The notes below the pieces were generated by a model. That model was given only the letters and a program-made list of their open reading frames with translations. It made no database searches and was not told where the DNA came from. From positions 112,225 to 176,224 of the forward strand of contig CAKZOI010000035.1 of assembly GCA_937136395.1 (NCBI GenBank): 64,000 bases of DNA. Reading direction: 5' to 3'. This document shows, in pieces, positions 1 to 64,000 of this stretch. The position numbers and the translations under genes were made by a program. Position 1 is the stretch's first letter; the number at the start of each line of letters is the position of its first letter. The DNA is from an uncultured Opitutia bacterium (GTDB lineage Bacteria > Verrucomicrobiota > Verrucomicrobiia > Opitutales > Coraliomargaritaceae).

Positions 1-117
1 TGCCTGCTTGATTTTCTAATCGCGGCTGATTGGGGAAAGTTTCAGCAGGGCAATATAATGTAGATGTTTCATTTGAACATGCCGAGGTTGCGCTCCCGTG
101 GCTTGTCATCTAGGGAG

Positions 118-2265
118 CTACGCAAGCACAAGTAGATAGCCGCCCACAATCAGGCAAATGATGATAGTGAGTCCGAGAGCAACCCAGAGGGCGCTACGCA
201 CGCCATGGCGTTCATCGAAATTACAATGAGCAGCAATGGGCAGCGTGGCACGTGTGGTGAGCACACGACCTAAGCGTGCGGAGATCAGCGTGCGCCCATT
301 GACTGCCCAGCCTGACGCATCCAATAGCGGAGCGAGTGTGCGTTTACGTAGTTTAAGCCAAGCAATGACCATTGATGGGAACGAAATCATGAGCACTACA
401 CCAATGATGACGAGTGGGAGTTCCCACCAGGTAAGTGCCTTCATCGTGTTAAAGAGTGAGGCGAGTCCTGCGCCAACGGCACCGAGTGCGATGCCTCCTG
501 CAGCGAGCATTCCAGCCACGCCACCCATGGACGTATTGTTTGAATCGGACTTTTTGGAACTGCTGTCGCTTGCGACTCCTTCAATGCCCGTTTCCATTTG
601 CTTCTGCATCGCTTTGTCGCGGCTGACTGCCCATTTTTCGAGCTTGTCGCCGATAAAACGTCCGACACGCATATAGGGCATTAGGAATGCCTCACGAATG
701 CTGATCGGGTTTTCGATCAGGCGCACGATGGTGGTGTCCCATAGTAAGCCTTTTCGGTCGCGAAAGATCCCATTTCGGCCGACGATTAAGTTTGCGGAAT
801 CACCCGCAGAGAAGACGGCCGCGATGTGGAATTTTTTCGGGGAATCTTTGCGACGGCATTCGCAATAAGCGACAAATGCGCGTGAAAGGGTTGCCAGCAC
901 GGTGTGCTTTGCGGGGTCGGCAACGCGTAAGCAGAGGCTGCATTCGCGCCCATCTAGATAGAGTTCACCGGCTTGAAAGATCGCGTGCTTAGACTCGTCG
1001 TAAAACTCACTGAAGTTGACAAAATTGTTGAGCACTTGAATCAGGTCACGATGGAAACGGGCGAGTTTTTCGACACCATCCACTGCTTTCATTTGTGGAG
1101 CCAAGGCTTCATCTTCTGCCAGTAGTGCGCCGACTTGCTCGTGCAGATCGGACGCTAGTATTTCACGAACTCGCAGGATCTTCAGTTTTTCGACACCAGT
1201 CTCTGGCTTCGCTTGGCGCCATATTCGATAGGCGGCAAAGCGAGTTTTCACTTGCTGCCACTCTTCGATTTCGAGGCTGTCGCCGGGACCGATGCCAAGC
1301 GGGCGAATCACTTTCTCGCATAGAGCTTGCATGCGAACTTTCCACTCTGGATTGATGCCAGATATGACTGACATGCTTGAGCCGGGGCTAACTTTAGCGA
1401 GTGGGAGTTGCTCAATGTCATCGCGTTTCTTCGAGAAATCCTCTGCCGCGATTTGTTTATACAGCGCGACGTCTCGATTCAGTGGGTCTTGTGCGCGGAT
1501 ATCAAATTCCGCGAGTTGGCAACGTGCGAAGAAGTCGTCGACCTTTCTTTCGACTGCGATGAAATGAGTGAACGCATCAGGAGTGGCATCTCCTAGAGGA
1601 AAGACATCGTCACCTTTGCTGGAATCGATTTCTCCTTGAGTCCACCATGCTTCGTAGGTGCTGAGTTCGCTAAAAAAGGCGTCGAGCTTTGTCCGCGTGA
1701 TGCCTGGCTCGCCACTGCGATCGATTTCTGCGCCGATGCACTCGATGATTTCTCCGATCAGTTGTTGAACGGTGACATCGTCGGTCGCGTCTTTGGCGAT
1801 GACGCCATCACCATTGAGGCGTGATTGGCCGTAAATTTTATCTGTATTTGCCGCTTGTTCGACCGAGATGTGTGTGGCATCCGCAGCACCCATATTGGCG
1901 AGGATTTGCTTCGCCGAAGCGAGTAATTTTTCGCCTTCTGGATCGCTGTGATTGATTGCTGCCAGAGGGAGGTCGCCCCCTTTAAAGAGCGATTCTGGTT
2001 GCGCGAGGCGAGTCATTGTCCAGTTCACTGCGGTGAGCATTTCTTCGATACGCACACGTTCATCGGCATCGAAGTCGATGAGTGAGAGCGTGCGGCGGTC
2101 GATTTCAAGATCGTTTACTGGGCAACTCAAGGCGACCCAAAGCTTGGGGTCTAAGGTGTTGAGCTGCTTGAGGTCTTCAACGGTGTTGAGCTCTGCTTGG
2201 AAGATGCCACCCATTCGTTTAAAGTTCCAAGGGTGTGATCCGCTGAAGATGGGTTTGATATTCAT
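118..2265 (-). CDS. EF-hand-like large membrane protein of unknown function
   Basis: A protein of about 715 residues that I cannot assign to a characterised family. I chose the ATG at 2265; an in-frame TTG lies three codons upstream. Near residues 60-75 the pattern DFDADERVRIEE resembles a degenerate EF-hand calcium loop, and LNGDGVIAKD further on resembles a second. The middle is long, helical and charged. Two hydrophobic helices lie near residues 595-660 (a glycine/alanine-rich one, then WWELPLVIIGVVLMISF) and a third closes the C-terminus, so the large N-terminal part is probably a soluble domain anchored by its C-terminal end. A Ser/Asn/Lys-rich linker precedes the first helix. No operon partner is evident, since the next gene upstream diverges. 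Function unknown; calcium binding is only suggested. Confidence 0.75.
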   Translation of the reverse strand: MNIKPIFSGSHPWNFKRMGGIFQAELNTVEDLKQLNTLDPKLWVALSCPVNDLEIDRRTLSLIDFDADERVRIEEMLTAVNWTMTRLAQPESLFKGGDLPLAAINHSDPEGEKLLASAKQILANMGAADATHISVEQAANTDKIYGQSRLNGDGVIAKDATDDVTVQQLIGEIIECIGAEIDRSGEPGITRTKLDAFFSELSTYEAWWTQGEIDSSKGDDVFPLGDATPDAFTHFIAVERKVDDFFARCQLAEFDIRAQDPLNRDVALYKQIAAEDFSKKRDDIEQLPLAKVSPGSSMSVISGINPEWKVRMQALCEKVIRPLGIGPGDSLEIEEWQQVKTRFAAYRIWRQAKPETGVEKLKILRVREILASDLHEQVGALLAEDEALAPQMKAVDGVEKLARFHRDLIQVLNNFVNFSEFYDESKHAIFQAGELYLDGRECSLCLRVADPAKHTVLATLSRAFVAYCECRRKDSPKKFHIAAVFSAGDSANLIVGRNGIFRDRKGLLWDTTIVRLIENPISIREAFLMPYMRVGRFIGDKLEKWAVSRDKAMQKQMETGIEGVASDSSSKKSDSNNTSMGGVAGMLAAGGIALGAVGAGLASLFNTMKALTWWELPLVIIGVVLMISFPSMVIAWLKLRKRTLAPLLDASGWAVNGRTLISARLGRVLTTRATLPIAAHCNFDERHGVRSALWVALGLTIIICLIVGGYLLVLA

Positions 2266-2344
2266 TGGTTCCAATTGATAGACGGCGCAGGGAACAATTC
2301 AAACTTTATACGTTTGTGAGGGCATGTTAACTTGAATAGTTTAG

Positions 2345-2653
2345 ATGACAAAACTTATGAAACCTTCTGTTGAAATTGAATATTGCCCAGGTTGTCGTTG
2401 GCTTTTGCGAGCAAGTTGGACAGCGCAGGAATTGTTGACGACTTTTGAGGCCGAGCTGGGCGCTGTGACCTTACGCCCATCTGAGATCGGTGGCACCTTT
2501 CGCGTTACCGTCGATGGTGTGCAGGTCTGGGATCGTAAGACCGCTGGTCGTTTTCCTGAGATGAAAGAGCTGAAGCAAGCAGTGCGCGATCAGATTGCTC
2601 CCGAGCGGAATCTCGGGCATAGCGATACCGAGGAACGGCAAGGGGAGGCGTAA
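2345..2653 (+). CDS. SelT/SelW/SelH (Rdx) family thioredoxin-like protein
   Basis: A 102-residue protein matching the Rdx family: a beta strand ending in the redox motif C14-P-G-C17, followed by a helix and the segment GGTFRVTVDGVQVWDRK typical of the family. In selenoprotein W the second active-site position is selenocysteine; here it is cysteine, so no SECIS element is needed. The expected role is cytoplasmic thiol redox chemistry, but the substrate is unknown for bacterial members. An alternative ATG lies at 2357, and neither start has a good ribosome-binding site. The stop codon is 3 bases before the SMUG1 gene, so the two are probably co-transcribed. Confidence 0.85.
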   Translation: MTKLMKPSVEIEYCPGCRWLLRASWTAQELLTTFEAELGAVTLRPSEIGGTFRVTVDGVQVWDRKTAGRFPEMKELKQAVRDQIAPERNLGHSDTEERQGEA

Positions 2654-2656
2654 TTT

Positions 2657-3382
2657 ATGTCTAATACCATTTCTAATACTGTTCTTGAAGCAGCCAAAAC
2701 TCTATCCGATGCGGTGAATGCTTTAGATTTTGCACCTCCCACAACGCACATTTATAATCCTTTGACCTACGCTTGGGCGGGGCACCGTAGCTACATTGAG
2801 CAGCATGCCAATTCGCACAAGAAGGTTATCTTCATGGGGATGAATCCTGGGCCATTTGGCATGGCTCAATGTGGCGTGCCTTTTGGAGAGATCGATCTCG
2901 TGCGCGATTGGGTCGGTGTGTATGAGTTGATCGGTAAACCAGATCATGAACACCCGAAACGGTTGATCGAAGGCTTTGCGTGTTCGCGTAGCGAAGTGAG
3001 TGGCCGGCGTTTATGGGGCACTTTTAGAGAGCGCTACCCAAGCGCGGAGGATTTTTTTGCAGATCATTTCGTGGCGAATTACTGCCCACTGGTTTTTATG
3101 GAAGAAAGTGGTCGTAACCGCACGCCTGATAAATTGCCAGCGGCTGAAGTCGAAGCGCTCTATGCTGTGTGTGACGCGCATTTACGTAGTTTGGTCACGA
3201 GTTTAAAACCAGACTGGGTGATTGGTGTCGGTGCGTTTGCTGAAGGGCGGGCGAAGATTGCCTTGAAAGGAAGCAGTGTGAAGATCGGTCGAATCTTGCA
3301 CCCCAGCCCGGCAAGTCCGGCAGCAAATCGCGGTTGGGGAGAGCAGGCGACAAAGCAACTGGAGGCGCTAGGCATTTGGTAG
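2657..3382 (+). CDS. SMUG1-type uracil-DNA glycosylase
   Basis: A 241-residue member of the uracil-DNA glycosylase superfamily, SMUG1 family, which removes uracil and oxidised pyrimidines such as 5-hydroxymethyluracil from DNA in base-excision repair. The catalytic loop GMNPGPFGMAQCGVPFG is at residues 61-77 and nearly matches animal SMUG1 (Cys where the animal enzyme has Thr). The second motif HPSPASPAANRGW, at about 215-227, is the DNA-intercalating loop. Length fits the family. A strong Shine-Dalgarno sequence (GGGGAGG) precedes the ATG. It follows the SelW-like gene by 3 bases. SMUG1 is patchily distributed in bacteria and may replace the usual Ung, which is not seen in this window. Confidence 0.92.
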   Translation: MSNTISNTVLEAAKTLSDAVNALDFAPPTTHIYNPLTYAWAGHRSYIEQHANSHKKVIFMGMNPGPFGMAQCGVPFGEIDLVRDWVGVYELIGKPDHEHPKRLIEGFACSRSEVSGRRLWGTFRERYPSAEDFFADHFVANYCPLVFMEESGRNRTPDKLPAAEVEALYAVCDAHLRSLVTSLKPDWVIGVGAFAEGRAKIALKGSSVKIGRILHPSPASPAANRGWGEQATKQLEALGIW

Positions 3383-3399
3383 GCGCAGTCTGACAGACT

Positions 3400-3430
3400 T
3401 GTGAACGTTCAACGTCGAACGTCGAATGCG
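3400..3430. repeat. GAACGTT-type iterated repeat, copy 1
   Basis: Iterations of a degenerate unit (GAACGTTCAACGTCGAACGT) in the gap after the SMUG1 gene. Related copies occur at 3560-3600, 10366-10456, 26808-26865 and 61786-61825. Confidence 0.6.
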
Positions 3431-3556
3431 CTTAGGTGTAGGGGATTCACTGGTGAAGACCGCGGTGGAAGGGGGCAGAGCACTGGGGGCGTCACAAGGA
3501 AACTACCTCAAGAATGTCCGATAGCGTAAGCTTTTGGTTTGTCGCAGACTCATTCA

Positions 3557-4558
3557 TCATTGGACGTTCGATGTTGGAGGTTCAACGTTCACCAGTTCAC
3601 ACGTTCCAAGAACAGCTTTCACGACTTCGCCCATTTTTTCGTAGTCAAGGCGGTCCCAAGTGTCGCCAGCTTTGTGATATTCTTTGTTTCGATAGAAGGC
3701 CGTGTCGGAGACCATTGCGGCGTCGTAGCCGAACTCCCAATAATTGCGATGGTCGGAGAAGTCGATGCCTGGGATATTGGTTGGTGCTGCGATGGAATAG
3801 ACATCGATTTCACCCGCACCTTTCATTTTAGATTTTACGGTTTTGATGTAGTCGCGTTGCTCGAGTTTGCCAATGACTGCGATGAAGTCGCCGGTGTTTG
3901 GGTATAGAACATTAAAGAGGGGGGATGGATACTGTTGAGAACCAAGTGTGTCGTCGTAATAACCGATCATTTCGAGCACGATCACACCGAGGATCTCGGT
4001 GCCTTCTTCTGCAGTGGCTTTTGCATGGTAATAACTACCCATACGCTTGGTCGCAAAGAATGGCGGCTCTTCGAGTGTATAGGCGACGAGTTCGACCGTG
4101 TGGCTTGGTGGGTGTTGACCGTATACGTAAGCGAGCTCAATGAGGCCTGCGACACCACTGGCATTGTCATCGGCTCCGGGAGTATCGCCGTGTGAATCGT
4201 AGTGTGCCCCGATGATTTGTCGCGGTCCAGTCTCCGGACCATAGAAGCAGCGAATGTTGTAGTAAGTGGATCCACTGATCGTGAATGATTGCCGCAGAAC
4301 ACGTCCGCCAGCTTTAGTGAAGTGATCTTCGATGTAGGCCGCCGACTTGTTTAGGTTCTCCGTGTGACGGAAACTTCGTGGATGGAAGTCGATAGAGAGG
4401 GTTTTGACCACCGTTTGCATGCGGTCGGTGTCGACTTTGATTGTGACCGCGTCATTGGCGCTTACAGTTGGTTGGGCCAAGTAGAGCCAGATCGGGAAAA
4501 GCACGACGGCTACACCGATGGATACGTTGCGGATAAATTTGAGGAATTTTTTGAGCAT
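3557..4558 (-). CDS. membrane-anchored M28-family zinc metallopeptidase
   Basis: A 333-residue protein with one N-terminal transmembrane segment (about residues 10-30) followed by an M28 peptidase domain. Visible zinc-site elements are H119 in GAHYDSHGD, the bridging Asp in GADDNASG (130-131), the catalytic pair E163-E164, a later Asp in MVSDTAFYRN and the His in EYHKAGDT. Members of M28 are aminopeptidases or carboxypeptidases with two zinc ions; this one should act on the periplasmic side of the inner membrane. It is the last gene of the reverse-strand VWA/MotA-like run, 145 bases after the VWA gene, so co-transcription is possible but not certain. The C-terminal tail VNVEPPTSNVQ is encoded by an iterated repeat and is probably not part of the ancestral protein. 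Confidence 0.88.
   Translation of the reverse strand: MLKKFLKFIRNVSIGVAVVLFPIWLYLAQPTVSANDAVTIKVDTDRMQTVVKTLSIDFHPRSFRHTENLNKSAAYIEDHFTKAGGRVLRQSFTISGSTYYNIRCFYGPETGPRQIIGAHYDSHGDTPGADDNASGVAGLIELAYVYGQHPPSHTVELVAYTLEEPPFFATKRMGSYYHAKATAEEGTEILGVIVLEMIGYYDDTLGSQQYPSPLFNVLYPNTGDFIAVIGKLEQRDYIKTVKSKMKGAGEIDVYSIAAPTNIPGIDFSDHRNYWEFGYDAAMVSDTAFYRNKEYHKAGDTWDRLDYEKMGEVVKAVLGTCELVNVEPPTSNVQ
3560..3600. repeat. GAACGTT-type iterated repeat, copy 2, overlapping a coding end
   Basis: The same degenerate unit (GGACGTTCGATGTTGGAGGT and onward). It overlaps the 3' end of the M28 peptidase gene and encodes the last residues of that protein. Confidence 0.6.
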
Positions 4559-4675
4559 GGTTGTGGGCTATCTGATTTGTAGCTTGGCAAATAGTGGCAA
4601 GTGGTCGGAGCCGACTGTAGGTCCGGTGTTTCTATTTACTGTAGACATGCGTCGGGATCGTGGCGATGGGATAAG

Positions 4676-4691
4676 CAGACAGGAGTGTCTG
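4676..4691. repeat. short palindrome CAGACAGGAGTGTCTG
   Basis: An imperfect palindrome in the gap between the VWA and M28 genes. An identical copy lies at 31045-31060, with variants at 6795-6810 and 26726-26745. It could act as a small hairpin in the transcript. Confidence 0.55.
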
Positions 4692-4703
4692 TTTCACGTT
4701 TTG

Positions 4704-5696
4704 CTAAATGCGTGGTTTGAGAATAAGCACGCCATCGTGGGCCTCGGCGATTTCGCGCATGATATTGGCGAAGCGGGTGTTGCCTTGTGGGGCGCCGAGT
4801 TGGAAGGGACTGATGAGTGTCGGGAAGCCGACGGCGCTGATTGAAACGGACCGCTTGCCTGTGTTTGGGTTGCGCGGGTTGAGGCGGTCGAGCTTGATGA
4901 GGAAGCTTTGAGTCGAGCCTTGGAAGTCGTCGCCAATTACGTAGAGGCTCATCTTGTCGTTGGCTTGGAGTCTTGGTTTTAAATCACGAATCGCATTGCG
5001 AACTCCAGGTTCGGGGTCACTGACGCTTAGCATCGGGTAACGTAATATATTTTGCAGTGCTTGCTGGCGCAGGCCAGGCTTGTCGGGTAGCCAGATGCCA
5101 CGGCGATTGCCGATCATGTAGTTCCCGCTTGTATCTAGAAATTGAATACTGCGCACTTCGGGTAAGCTGTCGAGTAACTCGCGGATCTGTTCGATCACCC
5201 CGTAGTGAAGTTGCTTTGTGAGTTGGTTGCGCATGCTGCCAGAGGTATCGATAACGAAAGCGACATGCGTGGCATCTGCAGGAAGTCCGATGGGGGGGAG
5301 GTTTTCGTGCTCGAAGCTTTGCAGGAGTCGGTTGGCCTCAGCGGCCGCTTGCTCGGCGGTGCTTAAGTTCGCTTTGCGGCTGTCGAACTCCTGCTGGAGA
5401 TCTGCGAGTTGCGACTCCATTTCTTGGATGAGTGACAGAATACGTTGACGCTCTTGACTGGTGACTTCGCTGTTGAGTGCTGCTTCGAGGATGGATGCTT
5501 TGTTGGCAATGTCAGCTTCGAGCATAGCGAGTTGCTCGCGCATGGCTTCGAGAGTCGGCACATCGATTTCGCTTTCTACTCCCGCCTTGCCTGAACCAAT
5601 GGAGAGGATGAATAACAATAGAATCGCCCCAAACCCACAGCATAGGCAGTCGAGAAAGGAGAGGCTGAATACCTCGATAGGGCGACGTTTGATCAT
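4704..5696 (-). CDS. membrane-anchored VWA-domain protein (intact MIDAS)
   Basis: A 330-residue protein. The N-terminus carries a conserved segment SFLDCLCCGFGAILLLFIL (about residues 13-31) forming a single transmembrane helix with the short N-terminus cytoplasmic, as in MotB/TolR/ExbD-like proteins. A coiled coil follows (about 45-130), then a von Willebrand factor A domain whose metal site DTSGSM begins at D150, so the MIDAS motif is intact. The domain should lie in the periplasm. It is downstream of a paralogous VWA protein and a MotA/TolQ/ExbB-like channel protein, all on the reverse strand. I infer that the three form an inner-membrane complex in which channel subunits drive or gate the VWA proteins. 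The substrate is unknown. Confidence 0.85.
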   Translation of the reverse strand: MIKRRPIEVFSLSFLDCLCCGFGAILLLFILSIGSGKAGVESEIDVPTLEAMREQLAMLEADIANKASILEAALNSEVTSQERQRILSLIQEMESQLADLQQEFDSRKANLSTAEQAAAEANRLLQSFEHENLPPIGLPADATHVAFVIDTSGSMRNQLTKQLHYGVIEQIRELLDSLPEVRSIQFLDTSGNYMIGNRRGIWLPDKPGLRQQALQNILRYPMLSVSDPEPGVRNAIRDLKPRLQANDKMSLYVIGDDFQGSTQSFLIKLDRLNPRNPNTGKRSVSISAVGFPTLISPFQLGAPQGNTRFANIMREIAEAHDGVLILKPRI

Positions 5697-5745
5697 TTCA
5701 AAATGTTAGCTTTCAGAATTTCAGCTTTCAGAATTTCAGCTTTTT

Positions 5746-6759
5746 CTAAAGCGCTGGCCAGTCGTTGTCGGGGATGAGTGTGATGCCATTGGTGCGACCA
5801 CTGAGTTTCCAGAATAGACCGGCGGCGGAGGGGTCGCCTTCGAAGGGGAAGAGGATGGCGTTGAAAGGGAAATTTGGGCGCGTATTCATCGCGCTGTTGA
5901 AGAGCCGCACGCGGTCGGCTTCGGAGAGTAGGCGTCCGCTTGGTGCGGGTGCTGTGGGTAAGCCATCGCCGATAAGTAGTAGGCTGCTGGCACGTTCTTT
6001 GAGCTGTTTTACTTGTTGGAGTGCATTCGCTAGGTCGGCACCGCCTTTAGCTTCGAGTGTGTCGAGGCGATCTAAAAAGGTGAGCAGTGCATTATTGTCG
6101 TAGGGGTCGATGTAGGGGTTCGACTGACTGCCGGTGAGTGGAGTGCTGCGTTCGTTCATCTGAAATACGGCAACTAGAGTGCCCTTTGGGATGGCAGCCA
6201 GCACGGCCCGAGTTGCGGCCTTTGCTCGGAGCCACTTTTCGGAGGTGGCACCTTGCCCATTTTGGATCAATGCAATGGCTTCTTTTGCGTTGGCACCGAG
6301 CATACTGCCAGAGCTTTCGAGTAGAATGACGGCTCTAGGCCCACGTAGTTGCAGTCCTGATAGATAGCTTTGATCTGCGGATGGGCGATCGAGTGCGGCG
6401 GCTTGTTGTGGTGCTTGCTCTTTCGTTTCGAGCGCTTTCAGTGCTTCCGCTTGATCTTCAATGGCTTTGGCGAGTCGCTCTTGTTCGGCACCGAGCTGTG
6501 CGATGCTGGTGGCATTGGTGTCGGGCTGAGGGTCGAGTGCAGAGATGTCTTTATCGAGTGATTTTTGCTTGGCCTCGGCTTCTTCGATCGCGGCTTGCAG
6601 GGTTTCAAGTGCCTCTGATGATTGGCTCACCTCGGTATCGCTTAGGGTGATTTGTTTCTTTGCGGTCAGTATAAACAGCAAAAGCACAGCGCCAAAGCCA
6701 CAGCAAATGCAGTCCATAAAGGACAGTGCAGAGCTTTGGGCTTCACGACGTTTTTTCAT
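5746..6759 (-). CDS. membrane-anchored VWA-domain protein (altered MIDAS)
   Basis: A 337-residue paralogue of the next gene downstream, with the same layout: transmembrane segment SFMDCICCGFGAVLLLFIL (about 13-31), a glutamate/alanine-rich coiled coil (about 45-115) and a VWA domain from about residue 140. The first metal-ligand position is Glu rather than Asp (E148-SSGSM), so metal binding may be weakened or altered. The gap to the neighbouring VWA gene is 49 bases and contains a direct repeat of TTCAGAATTTCAGC. The gene starts 34 bases after the MotA/TolQ-like gene, consistent with an operon. The VWA fold is clear; the role is inferred from context. Confidence 0.83.
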   Translation of the reverse strand: MKKRREAQSSALSFMDCICCGFGAVLLLFILTAKKQITLSDTEVSQSSEALETLQAAIEEAEAKQKSLDKDISALDPQPDTNATSIAQLGAEQERLAKAIEDQAEALKALETKEQAPQQAAALDRPSADQSYLSGLQLRGPRAVILLESSGSMLGANAKEAIALIQNGQGATSEKWLRAKAATRAVLAAIPKGTLVAVFQMNERSTPLTGSQSNPYIDPYDNNALLTFLDRLDTLEAKGGADLANALQQVKQLKERASSLLLIGDGLPTAPAPSGRLLSEADRVRLFNSAMNTRPNFPFNAILFPFEGDPSAAGLFWKLSGRTNGITLIPDNDWPAL

Positions 6760-6793
6760 GAGTTACGATATGCGGGATGGGAAAATGCGTCGG

Positions 6794-7729
6794 TCAGACA
6801 CTCTTGTCTGATTCTTTCTTCGTCTCAGTTTCGGGCGTTCTCGCTTCCACGCTCGGCGTATCTGCTGTCTGCGCTTCATTGTCGCGATCGAAAAGTTTGT
6901 CGAGAAGTTGCTCACGGCAAAAGGTTTGTAGGCGTAGGATGAGCCCTTCTTGGCCACCTTGGAGCAAGTGGATGAGCAACATGAGCACAATGCTGATGAA
7001 CAAGGCAACAAGGGTAGAGTTGAAGGCGACGCCGAGCGCGCTAGTGACTCCTGAAATATCGCCCTGAAGCGCTTCATCCGCACGTTGTAGAGCGACGCCG
7101 ATGCCGCGCACGGTGCCAATGAAGCCAATCGACGGGATCGCCCAGACGAGATAGCGCAGCATCGACAGTTCGCTTTCCTGCTGTTCGGCGGCAACTTCCA
7201 AGCGCCCCATAATGGTTTCTGTGGCCTCGGGCACACTGCCAGTCATGTGGTAACGCTCCAAGCCTCGCGCCATGACATAAGGGAGTATTTTATTTTTCAG
7301 GTCTGGAGCTTGGCTCTTCACCTCAAACTGGTCAGCAAGTTTACCCGCTCTTTCGCGAGTGATGCTTTTTGCTCCATCCAGAAGGTCTATTTCAGGGTCG
7401 GATTCGAGTCCTTCGCTTTCGGGAGCGAAGCGCCCAAGGGTTTTCGCCTCATGATTGAGTAGGATGAATTTATAGACTAGAATCATCAGCCCCCAGAGTA
7501 GTAGCGAAAGGCAAATTTGCTGTTCGTAGTCTTTGAGTATGATGAAGATGCTTGCAGAATCAGAGCCGCCATCGACGCCGATGGTTTGTCCGAGTGCAGC
7601 TTCGTATGCTTGTGGGCGAATCAGCACGCCATAAATGACGCCGACAAATATGAAGGAGGCGATCAGCCCCATGCTGAAAATGAGACCTTTGACTGAAAAG
7701 AGGCCGCGCTCGGGATTTCGTAAACTCAT
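6794..7729 (-). CDS. MotA/TolQ/ExbB-family proton channel protein
   Basis: A 311-residue inner-membrane protein. Transmembrane helices are visible near residues 12-35, 70-92, 185-205 and 230-255, separated by a cytoplasmic helical region. The segment AIPSIGFIGTVRGIGVALQRAD followed by VTSALGVAFNSTLVALFISIVLM matches the conserved pore region of the MotA/TolQ/ExbB family, whose pentamers conduct protons around a dimer of MotB/TolR/ExbD proteins. It is the first gene of a reverse-strand operon with two VWA proteins whose single N-terminal helix could be the partner. No ExbD/TolR or peptidoglycan-binding MotB gene is adjacent. The last codons overlap a short palindrome. Confidence 0.85.
   Translation of the reverse strand: MSLRNPERGLFSVKGLIFSMGLIASFIFVGVIYGVLIRPQAYEAALGQTIGVDGGSDSASIFIILKDYEQQICLSLLLWGLMILVYKFILLNHEAKTLGRFAPESEGLESDPEIDLLDGAKSITRERAGKLADQFEVKSQAPDLKNKILPYVMARGLERYHMTGSVPEATETIMGRLEVAAEQQESELSMLRYLVWAIPSIGFIGTVRGIGVALQRADEALQGDISGVTSALGVAFNSTLVALFISIVLMLLIHLLQGGQEGLILRLQTFCREQLLDKLFDRDNEAQTADTPSVEARTPETETKKESDKSV
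6795..6810. repeat. short palindrome CAGACACTCTTGTCTG inside a coding end
   Basis: A variant of the CAGACA palindrome. It overlaps the last codons and the stop codon of the MotA/TolQ-like gene. Confidence 0.5.
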
Positions 7730-7909
7730 AGTGGGAAAAGTGGGCAGTGCTTAGTTGATAGTGGTCAGAATGAGACGATTTGTTCCAGATGCAAAATACA
7801 AATGAAGCTCAGAACGAGCGCTTCACCAGGCGAAATGGCCTTTTTCATTGCGCATTAGGGGTTTCGCGCTTCTGTCTTCTACCTCCTAAATTCTAATTTC
7901 TCATATATT

Positions 7910-9367
7910 ATGGCAAAAGATTGGCTCGAAGGCATTGAAGAAGAATATGACGTAGTGGTCATCGGCTCCGGCTTAGGCGGACTCACTGGCGCGAATTACC
8001 TCGCGAAGAATGGACATAAAGTGTTGTTGCTCGAGCATCACTATCAGTTTGGCGGCTTGGCAACCTGGTTTAAGCGTCCGGGTGGACATATCTTTGATAT
8101 TTCCCTTCATGGCTTTCCCTATGGTATGGTGAAGTCCTGCCGTAAGTATTGGACTAAGGAGATCGCGGATTCGATCCACCAGCTCAAGGATGTGCGTTTT
8201 ATCAATCCACAGATGAACGTGTGGACGACCTTCGAGCGCGAGGATTTTACCAATATCTTGGTCAATGACTTCAAGGTGGAGCGTGAGAAGGTGGAAGCTT
8301 TCTACGATCACCTGCGCGCAATGAATTTCTACGACGACAACACCCAGACCACGGGAGAGATGTTTGAAGAATTCTTCCCTGGTCGCACCGATGTGCACCG
8401 TCTGTTGATGGAGCCGATTTCCTATGCCAACGGTTCGCACATTGATGATCCAGCGATCACCTACGGTATCGTGTTTTCGAACTTTATGAGCAAGGGTGTC
8501 TTCACCTTCCAAGGTGGCACCGATACATTGATCAAGAAGATGGTCGCGGAGCTAAAGAAAAACGGCTGCGAGATCCGTAAGTGCGCACTTGTTGAAGGCG
8601 TCGATGTCGAAGACGGTAAAGTTGTCGGCGTGCGCGTGAAGAGCCAGAATACCGGCGACGAAGAATTTCCAACCCGCACGGTTCGCTGTAAGGCAGTGCT
8701 TTCCAATGCGAATGTTCGCAACACCATCCAGTATCTCGTGGGCGAAGATAAATTCCCCGCTGAGTTTGTTGAAGAGGTGAAAGCCGTGCGTAACAACACC
8801 AGTTCCTGCCAGGTCTACATGGGCATCAAGAAGGGTGAAACTATTCCGAACATCGGCGACCTCGTATTCACTTCAAAAGCACCCGAGTATACCATCGACG
8901 AGCTCACTTCGATTAAGACCAGCAGTCATACCTTCTCGGTTTATTATCCGGAAACACGTCCACATCTTTCGCAAGATCGCTACACGGTGGTTGCCTCGCT
9001 CAACGCGAAATGGGACGAGTGGGCCAGCTTGACTGATGAGGAATACGAAGCCGAAAAAGCCCGCATGTGCGAAGAGTGCGTCAGCAGCTTAGAAAAGTTC
9101 ATTCCGGGCGTGCGGGATAAGATTGATCACATTGAAGCAGCGACTCCGCGCACGGTGAACTATTACACTAAGTCGATGCACGGTACGTCGTTTGGCACCA
9201 AATTTGAAGGCTTGAAGGTCTCCATGGAGCTCTCGGAAAAGATCGAAGGTCTTTATCACGCAGGCTCTGTCGGCATCATCATGTCCGGCTGGCTCGGCAC
9301 GATGAACTACGGCGTCATCACCGCCAACAAGATGGACAAATGGCTCTACGAGAAGGCGAAGGGGTAG
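7910..9367 (+). CDS. FAD-dependent oxidoreductase, CrtI/retinol-saturase-like
   Basis: A 485-residue flavoprotein. The N-terminal dinucleotide-binding motif [19 protein letters not shown] (about residues 14-32) is followed by the second FAD-contact segment [15 protein letters not shown], and a C-terminal FAD motif is present in [14 protein letters not shown]. This layout is that of the phytoene desaturase/carotenoid isomerase/all-trans-retinol saturase superfamily. The substrate cannot be read from the sequence and no carotenoid genes are adjacent. It appears monocistronic. A decayed partial copy of its 3' end lies about 1.1 kb downstream at 10457-10520, beyond a toxin-antitoxin pair. Confidence 0.8.
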
Positions 9368-9645
9368 GGGCTTTGCTCGAGAAGACCGCGTTGCTCTGAG
9401 GCAGGAATGCACTCAACCCAGTTCACCGCGATTTAACCGCTCGTTTACCTTCGGTCACTAGAGTTGCTACGCCATCTACGGCAGGCCTCGGCCGCGGAGG
9501 GCGGAAATAGATTGCTTACTGCACAATAAGCGAGTTTCGGCACAACCGAATTATCGCACGCCTTCGAATCGGTCCTTTTGCAGGGAATGAAACAGCTGCT
9601 TACCTACGTCTTGACTAAAAGCCAGAAAGCTGGAAAGCTGGCTAT

Positions 9646-9888
9646 ATGAAAACTACGCTTGATTTACCGGAACCGCTGGTGCGTGAGATGAAGCTGCGGG
9701 CTGTCCAAGAGGGACGAAAGCTGAAGGATGTTGCCGCCGAAGTCTTCCGTGCGGGGCTGCGTGCACCAAAGGCTAGCACGGGTAAAAAAGCCTACACGCA
9801 GAAACTGGAAACGCCGATTTTCGCTTGCGAGGAATCGAAGGCGCGTGCACCTCACATGAGCGTGACCGAGCTTCTACACCTGGAGTAA
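9646..9888 (+). CDS. VapB-like antitoxin
   Basis: An 80-residue protein. The N-terminus MKTTLDLPEPLVREMKLRA looks like the ribbon-helix-helix DNA-binding fold of VapB-type antitoxins (a short strand followed by two helices). The C-terminal part is basic, then acidic, and would wrap the toxin. Its stop codon is 28 bases before the preferred start of the PIN-domain gene, the standard antitoxin-toxin order. Antitoxins of this type usually repress their own promoter; no operator could be picked out in the 278-base gap upstream. Confidence 0.8.
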   Translation: MKTTLDLPEPLVREMKLRAVQEGRKLKDVAAEVFRAGLRAPKASTGKKAYTQKLETPIFACEESKARAPHMSVTELLHLE

Positions 9889-9916
9889 AGTGCTCAGGCC
9901 GAGGAGGACGCAAACC

Positions 9917-10363
9917 GTGTCGGCTAAACTCTATGATGTAAATATATGGGTCGCGTTGTCTTTTCAGACGCACCCCGCTCATGCTGAAGCAAAAGTTGCC
10001 TTTGAGTCGGCCACTAGTGAAGCGCCTGCGGTTTTTTGCCGCGCGACGCAGCAATCCTTTCTCCGACTGGTCACGACGCTAGCTATCCAGAAGTGCTACG
10101 GAAGTGAACGTATCGGCAACACGCTCGCATGGGATCGCTGGAAGTATCTCGCTGCCATGCCGCAAGTCTTGTTCCTCGGTGAACCGCCCGGTCTGCAAAC
10201 GCACTGGTCAGCTTACGCACAATCCGAATTGCCTGCACCCAAGCGATGGATGGACGCCTACCTCGCCGCTTTTGCCCGAGCTTATGGAATTTCTCTGCTG
10301 ACTTTGGATAACGATTTTCTGGATTTTGAAGCGCTTGATGTTCAAGTGTTGTCTGTGGAGTAA
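9917..10363 (+). CDS. VapC-like PIN-domain ribonuclease toxin
   Basis: I chose the GTG at 9917 because the Shine-Dalgarno GAGGAGG at 9901-9907 is correctly spaced; an in-frame GTG at 9890 would add nine residues. The product is about 148 residues, a usual length for PIN-domain toxins. Expected acidic metal ligands are D7 (YDVNIW), D113 (KRWMDAYL) and D131/D133 (LTLDNDF). The second canonical ligand, usually Glu, falls in the segment RATQQSFLRL, which resembles the TQ/TE-x-FLR form seen in one VapC subgroup. Such toxins cleave RNA and are neutralised by the upstream antitoxin. The pair sits between the oxidoreductase gene and a decayed fragment of that gene. Confidence 0.82.
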   Translation: MSAKLYDVNIWVALSFQTHPAHAEAKVAFESATSEAPAVFCRATQQSFLRLVTTLAIQKCYGSERIGNTLAWDRWKYLAAMPQVLFLGEPPGLQTHWSAYAQSELPAPKRWMDAYLAAFARAYGISLLTLDNDFLDFEALDVQVLSVE

Positions 10364-10365
10364 GC

Positions 10366-10456
10366 ATTGAACATTGAACATTAAATGGTGAATTAGCCAA
10401 CGTTTGGGCATCCTTCATTCAGCATTGAGCGTTCGAAGTTGGACGTTCGATGTTCC
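10366..10456. repeat. GAACGTT/GAACATT iterated repeat, copy 3
   Basis: Two runs of the degenerate unit (CATTGAACATTGAACATTAA, then GAGCGTTCGAAGTTGGACGT) directly follow the vapC stop and directly precede the gene fragment at 10457. Confidence 0.6.
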
Positions 10457-10520
10457 CATCATCATGTCTGGCTGGCTTGGCACGATGAGTTGCGCCAACA
10501 AGATGGGAAAATGGCTCATT
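10457..10520 (+). pseudogene. decayed duplicate of the 3' end of the FAD oxidoreductase gene
   Basis: The stretch beginning CATCATCATGTCTGGCTGG matches 9274-9346 of the oxidoreductase gene with a few substitutions and an internal deletion of about 17 bases. It ends at the segment that in the gene encodes NKMDKWL. It has no start or frame of its own. It shows that the 3' end of the gene was duplicated at some point, with the toxin-antitoxin pair and a repeat now between the two copies. Confidence 0.75.
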
Positions 10521-10571
10521 GATTTTTTTCAGATTGTTGGGTAAGTTCCTGTCTTCTCCTTGAGCTTACAT

Positions 10572-11564
10572 ATGCGTCGTTTTTCTCTATTTTATTTATT
10601 GTTTGTTTTTTTCGTGCCTGTTTTTGCGGTGCCTGAAACTTGGGAGCCCGTTGCGACTGTGAATGGGTGTCATGGTCGGCATGAAGCGGCGATGGTGACT
10701 CTAAATGATCGCTTGTATTTGATTGGTGGGCGTAAAGTGAAGCCGGTGGATGAATACAATCCGAAAACGAAGCAGTGGACTGCTTTGGCAAAGCCTCCGC
10801 TTGAGATGCACCATTTTCAAGCGGTTGTTGTTGGGGAGCGTATTGCGATTATCGGTGCGTTTACGGGGAAGTATCCACGTGAGACGCCAGTGCCTAATAT
10901 TTGGTTTTTCGACCCCGTTCAGAATGTTTGGGAGATGGGGCCAGAGATTCCGCAGGAGCGCCGTCGCGGTAGTGCGGGAGTGGTGAAGGACGGCGATGAT
11001 ATTTATATCGTATGTGGGATTGTTGACGGGCATTGGGCAGACTATGTGCCTTGGCTGGATCATTGGAATAGCCGAACTGGGGAGTGGACGGTGTTGCCCG
11101 ACGCGCCGCGGCCACGAGATCATTTTCACGCGGCGATGATTGATGGAAAAATTGTGGCCGCAGGCGGGCGGACTAGTAGTGCGGCGACGAAGCAGGTCTT
11201 TAATTTAACCATCCCCGAAGTGGATGCGTTTGATGTGAACACGCAGCAATGGGTGACTTTACGAGAGCCTTTACCGACGCAGCGAGCGGGCACCATGGCA
11301 GTTGCGTATGATGACACGCTTTTGGTTGTCGGGGGTGAAAAAGGAAAGGGGCCGGCGCATCGCGAAGTGGAAGCGTTCTCTTTTGAAGATGAAAAATGGC
11401 ATACCTGCACGCCCTTAAAAGTCGGTCGCCATGGTGGCGGGTTGAGCATGATCGGCAGCAAACTGTATGTTGCCTCTGGGAGCGCTCGCCGCGGTGGTGG
11501 TCCTGAGCTGGATACTCTAGAAAGTCTCGATTGGGAGGATCTGGGATTGCCAGATCAGCACTAA
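10572..11564 (+). CDS. secreted kelch-repeat protein
   Basis: About 330 residues from the ATG at 10572; an in-frame TTG four codons upstream is less likely. A signal peptide (MRRFSLFYLLFVFFVPVFA) is followed by about five kelch motifs. Each has a double-glycine or equivalent strand (LYLIGGRK, IVAAGGRT, LLVVGGEKG, LYVASGSA) and a Tyr/Trp pair such as VDEYNPKTKQWTAL and VDAFDVNTQQWVTL. These should form a beta-propeller in the periplasm or outside the cell. Relatives occur near carbohydrate-acting enzymes, but none is adjacent here. The protein ends shortly before the tRNA-Gly gene on the other strand. Confidence 0.85.
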   Translation: MRRFSLFYLLFVFFVPVFAVPETWEPVATVNGCHGRHEAAMVTLNDRLYLIGGRKVKPVDEYNPKTKQWTALAKPPLEMHHFQAVVVGERIAIIGAFTGKYPRETPVPNIWFFDPVQNVWEMGPEIPQERRRGSAGVVKDGDDIYIVCGIVDGHWADYVPWLDHWNSRTGEWTVLPDAPRPRDHFHAAMIDGKIVAAGGRTSSAATKQVFNLTIPEVDAFDVNTQQWVTLREPLPTQRAGTMAVAYDDTLLVVGGEKGKGPAHREVEAFSFEDEKWHTCTPLKVGRHGGGLSMIGSKLYVASGSARRGGGPELDTLESLDWEDLGLPDQH

Positions 11565-11606
11565 GTGCTGAGAGGAGTGTCGCACACTCGTTGCCCGGTT
11601 TTTCGA

Positions 11607-11681
<75 letters not shown>

Positions 11682-11904
11682 GTTTATCGAAGCGCGTAAA
11701 ATGGCGTGATCTTTGCGGGTGGGTCAAGACAGGATTTCGGAAAAGTGATTCAGCGATAAGTGGTCAGCGGTGCGAGGTCAGCGGTTTGGGATACTGTGTG
11801 CGATATGCGGGATGGGGCTGATTTTCGTCTTCCATGTCTGCGTATTAGGCTACATTAAAGTGAGCATTTAATATAAATACTTCTTAACCCATTAATTTGA
11901 ACAT

Positions 11905-12681
11905 ATGATACGTGCACTAGGGCGTTCGGCTTTGGCGGTTGTTTCCGAGCTAGGAGAGATGAGTCTCTTCAGCATGGCGGCTCTGCGTGGCTTTGTGGTG
12001 CAGCGTCATCGTTTGGCTAAGTTGGTCACTGCTATTCATGAGATAGGTGTTCGGTGTTTGCCGATTGTGTTTACCGTCGGCCTTTTTACGGGCTTGGTGA
12101 TGGGATTGCAGCTCTACTATACTTTGGTGCGCTTGGGGGCAGAAGCCGCGCTTGGCGATGCGGTGGGGCTGTCTATTGTGCGTGAATTGGGGCCAGTGCT
12201 CACGGCTTTGATGGTCGTTGGGCAAGCGGGTTCGGCACTGGCTTCGGAGCTGGGCATTCAGCGAAATGATGAACAGATCGATGCCTTGCAAACGATGGGG
12301 GTCGATTCGAAGGGCTATCTTGTGGGCGCGCGTTTGGTTGCGGCGGTGTTGTGCTTCCCCATGCTAACAGCGATTTTTGATTTGGTGGGTATTTTTGGTG
12401 GCTATTTGACGGGTTCGGTGCTCCTGGGAGTGGATGCTGGAGTGTATTGGCATCATATCGAGAGTAGCATCGGCTGGGACGATGTCTCGGGCGGCTTCAT
12501 TAAGGCGCTGGCTTTTGGTTTTATCACGATCTCGATCTGTGCTTATCGCGGCTACAATACGCATCGAAAGGCGTCGTTTCCGGGAGTGCGTGGTGTGAGT
12601 GAATCGGCGACACGCGCCGTAGTATGGTCCAGCGTCAGCGTGCTGGCAGCGGATTATTTAATCACTTCTTTTTTGATCTAA
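11905..12681 (+). CDS. mlaE: MlaE-family lipid ABC transporter permease
   Basis: A 258-residue inner-membrane permease of the MlaE family (retrograde or anterograde phospholipid transport between inner and outer membranes). It has about five hydrophobic helices and the family's conserved cytoplasmic segment, ASELGIQRNDEQIDALQTMG (about residues 115-134). It starts an operon mlaE-F-D-C-A. Its stop codon overlaps the start codon of the ATPase gene (TAATG), indicating translational coupling. The operon is in the clear after about 220 bases of non-coding DNA beyond tRNA-Gly. Confidence 0.93.
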   Translation: MIRALGRSALAVVSELGEMSLFSMAALRGFVVQRHRLAKLVTAIHEIGVRCLPIVFTVGLFTGLVMGLQLYYTLVRLGAEAALGDAVGLSIVRELGPVLTALMVVGQAGSALASELGIQRNDEQIDALQTMGVDSKGYLVGARLVAAVLCFPMLTAIFDLVGIFGGYLTGSVLLGVDAGVYWHHIESSIGWDDVSGGFIKALAFGFITISICAYRGYNTHRKASFPGVRGVSESATRAVVWSSVSVLAADYLITSFLI

Positions 12682-13439
12682 TGGACGAGGTATTTTTAAA
12701 GATTCGTGGATTGAAGAAGCACTTTGGTTCGAACCGTGTGTTGGATGGTGTCGATCTGGATGTGGCGCGTGCGTCGGTCACTACGATCATTGGTAAGAGC
12801 GGTATCGGTAAATCGGTGTTGTTGAAATGCCTTGCTAATTTGTTGACCCCAGACGCTGGTGCAATCGAGCTGGAGGGGCAGCCGATTGCGAAGAGTCGCC
12901 AAAGTTCGGATCGGGAGGCGGGTGTTTCCTTTAGCTACATGTTTCAGAACAATGCTTTGTTTGATTCGATGACGGCAGCCGATAATGTGGCGTTGCCTTT
13001 AGTGGAAGCTTCGAAGATGAAGCGTGCTGAGATTCGCGATCAAGTCGCCGAGATGTTGGCACACCTTGAGCTGACGGATTCTGCGCAGCGTTACCCAGGG
13101 GAGCTGTCTGGCGGGATGAAGAAACGTGTGGCCCTGGCACGTGCATTGATCACCAAGCCTCAATTAGTGCTGTTTGACGAGCCGACAACTGGGCTCGACC
13201 CAGAGCGTAAGTTTGGGGTGTTTGAAATGATTGCTGACTACCGAGAGCGTTTTGGATTTACCGCGCTTTTGGTGAGCCACGACATTCCTGAAGTTTTTGA
13301 GATTAGCGATAAGGTGGCTTGGTTGGATGAAGGGATTATCAAGTTCTTTGGTCCGCCGTCGGAATTAAATGAAGATGCGGAATCTGCCTTGTCAGGCTTT
13401 TTAAATAAAGCGAACTACGGGCGTAAGTCGAACGTTTAA
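12681..13439 (+). CDS. mlaF: MlaF-family ABC transporter ATPase
   Basis: The ATG at 12681 overlaps the mlaE stop codon and gives about 252 residues; a longer in-frame reading from 12624 would lie wholly within mlaE. The Walker A motif is GKSGIGKS, the signature motif LSGGMKKRVALARA, and Walker B LVLFDEPTTGLDP, followed by the switch His in LLVSHD. It should power MlaE-dependent lipid movement on the cytoplasmic face. Length fits the family. Confidence 0.94.
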   Translation: MDEVFLKIRGLKKHFGSNRVLDGVDLDVARASVTTIIGKSGIGKSVLLKCLANLLTPDAGAIELEGQPIAKSRQSSDREAGVSFSYMFQNNALFDSMTAADNVALPLVEASKMKRAEIRDQVAEMLAHLELTDSAQRYPGELSGGMKKRVALARALITKPQLVLFDEPTTGLDPERKFGVFEMIADYRERFGFTALLVSHDIPEVFEISDKVAWLDEGIIKFFGPPSELNEDAESALSGFLNKANYGRKSNV

Positions 13440-13457
13440 GGAGAGAGGATAGTATTT

Positions 13458-13916
13458 ATGAATAATCGAAAGATCGAATTTTTAGTCGGGAGCTTCGTAT
13501 TGGTTGGGCTCATTGCGGTGCTCTACCTAGCGATTCAAATCGGGAGTGCCCGTTTTTTTGGGGGTGATAGCTACGAACTGGAAGCACGTTTCAGTAGCGC
13601 GAGTGGAGTGAATGCCGGAAGTCGCATCGAAATTGCGGGCGTGCGTGTGGGCACAGTCAAAGAGGTCGTGTTGAATGATGATTTCTTTGCAATCGCTACT
13701 TTAGAGCTGCCCAATACGCTACAGTTGGACGATGATACCATTGCTTCGGTCAAGACTGCTGGGTTGATTGGTGACCGCTACATCAATTTGCTGCCAGGCG
13801 GTTCTGGCTTTGTATTGGAGCCAGGTGATATGATTGTGGATACGGAATCCGCTTTAGATATCGAAAGCTTGATTAGCCGTTTTGCGCTCGGAGGCATTGA
13901 CGAAGAGCAAGAATAG
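13458..13916 (+). CDS. mlaD: MlaD-type MCE protein
   Basis: 152 residues: a single N-terminal transmembrane helix (about 8-27) and one MCE domain containing GVNAGSRIEIAGVRVGTVKEV and the C-terminal LIGDRYINLLPGG. MlaD forms a periplasmic hexameric ring on the MlaFE complex and holds the lipid tunnel. The length equals that of the single-domain form rather than multi-MCE PqiB/YebT. An AAGGAGAG ribosome-binding site precedes the ATG. Confidence 0.93.
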   Translation: MNNRKIEFLVGSFVLVGLIAVLYLAIQIGSARFFGGDSYELEARFSSASGVNAGSRIEIAGVRVGTVKEVVLNDDFFAIATLELPNTLQLDDDTIASVKTAGLIGDRYINLLPGGSGFVLEPGDMIVDTESALDIESLISRFALGGIDEEQE

Positions 13917-13934
13917 CCTATTGATATCGTCAGA

Positions 13935-14549
13935 ATGAAAAAGATCTTCTCAGTTTTTCTATGTGTAGTGTTGGGCTTTTCGAGCGTCTTAGCCGCAGCG
14001 ACGAAGCCCGCAGATAAACTCATGCAGACAGTGCGCGGTGCGCTTGATCTCGTCTATGGCGATTGCTGTGTAGAATCAACTATCGAGCATAAGCAGGCGA
14101 AGGTTCGTGAATTGATTGAGTCGAATTACGATATGACGATTTTGATTCGTCGTGCCATTGGGCGCAACTGGAATAAGATGAGTGCCGATGAGCAAGCACA
14201 AGTTTTAGAGTTGGTGAAGCAATTGGTCGTGAAAGCTTATTTTAAAGGCCTGGAAGGTAAGAGCCGCCCAGAGGTTACTTTTGATACAACCCTTCAAGTC
14301 TCATCAAAGCGTATCGAAATACCGTCTACGGTCGTCCTTGATGGTGAGCCGATTCGAGTTCTTTATCGTATGGGTTTGATGGGTGCAGACTGGCAACTTT
14401 TTGATATTGTCGCAGAACATGTCAGTGTGGTCTCGAACTATCGCCAACAATTTGATGATCATTTTCGTAAGGAGAATGGCGCCGCTCTGATTACTAAGTT
14501 AGAAGAACTCCTGAAAAAAGATAAGCTTGATGAAAACATTGAATTCTAA
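13935..14549 (+). CDS. mlaC: MlaC-type periplasmic phospholipid-binding protein
   Basis: 204 residues with a signal peptide (MKKIFSVFLCVVLGFSSVLAA) and a Tol-tol_Ttg2/MlaC domain, seen in NYDMTILIRRAIGRNWNKMS and the C-terminal VVSNYRQQFDDHF. MlaC shuttles phospholipid between MlaA at the outer membrane and MlaD at the inner membrane. The 3' end overlaps mlaA by 20 bases in a different frame, so the two are probably translated together. Confidence 0.9.
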   Translation: MKKIFSVFLCVVLGFSSVLAAATKPADKLMQTVRGALDLVYGDCCVESTIEHKQAKVRELIESNYDMTILIRRAIGRNWNKMSADEQAQVLELVKQLVVKAYFKGLEGKSRPEVTFDTTLQVSSKRIEIPSTVVLDGEPIRVLYRMGLMGADWQLFDIVAEHVSVVSNYRQQFDDHFRKENGAALITKLEELLKKDKLDENIEF

Positions 14550-15279
14550 ACTACCTTTCTACGTGCTGATGGCTGCCCTTATGGGTGCGAGTGCACAACC
14601 TGTGATTGCGCAAAGTGATGCAGATCTCTATGGCGACGATGTCGTGACGGCAGGCGCAGTGGATGATCCCCTTGAGTCCATCAATCGTGTGACTTTTAGT
14701 GTCAACGACTTCATTTACCTCAATGTTTTTGAGCCGGTCGCCGACGCCTATACGTTTATCACGCCAGATCCGGTGGAAGAAGGTGCGACGAATTTTTTCA
14801 GAAACTTGAAGTATCCAGTTCGCTTGGCGGCTAATCTTTTACAGGGTCGCTTCGATGGTGCTTGGGTTGAAACCGGCCGTTTTGCGATCAACACCACTTT
14901 TGGAGTTGCGGGTGTTTTCACTCCTGCCGATTCCGTCGACGGCTTCGAGCCGATTCCAGCGGAAGACATCGGTCAAGTGCTTGGTGCATGGGGAGTCAGT
15001 GATGGACCTTATTTAGTTTTGCCGCTACTCGGTCCCTCCAATTTGCGTGACCTTGGTGGTCTTGTCGGTGACCGTGCCGTGGATCCCCTGAGCCAGCCTT
15101 TTGCTGTGAATGAAAGTTGGAACTGGGAATGGCGCTTGGCGCTTTCCGCAACCGACGTGATTACTAGCAGCCCGACAATTATCGAGCGCTACAAGCAGTT
15201 GAAGGGTGGTTCAATCGATCCATACAGTTCGATGAAGAACGGCTATACTCAGTTCCGCAACGCGGCTATCAAGGAGTAA
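14530..15279 (+). CDS. mlaA: MlaA-like (VacJ) outer-membrane lipid transport protein
   Basis: About 249 residues from the ATG at 14530. The VacJ/MlaA domain is clear: DPLESINRVTFSVNDFIYLNVFEPVADAY near residues 40-70, then NFFRNLKYPVRLAANLLQG and INTTFGVAGVFTPA. MlaA removes phospholipid from the outer leaflet of the outer membrane. The signal peptide ends near AQPVIAQ and no lipobox cysteine is present, whereas the E. coli protein is a lipoprotein; here it is probably an ordinary exported protein held through its membrane ring. In E. coli mlaA is unlinked; here it closes the operon, followed by a terminator. Confidence 0.9.
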   Translation: MKTLNSKLPFYVLMAALMGASAQPVIAQSDADLYGDDVVTAGAVDDPLESINRVTFSVNDFIYLNVFEPVADAYTFITPDPVEEGATNFFRNLKYPVRLAANLLQGRFDGAWVETGRFAINTTFGVAGVFTPADSVDGFEPIPAEDIGQVLGAWGVSDGPYLVLPLLGPSNLRDLGGLVGDRAVDPLSQPFAVNESWNWEWRLALSATDVITSSPTIIERYKQLKGGSIDPYSSMKNGYTQFRNAAIKE

Positions 15280-15300
15280 TTAGATTTTTAATTGATTCAA

Positions 15301-15330
15301 AAAGGTGGCTTTCACGAGTCGCCTTTTTTT
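15301..15330 (+). terminator. rho-independent terminator after mlaA
   Basis: A stem formed by AAAGGTGGC and GTCGCCTTT (two G-U pairs) with an eight-base loop and a T tract, placed directly after the mla operon. Confidence 0.8.
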
Positions 15331-15369
15331 GTGGCCCTTTGTCAAGTAAAGGGCTGCACGCTACGGCTC

Positions 15370-16233
15370 TCAATCAGCGATGGGGTCTAGCCCCAGCCGC
15401 TTTCGCTCGTTCGCGTGCTTGGGTTTATTTTTGGACCAGTATTCACTATTCATGATACGATCTTTTAGGACCGCGGTCGTGGTTCCTCCTGGGCTGGTTT
15501 CACTCCATTGGGTGATGATGTGCGGGAAGGCCTCCTTGAAATGAATCGTGAGCGTGCGCTTGAGGTTAGGGTAAGTGACGCTGTAGGTGAACTCCTGTTT
15601 TTTCTGTTTGAGTGATCCTATGGCATCAGCGGCTTCAATGGGTTTATGGGCAAAGCTTGTGTAGAGCGCACCTGGGATGCATCGAAATGACCCTTGTGGT
15701 AGGCGCTTGGGATCGAGTCGTAGTCGGGTCCATAGCTCGTCTTCGAGCCATGCGTCTCCCACCTTAAAGGAGCGGTCGCCTTTCTGTTGAAAGTAGGAAC
15801 GGAGCTCTATGCGCCAACCATCCTCCGAGCGGTTGACCTGTTGAAAGGCTTGACCGCACCAGTCTTGGATCGAGGTCGTTGTTTTCAAGGCGTGCGGATA
15901 GGTATCGAGCTCAATAGGACTAAAGGTGCTCGTCATCGTTCGGTAGCTGTAAAGGCCGGTGTTGAACGTGCGAAGTGCGTTGAGTTTGAGCACATCTGCG
16001 GATAGGCCTTTGCCGTATTCATGCTTTACATGCTGATCGGTGAGAAACGGCTCGGTCACAAAAATGAATTCCGCATGCCCGCGATGTTGTTCGCCGTAGC
16101 GAGATTGGTTCAGTTCATAGCGGTTGATTTCTGCACCATTAAACCAGAAATCTCTGATCGTAAGCAGGTCTGCGGCATGACTCACCAATGAAGTGCATAA
16201 AAGTAGAACCAAGCCTTGAGGATAGATTTGCAT
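15370..16233 (-). CDS. secreted protein of unknown function (Bacteroidota-like family)
   Basis: A 287-residue protein with a signal peptide (MQIYPQGLVLLLCTSLVSHA). The body contains WFNGAEINRYELNQSRYGEQHRG, FVTEPFLTD, NTGLYSYRTMTSTFSP and SIQDWCGQAFQQVN. From memory, these resemble a family common in Bacteroidota that is often labelled septum formation inhibitor Maf in databases although it lacks the Maf nucleotide-pyrophosphatase fold. I therefore give no function. It faces the mla operon tail to tail and diverges from hemN. Confidence 0.75.
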   Translation of the reverse strand: MQIYPQGLVLLLCTSLVSHAADLLTIRDFWFNGAEINRYELNQSRYGEQHRGHAEFIFVTEPFLTDQHVKHEYGKGLSADVLKLNALRTFNTGLYSYRTMTSTFSPIELDTYPHALKTTTSIQDWCGQAFQQVNRSEDGWRIELRSYFQQKGDRSFKVGDAWLEDELWTRLRLDPKRLPQGSFRCIPGALYTSFAHKPIEAADAIGSLKQKKQEFTYSVTYPNLKRTLTIHFKEAFPHIITQWSETSPGGTTTAVLKDRIMNSEYWSKNKPKHANERKRLGLDPIAD

Positions 16234-16335
16234 CCCATGAACCTAGAGTCTCTTGATGATGGATCAAGTGGATGATTCGATTCTTTAAAAGAATGCTTTT
16301 GCTCTGTGCAGAATGTATCCTATCCTCTCACGTTC

Positions 16336-17700
16336 ATGAATATTTCCGCCGCAGACTTAGAACTGATTGAAAAGTATAATCGCCCGGGGCCTCGCTATAC
16401 GAGTTATCCGCCGGCGAATCATTTCAAAGAGTATGCAGATGTTGCACCATTGCTCGCCTCGGTTGAAAAGGGCGATGCGCCACTGTCGCTGTATTTCCAC
16501 CTGCCCTTCTGTGAAACACTTTGTTGGTTTTGCGGCTGCCACACGATCACGACACTCGACCATGATCGTGGAGATGATTATTTAGATCTGCTGGAGAAAG
16601 AGTTGGCGATCTTTTCAAAACATGTGCCCGAGGGACGCAAGGCGGGGCAGCTACACTTTGGCGGAGGCACGCCGAATTTCTTTCGACCAGAGCAGATTGA
16701 TCGCTTGGCGGCGATGATAGATCGTCATTTCACATTCCTCGACAATGCGGAGAAGTCGGTCGAGCTCGATCCGCGTCGTTTAACACCTGCGCATATCGAA
16801 GCCTTTGCACGCATGGGCATCACGCGTGCCTCATTCGGAGTGCAGGACTGCAACGAAGACGTGCAGAAGGCGATACATCGCATCCAACCACAATCGATGA
16901 ATATCGAGGCGATGGAAACCTTGCGTGCCAATGGCTTCGAATCCGTAAACATGGATTTGATCTACGGCTTGCCAAAGCAGTCGCCAGAGAGCTTTTCGGA
17001 AACACTCGATCAGGTGCTGGAGCTGAAACCTGACCGTTTTGCGATTTTTAACTATGCGCATGTGCCGGGGATGAAGCCCGCGCAAAAGTTGCTAGAGCGT
17101 CATGGCCTGCCTTCTGCCGAAACTAAGCTGGAGCTCTTACGTCTGTGCATTGAGCGCCTCACCGCGGAAGGTTATGTTTACATCGGCATGGATCATTTCG
17201 CTTTGCCAGATGATGAGCTGGTCAAAGCTCAGCGCGAGCAGACACTGCAACGGAATTTTCAAGGCTACAGCACCCGTGCCGGTGTGGAAATTTGCGGCTT
17301 TGGCATTTCCAGTATTTCGCAGGGCGGCGTCGGCTTTCGCCAGAATGTAAAGGATTTGGAGGCCTATCGTGGCTATCTCGCGAAGGGTGAGTTGCCCGTC
17401 AACAAAGGCTACGAGTATACAGAGGAAGATAAACTGCGTGGCGATATTATCATGCGCTTGATGTGCGACCTTTCTTTAGATTTCGGGGCCATGTCGGAAA
17501 AGTGGTCGATCGATTTTCGCGAGCATTTTGCAGAAGCCTTGGAACAATTACATGAGCCCGCAGCCGACGAATTGATTATCTGGACCGATCGCGGATTCGA
17601 GGTGACCGAGCGTGGGCGCCTCTTTGTGCGCAATCTTGCGATGTGTTTTGATGCCTATTTGGAGCCCGCTGTTGAGGGGCGCTATTCCAAAACGGTTTAA
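16336..17700 (+). CDS. hemN: oxygen-independent coproporphyrinogen III dehydrogenase
   Basis: I prefer the ATG at 16336 (454 residues); an in-frame GTG at 16306 would add ten. The start of the protein (NRPGPRYTSYPPANHF) is characteristic of HemN. The radical-SAM cluster motif CxxxCxxC is C59-ETL-C63-WF-C66, followed by GGGTPNF. The enzyme decarboxylates two propionates of coproporphyrinogen III in anaerobic haem synthesis. The length and the C-terminal HemN domain separate it from the shorter HemW chaperone. It appears to be a single-gene unit. Confidence 0.94.
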   Translation: MNISAADLELIEKYNRPGPRYTSYPPANHFKEYADVAPLLASVEKGDAPLSLYFHLPFCETLCWFCGCHTITTLDHDRGDDYLDLLEKELAIFSKHVPEGRKAGQLHFGGGTPNFFRPEQIDRLAAMIDRHFTFLDNAEKSVELDPRRLTPAHIEAFARMGITRASFGVQDCNEDVQKAIHRIQPQSMNIEAMETLRANGFESVNMDLIYGLPKQSPESFSETLDQVLELKPDRFAIFNYAHVPGMKPAQKLLERHGLPSAETKLELLRLCIERLTAEGYVYIGMDHFALPDDELVKAQREQTLQRNFQGYSTRAGVEICGFGISSISQGGVGFRQNVKDLEAYRGYLAKGELPVNKGYEYTEEDKLRGDIIMRLMCDLSLDFGAMSEKWSIDFREHFAEALEQLHEPAADELIIWTDRGFEVTERGRLFVRNLAMCFDAYLEPAVEGRYSKTV

Positions 17701-17733
17701 TGCAGAAAGGAGTTGGCACCAGCGAAGTAAATC

Positions 17734-17760
17734 GGTAGCGGCGGCTCTCCCGACCGCCAC
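17734..17760. repeat. half element beginning GGTAGCGGCGG
   Basis: A short stretch (GGTAGCGGCGG, then CCCGACCGCCAC) matching, in opposite orientation, 57121-57146. It is related to the end of the larger inverted-repeat element at 51539-51634. Confidence 0.5.
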
Positions 17761-17940
17761 AGACCCCAGCTGATGTTCGGTGAGTGGTGGCAACGTGCTG
17801 TTGCCAGATATTAGCGATTTTCATTGGTAGCTAGAGCTGCTTATTTTCTTGTGACAGAGTTGACTGATTTTCATCAATTTCGTTTAAGTCACGGTTTTCA
17901 TTGCAATTCTGCGACAAGGAAATTAACTCCGCCGCTTTCC

Positions 17941-19528
<1,588 letters not shown>

Positions 19529-19565
19529 GCTTTGCTTCGAGTTCAGAATTCAGAATTCATAATAC

Positions 19566-19595
19566 AGGAGTCAGCAAAGTGCTGGCTCCTTTTTT
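19566..19595 (+). terminator. rho-independent terminator after serA
   Basis: AGGAGTCAGCA, a three-base loop, TGCTGGCTCCT, then a T run. The stem is nearly perfect. Confidence 0.85.
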
Positions 19596-19603
19596 GGGGG
19601 TAG

Positions 19604-19667
19604 GGTTCGATATCCTTATCGAACCGATCACTTTTGAGTCTCGGCACGTTAGGGATAACGTGCCGAG
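19604..19667. repeat. two hairpins with a shared TTATCC/GGATAA core
   Basis: The first hairpin (19604-19625) has arms GGTTCGATA and TATCGAACC; the second (19640-19667) has arms CTCGGCACGTTA and TAACGTGCCGAG around GGGA. Similar hairpins with different arms lie at 24105-24126 and 31174-31195. Confidence 0.65.
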
Positions 19668-19729
19668 CCAATTGATTGCTGTTATAAATAATCTGGCGTA
19701 ATCCTTCTGAATTCTGAATTCTATCTCCT

Positions 19730-20332
19730 GTGTCCTTAACGTATATTATCCTCGTTTCTCTTGTCGGCTATTTCCTTGGTGCGATCAGTTTCGCCGTGCT
19801 TGTCGCGAAAAGTAAGGGAGTCGATATATTTAAAGAAGGCAGTGGTAACCCCGGTGCGACCAACGTGAAGCGGGTGCTGGGCTCTAAGTGTGGCAATGCA
19901 GTGTTTATCTGCGATGCTCTGAAGGGCCTCATCGCAGCGCTTTGGCCACGCTTGGTATTTGAAGGAGAGTTGGGGCTCAAGTTGGCGGTGCTTGGTTTGG
20001 TCGCTGCGATTATAGGACATAGTTTCTCTGTCTTTTTGAAGTTCCGTGGCGGTAAAGGCGTTGCGACGACCATGGGCGGGCTTATGGCAATTATGCCGTT
20101 GGTTTTAGTGATCGGTTTGTTGGTCTGGGCGATTTGCTTCTACAGCACTAAGATTGTCGCGCTTGCGTCGATTTTGTTTGGAGTGAGCTTGCCGATTGCA
20201 GCATTTGGCTTATATGGCACGAGCGATCCGCGTTTTACTTTAGGAGTGGTTCTGGGTGCTTTGATCGTGGTGCGCCACCGTTCCAATATAGCTCGGATGT
20301 TTGCTGGGCAGGAAAACAGCTTTAAAAAGTAG
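19730..20332 (+). CDS. plsY: glycerol-3-phosphate acyltransferase PlsY
   Basis: A 200-residue integral membrane protein with a GTG start. The three PlsY motifs are visible: the first segment with GSGNPGATNVKRVLG (about residues 37-51), the second with KFRGGKGVATTMG (about 103-115), and RHRSNIARMFAG near the end. PlsY transfers the acyl group from acyl-phosphate to glycerol-3-phosphate, the first step of phospholipid synthesis. About five transmembrane helices are predicted by eye. It has no clear operon partner. Confidence 0.94.
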   Translation: MSLTYIILVSLVGYFLGAISFAVLVAKSKGVDIFKEGSGNPGATNVKRVLGSKCGNAVFICDALKGLIAALWPRLVFEGELGLKLAVLGLVAAIIGHSFSVFLKFRGGKGVATTMGGLMAIMPLVLVIGLLVWAICFYSTKIVALASILFGVSLPIAAFGLYGTSDPRFTLGVVLGALIVVRHRSNIARMFAGQENSFKK

Positions 20333-20361
20333 CCGGTGTGCTCACCCCTGTAGCTTAGGAA

Positions 20362-20420
20362 GCCATCTACAATATCTGGTTATTGGGGAGCGATTGCCGA
20401 ACGATTGTAGGGCGCGAACT
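20362..20420. repeat. intergenic repeat (CACAATATC ... GATTGCCGAACG), copy 1
   Basis: A stretch with TCTACAATATCTGG and GAGCGATTGCCGAACGATTG. It is shared, with substitutions, with 27560-27622. It lies in the 299-base gap before hom. Confidence 0.55.
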
Positions 20421-20631
20421 TGTTCGATGCCACGCATATCAAATTTGGGACGGGAGGCATTCTGCTAGCAGAAGCCCTACGATTATCAGTCGTCAGATCT
20501 TTTGAGTTCGCCAGAAGTCTGGTCTTGAAGTTTTGGGCATCTGATGTTGTCTCTGCTGCTTCGTCTTCGCGACCGTAAGTGGCTTCTGTGCTGTTTTTCG
20601 TGAAGCTAACCACTTTTATTTTACACATAGC

Positions 20632-21963
20632 ATGTCCGAAAAACGTATCATTCGTATCGGACTTCTTGGATTCGGCGTAGTCGGCCAAGGGGTTTGGAAA
20701 AACATCGAGAAGAATCGCCAAGCATTGGAACTGAGACTGGGCGCTCAGCTCGATATTACTGAAGTGGTGGTGAAGAATCTCAGCCGCGAGCGTGAGGTGG
20801 CCGTTCCTGCTGAGCGCTACTCAGATGATCCAGCTCGCGTGGTGGAGAATCCGGATATTGATATCGTATGTGAGCTCATGGGTGGCACCGACGAAGCATT
20901 GGAGCATACGCGTCGCGCCCTAGAACTGGGTAAGATTGTGGTGACCGCGAACAAGGCACTCATCTGTGAGCATGGCGAAGAGTTATTCGATATCGCTCGT
21001 CGCACAGGCGGACACTATTTCTACGAAGCATCGGTTGCGGGCGGTATTCCCATCATTAAGACCATCCGCGAGGCGCTCGTCGCCAATCGTTTTAAATTGA
21101 TCTTCGGTATTCTCAACGGCACTTCCAACTACATCCTCACTCGTATGGAACGCGAGGGGCTGAGTTTCGAGGAAACCCTCGGTGATGCCCGCGAGCTTGG
21201 TTATGTCGAAGCCGATGAAGCTCTCGATCTCGACGGTATCGATGCCGCGCACAAGGCAGTGATCCTCGCCTATCTGGCTCATGGTAAATGGGTGAAACTC
21301 GACGATATTATTTGCGAAGGCATTCGAGAGGTTTCTGGGCAGGATATCGCAATTGCGGGTCAGCTTGGCTATAAGATCAAATTGCTTGCGGTGATTGCGC
21401 GCGATTTCGAGGCCGACAAGTTATCGGTTCGTTTGCATCCAGCACTGATTTCTAAAAAGGAAGTTATTGCGGGTGTGGATGAGGTCTACAACGGTGTCAG
21501 CGTGACCGGCGACGTTGTCGGCACTACTGTGTTGATCGGTCGTGGAGCGGGGCAAGATGCGACCTCGAGTTCGGTGATCAGTGATATCGCTGACGCCGTC
21601 TTCATGCTACAGGGGGCGCCTGCGCCAGTTATCTCTGAGGAGGATGAGGAAACCTATAATTGTTTGGCGGCAGGGCTCGATCTTGCAGCGCCTGCTGAAC
21701 TTCAGGGGCGTTACTATCTGCGCATTCACGTGAAGGACCAAGAGGGCGTTCTAGCTAAAATCTCAAATATCCTCGCGGAGCACCATGTGAGTTTTGCCAC
21801 AGTTAATCAGCAGGAACTCGATGACGGTTCGGCGCTGATTATGGTGACAACACACACGAGCAATGAAACCGCGATTGCGGCAGCCAAAGCAGCTCTTTCA
21901 GAGCAAGCCGTTGTGCTCAGCGCACCGGTGAGCATCCGTATTTTTGATCCCGAAGCGGTCTAG
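20632..21963 (+). CDS. hom: homoserine dehydrogenase
   Basis: 443 residues. The N-terminal NAD(P)-binding motif is RIGLLGFGVVGQGVW. The catalytic region contains TANKALICEHGEEL, EASVAGGIPIIKTIRE and GILNGTSNYILTRME, all standard for homoserine dehydrogenase, followed by YVEADEALDLDGIDAAHK. A C-terminal ACT domain starts near residue 363 (YLRIHVKDQEGVLAKISNIL), giving threonine feedback. It acts in the aspartate pathway to threonine and methionine. The gene is monofunctional, with no aspartokinase domain. Confidence 0.96.
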   Translation: MSEKRIIRIGLLGFGVVGQGVWKNIEKNRQALELRLGAQLDITEVVVKNLSREREVAVPAERYSDDPARVVENPDIDIVCELMGGTDEALEHTRRALELGKIVVTANKALICEHGEELFDIARRTGGHYFYEASVAGGIPIIKTIREALVANRFKLIFGILNGTSNYILTRMEREGLSFEETLGDARELGYVEADEALDLDGIDAAHKAVILAYLAHGKWVKLDDIICEGIREVSGQDIAIAGQLGYKIKLLAVIARDFEADKLSVRLHPALISKKEVIAGVDEVYNGVSVTGDVVGTTVLIGRGAGQDATSSSVISDIADAVFMLQGAPAPVISEEDEETYNCLAAGLDLAAPAELQGRYYLRIHVKDQEGVLAKISNILAEHHVSFATVNQQELDDGSALIMVTTHTSNETAIAAAKAALSEQAVVLSAPVSIRIFDPEAV

Positions 21964-22064
21964 CACTGATTTTCGCTTCTGAACAATACTCAAAATAGGG
22001 TTGACGGCGGCGTTTTCGCGCCCATGTTTCTGCCTCTTTTCCAATAAACCGAATTTCTTTTTAT

Positions 22065-22265
22065 ATGTCTATCGAAGTAAAAGTCCGTAAAGGCGAGCCC
22101 ATGGAACGTGCGCTCCGTCGTCTCAAGAAGCGCCTCGACCGTGAGGGTGTGATCCATCAAGTGCGTGCCAAGCGTTACTTCGTGAAGCCTGCACAAGAGA
22201 AGCGTAAGAAAAAGAAGGAGCTTGATTTCAACAACATGCTTCGCGTTCGCTACTCGAATATGTAA
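22065..22265 (+). CDS. rpsU: 30S ribosomal protein bS21
   Basis: 66 residues, strongly basic, beginning MSIEVKVRKGEPMERALRRL and continuing with helical basic segments as in bS21. A TTGACG element at 22001-22006 could be the -35 box of its promoter, but no convincing -10 box follows. A clear terminator follows, so it is probably a single-gene unit. Confidence 0.95.
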   Translation: MSIEVKVRKGEPMERALRRLKKRLDREGVIHQVRAKRYFVKPAQEKRKKKKELDFNNMLRVRYSNM

Positions 22266-22300
22266 TTTTATGCGTGAGCCCTCTAGGTGCTCGCGATTTG

Positions 22301-22338
22301 AATCCCGGTTGCGCAATTTGCGTGCCGGGATTTTTTTT
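22301..22338 (+). terminator. rho-independent terminator after rpsU
   Basis: AATCCCGG and CCGGGATT pair around a loop that may itself pair in part, followed by a run of T. Confidence 0.85.
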
Positions 22339-22440
22339 GTGTCGTAGAAGCGGGTCGAACCGCTTTGCTACATGAATTGGCTGAGTGTATTGACTTCTTA
22401 AGTGCTTACGCCGTTAAATCTCCATCATCTCATTTGCTTC

Positions 22441-23394
22441 ATGTCTGACATTTACGATCGAATCTCCCTCTCTAGTTGCTGGTGCTCGAAGCGCCATACG
22501 GATGGCTATGAAATGGTGCAGGAAATTGTCGATCTAGGGTTTAAGCGTATGGAGTTGAGTCATGGAATCCGCATTTCACTGGTTCCTGGTATCTTGAAGG
22601 CGGTGGAGGAAAAGCTCGTCGAGGTGTCTTCTGTGCATAACTTTTGTCCGTTGCCAAATAGTGCTCAGTCTGCGGCTCCGAATTTATTTCAGCCCTCGGC
22701 TGCGGATCAACGTGAGATCAATCTATGGCAGCGCTATACCCTGCAGACACTTGACTTTGCGGTAAAGGTGGGTGCTCAAAATGTGGTGATGCATTCGGGG
22801 AGCACTTGGTATTTCTTTGGCTCTCCGGAACGAAAGTTGGATAAGTGGATTGATGAAGCTGAGCTCAAGGCATGTGACCTGCTTGGCCATAAAGAATTTG
22901 AGAAACAGCGTAATCGAGCTATGCGCCGAATTCGTCGAGTCTCCAAGAAAACGATGAAGCGTATCTGTGCGAGCTATGCCTATATGCTGCCGTTCGCAAA
23001 AGAGCGTGGTCTGATTCTATGTCTTGAGAATCGAGAAGGCCTGGAAGAGATGCCGATCGATAAAGACTATCCTGATTTTCTGAAAAGTCTGCCCGAACCC
23101 GAGCATGCGGGCTATTGGCACGATACGGGGCATGCTGAGATCAAGCATCAATTCGGCCTGTTGGATCACCACGAACATCTGGCATCTATGGCAGATCGAC
23201 TCAAAGGTTTTCACTTACACGATGTGTCAAAAGGTGGCCGTGATCACCAAGTTCCAGGCACGGGAGTGATTGATTTCCAAATGATCGCTGAGTTCGTGCG
23301 CCCTGAGCACACCTTAGTCTTAGAGCTCAGCCCTAAACTGACTGTCGACGAGGTGAAGGCGTCGCGAGACTATATTGGAAACTTACTCGGGTAA
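22441..23394 (+). CDS. sugar phosphate isomerase/epimerase-like TIM-barrel protein
   Basis: About 317 residues from the ATG at 22441; an in-frame GTG at 22402 is less likely. The fold is that of the xylose isomerase-like TIM barrel (AP endonuclease family 2). Candidate metal ligands are E in CLENREG, D/H in YWHDTGHAEIK, H in GFHLHDVSKGG and E near the C-terminus in LVLELSPKL. The substrate is unknown. An insert near residues 140-170 is basic and helical. It stands alone between rpsU and the Hsp20 genes. Confidence 0.8.
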   Translation: MSDIYDRISLSSCWCSKRHTDGYEMVQEIVDLGFKRMELSHGIRISLVPGILKAVEEKLVEVSSVHNFCPLPNSAQSAAPNLFQPSAADQREINLWQRYTLQTLDFAVKVGAQNVVMHSGSTWYFFGSPERKLDKWIDEAELKACDLLGHKEFEKQRNRAMRRIRRVSKKTMKRICASYAYMLPFAKERGLILCLENREGLEEMPIDKDYPDFLKSLPEPEHAGYWHDTGHAEIKHQFGLLDHHEHLASMADRLKGFHLHDVSKGGRDHQVPGTGVIDFQMIAEFVRPEHTLVLELSPKLTVDEVKASRDYIGNLLG

Positions 23395-23654
23395 ACCTGC
23401 GCGGTCCTGATCGGCTGGGTTTGAGTATAGATTATTGCTGAGATCTGGTTTGTGCCTCGCACAGGTGAGTCATTGTGACTCTGCGATACACTTTTTATTA
23501 TTGAGTCGCTGAGTTGTGCCATTATGTCACTTTTATGTTTTTGCTAAAAATAATTTAGTTGTTCATAGTCATGGGGTTATGAATTTATGATTAGTTGGCA
23601 TCTGTTGTGCATTCTATGGGTTGAACAATAACTCAACAGAAAGGAAACAGACAA

Positions 23655-24086
23655 ATGAAACTAATACGATATGAATATCCACAAACACTCGGGAACAGTG
23701 CTTTCGATTCATTCTTTGGATCCGCAGCACCGGCTTTTAGCCGCTTTGGGTCGTTGTTTGACGACTTTTTAGAAGGTGCTTCCGGCGTGAATCAAACGGC
23801 AGCTGATCTCTATGAAGATGATCACAATTACTTTGCACGCTTGGAGCTACCAGGGGTGAAGAAGAAGGACATCGACCTAGAGCTTGAGAATGCGGTTTTG
23901 ACGATCAGCAGTGCGCAGACCGATAAGAATGAAGATGGGGAGTCTAGCTATCGCTTCCAGCGTTCGATCTCGATTCCAGATGGCGTCGCGATGGAGAAGG
24001 TCTCCGCTCACTACGAAGACGGTATTTTAACGGTTACGATGCCTAAGCAAGATGCCCGCAAGCCTCGTCTAATCGAAGTGAAGTAA
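23655..24086 (+). CDS. Hsp20-family small heat-shock protein, first of two
   Basis: 143 residues with an alpha-crystallin domain (about 45-143). LPGVKKKDIDLELENAVLTI, the central RFQRSISIP and the A-x-x-x-D-G-I-L motif (AHYEDGILTVTMPK) are all present. It holds unfolding proteins under heat stress in the cytoplasm. An AGAAAGGA ribosome-binding site precedes the ATG. No CIRCE operator is visible in the 260-base gap upstream. It is paired with a second Hsp20 gene 81 bases downstream. Confidence 0.93.
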   Translation: MKLIRYEYPQTLGNSAFDSFFGSAAPAFSRFGSLFDDFLEGASGVNQTAADLYEDDHNYFARLELPGVKKKDIDLELENAVLTISSAQTDKNEDGESSYRFQRSISIPDGVAMEKVSAHYEDGILTVTMPKQDARKPRLIEVK

Positions 24087-24104
24087 ACGGACATCCTCAA
24101 CGGC

Positions 24105-24126
24105 GGATCGTTAAGGATAACGATCC
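24105..24126. repeat. hairpin with TTA-AGGA-TAA core, between Hsp20 genes
   Basis: Arms GGATCG and CGATCC flank the core TTAAGGATAA. It is in the short gap between the two hsp20 genes, so any shared transcript would carry it. Confidence 0.65.
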
Positions 24127-24167
24127 CTACCAAAAACTAAGATAAACGAAGAAAGGAATTATATATT

Positions 24168-24560
24168 ATGAGCAGCACAGAACTAGATACTGCAAAGAAG
24201 CAAGAATGCGTCTCGCAAGACACTGCCCAGGCGCGCAACTGGCGTCGTCCACATTACGATGTCTCTGAAAACGACGAAGCCTTTGATGTCCGTGTGACTT
24301 TGCCTGGCGTGAATCGACAGGGCGTCGATATCTCGGTGGAGGAAGACACGCTGACGATTGTCGGCACTCGCAATCCAGCTGCACAAGTGGGGTGGCGTCC
24401 ATTGCGGCGTGAGTTACCTGTTGGGGACTACCGTTTGAGCCTACGCTTAAATGTTGCGATTAAGGACGCGAAAATTAGCGCAAGAGTAGAAGACGGCATC
24501 CTTCAATTGACTTTGCCGAAGGCGGACGAAGTGAAGCCACGCAAAATCAAGGTCAGTTAA
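24168..24560 (+). CDS. Hsp20-family small heat-shock protein, second of two
   Basis: 130 residues with an alpha-crystallin domain (about 35-130): VTLPGVNRQGVDISVEEDTL, then ARVEDGILQLTLPK. The N-terminal arm is shorter and the sequence differs clearly from its neighbour, so this is an old paralogue and not a recent duplication. It may form mixed oligomers with the first protein, as IbpA and IbpB do. A terminator follows. Confidence 0.92.
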   Translation: MSSTELDTAKKQECVSQDTAQARNWRRPHYDVSENDEAFDVRVTLPGVNRQGVDISVEEDTLTIVGTRNPAAQVGWRPLRRELPVGDYRLSLRLNVAIKDAKISARVEDGILQLTLPKADEVKPRKIKVS

Positions 24561-24590
24561 GGTTTCAGATTGGGTTAGTATAGGTAGTTA

Positions 24591-24625
24591 AAGGTCGGTG
24601 CCTGGGGAGGTGCCGGCCTTTTTTT
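24591..24625 (+). terminator. rho-independent terminator after the Hsp20 pair
   Basis: AAGGTCGGTGCC and GGTGCCGGCCTT pair with G-U wobbles, followed by a T run. Confidence 0.8.
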
Positions 24626-25172
24626 GTGGAGACGCTTGAGTCATCGTTTTAACCGCAGATTAATGCGGATGGACGCAGATTATTTAGGCGTAGTAGGGGT
24701 GGGGGTTGTTGAATGTTCTTTTATTGGAGGGGCGTGCTTCGCGCGTCCGCTGTGTTCGGGCAGTTCTGACGTGGTTTCGGGCGACCTGATGTAGGAAAGG
24801 GGAGAAACTGAATCTTGAACCGCAGATATATAAAAGGTGAATTGAATCTTATCAGCGTCTATCCCCGTTAATCTGCGGTTAGAAAAGAACCCGCTGCGAC
24901 AAAGAGGAAAACGGGCGGTTTATCCTTACGAATTGGAGCGCTTTTCAGTAAATCCGATCAAACCGTTAAAACCTGTCTCGAAACCGCTAAAAATCTAGCT
25001 TTTCGCTTGCCTTGGCGCACCTGACTGGCATCCTTCCCCGCTTTCTTATTCGTCAGGATAGGAATAGGCGTCGCGCGATGTGGCGTTCGAATCACTAAAA
25101 ACACATACAATACACAATAAAAAGAAACGAAAGTTTCTCCCCGGGCCGCAAGGTTTTGGGCTTTGAAATATT
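24626..25172. other. intergenic region and rpsB leader with AACCGCAGAT repeats
   Basis: No gene is seen. At about 24648-24690 and 24817-24888 are two copies of a repeat with AACCGCAGAT at one end. The second closes with AATCTGCGGTT and so has inverted ends; between them it reads GCGTCTATCCCCGTTAATC. The rest is the upstream region of rpsB. It probably contains its promoter and a long untranslated leader, but I cannot place either precisely. Confidence 0.5.
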
Positions 25173-26000
<828 letters not shown>

Positions 26001-26048
26001 TCAGCTTCCTTTCACTTTATTTAATAAAAATACGCTACAAATAGAAAC

Positions 26049-26642
26049 ATGAGTGTTCAAATTAATGCTAAAATGGTCGGTGATCTGCGCGCAAGCACAG
26101 GTGCTGGACTTATGGATTGTAAAAAAGCGCTTGTTGAGTCCGAAGGTGATGTCGACAAGGCTGTAGAAATTCTTCGCAAGAAGGGTGTCGCAACCGCGGC
26201 CAAGAAATCGGGTCGTGATGCTTCCGATGGTCTCATCGATACTTACATCCACCTCGGTGGTAAAGTCGGTGTGCTCGTTGAAGTCAGCTGCGAGTCTGAT
26301 TTCGTTGCGAAGACAGATGACTTCAAGCAACTCGTTCGCGACATCGCGATGCACATTGCTGCGGCTAACCCAGCATGTGTGTCTCGCGAAAACATCGATC
26401 CTGCGTTGATCGAAGCCGAGCGTAAGGTGGCAGCAAGCCAAGCTGAAGGTAAGCCAGAGCACGCGATCGAGAAGATCGTTGAAGGTAAGATCAACAAATA
26501 CCTCAGTGAGTCCTGCCTCCTTGAGCAAGCATTCGTGAAGAACCCTGATCAAACCGTTCAAGAAGTCATGACTGCCATGATTGCCAAGATGGGCGAAAAC
26601 ATGGTCATCAAGCGCTTCGCACGCTTCCAAGTCGGCGCGTAA
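26049..26642 (+). CDS. tsf: translation elongation factor Ts
   Basis: 197 residues. The N-terminal UBA-like domain carries the signature RASTGAGLMDCKKALVESEGD, followed by the core dimerisation domain with VEVSCESDFVAKTDDF. EF-Ts exchanges GDP for GTP on EF-Tu. The length is that of the short form, shorter than the E. coli protein (283 residues), so one core subdomain is absent, as in Thermus. It is co-transcribed with rpsB and followed by a terminator. Confidence 0.96.
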   Translation: MSVQINAKMVGDLRASTGAGLMDCKKALVESEGDVDKAVEILRKKGVATAAKKSGRDASDGLIDTYIHLGGKVGVLVEVSCESDFVAKTDDFKQLVRDIAMHIAAANPACVSRENIDPALIEAERKVAASQAEGKPEHAIEKIVEGKINKYLSESCLLEQAFVKNPDQTVQEVMTAMIAKMGENMVIKRFARFQVGA

Positions 26643-26666
26643 GTTTTTCGACACAAGCAATTTTCA

Positions 26667-26702
26667 AAAGCCCTTCATCGCTCAGCGCTGAAGGGCTTTT
26701 TT
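26667..26702 (+). terminator. rho-independent terminator after tsf
   Basis: AAAAGCCCTTCA and TGAAGGGCTTTT form a long perfect stem, followed by T residues. Confidence 0.88.
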
Positions 26703-26725
26703 GTGAGCGGATCATTCGATTGTAG

Positions 26726-26745
26726 GACAGGCACTCTTGCCTGTC
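26726..26745. repeat. short palindrome GACAGGCACTCTTGCCTGTC
   Basis: A longer variant of the CAGACA palindrome seen at 4676, 6795 and 31045. Confidence 0.5.
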
Positions 26746-26807
26746 TCGTCGCTGGCGCTAGTCAAAACGAATTCCTGTTCCGCACCATATGTTCGCCGCA
26801 CTCAAGC

Positions 26808-26865
26808 CACTTAACATTGAGCGTTCGACGTTCAACGTTCGACGTTCAACGTTCGACGTTCCCGT
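26808..26865. repeat. GAACGTT-type iterated repeat, copy 4
   Basis: The most regular copy: about four tandem units of GTTCGACGTTCAAC. The reverse-strand reading of this block gives NVERRTLNVERRTLNVERS. Confidence 0.7.
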
Positions 26866-26890
26866 CTCGTCCCTAAACTCTGCCCAAGCC

Positions 26891-27376
26891 TTACAGGCTC
26901 CAGAGGTAGCTTTGTTTTGTAGCGAGCACTGTGCCGTTGGCATCTTTGATTGTGAAGCGCCATGCTGACGGCGTGATTGAGCCTTCGGGCCAGTCCTCGC
27001 CAGTGAGGCCAACGAAAATCTCCTTTGTCTTCGGGCGTTTCGCAGGCACTGCAAATGTATGTGTTTGCACCTCCACGCCTTTGGACGTGTGGAACTCACC
27101 GAAGATCTTTGTGCCAGCAGGTAAGCGACGCACGTTCTCATCAAGAACCAAGGTGAAGTAGTAGCCGGTGCGGGCTTCTGGATCTGTGCGAATGATTACG
27201 CGATCGCCCGTGTATTCTTTACCAGTCATGTATTCGCTGACGCGCATGAACTGCTCCTCCTCAATTAGGCGTGGCTTGATCTCTTCGATCACGACCGACG
27301 ATAGGGAGACAGGCTTGCGGTTGGATGCACAAGAAATACAAAATAGGCTTAAGAGAGCGACTAGAAGAAAACGCAT
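26891..27376 (-). CDS. putative lipoprotein of unknown function
   Basis: About 161 residues from the ATG at 27376; an upstream in-frame start would add eight residues. The N-terminus MRFLLVALLSLFCISCASN is a lipoprotein-type signal with a lipobox-like Cys. The rest is soluble and beta-rich, with no motif I recognise; it is likely tethered to the outer membrane. It ends near the GAACGTT repeat block. It is a single gene facing tsf tail to tail. Confidence 0.75.
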   Translation of the reverse strand: MRFLLVALLSLFCISCASNRKPVSLSSVVIEEIKPRLIEEEQFMRVSEYMTGKEYTGDRVIIRTDPEARTGYYFTLVLDENVRRLPAGTKIFGEFHTSKGVEVQTHTFAVPAKRPKTKEIFVGLTGEDWPEGSITPSAWRFTIKDANGTVLATKQSYLWSL

Positions 27377-27559
27377 GTCGATAGATTCGTTAGCGGGCAA
27401 ACGATGTCAATAGTCGGTGTGCTCTCGTCTGATTCTTAATCTTGCTCCTGCTCTTAATCCACCGCGAAAAGATTAAGATTAAAGCAGTTGCTTGAGAACT
27501 GGAGGGCGATGCTCTGTCATCGCCGCCGTGTTGGGTGTTCGTCTACGAGTTTGAAAAGC

Positions 27560-27622
27560 GATCCACAATATCTTGGGTATTGAGGACTGATTGCCGAACG
27601 GTTGCGACAGAGCGCAACCCTC
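27560..27622. repeat. intergenic repeat (CACAATATC ... GATTGCCGAACG), copy 2
   Basis: Matches 20362-20420: ATCCACAATATCTTGG, then GACTGATTGCCGAACGGTTG. In addition, TGGAGGGCGATG at 27499 and CAACCCTCCA nearby form loose inverted ends. Confidence 0.55.
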
Positions 27623-27661
27623 CAATCGGCTTCGCCGATAGATTAAGAGTAAGACGCTTGT

Positions 27662-28855
27662 TTAGAGCGGTAACTCAATCACCTCCCAGGGCAGCCCGCG
27701 TAGATTGAGTTCATCCATAAACGGATCGGGATCGCGCTGCTCCATGTTCCAGACGCCTGGTTCTTTCCAGAGGCCCTTCAGGATCATTTGTGCACCGATC
27801 ATTGCTGGCACACCCGTGGTGTAGCTGATCGCTTGGCTGGATACCTCCTGGTAGCATTCCTGATGATCGCAGGAGTTGTAGATAAAAATACGCTTCTTTT
27901 TACCGTCCTTGGTGCCGACGATGTCGCAACCGATACAGGTCTTACCCTTGGTCCGTGGACCGAGACTCGCTGGGTCTGGCAACACTGCGCGGAGGAATTC
28001 AATCGGCTGAATCTGTTGTCCCTTGATCTCGATCGGCTCGATCGAGGTCATACCGACGTTTTCCAATACGCGCAGGTGAGTCAGATATTTCTCGGAGAAA
28101 GTCATCCAGAAACGGATACGTTTGAGGCCTTTGATGTTTTGGCAGAGGGATTCCATCTCCTCGTGGTAGAGGAGGTAGGCGTCTTGTTTGCCCACGACGG
28201 GAAAGTCGTAGACTTGGTGCACACTCATCGGCTCGACCTCTTTCCATTCGCCTGCTTCCCAGTAGCGACCGTTTTGCGTGATTTCGCGGATGTTGATCTC
28301 AGGATTAAAATTGGTGGCAAAGTGATAGCCGTGGTCACCCGCATTGGCATCGAGGATGTCAATGGTCTCGATCTCATCGAAGAGGTGCTTTTGGGCATAG
28401 GCGCAAAAGACATTAGTCACGCCTGGATCGAAACCAGAGCCGAGTAGGGCAGTGAGCCCTGCGTCCTTGAAGCGGTCTTGGTAGGCCCATTGCCATTTGT
28501 ATTCAAACTTCGCCTCTTCAGGTGGCTCGTAGTTGGCGGTATCCATATAGTGCACTTCCGCAGCGAGGCAGGCATCCATCAATGGCAGGTCTTGGTAGGG
28601 CAGTGCGACGTTGATCACCAGTTCCGGCTTTTCGGCATTCAGTATCGCAGTCGTTGCCGCGACATTGTCCGCATCCAGTGCAAGTGTGCGAATAGTTCGC
28701 CCCTGTTTTGCGTTGATATCTTTCGCGATCGCGTCGCACTTCGAAACCGTGCGCGAGGCGAGAATGATTTCGCTGAAAACCTCCGGTAGTTGTGCACATT
28801 TATGCGCCACCACATTTCCGACTCCACCTGCACCGATAATGATTACTTTAGACAT
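27662..28855 (-). CDS. carboxynorspermidine synthase (saccharopine dehydrogenase family)
   Basis: 397 residues. The N-terminal NAD(P)-binding motif is VIIIGAGGVGNVVAHKC. The body (ALPYQDLPLMDACL, MDTANYEPPEEAKFEYKWQWAYQDRFKDAGLTALLGSGFDPG) follows the carboxynorspermidine/carboxyspermidine dehydrogenase group rather than fungal saccharopine reductases. The enzyme condenses a diamine with aspartate semialdehyde by reductive amination, forming carboxy(nor)spermidine in the polyamine route. The usual partner, carboxynorspermidine decarboxylase, is not adjacent. Length and motif order fit well. Confidence 0.88.
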   Translation of the reverse strand: MSKVIIIGAGGVGNVVAHKCAQLPEVFSEIILASRTVSKCDAIAKDINAKQGRTIRTLALDADNVAATTAILNAEKPELVINVALPYQDLPLMDACLAAEVHYMDTANYEPPEEAKFEYKWQWAYQDRFKDAGLTALLGSGFDPGVTNVFCAYAQKHLFDEIETIDILDANAGDHGYHFATNFNPEINIREITQNGRYWEAGEWKEVEPMSVHQVYDFPVVGKQDAYLLYHEEMESLCQNIKGLKRIRFWMTFSEKYLTHLRVLENVGMTSIEPIEIKGQQIQPIEFLRAVLPDPASLGPRTKGKTCIGCDIVGTKDGKKKRIFIYNSCDHQECYQEVSSQAISYTTGVPAMIGAQMILKGLWKEPGVWNMEQRDPDPFMDELNLRGLPWEVIELPL

Positions 28856-29071
28856 GCGGTGTTTAATGAGACATGCGCTTCATTCTTCAAGATTATTTGA
28901 ATCAAAGTCCTAATCGTAATCCTACGCTTCTTCATGATCTTTATCGATCCGCTGGCAGGTAAAGACTTACAGAAGTTTAAGAGGATCAAGATTAAGAGTA
29001 GGAGCGCATCTATAATTATTTGCGACGGTTGAGTTTGATATACAGTCGCTTGGTGCTATGCCTTGTCCCTT

Positions 29072-29998
29072 ATGGATACCGTTTACGGCTACGAATACAC
29101 GACTGGCACGCATCTTATTGTCACGGATGAGGATGCGGCGGATTTTTTGCAGAGTCAGTTCACCAATGAACTGCGTCCGTTTGAGGCGGGGCGCTGCACC
29201 TACGGCCTGTGGCTGGATGTGAAGGGGAAGGTCCTTGCAGATAGCTACGCGCTGTGTGAAGGGGAGGAGGCCTTTCGTTTAATCAGCGAAACTTCGGAGG
29301 CTGCGGTGCTTACGGAAAAATTGGAAAAACATATCATCGCGGATGATGTGGAGATCGAAACGGCGGAAGCGGTCACTGGCTTTGCCTTGATCGGCGAGGG
29401 CTTGGAGTCAGTTTTGGCTGCACTTGGTTTGGAGATCCCGGCTGCCGGGCAGTTCATCGCTAAGGGCGACTTACGTGTCTTTTTAGGTCGACGTTCCGAT
29501 CAGCTGAATTGTGAAGTGGTTTGCCTGAATTCAGCTGCGGCCGATGCAGTTCGCGATGCGTGCACGGTGCAGTCGGTTGAGTGGGCGGATGCGGACTCGA
29601 TTACGCTGCAACGGATTTCTGCAGGCTTCCCTCAGGTTCCTGTTGAAATCGGTCCGAACGATATGCCAGGTGAGGGTGGTTTAGAGAGCGATGCGGTGTC
29701 ATTTACTAAGGGCTGCTATCTCGGGCAGGAAGTGGTGGCACGTATGCACAATGTCGGGCGTCCACAGCGTGCGCTGTTTGTGGTTTCTGGATCGGATACC
29801 TGCCCCGAGTCACCGATCGCAATATATAATAGGGAAACAAAGCAAGTGGGGGAATTGCGCACCACGGTGGAGGCGAAGGAGGGGTGGCTTGGAGTGGCTC
29901 TCTTGAAGCATCGCTTTGCGAGCGTTGGTGATGTCTTGCTTGCCGGCGACACCGAGCTTACCGTTGAGAGAGTTTTTCGCGATCAGAAAGGTATTTGA
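29072..29998 (+). CDS. ygfZ: YgfZ/GcvT-like folate-binding protein
   Basis: 308 residues from the ATG at 29072; a TTG three codons upstream is possible. The YgfZ signature K-G-C-Y-x-G-Q-E is present (TKGCYLGQEVVARMHN). YgfZ is a folate-binding, GcvT-like protein involved in maturation or repair of some iron-sulfur enzymes, including MiaB-type tRNA thiomethylation. No glycine-cleavage genes are adjacent, which supports YgfZ rather than GcvT. The stop is 3 bases before a small gene, probably in the same transcript. Confidence 0.88.
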   Translation: MDTVYGYEYTTGTHLIVTDEDAADFLQSQFTNELRPFEAGRCTYGLWLDVKGKVLADSYALCEGEEAFRLISETSEAAVLTEKLEKHIIADDVEIETAEAVTGFALIGEGLESVLAALGLEIPAAGQFIAKGDLRVFLGRRSDQLNCEVVCLNSAAADAVRDACTVQSVEWADADSITLQRISAGFPQVPVEIGPNDMPGEGGLESDAVSFTKGCYLGQEVVARMHNVGRPQRALFVVSGSDTCPESPIAIYNRETKQVGELRTTVEAKEGWLGVALLKHRFASVGDVLLAGDTELTVERVFRDQKGI

Positions 29999-30000
29999 AT

Positions 30001-30210
30001 ATGAGTGATTTACAGGATGAAGAACTACAAGGTGTGACGCGGATTTTTGTGAATTTGGGTGCGGAATCAGAGCAGGCAAAAGTGATGGCTGCACAGCTTT
30101 TGAAGCGTGCAGGGCAGATTGCCGAAGAACGTAAAATATCAAAAGTGGAAGCGGCGGAGACCCTATTAAAACAGGTGATTCAAGCCCGCAACGGCGAGGA
30201 GTCTGTCTAA
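30001..30210 (+). CDS. small helical protein of unknown function
   Basis: 69 residues, starting at the ATG directly after ygfZ. The composition is helical (ESEQAKVMAAQLLKRAGQIAEERKISKVEAAETLLKQVIQ, discontinuous) and acidic at both ends. No motif is recognised. It is likely co-translated with ygfZ (3-base spacing). Confidence 0.65.
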   Translation: MSDLQDEELQGVTRIFVNLGAESEQAKVMAAQLLKRAGQIAEERKISKVEAAETLLKQVIQARNGEESV

Positions 30211-30354
30211 TAGAGCTTGTTTGCGAGTGGCGCGCGCCTTAAACCCGCTAAAAAGTAGGCTTTAGAGCAGATTTTTTGTTGACGAGTGCATTCTCCAAAC
30301 GTCTTCTCATCTACAGTCATTGTGACTACTCAACCTCAACAAAATATATAAAAT

Positions 30355-30630
30355 ATGAACAAAGCAGAACTTATTGCAGAAGTGCAAAAATCCCTCGGTA
30401 AAGATACATCTAAAGCAGCAGCAGAACGTGCAATTGAAGCCGTTCTTGAAGGTGTGAAAAAGGGTATTAAGAAGGATAAGAACGTTCAACTTATCGGTTT
30501 CGGCACATTCTCCGTCACAAAGCGTGCAGCTCGTGATGGAATCAACCCACAGACTCGCGAGAAGATCAAGATCAAGGCTTCCAAGTCTGTGAAGTTCAAA
30601 GCAGGCGCTGGCCTCAAGGCTATCCTCTAA
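30355..30630 (+). CDS. hup: HU-family histone-like DNA-binding protein
   Basis: 91 residues: [20 protein letters not shown] begins the helical dimerisation body. The conserved IGFGTFSV strand is followed by the DNA-binding arm, with the family motif [16 protein letters not shown]. It compacts and bends DNA. A TTGACG element at 30279-30284 may be part of the promoter, but the -10 box is unclear. A terminator follows. Confidence 0.95.
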
Positions 30631-30657
30631 GAGTTTCCCCACTCTAAAGAATTCTAT

Positions 30658-30687
30658 AAAGCTCACGGTGAAAGCCGTGAGCTTTTT
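30658..30687 (+). terminator. rho-independent terminator after HU
   Basis: AAAGCTCACGG and CCGTGAGCTTT flank a short AAAG-type loop, followed by a T run. Confidence 0.88.
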
Positions 30688-30802
30688 TGTGCCAGGAATG
30701 GGCGGAGGGAAACGTTCCCTCGGCTGAGCGGAGTCGAAGTCCGTCGTTTGAGCGTGTCTGAGTGTGATCGGTATTGAACCCATTTCGCTGAAGGTTTGGC
30801 AC

Positions 30803-30884
<82 letters not shown>

Positions 30885-31044
30885 AAAACTGCAACTTAAT
30901 TAGGTCAAATCTTTCTAAAGAGTGTTATAAAGTGTCGATAAGCGGTTTCAAAATCTTACGTCGTAGCAGGAATGATTTTGCCTCTAATGATGTTGCCCAG
31001 TGTTGTGTGTGCTAGGTTCAATTGGGTTGTCGTTTCGGGGGAGT

Positions 31045-31060
31045 CAGACAGGAGTGTCTG
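31045..31060. repeat. short palindrome CAGACAGGAGTGTCTG
   Basis: Identical to the copy at 4676-4691. Confidence 0.55.
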
Positions 31061-31173
31061 ACTTACATAACTCGAAGCGGTTTGGCTAACTAAGCAGCAC
31101 CCCTCCTCGTCAAGGATGGGGAGCATAATTAAGTAAACTCGGTTGTTCAGATAACGAACCCTACCAAGGGTGG

Positions 31174-31195
31174 GGCGCGATATCCTTATCGTGCC
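31174..31195. repeat. hairpin with TATCC core
   Basis: Arms GGCGCGATA and TATCGTGCC (one G-T pair). Same design as 19604-19667 and 24105-24126, with different arms. Confidence 0.6.
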
Positions 31196-31205
31196 GGTCC
31201 GACCG

Positions 31206-32048
31206 CTAGAGTCGCTTCATATACTTCTTGCCGAGCTTGTCGCTAAAGAGAACTCGCTTTTCTTGAATCGCGAGGACTTTGAGCCCTAGATTGTAGTGGA
31301 CCGTATCGCCGACGACGTAGGTTTCGCCGTTGAGAATGACTTTATTGCCACTGGATGAGAGACGCATGCCGGTGATTTTCGCTTGGGCGATCCAGTTGAT
31401 GGTCTCTTGGCCAGGGTTGGCTGCTGCGAGTTTAGCTTCAGCTGCTGCTTTGGCTTCGGCAGCCGCTTTGGCTTCAAGCCGTGCAGCGTTTGCCTCTGCT
31501 TGAAGTCGTGCAGTGGTTGCTTCTGCTTCAAGTCGCGCGGCTCTGGCTTCTGCGGCGAGTCGCTTCTGTTCGGCTTCAGCTGCCATCTGTGCTTCGGCTG
31601 CCGCTTTGGCTTCTGCGGCTTCGCGGGCGAGACGCAACTCTTGGATAACTTTTGATTCGCTTGCTGTCGGTGTGGTGCTTGCTTCTGGGCTCACAGGGGC
31701 AGTTGCCTCAGGCGCAGAAGTCGTGGCAGCTACTGTCGCTGCGGGTGTCGGTGTCGTGACGCTGGTCGACTTGATTGGAGTCGATAAGGGGGCAGGCTCA
31801 ATTGTTGGTGTGGTCGCGAGTTCTTCGGGAGCGTTGGGTTTATTGAGTAGGATGATACTGAGGCCCGCGATGATACCGATCAATAAAGCGACGACGATAA
31901 TCACGCCAGGCTTCGCTCCTGAGCTGGGCGCTGCGGTTGCGGCGGCGGCTGGTTGGCTGCTGGATGCCGCACGTTCTGCAGGGTTGACCGTTTTGGATTG
32001 TGCGCGGTCCTGCTGAGCTTTGCGAAGGGCTTGATTGATGAGGCTCAT
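31206..32048 (-). CDS. GspB-like protein with membrane anchor and Ala/Glu-rich repeat
   Basis: 280 residues. The N-terminus MSLINQALRKAQQDRAQ is characteristic of GspB/ExeB-like proteins. A single transmembrane helix lies at about 49-70, then a Pro/Thr/Ala linker. From about 135 to 210 there is a low-complexity coiled-coil repeat of LEAEA/AKAAAEA-type units. The last 65 residues form a compact domain (ITGMRLSSSGNKVILNGETYVVGDTV), periplasmic by topology. It follows an ExeA-type ATPase on the same strand, as in the GspA-GspB pair that helps assemble the type II secretin. No other secretion genes are in the window. Confidence 0.78.
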   Translation of the reverse strand: MSLINQALRKAQQDRAQSKTVNPAERAASSSQPAAAATAAPSSGAKPGVIIVVALLIGIIAGLSIILLNKPNAPEELATTPTIEPAPLSTPIKSTSVTTPTPAATVAATTSAPEATAPVSPEASTTPTASESKVIQELRLAREAAEAKAAAEAQMAAEAEQKRLAAEARAARLEAEATTARLQAEANAARLEAKAAAEAKAAAEAKLAAANPGQETINWIAQAKITGMRLSSSGNKVILNGETYVVGDTVHYNLGLKVLAIQEKRVLFSDKLGKKYMKRL

Positions 32049-32117
32049 GAAATTGAATGAATAATGGTGAATGAGTAATGACTGATGCGCATGAGAATAC
32101 TGCTAGCGATGGATCAT

Positions 32118-32936
32118 CTACTTGTGGAGGCGATTAATGTCTTTGAGTGCTCTGCGGACATCCCACCAGTTCACTTCGTTGTTGTTGCGAATGTAGGTGG
32201 AGAGTAGTGCTTTGTCGCAGATATTATTGATCATGCGTGGGATACCGAGACTGCCTTTAGTGATGAGTCTGACGGCGTGTTTGGTGAATTGGAGTCGCCC
32301 ATTGCTGCCGGCGAGGGTGAGCCGATGGGAGATGTATTGATTGATCTCATTGACGTTCAGTGGCAAGAGATCGTAGTGCACGAGCACACGCTGGCGAAAT
32401 TGCCGAAGCCTCTTTTCTTTGAGCTTTTCGTTCAGCTCAGGCTGGCCCATCAGAATGATTTGCAGTAGCTTTTGGTCATATGTCTCGAGATTGGAGAGCA
32501 TGCGGAGCATTTCCATGACTTCGAAAGAGAGGTTTTGTGCTTCGTCAATGATGACGACGATCTCACGCCCTTTTTCGATTTTTTCTAGCAGTAAATCGTG
32601 AATTTGATCGAGCAGGTCATTTTTATCGCTGCCTTCAACCTCAGCGCCCAGCTCTTTCATGATACCGCGTAGCAACTGGCTTTCGGAGACTCTCGGGTTG
32701 AGTAGTAGAGCGGTATCGCAGTTCTCATCGCTCTCGAGTTCTTCGAGGAGTTTACGGCAAAGAGTGGTTTTTCCGCAGCCGACTTCGCCTGTAAGCACGA
32801 TAAAGCCTTTTTTTTCTTCGATTCCGTAGCGCAAGTGTTGCAACGCTTCTTCGTGGGTTGGGCTGAGGAAAAGAAAACGCGGATTAGGCGTCACATGAAA
32901 GGGCATTTCCGAAAAACCGAAGTAGTCTTGATACAT
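32118..32936 (-). CDS. ExeA/GspA-type AAA ATPase
   Basis: 272 residues, beginning YQDYFGFSEMPFHVTPNPRFLFLSPTHEEAL, the usual start of the ExeA family. Walker A is GEVGCGKTT and Walker B VVIIDEAQNLS. Arginine-rich sensor segments (LRQFRQRV) follow. ExeA in Aeromonas has a C-terminal peptidoglycan-binding domain; this protein ends after the AAA module, so it should be cytoplasmic. The partner gene (GspB-like) starts 69 bases downstream. The pair could serve secretin or type IV pilus assembly; this is an inference from family and order. Confidence 0.85.
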   Translation of the reverse strand: MYQDYFGFSEMPFHVTPNPRFLFLSPTHEEALQHLRYGIEEKKGFIVLTGEVGCGKTTLCRKLLEELESDENCDTALLLNPRVSESQLLRGIMKELGAEVEGSDKNDLLDQIHDLLLEKIEKGREIVVIIDEAQNLSFEVMEMLRMLSNLETYDQKLLQIILMGQPELNEKLKEKRLRQFRQRVLVHYDLLPLNVNEINQYISHRLTLAGSNGRLQFTKHAVRLITKGSLGIPRMINNICDKALLSTYIRNNNEVNWWDVRRALKDINRLHK

Positions 32937-33013
32937 AGTATGGTGGAATCTTCTAAAGGATTCTTAGATTACCCTTTTCAATCGAGGCAAAATCGCCTTC
33001 TTTGGGTGTTCTG

Positions 33014-33319
33014 ATGTCGAAGGGTTCAGCACAGCGAAAGGAACGCGTTATCTTGCTCATGTTATTGGGCATGTTGGTCGTGCTGGTTATATTTTTCAGT
33101 AGTCTCATCCTGCAAACATATCGTGAGTATAAGAACTTTAGAGTCCGTGAAATTAGAATCGAGAAGAAGCTCACACAAGCTCGAAAAGAGTTTGAGCAAA
33201 AGGAAGCGTATTTAGCACGCTTGCTGGAGGATCCAGAGTTTCTGGAGAGAGTGGTGCGCGAACGATTGGGATATGCGAGGCCGGATGAGTTGCTCTTTCG
33301 TTTTTCGGACGAGGACTAG
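33014..33319 (+). CDS. ftsB: FtsB/DivIC-family cell-division protein
   Basis: 101 residues from the ATG at 33014; an in-frame TTG four codons earlier is less likely. A transmembrane helix at about 14-36 is followed by a coiled coil (about 40-75) and the family's conserved end, FLERVVRERLGYARPDELLF. FtsB bridges FtsL and FtsQ in the divisome and acts from the inner membrane. It is a single gene, diverging from exeA by 78 bases. Confidence 0.85.
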   Translation: MSKGSAQRKERVILLMLLGMLVVLVIFFSSLILQTYREYKNFRVREIRIEKKLTQARKEFEQKEAYLARLLEDPEFLERVVRERLGYARPDELLFRFSDED

Positions 33320-33446
33320 TGTTTGATTTTTAGGTGCGATTCACCGTGTAGCGCACCTGTGTAAGCTAAATTTAACTCGTTTCCCTTCGTTCTCGGGATC
33401 GAAGTTTGCAATTTGTATGTGGGACCTTAGCTAGGATGCTGCAATT

Positions 33447-34883
33447 ATGAATCACTCTGAAACGATACAGTCACTCATTCATTCATTTAAAGAAGCAGGC
33501 CAGGGGCAGGTCTTCGCTTTTTTTGATCAGCTCGATGCTGCTGCGCAGGCGAAGCTCGTGGCACAGGCGTCGACGATTGATCTCGCCGAAGTGGCATCGT
33601 TGGTCGTGGAGCATGTTGTCGGTTCGCATGAGGGAGGAGTCGATGTGAACGGGCTGGAGCCTGCGCCGTATACGGCTTTGCCTGCAAATGGTGGAGACGC
33701 TGCGGAGTGGGCCGACGCTCTAGAGGCGGGTTCTTCGGCACTGCGTGCGGGCAGGGTTGCCGCATTTACTGTCGCCGGTGGGCAAGGCACTCGCCTCGGT
33801 TACGATGGGCCTAAGGGCACGTATCCAGTTACGCCACTCACTGAGAAAACACTTTTTCAAGTATTTGCAGAGAAAATAGCACGTTCAGGCGAGCGCTTTG
33901 AGGTGACGATACCATGGTTTATTTTGACCAGTGAGATTAATAATGATGCGACCATCGCTGCGTTCGAGGAAAACAATTATTATGGTCTATCAAAGGATTC
34001 GGTGCATTTCATCGTGCAGGGCTTGGTGCCTGCGGTCGATCGCGATGGGAAGATCCTCTTGTCGGATAAGGGCACGATTGCGATGACTCCCGATGGTCAC
34101 GGCGGTTCGCTTCGTGCATTGGTGCGCAGTGGTGCGATAGACACGATGAAGGAGCAGGGCATCGACATTGTTAGCTACTTCCAAGTGGATAATCCGATCG
34201 TGCAGTGCATTGATCCAGCCTTCGTTGGTTTTCATGTTCTTGGTCAATCTGAGCTATCTAGTAAAATGGTGCCAAAGGCGTATCCGCTAGAGAAAGTGGG
34301 ACATTTCTGTGTGCAAGATGGCAATGCACTCGTTGTTGAATACAGCGACATGCCAAACGAAATGCAGGAGCAAACCAACGAAGATGGCTCGATCCGTTTC
34401 AACGGTGGTAGTGTAGCGATTCACATCTTTGATCGCGACTTTATCGCGCGAGCAGGCGGTTCTGGGGAGGACGTGAAGCTACCGTTCCACCGTGCGGACA
34501 AAAAGATCCCATTTGTCGATGCGAATGGTGACATTGTGACACCGGACGCGCCAAACGGTGTGAAATTTGAAATGTTTGTATTCGATGCGTTGCCGCTTGC
34601 TAAGAATCCAGTGATTATTGAAGCCGCGCGAGCAGACGAATTCAGTCCCGTTAAGAATGCCGAAGGCGTGGATTCTCCGCATTCTTGTAAAGAAGATCAG
34701 CTCCGCATGTTCGCGCGTTGGCTCAAGGCAGCCGGAGAAAGCATTGAAACAGATGAAAGCGGTTTACCTGTATTCACATTTGAAATTAGCCACCGGTTTG
34801 CTGCGGATGAGGCAGATTTTATTGCGCAATGGAACGCATTGAGCGAAAAACCTGCTATTGCCGAAGGCGCGATCGTTGAGTGA
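33447..34883 (+). CDS. UDP-sugar pyrophosphorylase (UDPGP/UAP1 family)
   Basis: 478 residues. The nucleotide-binding motif VAGGQGTRLGYDGPKGTYPV (about residues 110-129) is that of the UDPGP family (eukaryotic-type UDP-N-acetylglucosamine/UDP-glucose pyrophosphorylase), unlike bacterial GalU or GlmU. Further motifs are FILTSEINN and PDGHGGSLRAL. It forms a UDP-sugar from UTP and a sugar 1-phosphate. The next gene makes sugar 1-phosphates, which supports a shared route to cell-envelope or glycogen precursors. Whether it prefers GlcNAc-1-P or Glc-1-P cannot be decided by eye. Confidence 0.9.
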   Translation: MNHSETIQSLIHSFKEAGQGQVFAFFDQLDAAAQAKLVAQASTIDLAEVASLVVEHVVGSHEGGVDVNGLEPAPYTALPANGGDAAEWADALEAGSSALRAGRVAAFTVAGGQGTRLGYDGPKGTYPVTPLTEKTLFQVFAEKIARSGERFEVTIPWFILTSEINNDATIAAFEENNYYGLSKDSVHFIVQGLVPAVDRDGKILLSDKGTIAMTPDGHGGSLRALVRSGAIDTMKEQGIDIVSYFQVDNPIVQCIDPAFVGFHVLGQSELSSKMVPKAYPLEKVGHFCVQDGNALVVEYSDMPNEMQEQTNEDGSIRFNGGSVAIHIFDRDFIARAGGSGEDVKLPFHRADKKIPFVDANGDIVTPDAPNGVKFEMFVFDALPLAKNPVIIEAARADEFSPVKNAEGVDSPHSCKEDQLRMFARWLKAAGESIETDESGLPVFTFEISHRFAADEADFIAQWNALSEKPAIAEGAIVE

Positions 34884-34921
34884 CTTTATTTACTAATCAC
34901 TAACTTCTATCTTCTTAAACA

Positions 34922-36886
34922 ATGAGTGTAATTGAAAAAATTGAAGCTGCAGGCGCGAATGGCTCGCTCCTCGACAGCACTGTTGAAAACTTGAAAGTCT
35001 GGGCAAGTGCCGACTTTCTTCCTGCTTGGACTGGTGAGAGTATCGCCGAGTTGGTCGAGAAGGGCGAGTGGGATGAGCTGAATGATCGGTTCTACCAGAA
35101 TCTTGCATTTGGCACAGGCGGTATTCGTGGTCGGACCATTGGCCGTGTTTCGACTAGTGTTGAAACAGGCACTCCATCTGAACAGGGCACTCCTGCTCAT
35201 GCGGCAGTGGGTTCGAATGTATTGAATGACTTCAATCTCGTGCGTGCGACCATCGGCCTGTTCCGCTATGTTAAAAAGTATCTCGATGATAATGGTCGCC
35301 ATGATTTGCCGCGTTTCGTGATTGCTCACGATGTGCGTCACTTCTCACGTCATTTCTGTGAGTTGACTGCATCCACATGGTGCAAGCTGGGTGGCCAAGC
35401 TATGATTTTTGAAGGTCCTCGTTCAACCCCTCAACTCAGTCACGCGGTCCGTCATTTCAATGCAACTTGTGGAGCGGTCATTACTGCGAGCCACAATCCC
35501 CCGCATGATAATGGCTTCAAGGTGTATTTCGAAGACGGTGCGCAGGTTGTATCCCCGCATGCAGAGGGTATCGTCGACCTGGTCAATCAGGTTACACTCG
35601 ATGAATTGCCTGAGTATTTGGATATTGATATTGGGTCGGTCATCACACTTGGAGAGGATGCGGACTCAGCATACTTAGACCTGCTTCAAGAGATGGTCGT
35701 CGATACCGAAGTCATGGAGGCGCAGGCACCCAAGGTGGTCTTTACTCCGATTCACGGCACCGGTGCAATCAGCTCGGTTCCCGTTCTGAAAGATTTGGGA
35801 ATAGAGGTCATCGAAGTGCCTGAGCAATCGGTTATTGATCCGCGTTTTCCAACTGTCAAGTCGCCGAACCCTGAAAACGCCGAAGCGCTCGCAATGGGTA
35901 TCGCCAAGGCGAATGAAACAGGCGCAGACGTGGTGGTTGCAACCGATCCAGATGCAGACCGTATGGGAGTCGCCGTTCGCAATCGCGAGGGCGAAATGGT
36001 GCTTTTGACTGGTAACCAGATCGGCACATTGCTCGCCGAATATCGTATCACCACTTTGAAGGATGCTGAAATACTACCTGAAGATGGTGGCGAAAATGCA
36101 GTCCTGATTAAAACATTCGTGACGAGCCCGATGCAGGAAGCCGTTGCGACATGGCACGGCATAAAAACAATCAATACATTGACTGGATTTAAATGGATTG
36201 GCGAAAAGCTGGCAGGCTATGAGGCTGAAATGAAAGCGAATCTCTATGAAAAAGAAGGCCTCGCACTCGATTACGATGCTTGCGATGTCTGGACCAAGGC
36301 GGATCTAATGCTCGATTACTCCACCTACTTCGTCTTTGGCGGAGAGGAGAGTTATGGCTACTTGGCAACTGATAAGTTGCGCGATAAAGACGCCAATGCA
36401 GCAGTGGTGATGTTCTGTGAGCTTACAGCCTATTTGAAAGCGCAAGACATGACCTTCCCTGAGTATCTGGATGCATTGTATCTACAACATGGATACTACG
36501 AAGAGAAAACGATCAATATCTATTACGAAGGTGCTGCGGGTAGTCAGAAGATTAAAAACATCCTTGATTCTTACCGCTCAAACCCACCTAAAGCATTTGG
36601 TGATGTCCAAGTTTCTGGGTTCACAGACTTTGGTAAGGACGAAATCATCGATGCAGATGGTAAAAAGATTCCGCCGCAAGATTTCTACTTCCTTGAGTTG
36701 AGCAACGGCTACAGTTTCGCTGTCCGCGGTTCCGGCACCGAGCCAAAGATTAAGTTCTACGTGTTCGGTCGTTCCGATCTGACGGATCCAGAAGCGATCG
36801 ATGCGGTTAAGGCTGCTGCAGGCGAAACCATGCAAACGATGCTTAAGGCGATCGATGCCGACGCTCGCGAGCGTGCTGAAGCATAG
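34922..36886 (+). CDS. phosphohexomutase (phosphoglucomutase/phosphomannomutase)
   Basis: 654 residues with all four domains of the alpha-D-phosphohexomutase family: the phosphoserine loop ITASHNPPHDNGFKVYF, the metal loop ATDPDADRMGVAV, the sugar-binding GGEESYGYL and the phosphate-binding RGSGTEPKIKFYV. It interconverts hexose 6- and 1-phosphates. The protein is about 70-100 residues longer than the typical bacterial PgcA form, with an insertion near residues 50-75 (following RGRTIGRVSTSVETG). It lies 38 bases after the UDP-sugar pyrophosphorylase and ends at a terminator, so the two form an operon. Confidence 0.92.
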   Translation: MSVIEKIEAAGANGSLLDSTVENLKVWASADFLPAWTGESIAELVEKGEWDELNDRFYQNLAFGTGGIRGRTIGRVSTSVETGTPSEQGTPAHAAVGSNVLNDFNLVRATIGLFRYVKKYLDDNGRHDLPRFVIAHDVRHFSRHFCELTASTWCKLGGQAMIFEGPRSTPQLSHAVRHFNATCGAVITASHNPPHDNGFKVYFEDGAQVVSPHAEGIVDLVNQVTLDELPEYLDIDIGSVITLGEDADSAYLDLLQEMVVDTEVMEAQAPKVVFTPIHGTGAISSVPVLKDLGIEVIEVPEQSVIDPRFPTVKSPNPENAEALAMGIAKANETGADVVVATDPDADRMGVAVRNREGEMVLLTGNQIGTLLAEYRITTLKDAEILPEDGGENAVLIKTFVTSPMQEAVATWHGIKTINTLTGFKWIGEKLAGYEAEMKANLYEKEGLALDYDACDVWTKADLMLDYSTYFVFGGEESYGYLATDKLRDKDANAAVVMFCELTAYLKAQDMTFPEYLDALYLQHGYYEEKTINIYYEGAAGSQKIKNILDSYRSNPPKAFGDVQVSGFTDFGKDEIIDADGKKIPPQDFYFLELSNGYSFAVRGSGTEPKIKFYVFGRSDLTDPEAIDAVKAAAGETMQTMLKAIDADARERAEA

Positions 36887-36927
36887 GCAATTGTAAGGGC
36901 TTTGCTTGCGAAGATCGTTTAACTTTC

Positions 36928-36958
36928 AAAGCGCCTCCAGAAATGGGGGCGCTTTTTT
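36928..36958 (+). terminator. rho-independent terminator after the phosphohexomutase
   Basis: AAAGCGCCTCC and GGGGGCGCTTT flank a short AGAAAT-type loop, followed by a T run. Confidence 0.85.
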
Positions 36959-37026
36959 GTGTTCCATCATAGGGACGGCTGCCCTCAGCCGTCCGAGCGT
37001 GTGGTAAAGAGAGAGCAGTTGCGCCC

Positions 37027-37731
37027 CTACGATTCTTCGCGTGCTTCGATGATCTCGGTCCCGGCTTGTGCGGTGGCGATCATGGCGGTGTTGAGGCGGT
37101 TCTTTAAAATGAAATAAGCGATCATCGCAGGGATGCCGATGACGAGTCCTGTGGCAGTTGTGATGAGTGCCTCGCCGATGTCGCCTGCGAGGAGTTCTGG
37201 GCGTCCCATGCCACCTCGACCGATCGTCTGAAAGGCGCTGATCATGCCGCTTACGGTGCCGAGTAGGCCGATCATTGGCGCGACCGATGCGACCACATTT
37301 AGATAGGTCACCCATTGACTGACGGCATTTTCCTCCGCCTCCAAATTTTCCACGAAGAGGTTCTCCGCCTTCTCATGGCTGGTTTGGAGCTTAACCATAG
37401 CAGGCGCCAGTGCCCGGCCGAGTAGGGTGTTGTTGCTTTCTAGGGCCGCCTTACCTGCATCAAAATCACTCGTAGCGATCGCATCGCTTGCGGCACTAGT
37501 TTGTTCTGTTGTGTAGAACTTCTTCCTGCTCGTTTCCTTCCATGAATAAAAAATGAGAAAAAACATAATCAACGAACAGGCGCCGAGTGGATACATCGCC
37601 CAGCCACCTTGCTGAATAAGTCCCCAAAGGCTCATGCTACTTTCTGTTGCGCTTTCGGTTTCCTCCTGCGCTGAAAGTAGCGTTGGGAGGCAGAGGAGTG
37701 CTAGGGCGTAAGGAGCGAATCGTTTGTTCAT
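37027..37731 (-). CDS. ExbB/TolQ-family proton channel protein with signal peptide
   Basis: 234 residues: a cleavable signal peptide (MNKRFAPYALALLCLPTLLSAQ), then three transmembrane helices (about 48-66, 140-165, 185-205). The conserved pore segments are ASVAPMIGLLGTVSGMISAF and GEALITTATGLVIGIPAM. It is the last gene of a TPR-unknown-ExbB run. The usual partner ExbD is not encoded downstream, where the phosphohexomutase gene converges. The start overlaps the previous gene by 4 bases (ATGA), indicating coupling. It probably energises an outer-membrane process with partners elsewhere. Confidence 0.87.
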   Translation of the reverse strand: MNKRFAPYALALLCLPTLLSAQEETESATESSMSLWGLIQQGGWAMYPLGACSLIMFFLIFYSWKETSRKKFYTTEQTSAASDAIATSDFDAGKAALESNNTLLGRALAPAMVKLQTSHEKAENLFVENLEAEENAVSQWVTYLNVVASVAPMIGLLGTVSGMISAFQTIGRGGMGRPELLAGDIGEALITTATGLVIGIPAMIAYFILKNRLNTAMIATAQAGTEIIEAREES

Positions 37732-38717
37732 ACGTCAGTCGTTTGTTTGAGAATGGTTTTGTGAAAAGGAGCTAAGGTCTTGTCGTTTATCGGCCAGTTG
37801 AGTTCACGTTCAAGCATTTCGCGATATAAGGTGGCCGCATAGTCTTTATCTCGCAACCCTAGAGCAGCGCTGATGGCAACTGCGTAGCAGTGGGCGATTT
37901 TCTCAGTGCTTACCGGTGAGGAAAATACGATGGGTTGAAGCGCTAAGTCCAATGCATCGTCGTAAGCTTCTCTACGCAGTGCATCTGCACTGAGAACATA
38001 GTAGCCAAGCGCCGACCGTTCGTAAGGATTACGTTGCTCGACCCAAGCCTTAGCGAGTGGAGTGGCTTGATCGTAGAATTCGAGAGCATAATAGCTTTCG
38101 AGAATCGCATCGTCGAGCGCGCGGATGGCTGCCGGGTTTTCAATTTGCGGACGTAGGACTTCAGTGATCGCGATGGCGCGAGCGGGATTGTTCGATTCTA
38201 GAATGAGATCGACATAATAAGTGAAGAAATTCGATTCGCTGGCGGGAAGTAGGGGGATGAGATGAACCCGCTGTTGGTAGAGCATTTCGAGCAGTTCCAT
38301 GGCTTTTTTGTTTTCCCCTGTTTCGATCCATTCGACCACGACTGTCTTATAGCTCTCTCCTGATATAGTAAAGCTAACGACCTGATCGATTTGAAAGGTG
38401 TAGATGATTTCGCCGGCACCTTCTGAAGTGGCGATTTGTATCTGCTCCCCGGATACGTTTATTGAGTGCCCCGGTATGGTTTGTTTGTTGGTGAGCTTTA
38501 CTTCGATGGGCTCTTGTAGTTCACGGTAGATGGTTTGGCGTTCTGTGGGGCTGAGTCCATCGGTCTGTGCGTATGAGAGCGGAGTAAATAGAAGGAATAA
38601 GCAAAGTAGTGGTAGCGCAGCACCGTCTCGGTGCGCATTTTTTCTGATTAGTTTACGTATAATCGTATCGGGTGCGGTGCGAGACGCACCTGCGCTACCT
38701 TTATATACCTGCGTCAT
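37728..38717 (-). CDS. secreted protein of unknown function with a repeat-derived N-terminus
   Basis: 329 residues. The start ATG overlaps the stop of the upstream TPR gene (ATGA), so coupling is likely. The first 45 residues are unusual: MTQVYKGSAGASRTAPD, then RKNAHRDGAALPLLCL. They are encoded by an inverted-repeat element (38611-38699) that lies in frame. The hydrophobic core of the signal sequence (LPLLCLFLLFTPLSYA) begins at the far end of that element. The mature part is helical and repetitive, resembling TPR-type proteins (about residues 120-320), with no motif I can name. It sits between a large TPR protein and ExbB and is probably periplasmic. Confidence 0.75.
   Translation of the reverse strand: MTQVYKGSAGASRTAPDTIIRKLIRKNAHRDGAALPLLCLFLLFTPLSYAQTDGLSPTERQTIYRELQEPIEVKLTNKQTIPGHSINVSGEQIQIATSEGAGEIIYTFQIDQVVSFTISGESYKTVVVEWIETGENKKAMELLEMLYQQRVHLIPLLPASESNFFTYYVDLILESNNPARAIAITEVLRPQIENPAAIRALDDAILESYYALEFYDQATPLAKAWVEQRNPYERSALGYYVLSADALRREAYDDALDLALQPIVFSSPVSTEKIAHCYAVAISAALGLRDKDYAATLYREMLERELNWPINDKTLAPFHKTILKQTTDV
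38611..38699. repeat. terminal-inverted-repeat element, family A, copy 2, inside a coding region
   Basis: 89 bases starting GGTAGCGCAGCACCGTCTCG and ending GCGAGACGCACCTGCGCTACC-like (last bases CGCTACC). It is read through by the 37728-38717 gene. The central part is A/T-rich. Confidence 0.75.
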
Positions 38718-41557
38718 TGGCTTACCTCCGTTTCAGGTTCGGTGGCGGTGGCGAGTGCTGTCTGTTCACGTGCGGCTATTTCTAAATAAGGGAGCTTTTC
38801 CAGTGCTTTACCGTAGAGTTCGTGATCTTTTAGGCGTTCATCGCGGAGCATTTCTTCGAGCGTGTTGCGTGCGGCGATGGCATCGCCGATTGTTTCGAAT
38901 AGAAGGGCACTTTCCCAGTAGGCTTTGGCGATGAGCTCTGGGTATGCTCGATAAAGTGTGTAGATACGTTGCCAGTAAGGTATCGCACGCTTGGGGTTTT
39001 CGAGTTCAGTTTCGATGCGGGCGAGGCCTGCCAGTGCGCGGGCATGGGGGCGGCCGCGCATCGCTTTGATTTGTAAGATTTCGTTGAGTGCGCTGGTCGC
39101 TTGCTCGTAGAGGCCTTGTGTTGTCAGCACATCAGCTGCGAGGAGTCGGGCATCGGCAGCGAGAGGATGGGTGGGTGTTTCTTCGAGGAAGCGGATGAGC
39201 CATTTACGGGCTGCAATGAGACGGTCGTTTTTGGCGGCGAGTTGTGCCTTTCCATAGTAGGCCGCGGCGCGTTCGAAACGTTTCGGATATTCGGTGAGCA
39301 GTTGCTCGAAATAGTCGTCTGCCGATTCGAAATGACGCTTTGATAGTGCGATGCCAACTGCTGCGAGTGTCTCAGGGTCTTGTTGATCGATCGGGACGTA
39401 GCGGTGAATAGATAACAGTGTGACTTCCGCTCTAGTAGGGTCCTCTCTACTTTGTCGCTGCGAGGTGAAGAGTGTGAGTCGCGCATACCAGGTGAGCTGC
39501 TTCTCGGCGAGTGCGACTTCACTGGTTTCCTGTAGCCAAGTCTCGAAGCTTGGTTGGTTGGGGTTGTCAGTCTTATTGGCGCGTTTAAATAGATCGGCAT
39601 AAGCGGCGAGAATCGAACGCACGGCGCGGGCTTTTGGCTCGTTGCCAAATCGGGCGAGTGCGCCTTCGAAGATTGGGAAGGCATCTTCCGAGCGTCCTTC
39701 TTGTTGGAGTGACCAGCCAATATGGTAGAGCGCTTCGCTCACACGTGGGCGATTTGCGGCATCGTCGCGGTCGATGTAGTCCTGTAAATGCTCGCGGAGT
39801 AGATCGTAGCGCTCAAGTGCTTTATAGATTTTGGCCGCTTGAAAGACTGCGTAGTCGTATATCTGTGAGTCGTCTGCTGGGACTTGTTTAAATGCGAAGG
39901 CTGCGGTGGTTAATTGCCCCAGCCCCATAAAGATGTCGCCACGAAGTGCTTGAGCTTCGGCGATGCGATGGTGGTCGGGGTATTTCTCGATGAGTGTGTC
40001 TGCTGTCTCGATTGCGGTATCGTAATCTCGCTGCGCGTAGTAGACGTTTGCGCAACGGAAAATGACTTCTGGATGGATCGGATGTTTACCGGCTGTTTTT
40101 TTGAGTGCGACCAATTGCTGGAGGCTCGTCTCGTAGTCGCGTTGAAAGAAATAGGTGAGTGCGTTCCACATTTGGGTTTGCTCAAGAAGTGCACTGTCTG
40201 GAAAACGCTGTATGATAGTTTCAAAGTTGCCACGCGCGTCGTCGTAGTGTTCGAGCACACTGTAGTTGTAGCCGCGAGTGAAATACCATCGAGCGGCTTG
40301 CTTGTCGTTTGGGTAGTTATCGATTAATTCATCGAGCACACGAATCGCATCTAGGAAGTGATGGTCACTTTGATAGGCGCGTGCGATGAGAAATAAAGCG
40401 CTATTGGCGAGCGTATGCCCCGGGTGGGTGTCGAGAAAGTCTTGTGCGACTTTGCGGACCTCACTCCAAGCTTCGGCTTCACTTAATGCGAGGATCCAGC
40501 GGTAGTGTGCTTCAGCGCGAATATCTTTTTCGAAATCGTTATCTTTGGCGACGGTGCGAAACAGGATGGTGGCTTCTCGCGTGCGCTTGCCTAGTAGATA
40601 GGCCTGGCCCGAGCGTAGGTAGAGCCCCGGAGTGTAGTCCTCCATCGATTGAAGCCGATCGAGTTGACGCGCTAGGCGTCCTACAAGTTGCTGCGAATGG
40701 CTTTTCCAAATACTTGATGCAAAGACGGATTGTTGTGCGAGTGCCTGTCGAGTGGCTTGTAATCGTTCTTCTTGTTTCGCGATCAGAATGTTGCGAGGCA
40801 GGGTGAGCCGGTAGGCTCGAATTGCTTGGTCGTGCAAGCCGTCGTTGAGTAATTGATCACCTGCATCGAGTGCTGCAAAACTCAGCACAGCGATATCGGG
40901 CATGGCATCGGTGTCCCAGTTGGTTTCAAACAAAATGCTTTGAATGAGTTCCGTATTGTTCGTTTCTGCCGCCAGTTGAAGGCTCCGCAAGCGTGCTTGC
41001 ATGCGCAGAGTGAGCGGGGCATCGGAATGGTAGAACTCAGTGAGTAACTCGGTCGCTTGTTCATTATCACCGATTTCTGCTAGGAGATCCGCTTCCTGGA
41101 GAAGCGCGAGTGCCGCTTCGTTGGAGTTGGGGAAGCTTTCTTGAAAGGCACGAAAGCTCAGAGCCGCTGCTGCGAGGGAATGAGTCTGTGATTGTGCAAT
41201 GGCCGTATTATACAGAGCAAATGCCCGCACACCAGGGCGTGGATTATATTGGCTGAGTAATTCGTGGAAGTAGATTAGAGCATCGGTAGGACGGTCTGCC
41301 AAAAGCGCTGCGTAGGCTCGGACGGGGAGCAGGGAGCTTTGAAAGGCACGGTTGAGGTATTCTGGTTCCTGCCCAAAATCGAGCTCCATACTTTCCAACT
41401 GCCAGTAGGCAGCAGCGTAGTCTCCTTTGCCGAACAGGCTGACAGCCTCGTCAAGTTGCTGCTGGAGGGTCGAGGCAGTGCCATTTGTCAGCGAAGCGAT
41501 TGCCAGAAATAGGCATGCAATATGTTTTCGATAGGTGCTGACGAGATGGAGCCTCAT
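38714..41557 (-). CDS. large secreted TPR-repeat protein
   Basis: About 947 residues from the ATG at 41557, chosen because it places a signal peptide (LHLVSTYRKHIACLFLAIASLTNG) at the start; an upstream in-frame start would add 34 residues with no support. Tetratricopeptide-like helix pairs run through the whole protein. They include AYFHELLSQYNPRPGVRAFALYNTAI, RAYQSDHHFLDAIRVLDELIDNYP and ANVYYAQRDYDTAIETADTLIEKYP, the last two being canonical. It should be a periplasmic or outer-membrane scaffold. The downstream ExbB suggests a role in an energised envelope complex, as seen in other Verrucomicrobiota loci of this arrangement (general knowledge). Confidence 0.85.
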   Translation of the reverse strand: MRLHLVSTYRKHIACLFLAIASLTNGTASTLQQQLDEAVSLFGKGDYAAAYWQLESMELDFGQEPEYLNRAFQSSLLPVRAYAALLADRPTDALIYFHELLSQYNPRPGVRAFALYNTAIAQSQTHSLAAAALSFRAFQESFPNSNEAALALLQEADLLAEIGDNEQATELLTEFYHSDAPLTLRMQARLRSLQLAAETNNTELIQSILFETNWDTDAMPDIAVLSFAALDAGDQLLNDGLHDQAIRAYRLTLPRNILIAKQEERLQATRQALAQQSVFASSIWKSHSQQLVGRLARQLDRLQSMEDYTPGLYLRSGQAYLLGKRTREATILFRTVAKDNDFEKDIRAEAHYRWILALSEAEAWSEVRKVAQDFLDTHPGHTLANSALFLIARAYQSDHHFLDAIRVLDELIDNYPNDKQAARWYFTRGYNYSVLEHYDDARGNFETIIQRFPDSALLEQTQMWNALTYFFQRDYETSLQQLVALKKTAGKHPIHPEVIFRCANVYYAQRDYDTAIETADTLIEKYPDHHRIAEAQALRGDIFMGLGQLTTAAFAFKQVPADDSQIYDYAVFQAAKIYKALERYDLLREHLQDYIDRDDAANRPRVSEALYHIGWSLQQEGRSEDAFPIFEGALARFGNEPKARAVRSILAAYADLFKRANKTDNPNQPSFETWLQETSEVALAEKQLTWYARLTLFTSQRQSREDPTRAEVTLLSIHRYVPIDQQDPETLAAVGIALSKRHFESADDYFEQLLTEYPKRFERAAAYYGKAQLAAKNDRLIAARKWLIRFLEETPTHPLAADARLLAADVLTTQGLYEQATSALNEILQIKAMRGRPHARALAGLARIETELENPKRAIPYWQRIYTLYRAYPELIAKAYWESALLFETIGDAIAARNTLEEMLRDERLKDHELYGKALEKLPYLEIAAREQTALATATEPETEVSQ

Positions 41558-41678
41558 GTGGTGAATGCATAGCTTGTTTATCTCGAGTAGAATCGCCAAC
41601 ACATTTTGGTGAAAATATGCTCGAAAGAGCGTTGACAGGGCTGAGAATTCTGATCCCATACGCCTTTCAATTTTGGAA

Positions 41679-41756
41679 CGGGGCGTGGCGCAGCCTGGCT
41701 AGCGCATCTGCTTTGGGAGCAGAGGGTCGCAGGTTCGAATCCTGTCGCCCCGACCA
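41679..41756 (+). tRNA. tRNA-Pro (anticodon TGG)
   Basis: Acceptor stem CGGGGCG pairs with CGCCCCG. The anticodon loop TTTGGGA gives anticodon TGG. The T-arm contains GGTTCGAATCC and an encoded CCA closes the gene (41754-41756). It reads CCA proline codons. The last 19 bases, together with the terminator, are duplicated at 41893-41944. Confidence 0.95.
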
Positions 41757-41789
41757 AAATAAAACCGCCTCTCCCAGGGCGGTTTTTTT
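41738..41789 (+). repeat. 52-bp direct repeat, left copy (tRNA-Pro 3' end plus terminator)
   Basis: Begins AATCCTGTCGCCCCGACCA and runs through the terminator. It matches 41893-41944 with one substitution. The copies are 155 bases apart. Confidence 0.85.
41761..41789 (+). terminator. rho-independent terminator of tRNA-Pro
   Basis: AAAACCGCC and GGCGGTTTT flank TCTCCCAG, followed by a T run. Confidence 0.85.
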
Positions 41790-41892
41790 GTCGTTGGGTG
41801 CCAGAGATGAGAAGCTGCGAAGCAGGTTTGACGAAGCGAAGCGGAGAAGGGCAATGCGTAGCATTGGGGCGAAGCCCTGAACGAAGTGAATC

Positions 41893-41944
41893 AATCCTGT
41901 CGCCCCGACCAAAATAAAACCGCCTCTCCCAAGGCGGTTTTTTT
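41893..41944 (+). repeat. 52-bp direct repeat, right copy
   Basis: A second copy of the last 19 bases of tRNA-Pro and its terminator; the stem here is CGCCTCTCCCAAGGCGG. There is no 5' tRNA part upstream of it, so it is not a second tRNA gene. This is the layout left when DNA integrates at a tRNA 3' end, or by tandem duplication. Confidence 0.85.
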
Positions 41945-42101
41945 ATGGGCGTGTGTGGGGCAGAGGTTCGAACCTGCACTGTCCTGAGCAAGCCGAAGGG
42001 CGAGTAAGCAGGTCGAACACGAAGGGCAGGTTTATTTCGATCTTTACCGGAAAGTAATTACGAAGCAGGGAGGCAGATTCTCGAACGGGGGCAGAAGAAA
42101 T

Positions 42102-42344
42102 GTGAAGCTAACTTCTGTCAAAAAAGATCAGCCGTTTGAACTTGAAATGAAAACGGGCTTTACGGGCACACCAATTAATCAGCACTACGTTAATACAAGG
42201 ATTAACGGGACATGGTATAATTGGAATGTGCCTTCTCCTGAGTCAGCGATTGAAACAGGTATCCGTTATGGTGCGTATAGTGTGCTTTCAGGTGAGGTCA
42301 CAATATATGTCTGTAACACTTCTTACACTTGCGTGAGCAAGTAG
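42102..42344 (+). CDS. hypothetical 80-residue protein downstream of tRNA-Pro
   Basis: An open frame beginning MKLTSVKKDQPFELEMKTGF and ending VTIYVCNTSYTCVSK. It has no signal peptide, and no motif is recognised. The Thr/Asn/Tyr-rich, strand-forming composition looks protein-like rather than random, and its base composition (A/T-rich) differs from the neighbouring genes. It lies just beyond the duplicated tRNA 3' end, in a spot where transferred genes often lie, and could be a fragment of a larger gene. Confidence 0.45.
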   Translation: MKLTSVKKDQPFELEMKTGFTGTPINQHYVNTRINGTWYNWNVPSPESAIETGIRYGAYSVLSGEVTIYVCNTSYTCVSK

Positions 42345-42377
42345 TGTTGAGCTCGGCGCCAACCAGTTGAGAGACGC

Positions 42378-44501
42378 TTACTCTTCTGTGATGGGATCTG
42401 TGTGATTCACCTCGGACCACTCGGTGATGCCTATGATAGCTTTGAGCGGCTCGGTGACTTCAGCGGCGCGATCGGTTTCCAGTGCGGCGAAAACATCAAA
42501 GGCTGGCTTGCGCACGCCGAACGGTTTGCCGTTGGCGATGTCGGGCAAGGTGCGCACACCTAGTTTAAGGCCGCCTTCTCGTGGGTGGTCGACCCAGCGG
42601 TGGTTATGGAAGGTTTCGATACTCTTGAGAGGGAGAATTTTTTGCCATGTGTAGGCAAATGCAGCGCTTTGTATGGTGAATTGCTCCTCTGTATACTCGC
42701 TGGTGTGGAAGCCTTGCTCTGAGAGTAGAACGGTGCGCACGTGCTCGCCTTTGTAGAGCATCTCTGGTTTATGCATAAAGGCGTCGAGGACTTCGATGTT
42801 TCTCGGAGTGATGTAGGTGGTATTGTAAGCAAAGCTTGTCTTTGGGTCGTTCCAGGTGCGGGGGTCGAGCAAGCTGCTAGGATATGGATGATAGGCGAGG
42901 CCCCAATGGAAATCGCCTTCGGCAGCGTTGTATTCGTTCAATAACTCGACGAGTCTGCGAGGTGGATAGGCGCGAAGTGTATTTGAGGGTTTGGTGTCCC
43001 AGCTATGGGTGAGCGACATGAAGACTTCGGCTGTAGGGTTGTACCGGCGAGCTTCTAGCCAAGCCAGGCGCATTGAGCGGATGTAGTGCTCTAGGTAAAC
43101 TTCGATGACCTGTTCGCCCATGTTGGTCCATGTCCAAGCGTAGTCGATTTCGTTATGGAGGATCCAGTGGCTGATCCAGCCGTATTCTTTGTCTGGGCGT
43201 GAGTAACGTTCGGCGATAAAGGAGAGGATGGCGCGATAGGCGTCGGTGCTTTCAAGGTCTGTGAGATTGGGCATCGCGTAGAGCCCCGCAGGGTCGTAGT
43301 CTGGATGCTGGAGCGGACCTTCAGTGATGAGGAGGATGGCACTGACGACTATATCGCGGTCGCTTGCCCACTGAATCACTTTATCCCATTCCGCAACTGT
43401 GGCTGGGTTATAATGCCATGTGCGGCTGTCGTGTTTGAACTCGATTGTTTTTTGTCCTTCCGGAGTTTCCTCTAGTAGGTCGTGGAGTAGTAGGTTGACG
43501 GTTATGGAAGTGATGCCGAGATCTTCGAGATCGTTCATGATGCCGTCTTTCCACTCGATCCCGCCGAGACCTTTTTTATTGCTTGGATAGAGGCGTGGCA
43601 TGCTTCGTTCAGCTGCTGCGCTGACATCGGTTGCCCATTGCGCGGCGCCGATACGGGTGCTGTTTTCCTTGTTTTTCGTGGCGATGGCGAAGCGGTGGGT
43701 TAACCGATCTCGACCATCGTGGTAGCGTGGTAGTTTGATTTCAAAAGGGCCTTTCTTAGAGATGGATATCCCTTGGACGTACTTGCCGTTGCCTGCTTCC
43801 CAAGTGACTTCGTGCGGGAGGTATTCTACGATATGCAGTGGCTTCGTAGCGTTGGCTTGGTCAGTAATTCCTGATAGGAGCACATGGTCTTTCGTCACAC
43901 TCACTTGATGAATAGGGCTGCGTTCTTGTGCGGCATCCGCTAGGTATTTTTGAATGGCACGTCCAGTCGCGAGTTTAGCTTCTGTCTCTTGAGCTTTCAT
44001 CTCGGCAGACTTTAACTCCGAGGGTGTCGGTGGTCGTAGGTGCACGTTGCGAATCTGTAGCTTCAGGTTTCGCTTGCTGCCAATATCGATTCTGAAGGCG
44101 GCCCATTCCTTGGTCCAGTGTCCGTTCGATCCTGCTTTTAGATCGATGGCGAAGGGTTGCCAGGCTTCTGCTTTGGTAAGCCTACCTGAACTGATCACCT
44201 GTTTTGAGGACCACTCGGGTTCTCCAGTGTTTTTGCTGTAGAAAACCTCTAGGCTATTGGTGCCGTCTGGGCAGAAATACTCGAAGGCGAGCATTTGGTC
44301 CTGCTCTCCGCCAACGCTGCCGTCATCTTTGGTGGTGAAAACCAGAAATGGGTCGTCGTCGATCGTTTTGATATCGATGAGTTCTGCCGTGTCTGTCACG
44401 ACCTCGATATGGTTGCCGCCTTTGAACTGTAATTCGGTTTTGGCAAAGAGGCTGGTCGTGAAGATGCTCAATAGAGCGAGTAGCTTTGTGTATTTCATCA
44501 T
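42378..44501 (-). CDS. secreted DUF5722 glycoside-hydrolase-like protein
   Basis: 707 residues with a signal peptide (MMKYTKLLALLSIFTTSLFA). A carbohydrate-binding-like beta region (about 25-150) is followed by a long TIM-barrel domain that fits DUF5722, related to clan A glycoside hydrolases. Candidate catalytic residues are the acid/base Glu in WILHNEIDYAW and the nucleophile Glu in VLLSEQGFHT. These two are inferred by analogy with clan A order (Asn-Glu, then Glu). The likely substrate is a polysaccharide or glycoside; its identity is unknown. It follows an AraC-type regulator gene on the same strand, and a palindromic operator-like site precedes it. Confidence 0.8.
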   Translation of the reverse strand: MMKYTKLLALLSIFTTSLFAKTELQFKGGNHIEVVTDTAELIDIKTIDDDPFLVFTTKDDGSVGGEQDQMLAFEYFCPDGTNSLEVFYSKNTGEPEWSSKQVISSGRLTKAEAWQPFAIDLKAGSNGHWTKEWAAFRIDIGSKRNLKLQIRNVHLRPPTPSELKSAEMKAQETEAKLATGRAIQKYLADAAQERSPIHQVSVTKDHVLLSGITDQANATKPLHIVEYLPHEVTWEAGNGKYVQGISISKKGPFEIKLPRYHDGRDRLTHRFAIATKNKENSTRIGAAQWATDVSAAAERSMPRLYPSNKKGLGGIEWKDGIMNDLEDLGITSITVNLLLHDLLEETPEGQKTIEFKHDSRTWHYNPATVAEWDKVIQWASDRDIVVSAILLITEGPLQHPDYDPAGLYAMPNLTDLESTDAYRAILSFIAERYSRPDKEYGWISHWILHNEIDYAWTWTNMGEQVIEVYLEHYIRSMRLAWLEARRYNPTAEVFMSLTHSWDTKPSNTLRAYPPRRLVELLNEYNAAEGDFHWGLAYHPYPSSLLDPRTWNDPKTSFAYNTTYITPRNIEVLDAFMHKPEMLYKGEHVRTVLLSEQGFHTSEYTEEQFTIQSAAFAYTWQKILPLKSIETFHNHRWVDHPREGGLKLGVRTLPDIANGKPFGVRKPAFDVFAALETDRAAEVTEPLKAIIGITEWSEVNHTDPITEE

Positions 44502-44532
44502 TTACAGGTTCGATAAGGTAGTTTTTTCGTTA

Positions 44533-44548
44533 AAGAAACGTTTCCTTA
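44533..44548. promoter_or_regulatory. operator-like palindrome AAAGAAACGTTTCCTT
   Basis: A near-perfect palindrome centred on a CG, with the core GAAACGTTTC (44535-44544), 34 bases upstream of the DUF5722 gene start. This is the type of site bound by LacI/CcpA/GalR-family regulators. The adjacent regulator is AraC-type, so the cognate protein would lie outside the window. Confidence 0.45.
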
Positions 44549-44620
44549 GATAATATCAACTATTCAGTGGATTTTATTGCTAGTTGGTTTCTTTGCCTCT
44601 GTTTGGTGGTTACTGGGGCA

Positions 44621-45376
44621 TTATTGTTCCACTGTCACATGTTCATTTCGGTAACGCCCCGGGGGCATGCCGAAGAATTTTTGAAATTCGCGGGAGAAGT
44701 GACTGTGGTCATAGAAGCCGACGTCTTGAGCGATGCGGCTGAGGGTGGCATCGCTGTTACAGAGTATTTGGCTGGCGCGTGTGAGCCGGTAGCGTATCAG
44801 AAAGCGCGCAGGTGTTTGTTGAAAGACTGTGCGGAAGCGGCGCTCAAATTGGCTTATGGAGAGGCTCGCGACTTTGGCGAGGTCGGCGATCTCGATCGGT
44901 TCGGCATAGTGCTGGCTGATGTAGTCGACAGTGGCATTCATGCGGCGGTAGGGCTGCCACGCATTGTCACTGCGGTCGAAGTCGCGCATGCAACCGATGA
45001 TTCCGATACATGCGCCATCGCGATCGTAAAGCGGGAATTTACTGGTGACATGCCACGAGACGGAGCCATCTGGATTGGCGACCAATTCGACTCGGCGTAG
45101 AATGGGCTCACCAGTTTCCATGACCTTGGCGTCGTCCTCAGCATAGTGGGCGCTCATATAGCTGGGGAAGAAGTCGCTGTCTGTTTTACCAATGAGCGCT
45201 TGCTCAGAGGCAAGCCCGAGTTTTTCTAGTTGGAGCTCATTGCCGCCGATGAAGCGACCCTCTCTGTCTTTCATGAAGAAGTAGACGTCGCCCAACGCCG
45301 AGAAAAGTGCGAGCACGCTGGAGGGGTCAATTTGCTTACGCTCAGATATTTGCAGTGGGGGTTTGATCGTCTTCAT
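44621..45376 (-). CDS. PAS-domain AraC-family transcription regulator
   Basis: 251 residues from the ATG at 45376; an upstream in-frame start would add 12. The N-terminal half is a PAS domain (LGDVYFFMKDREGRFIGGNE and VSWHVTSKFPLYDRDGACIGIIGCMRD). The C-terminal half has two helix-turn-helix units: IADLAKVASLSISQFERRFR and LSRIAQDVGFYDHSHFSREFQKFFGMPPG. The second is the AraC signature. It sits between the DUF5722 gene (same strand) and the divergent epimerase operon, so it is well placed to control both in response to a small ligand. Direct evidence for its operator is not visible. Confidence 0.9.
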   Translation of the reverse strand: MKTIKPPLQISERKQIDPSSVLALFSALGDVYFFMKDREGRFIGGNELQLEKLGLASEQALIGKTDSDFFPSYMSAHYAEDDAKVMETGEPILRRVELVANPDGSVSWHVTSKFPLYDRDGACIGIIGCMRDFDRSDNAWQPYRRMNATVDYISQHYAEPIEIADLAKVASLSISQFERRFRTVFQQTPARFLIRYRLTRASQILCNSDATLSRIAQDVGFYDHSHFSREFQKFFGMPPGRYRNEHVTVEQ

Positions 45377-45451
45377 GCCGAAAATATACACAAATATGCG
45401 GATTATTTCCAAGCCCTCATTACGATGAATACTGTAGTATCTGTATCGTCT

Positions 45452-46327
45452 ATGCGTTTTGGCCTAAATACCTTTCTAGTCAGTCCTGGTTTTACCGACT
45501 CGGATCTCTCTCTAATTGAAACGTTTAACAATTACAGTGCTGAAGTCATAGAGTTAGCAATTGTCGAGCCCTCATTAGTCACGGCGTCGAAGTTGAGGGA
45601 GGCGCTTCATCATGTGGGTCTAGGCGAGCCGATTGTTTGCGGCGCTTTCGGAGCTGGTCGCGATCTGCGGGGCGCACCAGAGCAAGTGGAAACGGCTTCT
45701 GCATACATTTCAGACTTGATCGATTTAGCAGTGAAATTGGATTCAAAAATAGTGTGTGGCCCGATGTATTCGGAGACGGGGCGCACGTCAGCACACACTG
45801 CCAAAGAGCGCGAAGCTCAATCGGTGCAGATCGCTGAGGCCTTGAGACCGTTGTGTGCAAAAGCAGAAGCGGCGGGTGTGTTGCTTGCTGTTGAGCCATT
45901 GAACCGTTTCGAGACCGACTGCATCAATACGCTCGATCAGGCTGTTTGCTTAATTGAGCGAGTGGGAAGCCCAGCCTTGAAAATACATATCGACACCTTT
46001 CATATGCACATTGAAGAAGCTGACTCGGCGGCGGCGATCCGCCGAGCTGGTAAGTATATTGCGCATGTGCATGCCAGTGCCAGTCATCGTGGTTTGTTGG
46101 GTAAAGATCAGGTGGATTGGCAGGGCGTGCTGAGAGCACTCAATGAAATCGATTACACTGGCGATATTGTGATCGAGAGCTTCTCTGCTGAAAATACAGT
46201 GATCGCCAAGGCGACTTCGATTTGGCGTAAGTTATACGAGAGTCCTGAACAACTGTCGGTTGAGGGCTTGGAGTTTCTAAGAGAAAATTGGAAACTTGTC
46301 TGCGAGTCCCGCTGTCAGTCCGTTTAG
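45452..46327 (+). CDS. D-tagatose/D-psicose 3-epimerase-like sugar epimerase
   Basis: 291 residues from the ATG at 45452, which matches the family start MRFGLNTFL; the in-frame ATG at 45425 adds nine residues, and reading from 45230 would overlap the AraC gene. The metal and catalytic residues are present: Glu in AVEPLNRFETDCINT, Asp/His in IHIDTFHMHIEEAD, His in HVHASASHRG and Glu in IVIESFS. This is the D-tagatose/D-psicose (allulose) 3-epimerase motif set, acting on C3 of ketoses. It heads the operon with the ThuA/DUF1080 genes. Confidence 0.86.
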   Translation: MRFGLNTFLVSPGFTDSDLSLIETFNNYSAEVIELAIVEPSLVTASKLREALHHVGLGEPIVCGAFGAGRDLRGAPEQVETASAYISDLIDLAVKLDSKIVCGPMYSETGRTSAHTAKEREAQSVQIAEALRPLCAKAEAAGVLLAVEPLNRFETDCINTLDQAVCLIERVGSPALKIHIDTFHMHIEEADSAAAIRRAGKYIAHVHASASHRGLLGKDQVDWQGVLRALNEIDYTGDIVIESFSAENTVIAKATSIWRKLYESPEQLSVEGLEFLRENWKLVCESRCQSV

Positions 46328-46339
46328 CTCCATTTGTCT

Positions 46340-47875
46340 ATGAAATTCCTCACTATACCGCATTTTGCGACGACTTGCAGTGCATTGCTCGTTTCTGCGT
46401 TTTCCGTATTTGGGGCCGATTTTGTGCCACTGTTCGATGGTAAGACTCTGGAGGGGTGGGACGGCGATCCAAAGTTTTGGCGAGTTGAAGATGGCGCGAT
46501 TGTTGGTGAAACCCGCGATGATAATCGCACGAAGGGTAATACTTTTTTGATTTGGAAAGGTGGTGATGTGGCTGACTTCGAACTGAAGGTTGAATTCAAA
46601 TTACGAAACCATAACAGCGGTATCCAATACCGTAGTTTCCCAGTTGAGGGCAGGCAATGGGTGCTCCACGGCTATCAAGCAGATATCGCGGAAAACTCGA
46701 AATGGATGGGTGCGGCCTATGGTGAAAAATACAAAAAGCTATTAGCTGGCCGTGGTGAAAAGGCTGTGGTTGGAGCGACTCCAAAGGACCGGAAAATCGT
46801 CGCCCAAATTGGTGATCCTGGAGAGATTCTGTCGCATATTGATCTCGATGGTTGGAACGAATATCACATCATTGCGCACGGAAATCAGTGCATTCAGATG
46901 ATTAATGGGATCACTACTGCGGAGTTTTCGGAGTCATCTGATGATCGTTTATCCAGCGGCTTGATTGGACTCCAGTTGCACGCAGGACCACCGATGGAAG
47001 TGCGTTTTCGAAATATTCAGCTGCGACAGCTCGAGCCAGAAGACGGCAAACAGATCTTGTTTTTAGCGGGCAAAAAAAGCCATGGCTATAACGCGCACGA
47101 GCATAAGGCAGGCTGCACACTGTTAGCTCGAAGCCTGAATGAGAGCGGCCTCGATGTGAGCGCTCAAGTGGTGACTGAGGGCGCTTGGCCTGAGCCATGG
47201 GTTGGCTATGGCAAGCCAGACGCGATCGTCATGTATTGTGATGGCTATAAACGCCACATGGCGAAGGCGCACCAAGATAAAATTCAGACATTGGTCGATT
47301 CCGGAATTGGAGTCGCCTGCCTCCACTTTGGGGTGGAAGTTGAACCCGAAGTGCTTGGCGCGACCTTTCTTGATTGGATCGGTGGCTATTTTGAAATTGG
47401 TTGGTCGGTCAACCCTCACTGGGACGCCAGTTTTGATGTGCTGCCGGAGCATCCGATCACCAATGGCGTGCAGCCTTTTACGATTCGCGATGAGTGGTAT
47501 TACCACATGCGTTTTCAACCAGAGATGAAAGGTGTGACGCCCATTTTATCTGCCTTGCCACCCGTGCGCAGCTTGACCAATCGATCGAAAGATCGAAATC
47601 GCGGAAGTAACCCTACCGTCATGGCGGAGGTGCAAGCGGGCAGGAAGCAACATGTTGCTTGGGCCTATGAGCGCCCCGATGGGGGCCGGGGCTTCGGATT
47701 CACCGGCGGGCACTTTCACCAGAACTGGCAACAAGATGATTTTCGTCAGTTAGTGCTCAATGCCTTGGTCTGGACCGCGAAGAGTGATGTTCCGGCCGGT
47801 GGCGTGCCTTCGCGCACACCCAGTGCGCTCGACATGGACTTGAACCAAGACTACCCAGAAAAAAAGCCTAATTAG
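46340..47875 (+). CDS. secreted DUF1080-ThuA fusion protein
   Basis: About 511 residues from the ATG at 46340. A signal peptide (about 1-23) is followed by a DUF1080 domain (3-keto-disaccharide hydrolase), residues about 25-235: [36 protein letters not shown]. The second half is a ThuA-like glutamine-amidotransferase-fold domain ([43 protein letters not shown]). DUF1080 proteins are known to cleave 3-keto-glycosides. The fusion suggests that both steps act on one substrate. It is 12 bases after the epimerase gene. Confidence 0.85.
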
Positions 47876-47909
47876 CCATCCTATTATTCACAATACCGTC
47901 CACTTTATT

Positions 47910-48704
47910 ATGACACGTCTTCTAAAAACCGTCTCTCACTTCGCGATGATTTGTATGATCGTGAGTTCCGTATCAGCAAAGCCGAAAGCATCACCGAAGC
48001 CAGACATCAAGGCACTCTTGATTACAGGTGGTTGTTGTCATGACTACGATCAGCAGCGCGAATTGATTCCTGCAATGGTCGATATGAATACGAAGCTAAA
48101 GGTGAGTTGGACGATTCTGCACCAGCGCACCAAGAAAGGAGACGTCTTACTCGATTTCTATAAAAATCCAGATTGGGCAAAGGGCTATGATGTCGTCGTG
48201 CATAACGAGTGCTTTGCAAATGTGAGCGATGCCGATTACGTCGATGGTATTCTTCAACCACATCTAGACGGTGTGCCTGCAGTGCTTGTGCATTGCTCGA
48301 TGCACTGCTACCGCACGGGTCCAAGTAAAGAAAAATGGTGGGCATTTTGTGGCGTGCACTCGCCTGGTCACGGACCAAAGCATCCGTTCGAAGTGCAGAT
48401 CACGAATCCAGACCATGAAATAATGAAGGGCATGAGTAACTGGACGACACCACAAGGGGAGCTATATTTTATAAAGAAAACATACCCGACTATGACACCC
48501 TTGGCGGAGTCGAAATCCGATAAGACTGGCAAGATGGAAACAAATATATGGGTCAACGAATATGGACCGAAAAAAACACGTGTCTTCGCAACCACGATTG
48601 GTCACCACAATGAAACGATGATGCAGGCACAATACATGGAGTTGATGACACGTGGCCTGCTATGGGCAGCAGGTAAACCAGTCGCTGAGAACTTGACGAA
48701 ATAA
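47910..48704 (+). CDS. secreted ThuA-domain protein
   Basis: 264 residues with a signal peptide (about 1-24). The ThuA-like fold is seen in [30 protein letters not shown] and the C-terminal [30 protein letters not shown]. ThuA homologues accompany 3-keto-sugar pathways such as trehalose utilisation, with no settled catalytic activity. It is third in the operon, 34 bases after the fusion gene. Confidence 0.86.
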
Positions 48705-48725
48705 TCATTTCAAAACCTTAAGTAT

Positions 48726-50078
48726 ATGAAAAATACAACTGTTCCTCGCCGTGATTTTCTTCGTGCAGGTGCCACTTTAGGTGCCGGCTTAATGGTCTTG
48801 CCTAGTGGCTCACTCTTTGGAGCCGCGACGCCAAACAATCGCTTAAATATTGCACTAATCGGTGCGTATGGCCGTGCTAAGGCGCACTTTGGCACGCTTA
48901 AAAATGAGAATGTTGTCGCGATTTGCGAAGTCAATCAGCTCAACCTTCCCTTCGCGCAAAAAGAGTTCCCGAAGGCGAAGGTCTACGAAGACTGGCGCAA
49001 GTGCCTCGATCACCCAGGGATCGATGCGGTGCTCTGTTGCACGCCCGACCATCACCATGCGTTTATTTCCAACTGGGCGCTCAATCGCGATCTGCATGTC
49101 TACATGGAAAAGCCTTTGGCGATTACCGTAAATGAAGCGCGCGCAGTCCGAGACACCTATTTAACCAAGAAGAGCAAGCTCGCGACACAGGTCGGCATGC
49201 AGCGCCATGCTTATGATAATTTTGCGCGCTTACGTGAAATGATTCACGACGGTGCCATCGGCAATTTAAAGGACGTGCATGTGTGGGGAAATCGTCAGTT
49301 ACCTAGGTCTGGCTATCTGCCTGGAGTGGGGCCAGTGCCTTCGACTTTGAACTGGGATCTCTGGTTAGGGCCCTCTCCAGAGCATCCATTTAATCCAGAA
49401 TACGTGTCACGAAACAACGGTTCAAATTGCTTGAACTGGAATATGTATAGCGATTTTGGCATCGGTCAGATGGGGGACATGGGCAGCCATACAATGGATT
49501 TAGTCTGGAATGTGATCGATGCAGAGCTGCCGGATTCTATCCGCGCGACATCGCCCGAAGCATTCAATCCAGAAGTGACACCTGTAAACCTGACTTCCGT
49601 ATACATGTTTCCAGAAAATGGATGGCGCGGTAAAATACGCGTCACATGGTATCAAGGGGGTGCGATGCCCAAATCGCCATCCAGTTGGGTTGATCTAAAT
49701 AAGATCGGTCACGGTGCGATGTTTAAGGGAGATAAGGGATTCGTGATCGCTGACTTTAAGAACCGATTACTTTATCCGTCGGGCAAAGAGACGGATCTTA
49801 CCTATTATAAGCCGCGCAGCAAAGAAGAGATCACGCCGCCGCTCGGGAATTTCCAAGCACAGTGGACGATGGCGTGCAAATCTGGCGATCCATCCGCGAC
49901 CGCCTGTAACTTCGAATACAGTGCAAATATGATCGAGACCATGTGCCTCGGGCTCGCCGCTTTTCGTGCAGAGACTGAATTGAAATATGACAGCGTGCGA
50001 GGCGTAGTGACGAATCACTCGGCTGCAAATCAATACCTCACAAAGGAGTATCGCAAAGGTTGGACGATGGATGGATGA
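48726..50078 (+). CDS. Tat-exported Gfo/Idh/MocA-family oxidoreductase
   Basis: 450 residues with a twin-arginine signal ([16 protein letters not shown]). The NAD(P)-binding part begins [15 protein letters not shown]; Lys in [13 protein letters not shown] is the family's EKP motif. The C-terminal substrate part contains [16 protein letters not shown] Tat signal on a Gfo/Idh enzyme implies a tightly bound cofactor carried out of the cytoplasm. Such enzymes oxidise sugar hydroxyls to 3-keto groups (general knowledge of the family), which fits the DUF1080/ThuA neighbours. It is fourth in the operon. Confidence 0.9.
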
Positions 50079-50587
50079 TTTTTCGCACGATGTTCACTAA
50101 ACAAAAAGCGCTTCCCATCGCCTTGCTTGCAGTCGCTTTGCTAGCAGCATGGTTTATCTTCGCTATCGATCGCGATGAGCGGGCGATTCGAAAGCAGTTG
50201 GACGAATTGGCCGAATTAGTGGAGAAGGACGGAGCAGTTTCTCAGTTTGATGCACTTGCGCGAAGTCGGAAATTTAAAGAGCTCTTTGCCCCAGCTGCCT
50301 TGATTGAATATATGCCCGGGCGCGCATTGCCACGTTCGACGGATGCGATGCAAACGGGTTTCCTCAGCGTTTGGCGACAAATCGAGAGCGCTTCGATTAG
50401 AGTTTCTCAGCATGAAGTTGAGATTGGTAGTCCTGCAACCGAAGCGGTGTCATCATTTTATGCAAAGTGTCGAGTGGTAATGAATGGCAGCGAGCGCATG
50501 GGAGATACGGTATCTTATCGCAGCTATTGGGTGAAACGTGACGGTGAGTGGTTGATTGATCGAATCATAGCCGAGCGTTTTGAGTAG
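50075..50587 (+). CDS. membrane-anchored NTF2-like protein
   Basis: About 170 residues, starting at the ATG that overlaps the preceding stop codon (ATGA), so it is translationally coupled to the Gfo/Idh gene. One N-terminal transmembrane helix (about 10-30) is followed by a small alpha/beta domain with [18 protein letters not shown] and a C-terminal [18 protein letters not shown]. The latter pattern is typical of NTF2/SnoaL-like folds. The function is unknown; the coupling suggests a role with the oxidoreductase. Confidence 0.7.
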
Positions 50588-50920
50588 TGTTGGCACACGG
50601 AGACTATCTCAAAATTATCAAGCAGTAGGGTGATCTCGCCGAGACAACTGTTTGCAGACCGAGTTTATATCGAACCAACCTATACCATTTTTAGTAGTAT
50701 TTGATCTGGTAGCGCAGGCGTGTCTCACGCCGCACGAAATTTGTGGTGCTTCGCAAGCGTCTATGCGCACCGAGGACGGTGCCGTGCTACCCTTTAAGAG
50801 AGCCCTATGTTTTTTGAGACAATTTTCACCGGATGTCGGCGTGTGTATTGAATTACATTCACTTGAAGACTTACTTGAACGGGTCTTGCGCTCGGAGATG
50901 CCGAAATTATCATTGTCTCC
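50588..50920. other. intergenic region with one inverted-repeat element
   Basis: Between the NTF2-like and MazG-like genes. It holds the family A element at 50708-50791; I see nothing else. Confidence 0.5.
50708..50791. repeat. terminal-inverted-repeat element, family A, copy 3
   Basis: 84 bases starting GGTAGCGCAGGCGTGTCTCA and ending GGACGGTGCCGTGCTACC. Read in reverse it matches, base for base over most of its length, the element at 58513-58704 without the latter's insertion. Confidence 0.8.
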
Positions 50921-51286
50921 ATGAATGATAAAGAGACCTGCCTTCAAGAGATCAAAGATCGGGCGCTTGCCTTCACCAAAGAGCGCGATTGGGAGCAATT
51001 TCACTCACCCAAAAACCTTTCGATGGCGATTTCGGCGGAGGCGGCTGAGTTGATGGAGCATTTTCTCTGGCAGAGCCCGGAGCAATCGCGAGAGGACGCC
51101 CAAGGCGAAAAACTGCGTGCCAAGATCGAAGAAGAACTCTCGGATATATTTCTATTTGCAATCCAGTTCGCAAATATGACGGGAATTGATATATCTGCCG
51201 CAATCGAAGCGAAAATGAAGCGTAATGCAGAAAAGTATCCTGTCGAAAAGGCTAAAGGTCGTAGCGATAAGTATACTGAATTATAA
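50921..51286 (+). CDS. MazG-like nucleotide pyrophosphohydrolase
   Basis: 121 residues, one MazG-like/RS21-C6 domain. The metal-binding helices are SMAISAEAAELMEHFLW and KIEEELSDIFLFAIQFAN, giving the ExxE12-28ExxD pattern. It hydrolyses non-canonical or surplus NTPs, and dCTP in the RS21-C6 group. The length is that of single-domain forms. There is no operon partner. Confidence 0.87.
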   Translation: MNDKETCLQEIKDRALAFTKERDWEQFHSPKNLSMAISAEAAELMEHFLWQSPEQSREDAQGEKLRAKIEEELSDIFLFAIQFANMTGIDISAAIEAKMKRNAEKYPVEKAKGRSDKYTEL

Positions 51287-51346
51287 TGACTTACGCAGTA
51301 GGGATGTCGCATTGTGAGATTTTTTTTGAAAAAAGTGATTAAATTT

Positions 51347-51373
51347 TGAACGTCAGGCACACTAGTGCGTCTA
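51347..51373 (+). promoter_or_regulatory. ECF-sigma-like promoter, unit 1
   Basis: TGAAC at 51347-51351, a 16-base spacer, CGTCTA at 51368-51373. The boxes are identical in unit 2 (51708-51734), while the spacer between them differs at many positions. This resembles promoters read by extracytoplasmic-function sigma factors (GAAC-type -35, CGTC-type -10). A TATAAT at 51380-51385 could be an alternative -10 box, but it has no -35 partner at standard spacing. Confidence 0.5.
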
Positions 51374-51379
51374 TCTCTA

Positions 51380-51446
51380 TATAATTTGATACATAGATTT
51401 GTTGTTTGTTAAGACGCCGTCCTCAAAAGGGGCGGCGTTCTTTTTT
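51380..51446 (+). ncRNA. candidate small RNA, unit 1
   Basis: Predicted transcript of about 65 bases from roughly seven bases after the CGTCTA box to an intrinsic terminator. The terminator stem is ACGCCGTCC (51414-51422) with GGGCGGCGT (51430-51438), followed by a T tract. The leader contains TTGTTGTTTGTT, also present in unit 2. No start codon with a ribosome-binding site is seen. This is inferred from structure and duplication only. Confidence 0.5.
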
Positions 51447-51538
51447 GTTCCACTTCAATTGCTGCTTAAAACGTGGATATAATGGCGTTTTCCTCCATCT
51501 ATCAAAGGTAGCGGCAGCCCGCGACCAGTTATCAAGAA

Positions 51539-51634
51539 GGTAGCGGCGTGCGTCCCTGCGCGCCATTACAGAGCCAAAGTCCTCGCAATCGGAAACAGCT
51601 CCGACCTGTGGCGCGCAGGGACGCGCGCCGCTAC
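51539..51634. repeat. terminal-inverted-repeat element, family B
   Basis: 96 bases with ends GGTAGCGGCGTGCGTCCCTG and CAGGGACGCGCGCCGCTAC paired over about 25 bases. It lies between the two small-RNA units. A broken relative (GGTAGCGGCAGCCCGCGACC) precedes it at about 51507, and half copies are at 17734 and 57121. Confidence 0.75.
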
Positions 51635-51707
51635 ATCTAATTTACAGGCGACGGTAGGCATTCCAATGGGGCGTCTGAGTCATCGACAAAAAAAAGGAAT
51701 TAAATTT

Positions 51708-51734
51708 TGAACGCCGGGGACACGGGTGCGTCTA
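51708..51734 (+). promoter_or_regulatory. ECF-sigma-like promoter, unit 2
   Basis: TGAAC at 51708-51712, a 16-base spacer, CGTCTA at 51729-51734. The bases before (ATTAAATTT) and after (TCTCTATATAA) also match unit 1. Confidence 0.5.
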
Positions 51735-51740
51735 TCTCTA

Positions 51741-51811
51741 TATAAAACATTAGTTGTTTTGTTGTTTGTTTGTCAGAAAAGAACGTCGTTCCTAATCGAG
51801 CGGCGTTTTTT
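51741..51811 (+). ncRNA. candidate small RNA, unit 2
   Basis: Predicted transcript of about 70 bases ending in a terminator with stem AACGTCGTT (51782-51790) and AGCGGCGTT (51799-51807), followed by T residues. It shares the central motif TTGTTGTTTGTT with unit 1 but differs elsewhere, with compensating changes in the terminator stem. No reading frame is seen. Confidence 0.5.
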
Positions 51812-51829
51812 GTGCCTCAACAGAGAGGT

Positions 51830-52855
51830 CTAGATACTGAGTTGCCAGTAGAGGCTGTATCCATAGCCCAGTATAAGTGCACCTGCGATAAATTTGGGTA
51901 ATCGGCCCAAGAGTGTGACGCAGGCAAGGTTCAGCAGGGCCGCAGCTGCCAGCACTAACAGCCCAACACTGAAAAACTCAGGCAGTGGTATGGGCTTAAA
52001 GATAGCGAAAAGGCCGATGCACAACGGAATGCAAATATGCCCGTCGCCGACTTGTGAGCTATAAACGACATCAGCTCGCTTCATGTAGGCGTAGTAAAAA
52101 GCTAGGACGGCATTTGGCAGCACCATCAGCCATCCCGTTAAGAGCCCCAATTGCTTGGGGCCGAAAAATTGACCCTCACTTTGCATAATGACAGCGACCA
52201 CGCCATCGACGGCGAGCAGAGTGGCAAAGCTCGCAAGCAGGATGAGCGCGATATCGACCACAATGAGTGGGTGCCAATGGCTGTTTGTGCGTGTATTCTC
52301 CTTCAGCACCTCAAAGATATGGAAGCACTGCCAAAATAGGAACAGCCCGACCAGCGCGAAGCCGTCGAAACGGTCAATTCGGCCATCTTGTCCTAGCACC
52401 CAGACGATCAGGCTAAAGAAGATCATGGCGACCAGCGTCAGTGCCAACGAGAGGCGGTGCAGTTTCGATTCACGCAGGGTTTTTTGCGCCCGTGAATGAG
52501 GCTTGAGCTGCAAGCCCCAGATCAATGCTGGCAAAGCGAGTAACAGGCACAGATTGGTGATGTTATTTGTCCAACTATTGATCGCCACCTCCTCGGCTGG
52601 CCCGTTTTGGCTGAGCACCACCCAGACAAAGATCAAATTCCCCAAGCCTGAAAAGTAGGGCATAAAGAGGGTGCCTAGGACGGTGCCCTCAACCCCACGA
52701 TGCGACATCATTTCAAGTCGCCATAGTATCAATAGTGAGCTCAACAGAAAGATCGCCACATAGACCGCGGGTGCCCATGTGCCAGTAGCGTGATCAATCT
52801 GTATCTGTAGTGTCTCCAAGCCAATGAAGCTGAGTCGCACATCTACTTTGCGCAA
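51830..52855 (-). CDS. exchanger-like multi-pass membrane protein
   Basis: Up to 341 residues with about ten hydrophobic helices. Two regions, SWTNNITNLCLLLALPALIWG and SSQVGDGHICIPLCIGLFAIF, occupy the positions of the alpha repeats of the sodium/calcium exchanger (CaCA) family, with Asn/Asp-Gly in place of the canonical GN-x-x-GSN. I therefore call it only exchanger-like. No ATG lies near the beginning; the TTG at 52855 is used, so the true start is uncertain. It may follow the metal permease gene on the same strand (33-base gap). Confidence 0.6.
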   Translation of the reverse strand: MRKVDVRLSFIGLETLQIQIDHATGTWAPAVYVAIFLLSSLLILWRLEMMSHRGVEGTVLGTLFMPYFSGLGNLIFVWVVLSQNGPAEEVAINSWTNNITNLCLLLALPALIWGLQLKPHSRAQKTLRESKLHRLSLALTLVAMIFFSLIVWVLGQDGRIDRFDGFALVGLFLFWQCFHIFEVLKENTRTNSHWHPLIVVDIALILLASFATLLAVDGVVAVIMQSEGQFFGPKQLGLLTGWLMVLPNAVLAFYYAYMKRADVVYSSQVGDGHICIPLCIGLFAIFKPIPLPEFFSVGLLVLAAAALLNLACVTLLGRLPKFIAGALILGYGYSLYWQLSI

Positions 52856-52888
52856 ATCCTTTTCGAATCAGATTTGGAGCTTGTAGCG

Positions 52889-54061
52889 CTATTCTGCGCA
52901 ACAGCTCGGCTTCGTCGCGAAGTGTTTCTTGAGTATTGAGAACGCGAGCAAGGCAACCAGTGCGATACCGCTGAGGTGTTGCCATGTTGCGAGCTCAATG
53001 GAGTGTTGGTGGTGAATCGTCTCACTCATTTGATCAGCGCTGATACTTGAATTAAACACGGCACCAGCGATCCAAGAAACGGCTATGAGACTACTGATAT
53101 AAATCAGCGTGGCCCGCCTCCCGAGCATCTTCCAGACCGCGACGACGGTTGCCGTATTGGTCGCAGGGCCGACGATGAGGAGTATCAATGCCGCGCCTGG
53201 CGAAAGTCCAGCGGAGATCAATGCGTAGGCGAGCGGTATTGAAGCCGTCGCGCAGATGTAGAGCGGCAGGCTGATCAGTGTGGCAAGCAGAAAGGCGAGA
53301 GGGCCGCTACTAAATACCCCCGAGAGTAAGTCGTCGGGCATCAATGTAGTAATGAGGCCACCGAGCACTAGGCCGAAAAGTAGGGCGGATGCTAAGTCTG
53401 CCGGCAAAGTGGCAAATCCATAGCGTATCGCTTCGCTTAGACTCGACTTTGGTTTGGTTGGAGTGGCGCAGCAGGCTTTGGGCTCGTCTGCTGGAGCGAG
53501 CTGAAAGTTATTGAAGCGAGGCGCGTTTAATGGCGCTAGCTTGCTTAGCGAACTAGCCTGCATCGTGAATGGTGACGATGGCCCGCCCTTCAGTGATTCT
53601 GTTGTCGCTGAATCGGTCACGGCTTGGTCTGACTCGGTTGTCGTCTGCTTAGCAAAAAGGTCTACTAACACACCAGACACGACGCCTGAAATAAATGCCA
53701 CGACCACGCGCACGACGGTAAATGCACCGCCCATTAAGGCATAGGTCGCAAAAATACTGTCGACCCCAGTTTGTGGTGTGGAGCTTAAGAAAGAAGCCGT
53801 GGCACCACGACTGGCACCATTTTTGCGCAGTGAGGCTGCGACCGGGATCACGGAGCAAGAACAGAGCGGCATGGGCACCCCAACCAAGCAGGCCTTAATC
53901 ACCGTGCCCAAGCCTGACTTACCGAGTAATTTACGCACATACTCTGGCCGAACGACGATATGCAGACATCCCGCCACCGCAAAGCCAAACAGTAGATACG
54001 AGGCCATTTCGGCAATTAACTGCCAGGTGTTACTGCTAAAGTGACTTAGAAACGTGATCAT
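52889..54061 (-). CDS. metal/metalloid permease of the ArsP/SO_0444-like (COG0701) family
   Basis: About 390 residues from the ATG at 54061, chosen because the extra 42 upstream codons contain no typical signal and would overlap the divergent gene's start. Eight or more hydrophobic helices are visible. The defining motif is VPMPLCSCSVIPVAASLRKN (about residues 60-80), with a second permease half near SLPLYICATASIPLAYALISAG. The linker is cysteine-rich (DEPKACCATPTK) and the C-terminus is SCCAE, suggesting metal or metalloid binding. Members export organoarsenicals or Cu/Zn. It diverges from a DtxR-type regulator by about 90 bases. Confidence 0.85.
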   Translation of the reverse strand: MITFLSHFSSNTWQLIAEMASYLLFGFAVAGCLHIVVRPEYVRKLLGKSGLGTVIKACLVGVPMPLCSCSVIPVAASLRKNGASRGATASFLSSTPQTGVDSIFATYALMGGAFTVVRVVVAFISGVVSGVLVDLFAKQTTTESDQAVTDSATTESLKGGPSSPFTMQASSLSKLAPLNAPRFNNFQLAPADEPKACCATPTKPKSSLSEAIRYGFATLPADLASALLFGLVLGGLITTLMPDDLLSGVFSSGPLAFLLATLISLPLYICATASIPLAYALISAGLSPGAALILLIVGPATNTATVVAVWKMLGRRATLIYISSLIAVSWIAGAVFNSSISADQMSETIHHQHSIELATWQHLSGIALVALLAFSILKKHFATKPSCCAE

Positions 54062-54151
54062 GATGTAAAGGAAAGTAAAACCATACGAATCGCAAATGTC
54101 AGCGAGAATGATCTTGGCGACGATGCCTTTGATGGTGATCTTATTTGCTTT

Positions 54152-54814
54152 ATGGCAAGCTCCACAGTTGAAGACTATATCAAGCACATTTACCTCGCAA
54201 CCGAAGAATCTGGTAGTGAAGAGGTCTCGATGGGGCGGGTTGCCGAAGCCCTTGGAGTCGTGCCAGGCACGGCGACCACAATGGTCAAAGCCCTATCCGA
54301 TGCCGAGCTGGTCCACTATGCGCCTCGTGTTGGTGTGGCACTCACACGGCAGGGGCGAGCACTGGCTTTGCATGTCCTGCGCCGGCATCGTTTGATTGAG
54401 CAGTTTCTTGTCGAAGTTTTAGGATTTGATTGGTCTGAAGTGCATGAAGAGGCTGAGCAATTAGAGCATGTCGTCTCGGATCTTCTACTGGAACGGATTG
54501 ATAAGTATCTTGGGCATCCCACCGAAGATCCGCATGGCGATCCGATTCCCTCCGCGAGCGGTGAGGTGTTTGTTGATAACTTTGACAGCCTGATTAATTG
54601 CCCGATAGGTGCAGAGCTATGCGTCGCCCGTATCAGTGATCAGGATACAGGATTTCTTCAATATATAGCGAGTGCTGGGCTCAATCCTGGCGTCAAACTC
54701 AGCGTTGTTCGACGCAGCCTGAGTGCCGAGTCAGTCGAGCTTAAACTGAGCACAATGCCCGAAGGCTTGACACTCGGCTTTGGTGCGGCCGCAAAGGTGC
54801 TAGTGCGCGCCTAG
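54152..54814 (+). CDS. DtxR/MntR-family metal-dependent regulator
   Basis: 220 residues. The N-terminal winged helix is VEDYIKHIYLATEESG, then EALGVVPGTATTMVKALSDAELVHYAPRVGVALT. A dimerisation/metal-binding domain follows (RRHRLIEQFLVEVLGFDWSEVHEEAEQLEHVVSDLLLERID), with candidate ligands His and Glu there. The C-terminal 80 residues form an SH3/FeoA-like domain. It diverges from the metal permease, so it probably represses or activates that gene through the shared 90-base gap, where no clean palindrome was found. Confidence 0.9.
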   Translation: MASSTVEDYIKHIYLATEESGSEEVSMGRVAEALGVVPGTATTMVKALSDAELVHYAPRVGVALTRQGRALALHVLRRHRLIEQFLVEVLGFDWSEVHEEAEQLEHVVSDLLLERIDKYLGHPTEDPHGDPIPSASGEVFVDNFDSLINCPIGAELCVARISDQDTGFLQYIASAGLNPGVKLSVVRRSLSAESVELKLSTMPEGLTLGFGAAAKVLVRA

Positions 54815-55261
54815 ATGATCGGGCTTCACTGTTGCAGACTGCCGAGGCCAAGCCTAGAGCGTAGTTGCCTCAATCGCATCGAGAAGAGCGAATGGTTCTG
54901 GTAACTAAAAAAGGAACTAAGAAATTGGACTTACCTGACAGGTCTTAAGCGCCGAAAACAACACTGCACATGGATTAAACGTAGATTCACGTCCATGAAC
55001 GGTTCAATTTGTTTTTTGTTCAAAATACGTAGACTTGAGCGAGTCGTGCGCCGCTACTTTTGTTGCTCAGATGCCACTACAGACTACAGTGGATTCGTAA
55101 GTGGTGCCTACTGTTCTGTCTTCCTAATTGATATTTACGTATGGACGAGGTTTTCGGTATCGCCTTTTTTATCGAGCGTCGCTGCCGTGTGGTGATCAAA
55201 AAAACGGCTGCCTCCGTGTGAAAGCAGCCGTGTATATAGAATGAACTGTAGAGCGCTGAGC
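54815..55261. other. intergenic region, nothing recognised except a terminator
   Basis: About 450 bases after the DtxR-like gene. A 66-codon open frame at 54995-55195 has no ribosome-binding site or protein-like composition and is not accepted. The only structured site is the terminator at 55198-55231. Confidence 0.4.
55198..55231 (-). terminator. rho-independent terminator of the SWIB gene
   Basis: On the reverse strand ACGGCTGC and GCAGCCGT pair around a loop of about 11 bases, followed by a run of T. It follows the SWIB gene stop. Confidence 0.8.
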
Positions 55262-55591
55262 TTACTCGACGTTGGCACCAACAACTGCAGCCATTTGCAT
55301 CATGTTGATGGTTTGGCCTTCTTGCAGGTTGGTGAAGTCGGTGACTTTACCAGATTTGCTTGTGGAGTTTGTGTTCTTGAGAACTGGAAGCAGTTTCGCG
55401 TCAGCGACGATGTATTTACCGGCATTCTCTGGTGCGCCGTTTTCGGTCTTAGTTTGAAGACCGTTTGTCTTGATGTAATCCCAAAGCTTTTTGGTGATTT
55501 CTGTGCGTGGCAACTCGGTTGCACCGAGAAATGCTGCGAGATCTGCTTTAAGTTTTACAGGTTTGTTGAGTCCTTTTGGTTCGTCTGCCAT
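55262..55591 (-). CDS. SWIB/MDM2-domain protein
   Basis: 109 residues. The SWIB domain is LKADLAAFLGATELPRTEITKKLWDYIKTNGLQ, then a short linker and KYIVADAKLLPVL. In bacteria, this fold is found mainly in Chlamydiota and Verrucomicrobiota. Chlamydial SWIB is linked to chromatin or topoisomerase functions, but for this protein no role is known. The last 40 residues (SKSGKVTDFTNLQEGQTINM) are non-SWIB. It is a single gene with its own terminator, 74 bases downstream of aroQ on the same strand. Confidence 0.9.
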   Translation of the reverse strand: MADEPKGLNKPVKLKADLAAFLGATELPRTEITKKLWDYIKTNGLQTKTENGAPENAGKYIVADAKLLPVLKNTNSTSKSGKVTDFTNLQEGQTINMMQMAAVVGANVE

Positions 55592-55665
55592 GATGATATT
55601 TCGGTTTGGTTATGTGATAAAGGCAATGGCCTTTGGTGTGGTAGAGTGATGTGTTGCGATGCGTC

Positions 55666-56100
55666 TTAATCGAGTTTCGCTAAATGGTGAAGTGCGGCGA
55701 GGTAGCCATCGAAACCGAGACCAGAAATGACACCGATGCAGGCGTTTGCGGTCATAGAATGTTGGCGTATTTCTTCGCGTTTATAGATGTTGCTGATGTG
55801 CACCTCGATGACAGGTAGGTCGCTACCGGCGATCGCATCACGTAGTGCGAGGCTGGTGTGTGTGAAGGCGCCGGGGTTGATGATCAAGCCGTAGACTTCA
55901 GAGTCCGCGAACTCGCTGATTTCATCGATTAAAAAACCTTCGTGATTGGATTGATAGAACTGCACTTCGACCCCTAAAGTTGCCGCTTCTTCGGTGATTA
56001 GGTTTTCGAGATCGGTGAGCGTCTGATCGCCGTAAATGTGTGGCTCGCGCATACCGAGTCGATCAAGATTTGGGCCGTTGAGTATGACTATGCGTTTCAT
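55666..56100 (-). CDS. aroQ: 3-dehydroquinate dehydratase, type II
   Basis: 144 residues. Key motifs are ILNGPNLDRLGMREPHIYG (the catalytic Tyr and lid), FYQSNHEG, IINPGAFTHTSLALRDA and VIEVHISNIYKREEIRQHS. It dehydrates 3-dehydroquinate in the shikimate pathway. The length is that of the dodecameric type II form. Confidence 0.96.
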   Translation of the reverse strand: MKRIVILNGPNLDRLGMREPHIYGDQTLTDLENLITEEAATLGVEVQFYQSNHEGFLIDEISEFADSEVYGLIINPGAFTHTSLALRDAIAGSDLPVIEVHISNIYKREEIRQHSMTANACIGVISGLGFDGYLAALHHLAKLD

Positions 56101-56215
56101 GGTTTAAGCAGGGCTGATCGGTAATCGCTGATTGGTGTAGGCGGCTAAAAAAGGCAGTTGATTGCCCAAGATGGGGTGCATTATCTACGAGTATTGTAAA
56201 ATTACAAATTCGAAA

Positions 56216-56974
56216 TTAAAGTAAACAGGCTTGTTTGATAAAGCTGTATTCGATTCTGAAACGTGCGGCGACTTCTTTTGCGAGTGCTTGAACGCCAAAG
56301 ACTTCAGTGGCGTAGTGGCCGCAGGGGTAGAGGTTTAAGCCGTGCTCTTGAGCCATGTTGAAGTGGTGTTGGCGTAGTTCACCAGTGATGAGCGTGTCAA
56401 TCCCGTTGGCTTTTAGTTGAGCGACCGAACTTTGTCCGCTCCCGGTTAAAATGCCGATGCGGCTGGGATTTGCGCTGCCATACTCAATGGCTTGATAGGT
56501 GTCAGGGAAGAGCGCTTTGAGCCGTTCCACGATCGCCGCTCGACCATCGAGTGGGCCTTTGGCGATGACTGCCATGTCGTTGCCTTCGTAGTTTAAGAAG
56601 GTGCCGATTTTTTTAAGGTCGAGTGCCTTGGCGAGCAGGATATTGTTGCCAATGTCTGGATGGCAATCGAGTGGCAGATGTGCGCCATAAACGGCGAGGT
56701 TACCATCGAATGCAGTTTTTACCTTGGTATAGTCACTTCCGGTAAGTGGGGTAGGAGGGTTCCAAAACAGTCCGTGATGGCAGATTAAGAAATCAACGCC
56801 TGCTTCGAGCGCCGCTTCGAAGGGGCGTTGCCCAGCATCGACCGCGGCTCCGATTTTTGTGACTTCGCCGTTGTTTGCGATCTGAAGACCGTTGAAGGCT
56901 CCAGCAAAGTCTTTGATTTCTTTTTGGCGTGTGCGTGTGTCGCAAAATGCAACGACTTCATCAAGTGTAGGCAT
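56216..56974 (-). CDS. Nif3-like dinuclear-metal protein (YbgI family)
   Basis: 252 residues. The Nif3 family is seen in FNGLQIANNGEVTKIGAAVDAGQRPFEAALEAGVDFLICHHGLFW, with His pair and Asp/Glu ligands, and in LITGELRQHHFNMAQEHGLNLYPCGHYATEVFGVQALAKEV. It forms a hexameric ring with a dinuclear metal site; the activity is unsettled, although some members are annotated as GTP cyclohydrolase type 2. The gene is followed by aroQ 115 bases later on the same strand. Confidence 0.91.
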   Translation of the reverse strand: MPTLDEVVAFCDTRTRQKEIKDFAGAFNGLQIANNGEVTKIGAAVDAGQRPFEAALEAGVDFLICHHGLFWNPPTPLTGSDYTKVKTAFDGNLAVYGAHLPLDCHPDIGNNILLAKALDLKKIGTFLNYEGNDMAVIAKGPLDGRAAIVERLKALFPDTYQAIEYGSANPSRIGILTGSGQSSVAQLKANGIDTLITGELRQHHFNMAQEHGLNLYPCGHYATEVFGVQALAKEVAARFRIEYSFIKQACLL

Positions 56975-57120
56975 AGCCGCATAAGCTAAGGCTTAAATCA
57001 AAACTGAGAAGGCAGAAATGGAGCGTTTGTGATATTTTTACATTACGTGGGCAGAGTCGGTGATCTAGCGACCCTACAAGTGGTTGAGGGGTAGGTTAAG
57101 AGATGTGACGCACACAGCGA

Positions 57121-57146
57121 TGGCGGTCGGGACGTCCGCTGCTACC
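57121..57146. repeat. half element ending CGCTGCTACC
   Basis: TGGCGGTCGGGACGTCCGCT followed by GCTACC. It matches the reverse complement of 17734-17760 with a few changes. It lies in the 297-base gap before tcdA, where I recognise nothing else. Confidence 0.5.
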
Positions 57147-57271
57147 ATTATGGTGTGTCGTTTCTAGAAGTGCTAGTTTGGCGTCGAGGCGAAGTATGCA
57201 TCATTTGCTAAATGACGAGGAACTCTATTTCTGACTTTCCACTCTTCAGTTCCCACTCCTAACTAGCGGAA

Positions 57272-58051
57272 ATGTCAGATTATGAAACACGTTTTAGCGC
57301 ACTGGGTCGCTTATATGGAGTCGATGGGCTTGCTCGTTTGCGGGCGGCACATGTCTGCGTGATCGGTCTTGGTGGTGTCGGATCGTGGGTGGTTGAAGCC
57401 TTGGCACGGTCTGGAATCGGCAAGCTGACGATCGTTGATATGGATGAAGTGTGCCTTAGTAATGTAAACCGCCAGATCCATGCCTTGAATGAGACGGTTG
57501 GCCGTTCAAAAGCGCTCGTGCTCTCGGAGCGGGTGGCACAGATTGCGCCAGAGTGTGCAGTGGTCGTCGAGGATTGCTTTTTTACGCCGAAGACTGCGGA
57601 TCGTTTGCTTGGTGTTTCGTATGATTATGTGATCGATGCAATTGATGGCACGAAGCACAAGTGCTTCTTAATTGCAGAGGGGCGTAAACGTGGGTTGAAG
57701 ATGATTACTTGCGGAGGTGCTGGGGGCTGTATTGATCCCACTCGTGTGCGTATTGATGACCTCGCCCGCACGATTAATGATCCGCTTTTGCTGCAGGTGC
57801 GTAAGAAGCTGCGCAGTAAATATGGCTTTCCTAAATACAAACGTCAGAAATTTAAAATAGACTGTGTGTATTCGGATGAAACGCCCGTGTTTCCGAAAGA
57901 AGATGGCACGGTGTCATGCGAGCGAGAGTCGGGTGCCGACTATCGTTTGAACTGTGATCAGGGCTTTGGCTCGGCGACTTTTTTAACTGGGACTGTTGGA
58001 TTTTGCTTAGCTGCTGAGGTCGTGAAACGTCTTGCGACTCAATCCACGTAA
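57272..58051 (+). CDS. tcdA: tRNA threonylcarbamoyladenosine dehydratase
   Basis: 259 residues of the E1/ThiF-like fold. The ATP-binding motif is VIGLGGVGSWVVEALARSG (about residues 31-49), with DMDEVCLSNVNRQIHA, the C-terminal Cys in EDGTVSCERESGADYRLNCDQGFGS and the closing NAD-like region GSATFLTGTVGF. TcdA cyclises N6-threonylcarbamoyl-adenosine at tRNA position 37, improving decoding of ANN codons. The length and SNVNRQ motif support TcdA rather than ThiF or MoeB. Confidence 0.93.
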   Translation: MSDYETRFSALGRLYGVDGLARLRAAHVCVIGLGGVGSWVVEALARSGIGKLTIVDMDEVCLSNVNRQIHALNETVGRSKALVLSERVAQIAPECAVVVEDCFFTPKTADRLLGVSYDYVIDAIDGTKHKCFLIAEGRKRGLKMITCGGAGGCIDPTRVRIDDLARTINDPLLLQVRKKLRSKYGFPKYKRQKFKIDCVYSDETPVFPKEDGTVSCERESGADYRLNCDQGFGSATFLTGTVGFCLAAEVVKRLATQST

Positions 58052-58123
58052 TTTTTTTATAAGCGTCTAACAATTCTTCCGAAGTCTTGAGTCATTATCA
58101 AAATTCTTATATAAATTCATTCC

Positions 58124-58417
58124 GTGCCTAATCTTCTAGATAACCCGAAAACAGTCTCTTGGTCGCATAGCGATAGCACGGCGGACTTTTATGAATTGCC
58201 AACAGATGGTGCCGAGATACAGGAGGCACTCGCATGGCTCTTGAAGCATTATGATAGCGCTAAGCTGTGGATGGGCTTGGAAGATGAAGATGGCGTAGAA
58301 CTGTTCCTGACCTGCTTCCCTTCTCGTAAGGAGGCAGTGGTGAATTTACTAAAAGTATACGAGGACGAGTTGTCCGTATTTGAAACCACTACGACTTCAG
58401 CAGCAGTTGGAGAGTGA
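58124..58417 (+). CDS. small hypothetical protein
   Basis: 97 residues from a GTG codon. The sequence (DFYELPTDGAEIQEALAWLLK, LWMGLEDEDGVELFLTCFPS, KEAVVNLLKVYEDELSVF) is compact and looks protein-like, with alternating helices and strands. No motif is recognised. It sits 72 bases after tcdA in the same direction and may share its transcript. Confidence 0.6.
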   Translation: MPNLLDNPKTVSWSHSDSTADFYELPTDGAEIQEALAWLLKHYDSAKLWMGLEDEDGVELFLTCFPSRKEAVVNLLKVYEDELSVFETTTTSAAVGE

Positions 58418-58512
58418 GGTCTTTGATAACGATTGGTTCTTGTCGGGTTTTGGTGTGTGCTTCTGGGAGGTGTTATACCGTTTTCTAGAATAATGGATCG
58501 GCTCAATAACAA

Positions 58513-58704
58513 GGTAGCGCAGCACCGTCCTCGCTGCGTATAGACACTTGCGAGGCACCACAAGTTTTCGTGCGGCGTGAGACAGGCCGAATGGCACTAC
58601 TTTAAGTATGTTTTGGTGGGGGCGCCTCGGCGAGGCGACCTCACCTCTTATAGAGGCTGAAAGCATCCTTAAGCTAGTGCCATTCGAGACACGCCTGCGC
58701 TAGT
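58513..58704. repeat. terminal-inverted-repeat element, family A, copy 4, interrupted
   Basis: Left part (58513-58583) starts GGTAGCGCAGCACCGTCCTC and the right end is ACGCCTGCGCTA (58691-58702). Without the inner segment it matches copy 3 in reverse. The right end supplies the stop codon of the gene on the other strand. Confidence 0.75.
58589..58685. repeat. inverted-repeat element inserted inside family A copy 4
   Basis: 97 bases with ends GAATGGCACTACTTTAAG and CTTAAGCTAGTGCCATTC, which pair over about 18 bases. GAGAC is present just outside each end (58580-58583 region and 58686-58690) and may be a target-site duplication. Confidence 0.65.
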
Positions 58705-59059
58705 GATTGTTTTCTTTAATGCTAGCGCGGATCTGCTCTAGCAAGTTGTCGGGCATGTTTTTAGTGCTGATTTTAAACGTCGTGTATTTGGTTCGCACAT
58801 GATACCCGAGATGGTCGACGCGTATCTTCTCGATATGTGACCAAGGAATGTGTCTTGGTGCGGCTGGAAACTTTTTGATGGTGATACCAGATTCATCCCA
58901 TGTGATTTGGCGCGTGCCGATTGCTGCGAGTGTAATCGCAATCGCGCAAAGGGTGAACACAGCAATAGCGATAGAAATCGCTAAATGCCCTTGCTGGTAC
59001 GTATTCCAGCACATCATAAGACCCATGATCGCGTATACAAAGGCTTTTATCTTTCGCAT
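58700..59059 (-). CDS. small membrane protein with a PH-like domain
   Basis: 119 residues. Two hydrophobic helices (about 3-20 and 27-48) are followed by a strand-rich domain (QITWDESGITIKKFPAAPRHIPWSHIEKIRVD and HVRTKYTTFKIST) like the bacterial PH domain. The gene's last codons and TAG stop lie at the end of an inverted-repeat element. It stands alone; the function is unknown. Confidence 0.7.
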   Translation of the reverse strand: MRKIKAFVYAIMGLMMCWNTYQQGHLAISIAIAVFTLCAIAITLAAIGTRQITWDESGITIKKFPAAPRHIPWSHIEKIRVDHLGYHVRTKYTTFKISTKNMPDNLLEQIRASIKENNH

Positions 59060-59082
59060 GGTGCTTGTTGTTGAGTGCTTAC

Positions 59083-59115
59083 AAAAAACGCCAGAGCGAA
59101 ATCGCTCCAGCGTTT
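59083..59115 (-). terminator. rho-independent terminator after the 48-residue lipoprotein gene
   Basis: AACGC and GAGCG stem segments with a CA/CA internal loop, flanked by A and T runs on both sides, so it could work in both directions. Confidence 0.7.
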
Positions 59116-59153
59116 TTAAAAAGTATGTGTTTGGTTATTGCGAGGTGATCGCC

Positions 59154-59300
59154 TTATCCTCCAAACCCAGGTGCTCCACGTTCCCAATCGGCAGGGCGTC
59201 CCCACGGGACGGATTGCTCATCGACATCGGCGTCAAAGCAGCCTGTCAGCGCGAGTGTGCTGATGGCGAGTGCTAGGAAGAGTAGGAGGCGGTTAAACAT
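59154..59300 (-). CDS. 48-residue small lipoprotein
   Basis: An uninterrupted frame from an ATG at 59300 to a TAA at 59154. The N-terminus MFNRLLLFLALAISTLALTG-C is a lipoprotein signal (lipobox LTGC). The mature part FDADVDEQSVPWGRPADWERG is short and acidic, followed by APGFGG. It lies 17 bases after the coiled-coil gene on the same strand and has its own terminator. The function is unknown; related short lipoproteins seem to occur in this group (memory, not checked). Confidence 0.7.
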   Translation of the reverse strand: MFNRLLLFLALAISTLALTGCFDADVDEQSVPWGRPADWERGAPGFGG

Positions 59301-59317
59301 ACGAGTGCCAAATTTGA

Positions 59318-60157
59318 TTAGCGTAGAAGGCTCACTGTGATGCCTGGGATCAGTGCGCGTGTCTTGGCGCCTGGCAGAATGTTCGCCACTGCGAGATTGT
59401 CTTGGTTGGAAATAATTCTAACTTTGCCGAGAGCCTTCAAGTCTTGGACCAGTGTGACTTCAGTGCCAGGTGTGAGCGCAAGCTCTGGTGTCGTGTCGAG
59501 CACGATGAGGCCATTTTCTGCACTGATAGAAGCAATTGTGGTTTCGAGACCAATCGATGCAGTTTGAACGGGGCCTGAAGTGTTTGGCGTGTAGTTCGCA
59601 GTGGGTAAGGCACCCGCTGTGCTTGCTGCAGCAGGTGTCGCCGCACTGGATGTTCTCGCAGAGTTAAGGGCTTTCATCGACTCGATTTCAGAAGTGAGGC
59701 TAGAATTTGCGTCTTCAAGTTCATTAATACGCTCGTTGAGTTGAGCAATTTCAGCTTCTTTGCTCGCTTCTGCGAGCGCTTGCTCAGTCGCGAGGAGGCT
59801 TGCGCGGAGACCCTCTTCGGTATCTTTCATCGTTTCGATTTCCTGCTTCGCGTCGCGGAGTTGCTGTTGTGTGCGAGTCAGTTCTTGGCGAGTCGTATAC
59901 ATTTCCGACTGAAGCGCTTCGATTTCTTTCTTTGCTTTGGCGACGGCTGCGCGCTCGTCGTTAAGTTGCGATTCGAGAGTGCTAATGTTGTCGTTGGCAG
60001 TATCTAGCTCGCCTTGCACTGCGACAGTTGCAGCTTGCGAAGATTCAAGCTGTGCTTGTTTCTCAGCTAATTTGCCCTGAACGGCAAAGTAAACGCCAGC
60101 TGCTGCAATGGCAGCGATGATCGCAAGGATACGAAGAATGAGGGATAGGTTTTTCAT
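59318..60157 (-). CDS. membrane-anchored coiled-coil protein
   Basis: 279 residues: a transmembrane helix (about 7-27), a long Glu/Ala/Gln-rich coiled coil (about 30-165), an Ala/Thr/Ser linker and a C-terminal domain of about 75 residues (IASISAENGLIVLDTTPELALTPGTEVTLVQDLKALGKVRI). That last domain resembles FlgA/SAF-like or RseC-like beta domains, but I cannot assign it. It should span from the inner membrane into the periplasm. It is in the same direction as pgi (26-base gap), so co-transcription is likely. Confidence 0.75.
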   Translation of the reverse strand: MKNLSLILRILAIIAAIAAAGVYFAVQGKLAEKQAQLESSQAATVAVQGELDTANDNISTLESQLNDERAAVAKAKKEIEALQSEMYTTRQELTRTQQQLRDAKQEIETMKDTEEGLRASLLATEQALAEASKEAEIAQLNERINELEDANSSLTSEIESMKALNSARTSSAATPAAASTAGALPTANYTPNTSGPVQTASIGLETTIASISAENGLIVLDTTPELALTPGTEVTLVQDLKALGKVRIISNQDNLAVANILPGAKTRALIPGITVSLLR

Positions 60158-60183
60158 AAATGGGGATGGGTAACTGTTAGTGG

Positions 60184-61758
60184 TTACACAAGGGAGAATT
60201 CTGTTTCGTAAATAGGTTTTTTATCTGTCGCGCTTACACCACGGTCATTAGCGGCTAGGCGAAGTAGTAATTTAAAGATGAGTTCAGCTTGCGATTCAAG
60301 ACCTAACTTTGCGGCGAGCGCTTCTGCTGTGAGGGCCTCACCGTCGTTGCTTTTGAGTGCGGCTAGGACTTTTTGCTCAAGCTCGAGGACGGAGGCGGCA
60401 GCTTTCTTGCCCGCTTCGACGCCGGGTTGGTGGTAGGCGTTGATGTTGACGAGTGTTGCGTAGTAGCCGACTGCGCGTTCAAATAGGGCGATGAGCTGGC
60501 CAACCGCCTGCGGGGTGACTTCATTAATGGTAATGGTGACAGACTGGCGACCGTTGTCATACAGCGCGTCGCGGGTGCCTAGGTAGAAGCCTTGGAGGAA
60601 GTCGCCTGTGGTGGTGCCTTCAGCGACTTCGATGGACTTGCCTGAGCGGTCTTGGAGCACTTCGATGAAGGTGACAAAGAAATTGTGCACGCCTTCGCGG
60701 AGCTGTTGGACGTATGCGTGCTGATCGGTGGATCCTTTGTTGCCGTAAACGGCGATGCCTTGGTTGACGGTGTTGCCGTCGAGATCGCACTCTTTGCCGA
60801 GCGACTCCATGACGAGTTGCTGGAGATACTTTGAAAAGAGCATGAGTCGGTCTTTGTAGGGTAGCACGACCATATCCTTGGAGCCTTTGCCTTCGGTGGC
60901 GAAGTGCCACATCAGTGCGAGCAGGGCTGCAGGGTTTTGTGCGGTTTCAGTGCGACGTGTGGCAACATCCATTGCGGCAGCACCGTCGAGCATACCTTGA
61001 ATGTCTAAAGCTTGGAGAGCCGCAGGGAGTAAGCCAACTGCAGCGAGTTCGGACGTGCGGCCGCCGACCCAATCCCACATGGGCAGTCGGGTGAGCCAGT
61101 TTTCACTGACGGCCACTTTGTCGAGTTTTGAGTCGAGCCCGGTGATGGCGATGGCGTGTTTTGCAAAGTCAACTCCTGCGGCTGTGTAGGCGGCTTGTGC
61201 TTCGAGCATTCCGTTACGGGTTTCGGCAGTGCCGCCAGATTTTGAGATGACCACTGAGAGTGTATTGCCGAGCTGGCCGTCAAGCGCAGCTAATGTGCGG
61301 TCCATACCGTCGGGGTCGGTGTTGTCGAAGAAAAACAGCTTCATCTTGTCTGCCTTCGGGCAACCCAGTGCGTCGGCCACGAACTGCGGACCAAGCGCAG
61401 AACCACCGATGCCGATAATGAGGCAGTTGGTGAAGTTTCCATTCGCACCTTTGATCGCACCGCTATGGACGTCGGCGGCAATTTGCTTGATATCAGCGAG
61501 GCACTTGTCGATCTCAGCGGTGAGCTCAGGTTGAGGCGCAAGAGCGGAGTTGCGCAACCAGTAATGTCCGACCATGCGGCCTTCGTCAGGGTTGGAGATG
61601 GCTCCCGCTTCAAGCTCCTGCATCGCTGTGTAAGCGGCTTGGATCTTAGGCTCCATCGACGAGAGGAAGTCGTCACCGAAGTCGATGCGGCTGATGTCGA
61701 TTGCGAAATCGAGCTCGTTGATGGAGAGATAGTGTTGTTTAAAGCGTTCCCAGGACAT
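60184..61758 (-). CDS. pgi: glucose-6-phosphate isomerase
   Basis: 524 residues. The SIS-domain motifs are [33 protein letters not shown] and [15 protein letters not shown]. The catalytic Glu lies in [11 protein letters not shown] and the His in [14 protein letters not shown]; the C-terminal Lys lies near [16 protein letters not shown]. It interconverts glucose 6-phosphate and fructose 6-phosphate. The length and motif spacing match the form found in Cyanobacteria and Chlamydiota. Confidence 0.95.
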
Positions 61759-61785
61759 GATTGGAAGAAGTTAGAATAGAAAGAG

Positions 61786-61825
61786 GGTGAACATCGAACG
61801 TGGAACGTCCAACATCGAATTTTGA
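61786..61825. repeat. GAACGTT-type iterated repeat, copy 5
   Basis: AACATCGAACGTGGAACGTC followed by CAACATCGAATTTTG, in the gap between pgi and ilvD. Confidence 0.55.
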
Positions 61826-61882
61826 ATTTGGATGATCAAAATTCATATCGGTGATTCAATCTTCGACGTGTATCAGCGTATG

Positions 61883-63598
61883 TTAGTCGATTTTGTCAGT
61901 CACGGCACCTTCGGAGGCGGTGGCAACGGTGGCAGCGTATTTCCCGAGAATGCCGCGTTTGGCGCCAGCACCTGTTGGTTTGAAGGCGGCCATGCGGGCG
62001 TCGTATTCGGCATCGTCGATGAGGACATTCATGGTGTTGTTGACCGCGTCAATTTCGATGGTATCGCCGTTTTGCACGATGCCTATCGGGCCGCCTTTCG
62101 CGGCTTCGGGTGTAATGTGTCCAACATCAAAACCGTGGCTGCCGCCAGAGAATCGGCCATCGGTGATGAGGGCGACCTCTTGAATCAAGCCGCGGCCAGC
62201 GACTGCGCTGGTTGGTGAAAGCATTTCGCGCATACCAGGGCCGCCAACAGGACCTTCGTTGCGGATCACTACGACATCGCCGGAAACGACATCGCCACGA
62301 AGGATGCCGATGAGCGCGTCTTCTTCACCTTCGTATACCTTGGCGGTGCCTTTGAAATAGAGGCCTTCTTTGCCAGTGATCTTACCGACGGCACCACCGG
62401 GTGCGAGATTGCCGCGGAGGATGCGTAGGTGTGTGGAATCTTTAATGGGTTGGTCAAAAGGATAGATGATGTCCTGCTCATCGGGGAAACTTGCGTATGG
62501 CTGCACATCTTTGAGTGACTCTGCGAGGGTTTCACCAGTGACGGTGAGGCAGTCACCATGGAGCATGCCACGGTCGAGGAGCATTTTCATCATCGGACGA
62601 ATGCCGCCGATGCGAATCAGGTGGCTCATGTTGTATTTGCCGAAAGGCTTGAGGTCGGCGAGGAGTGGCACGCGTTCGCCGATTTCTTTGAAATCGTCGA
62701 TGGTGAGTTTGACCTCGGCTGAGTGCGCGATGGCAAGTAGGTGTAGAATCAAATTGGTCGAACCGCCGAGTGCTAAACATGTGGTGATGGCATTTTCAAA
62801 TGCCTCTCGTGTCATGATGTCGCGGGGTGTGATCCCTTTTTCGAGTAGTTTGAGGACTGCGGCGCCGGCGGCTTCGCAATCTTTACGTTTGGGCTCTCCA
62901 ATTGCTACTTGAGCGCTACTGCCCGGAAGGCTCATGCCGAGGGCTTCGATTGCGCTGGCCATCGTGTTTGCGGTATACATGCCGCCGCAAGAGCCTGCGC
63001 CAGGAATGGCATACTTTTCTACTTCCTTGAGTTCTTCGTCGGTTAATTCGCCTTTGGCATGTTTACCAACAGCTTCGAAGACCGAAACAATATCCATTGG
63101 GTTACGCTGTTCTTCTTCATCGTGGGGCATGAGACCAGGAAGGATGGTGCCACCATATACGAACACGGCAGGGCGGTTCAGGCGTGCGATGGCAATCATG
63201 CAACCCGGCATGTTCTTATCGCAGCCACCGATGGCAACGAGTCCGTCGAAGCCTTCAGCCGCGGTTACGGTTTCAATTGAATCGGCAATGACGTCGCGCG
63301 ATACGAGGCTATAGCGCATACCCTTTGTGCCCATACTGATGCCGTCAGATACGGTGATGGTGCTGAAGTTGACTGCTTTGCCGCCTGAGGCATTGACGCC
63401 AGTAGTCGCATGCTCTGCGAGATCGCCGAGGTGCATATTGCACGGAGTCAAATCACTGGGGGAGCTGGCGATGCCAATTTGTGGCTTCTTGAAGTCAGCA
63501 TCGGTAAATCCGACTGCACGGAGCATTGAACGGGCAGGTGCGCGATCGTTACCGTCAACAACGATTGAAGAGTGTGGGCGTGTATTTGAGTTAGGCAT
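61883..63598 (-). CDS. ilvD: dihydroxy-acid dehydratase
   Basis: 571 residues. Iron-sulfur ligand cysteines appear in TPCNMH, GGCDKNMPGC and, later, GSCGGMYTANTM. The substrate-binding Lys-containing segment VSDGISMGTKGMRYSLVSRD and the C-terminal GGPGMREMLSPTSAVAGRGL and VALITDGRFSGG are all present. It dehydrates dihydroxy acids in valine, leucine and isoleucine synthesis. The start ATG follows a standard length; it is a single gene. Confidence 0.96.
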   Translation of the reverse strand: MPNSNTRPHSSIVVDGNDRAPARSMLRAVGFTDADFKKPQIGIASSPSDLTPCNMHLGDLAEHATTGVNASGGKAVNFSTITVSDGISMGTKGMRYSLVSRDVIADSIETVTAAEGFDGLVAIGGCDKNMPGCMIAIARLNRPAVFVYGGTILPGLMPHDEEEQRNPMDIVSVFEAVGKHAKGELTDEELKEVEKYAIPGAGSCGGMYTANTMASAIEALGMSLPGSSAQVAIGEPKRKDCEAAGAAVLKLLEKGITPRDIMTREAFENAITTCLALGGSTNLILHLLAIAHSAEVKLTIDDFKEIGERVPLLADLKPFGKYNMSHLIRIGGIRPMMKMLLDRGMLHGDCLTVTGETLAESLKDVQPYASFPDEQDIIYPFDQPIKDSTHLRILRGNLAPGGAVGKITGKEGLYFKGTAKVYEGEEDALIGILRGDVVSGDVVVIRNEGPVGGPGMREMLSPTSAVAGRGLIQEVALITDGRFSGGSHGFDVGHITPEAAKGGPIGIVQNGDTIEIDAVNNTMNVLIDDAEYDARMAAFKPTGAGAKRGILGKYAATVATASEGAVTDKID

Positions 63599-63742
63599 GA
63601 TTGAGTGGGAAATGAATTAAATAGGTGTTTCTAGTCTTTCTCATTGCAGAAAAGCGAGGATTTCAATGAATAGCGGGAGTCTCGACAATACCCTTTTTAC
63701 CATTCAAGACCTTATATCTCCATTTTATCGCCATCATTACCT

Positions 63743-64000
63743 ATGGAACTAGATCTAAAAAAGACTTTGGAAGCCCTGTTGCTTTCGACCGCAGAGCCTA
63801 TCACACTGAAAGATCTGCTTAAACTATTTACGCGCTACTATCAAGAAATGCTCGAAGTTGCGGAGGCTGAAAGAGAAGACTCCGAAGCGGGTGATGAGGA
63901 AGTTGCGGACGAGTTGCTAAAGCCGATCACGCAAGCGCAGATTCTTGAGGCTGTGACTGCGCTTATGGATGAGGCCGAAGTCCAAGATAAAGCCTACCGC
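63743..64000 (+). CDS. scpB: segregation and condensation protein ScpB, 5' part
   Basis: The first 86 residues (LKKTLEALLLSTAEPITLKDLLKLF) match the N-terminal winged-helix of ScpB, the kleisin-associated subunit of the SMC-ScpA-ScpB condensin. The acidic insert (AEREDSEAGDEEVADELL) is longer than in B. subtilis. The gene runs off the window end. Confidence 0.8.
   Translation, partial: MELDLKKTLEALLLSTAEPITLKDLLKLFTRYYQEMLEVAEAEREDSEAGDEEVADELLKPITQAQILEAVTALMDEAEVQDKAYR

Follow-up and report, generated by a model that had tools for sequence, protein, structure and literature searches.

The window, that is, the whole stretch of 64,000 nucleotides analysed here, contains two related units that lie between a gene for a MazG-like nucleotide pyrophosphohydrolase (50921 to 51286, + strand; PF12643, E 4e-17) and a convergent gene for a Na/Ca-exchanger-type membrane protein downstream of unit 2 (51830 to 52855, - strand; PF01699, E 3e-13). 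The MazG-like gene is upstream of unit 1. Both units are on the + strand. In each, 15 variable bases separate ATTAAATTTTGAACG from CGTCTATCTCTATATAA; an AU-rich leader comes next, with TTTGTTGTTTGTT at its end, and then a GC-rich hairpin with T residues after it. The sequences ATTAAATTTTGAACG and CGTCTATCTCTATATAA are identical in the two units. A preliminary description of this DNA had noted paired related blocks about 360 bases apart and this is confirmed: the offset is 361 bases and the promoter segment at 51339 to 51384 shares 41 of its 46 bases with the one at 51700, the runner-up site on either strand of the 64-kb window sharing 26. Allowing up to three mismatches, CGTCTATCTCTATATAA occurs three times (0.01 expected).

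Conservation and type of the promoter

The putative -35 box, TTTTGAACG, is at 51344 to 51352 in unit 1 and at 51705 to 51713 in unit 2, and the putative -10 box, CGTCTAT, is at 51368 to 51374 and 51729 to 51735, respectively. The boxes of unit 2, like those of unit 1, are conserved in relatives. In an alignment of 80 distinct relatives the information content per base is about 1-2 bits in the two boxes (about 2 for TTGAACG, in which six positions are invariant and one is at 99%, and 0.9-1.8 for CGTCTAT) and has a mean of about 0.3 in the fixed-length spacer. The preliminary description had named conservation of the spacer rather than the boxes as a point that would refute it, which is not what the alignment gives. 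Its 16-base spacer that differs between the copies holds in so far as the spacer varies across the family; the gap is 15 bases from box to box (16 if counted from GAAC to CGTC) and 10 of the 15 are equal in this pair.

The layout TGAAC-N16-CGTCTA resembles that of ECF sigma promoters. GAAC and TC are 18 bases apart (GAAC-N18-TC), which is exactly the geometry of RpoE (sigma-E) promoters and is conserved in relatives. The RpoE promoter has been described as GAACTT-16-TCTTA, with transcripts starting 6 bases past the -10 box (PMC9577009), and the motifs of the micA and rybB promoters are GGAACTTTT and GTCAAA (PMC1804206). The boxes of the units resemble this last pair, and relatives in family f35 carry GTCAAA exactly. 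Because RpoE transcripts begin 6 bases past the -10 box (PMC9577009), we placed the starts of the predicted RNAs at about this distance. This gives candidate starts at about 51381 and 51742, in agreement with the positions guessed earlier (51380 and 51741).

The promoter is strict enough to be searched for as a pattern. With up to one mismatch, TTGAACG-N15-CGTCTAT-N6-ATA is found in 27 of the 44 genomes of the family, and the reversed control gives none. The looser TTTTGAACG-N15-CGTCTA gives 58 matches among those listed for these 44 genomes and 11 in the control. Its exact matches are sRNA units, with one match in genome G006 that has the boxes without a clear motif or terminator. This suggests that, at strict stringency, the promoter is essentially dedicated to these RNA genes in the 44 family genomes.

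Structure of the predicted RNAs

The RNA predicted for unit 1 is about 66 nt long (51381 to 51447) and that for unit 2 about 70 nt (51742 to 51812). Both fold far better than shuffled sequences, with z-scores of -3.5 and -4.1, respectively. The intrinsic terminator is at 51413 to 51447 in unit 1 and at 51779 to 51812 in unit 2, where a 13-bp hairpin is followed by a T-run. A simple terminator scan flagged only the former, although unit 2 folds strongly. The earlier claim that the stems are kept despite differing terminator sequences is borne out by the relatives: all 12 terminator pairs show compensatory changes and 96% of the cells in the alignment are paired, falling to 45-64% when the partner is slid by 1-3 columns. 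Pairing is favoured by the fitting of this alignment to the structure, but the gap from the slid control is very large.

The leader motif, a putative seed, is TTTGTTGTTTGTT at 51398 to 51410 in unit 1 and TTTGTTGTTTG at 51758 to 51768 in unit 2, where it is likewise conserved in relatives. As RNA it reads GUUUGUWGUUUG and it is mostly unpaired in the predicted folds (mean unpaired probability 0.62). All 46 distinct promoter matches scanned carry the G/U motif, shortened in some, and then a hairpin with a T-run; the length of the leader ranges from 10 to 24 nt between members. The motif is near-invariant in family f1, is GTTTGTAGTTTG in the large family f13 and differs between the families of the order, from GUUUGUUG to GUUUGUAG. 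Members from other orders of the class retain the promoter and terminator, and several of them have UCCUCCU in the leader. The f35 relatives (L271-L274) place UCCUCCU in a 5' hairpin loop (AAUCGUU...AACGAUU), with at least two copies per locus.

Each unit has the make-up expected of an independent short transcription unit, with a predicted intrinsic terminator and no conserved ORF. We considered a small peptide as the product and rejected it, as no common reading frame was seen among the members.

Distribution of the family

The preliminary description had proposed a covariance-model search in related genomes. A model built from 25 members finds the family in 118 of the 373 genomes of the order and in 49 of its 100 genera at E<=1e-3, where about 0.4 false positives are expected; it scores 86.0 bits at 51341 to 51450 and 84.8 bits at 51702 to 51818. 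A second model finds a diverged form in about 30 genomes of other orders of the class at the same threshold, suggesting that the family probably extends class-wide. A scan of 84,980 species genomes with a pattern joining promoter and leader motif gave 52 places, whose record titles are all in Verrucomicrobiota/Opitutales; Pelagicoccus mobilis and strain DG1235 are among the carriers. One match in viral contigs (L265, 25.9 bits), without a clear terminator, was taken as chance.

There are between one and five copies per genome, the five in genome G298 being about 180 nt apart. The hundreds of scattered copies that the preliminary description had named as a sign of a mere repeat are therefore not seen. 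Its 'duplicated stress-induced sRNA pair' is supported in the sRNA reading, but 'pair' is too narrow for a family with this range of copies, and 'stress-induced' would follow from the RpoE-type geometry of the promoter.

No Rfam family scored above its gathering threshold at the units in the window, and 20 further loci gave only tRNAs above threshold. A literature search for Verrucomicrobia sRNAs returned no paper. Taken together, the comparative data establish, at the level of sequence, a gene family with a defined box architecture, terminator structure and copy number; judged on these grounds it is a real, order-wide, multicopy family of sRNA genes with RpoE-type promoters, and it is absent from Rfam.

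Candidate mode of action

Hfq (PF17209) was found above the curated cut-off in none of the 44 family genomes. A crude search near 333 gene starts (from the window and contig C22) showed no enrichment of the complement of the G/U motif, with 107 sites and 113 +/- 20 in the control, and the exact 12-mer complement is nowhere else in the genome. The lack of enrichment near starts suggests that targets may be few, and it is also compatible with a role as protein decoy.

Shine-Dalgarno sequences are scarce upstream of starts in the window's genome (2-6%, from the 333 starts and from 232 unambiguous starts), with SD-like 5-mers upstream of 5.6% of the unambiguous starts. ACAC-type 5-mers are somewhat enriched at -20 to -4 of gene starts. 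A comparison of SD usage with seed type, on small samples and crude start calls, gave SD-like 5-mers at 4-23% for three genomes of f35, at 8-10% for f46 and f58 and at 0% for f59 and f62. SD scarcity has been described for some Verrucomicrobia (PMC10783764).

We consider it probable that the units encode Hfq-independent, trans-acting sRNAs with RpoE-type promoters, in several copies, each unit being a gene of its own and the G/U seed pairing with mRNAs. In the mechanism that we infer, from transcription through the sigma factor and stress induction to base-pairing with targets, each unit would be an independent gene for a non-coding RNA of about 65-100 nt. An ECF sigma of the RpoE/AlgU type would read TTTTGAACG-N15-CGTCTAT, so that envelope stress, or a stress like it, would bring about expression of the RNAs. 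Each RNA would be laid out as an AU-rich 5' leader, the mostly unpaired GUUUGUWGUUUG and the intrinsic terminator as 3' hairpin. The G/U motif would pair with A/C-rich mRNA stretches and cause repression without Hfq, and multiple copies would mean a higher dose and more varied 5' parts.

A broader version, which we put forward tentatively and think rather unlikely as a whole, is a stress response common to the class. The strict RpoE-type promoter would serve essentially only multicopy sRNAs, in bacteria that have few Shine-Dalgarno sites and in which no Hfq was found, and the seed would have been swapped between lineages: UCCUCCU, which can pair with SD sites, in several other orders and GUUUGUWGUUUG in the Opitutales-type order.

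Alternatively, the RNAs could be decoys that titrate a protein, the repeated single-stranded UUUGUUGUUUGUU binding an RNA-binding protein (cold-shock, KH-domain or other) and the copies setting the dose. We regard this as unlikely. It would account for a short, repetitive and near-invariant motif whose complement is infrequent and not enriched at starts, for the several copies per genome and for the failure to find Hfq. However, the variation of the motif between families and its replacement by UCCUCCU in other orders would fit a pairing partner that changes no less well than a protein that stays the same.

A candidate cognate sigma factor

The genome of the window encodes an RpoE/AlgU-like ECF sigma (G000:C70:103697) whose best PDB match is 6in7, which we take to be AlgU. 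Orthologues are present in most sRNA-positive genomes across the class; the counts are 32 of 41 sRNA-positive and 8 of 21 sRNA-negative genomes (Fisher p 0.004, with phylogeny ignored), and genus g4 and family f19 have neither the sigma nor the sRNA. In genome G009 (locus L342) the genes run in one direction as MazG gene, sRNA unit, AlgU/RpoE-like sigma, membrane protein and DegP/HtrA-type protease, with the sigma gene starting about 136 nt downstream of the sRNA unit. A sigma gene followed by genes for a membrane protein and a DegP/HtrA-type protease is the layout of an envelope-stress operon. The RpoE/AlgU-like sigma is a plausible cognate factor of the sRNA promoters, and the units are probably the RNA arm of an envelope-stress response.

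The sigma is absent from six g3 species (G015, G019, G022, G025, G028 and G033) and from G020, G136 and G219, all of which have the sRNA, and no single ECF sigma is common to all sRNA-positive genomes. Two other ECF clusters were rejected as a universal sigma: cluster 1 is nearly confined to f1, and cluster 2 is absent in g5 and in other orders. The preliminary description had also suggested looking for the same promoter upstream of an ECF sigma gene; a unit-type promoter was not found upstream of any sigma gene tested.

The want of a common ECF sigma, together with the RpoD and group-2 sigma seen in the genomes examined and an ATATAA element after the -10 box, could mean that the RNA genes are real and that the boxes are a transcription-factor site or a primary or group-2 sigma promoter rather than an ECF promoter. 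We think this quite unlikely, since both boxes and their spacing match RpoE promoters, a sigma-70-like pair with 16-18 base spacing was not found, and the want of a common sigma has an ordinary explanation in the replacement of one ECF paralogue by another.

Genomic context and repeats

There are three exact promoter matches in the genome, two in the window and one on contig C71, each belonging to a full unit, and blastn recovers the same three. Promoter-like sites at two mismatches occur at the frequency of the reversed control, and a cloud of scattered copies is thus absent. The intergenic synteny is conserved, with units flanking the MazG-like gene in several genera. A second class of units is located between the genes for isocitrate dehydrogenase (Icd) and a ROK glucokinase, and a third is upstream of an aminotransferase gene in some g3 genomes (neighbours other than MazG were named by judging their sequence). 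A general role as cis-acting leader or attenuator was rejected, as unit 2 faces a convergent gene and the neighbouring genes vary from locus to locus.

In the copy on contig C71 (L073:6680-7184; compare 51329 to 51770 in the window) the upstream flank of unit 2 adjoins the RNA of unit 1 together with its downstream flank, and the interval is repeated on both sides at 83-86% identity. This would fit copying of a 361-bp module of unit plus interval, or its excision and re-insertion. Between the units (51540 to 51634) there is a long inverted repeat, GTAGCGGCG...CGCCGCTAC, which is found next to the third copy as well. Contig C22 has the core of this repeat, GTAGCGGC, about 30 times within 400 kb, and the repeat looks like a dispersed REP-like element. 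Weak, sub-threshold Rfam scores for MIR160 and MIR7526 at this position come from the inverted repeat and were discarded.

That the block is a mobile element or a mere repeat, with a terminator by chance and no RNA function, as the third copy within a duplicated 361-bp module carrying an inverted-repeat element might suggest, is very improbable and largely refuted by the low copy number, the intergenic synteny across genera, the strong covariation of the stem and the conserved boxes with a variable spacer. A dispersed repeat (REP/MITE) was likewise rejected, as the one to five copies per genome have conserved neighbours and do not lie at many unrelated positions. The earlier proposal of paralogous sRNA-like units under ECF-type promoters is supported by the boxes, spacer, covarying terminator, copy number and synteny.

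Comparison with known systems

The general kind of RNA gene is known; what is new is the family, its dedicated promoter, the Hfq-less setting and the change of seed between orders. An order-wide family with up to five copies and a promoter strict enough for a pattern search offers an entry to sRNA control in Hfq-less, SD-scarce bacteria, and a handle on chaperone use and on the evolution of seeds where Shine-Dalgarno sites are rare. A structured regulatory RNA of such a kind was not found in Rfam.

In RybB the seed is at the 5' end, whereas the putative seed of the units is in the middle of the RNA and adjoins the terminator. MicA and RybB of the enterobacterial sigma-E response are also short intergenic genes (about 70-80 nt), each with an intrinsic terminator of its own and a GAAC/GTC RpoE promoter conserved across species (PMC1804206). 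In contrast with these, the units have no sequence relation in Rfam, are present as one to five paralogous copies, often in tandem, and are found in genomes in which no Hfq was found; a wider RpoE regulon of protein genes with the unit promoter was not found.

The G/U-rich seed of GcvB is thought to pair with C/A-rich stretches of mRNA. This seed, R1, is unpaired, like that of the units, and the GcvB model (RF00022) gives unit 1 a weak score of 16.6 bits (threshold 42). GcvB is three times longer and has another promoter and structure, so the units are not members.

Finally, LhrC1-5 of Listeria monocytogenes are likewise multicopy, with a repeated short unpaired seed, and do not require Hfq for target pairing (PMC4132741). 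They differ in being controlled by the two-component system LisRK rather than an ECF sigma, in their UCCC seed and in sequence and phylum; control by cell-envelope stress was tested in Listeria (PMC4132741) and is inferred for the units of Verrucomicrobiota. With several paralogous copies per genome sharing a predicted unpaired seed, the units are LhrC-like in this respect.
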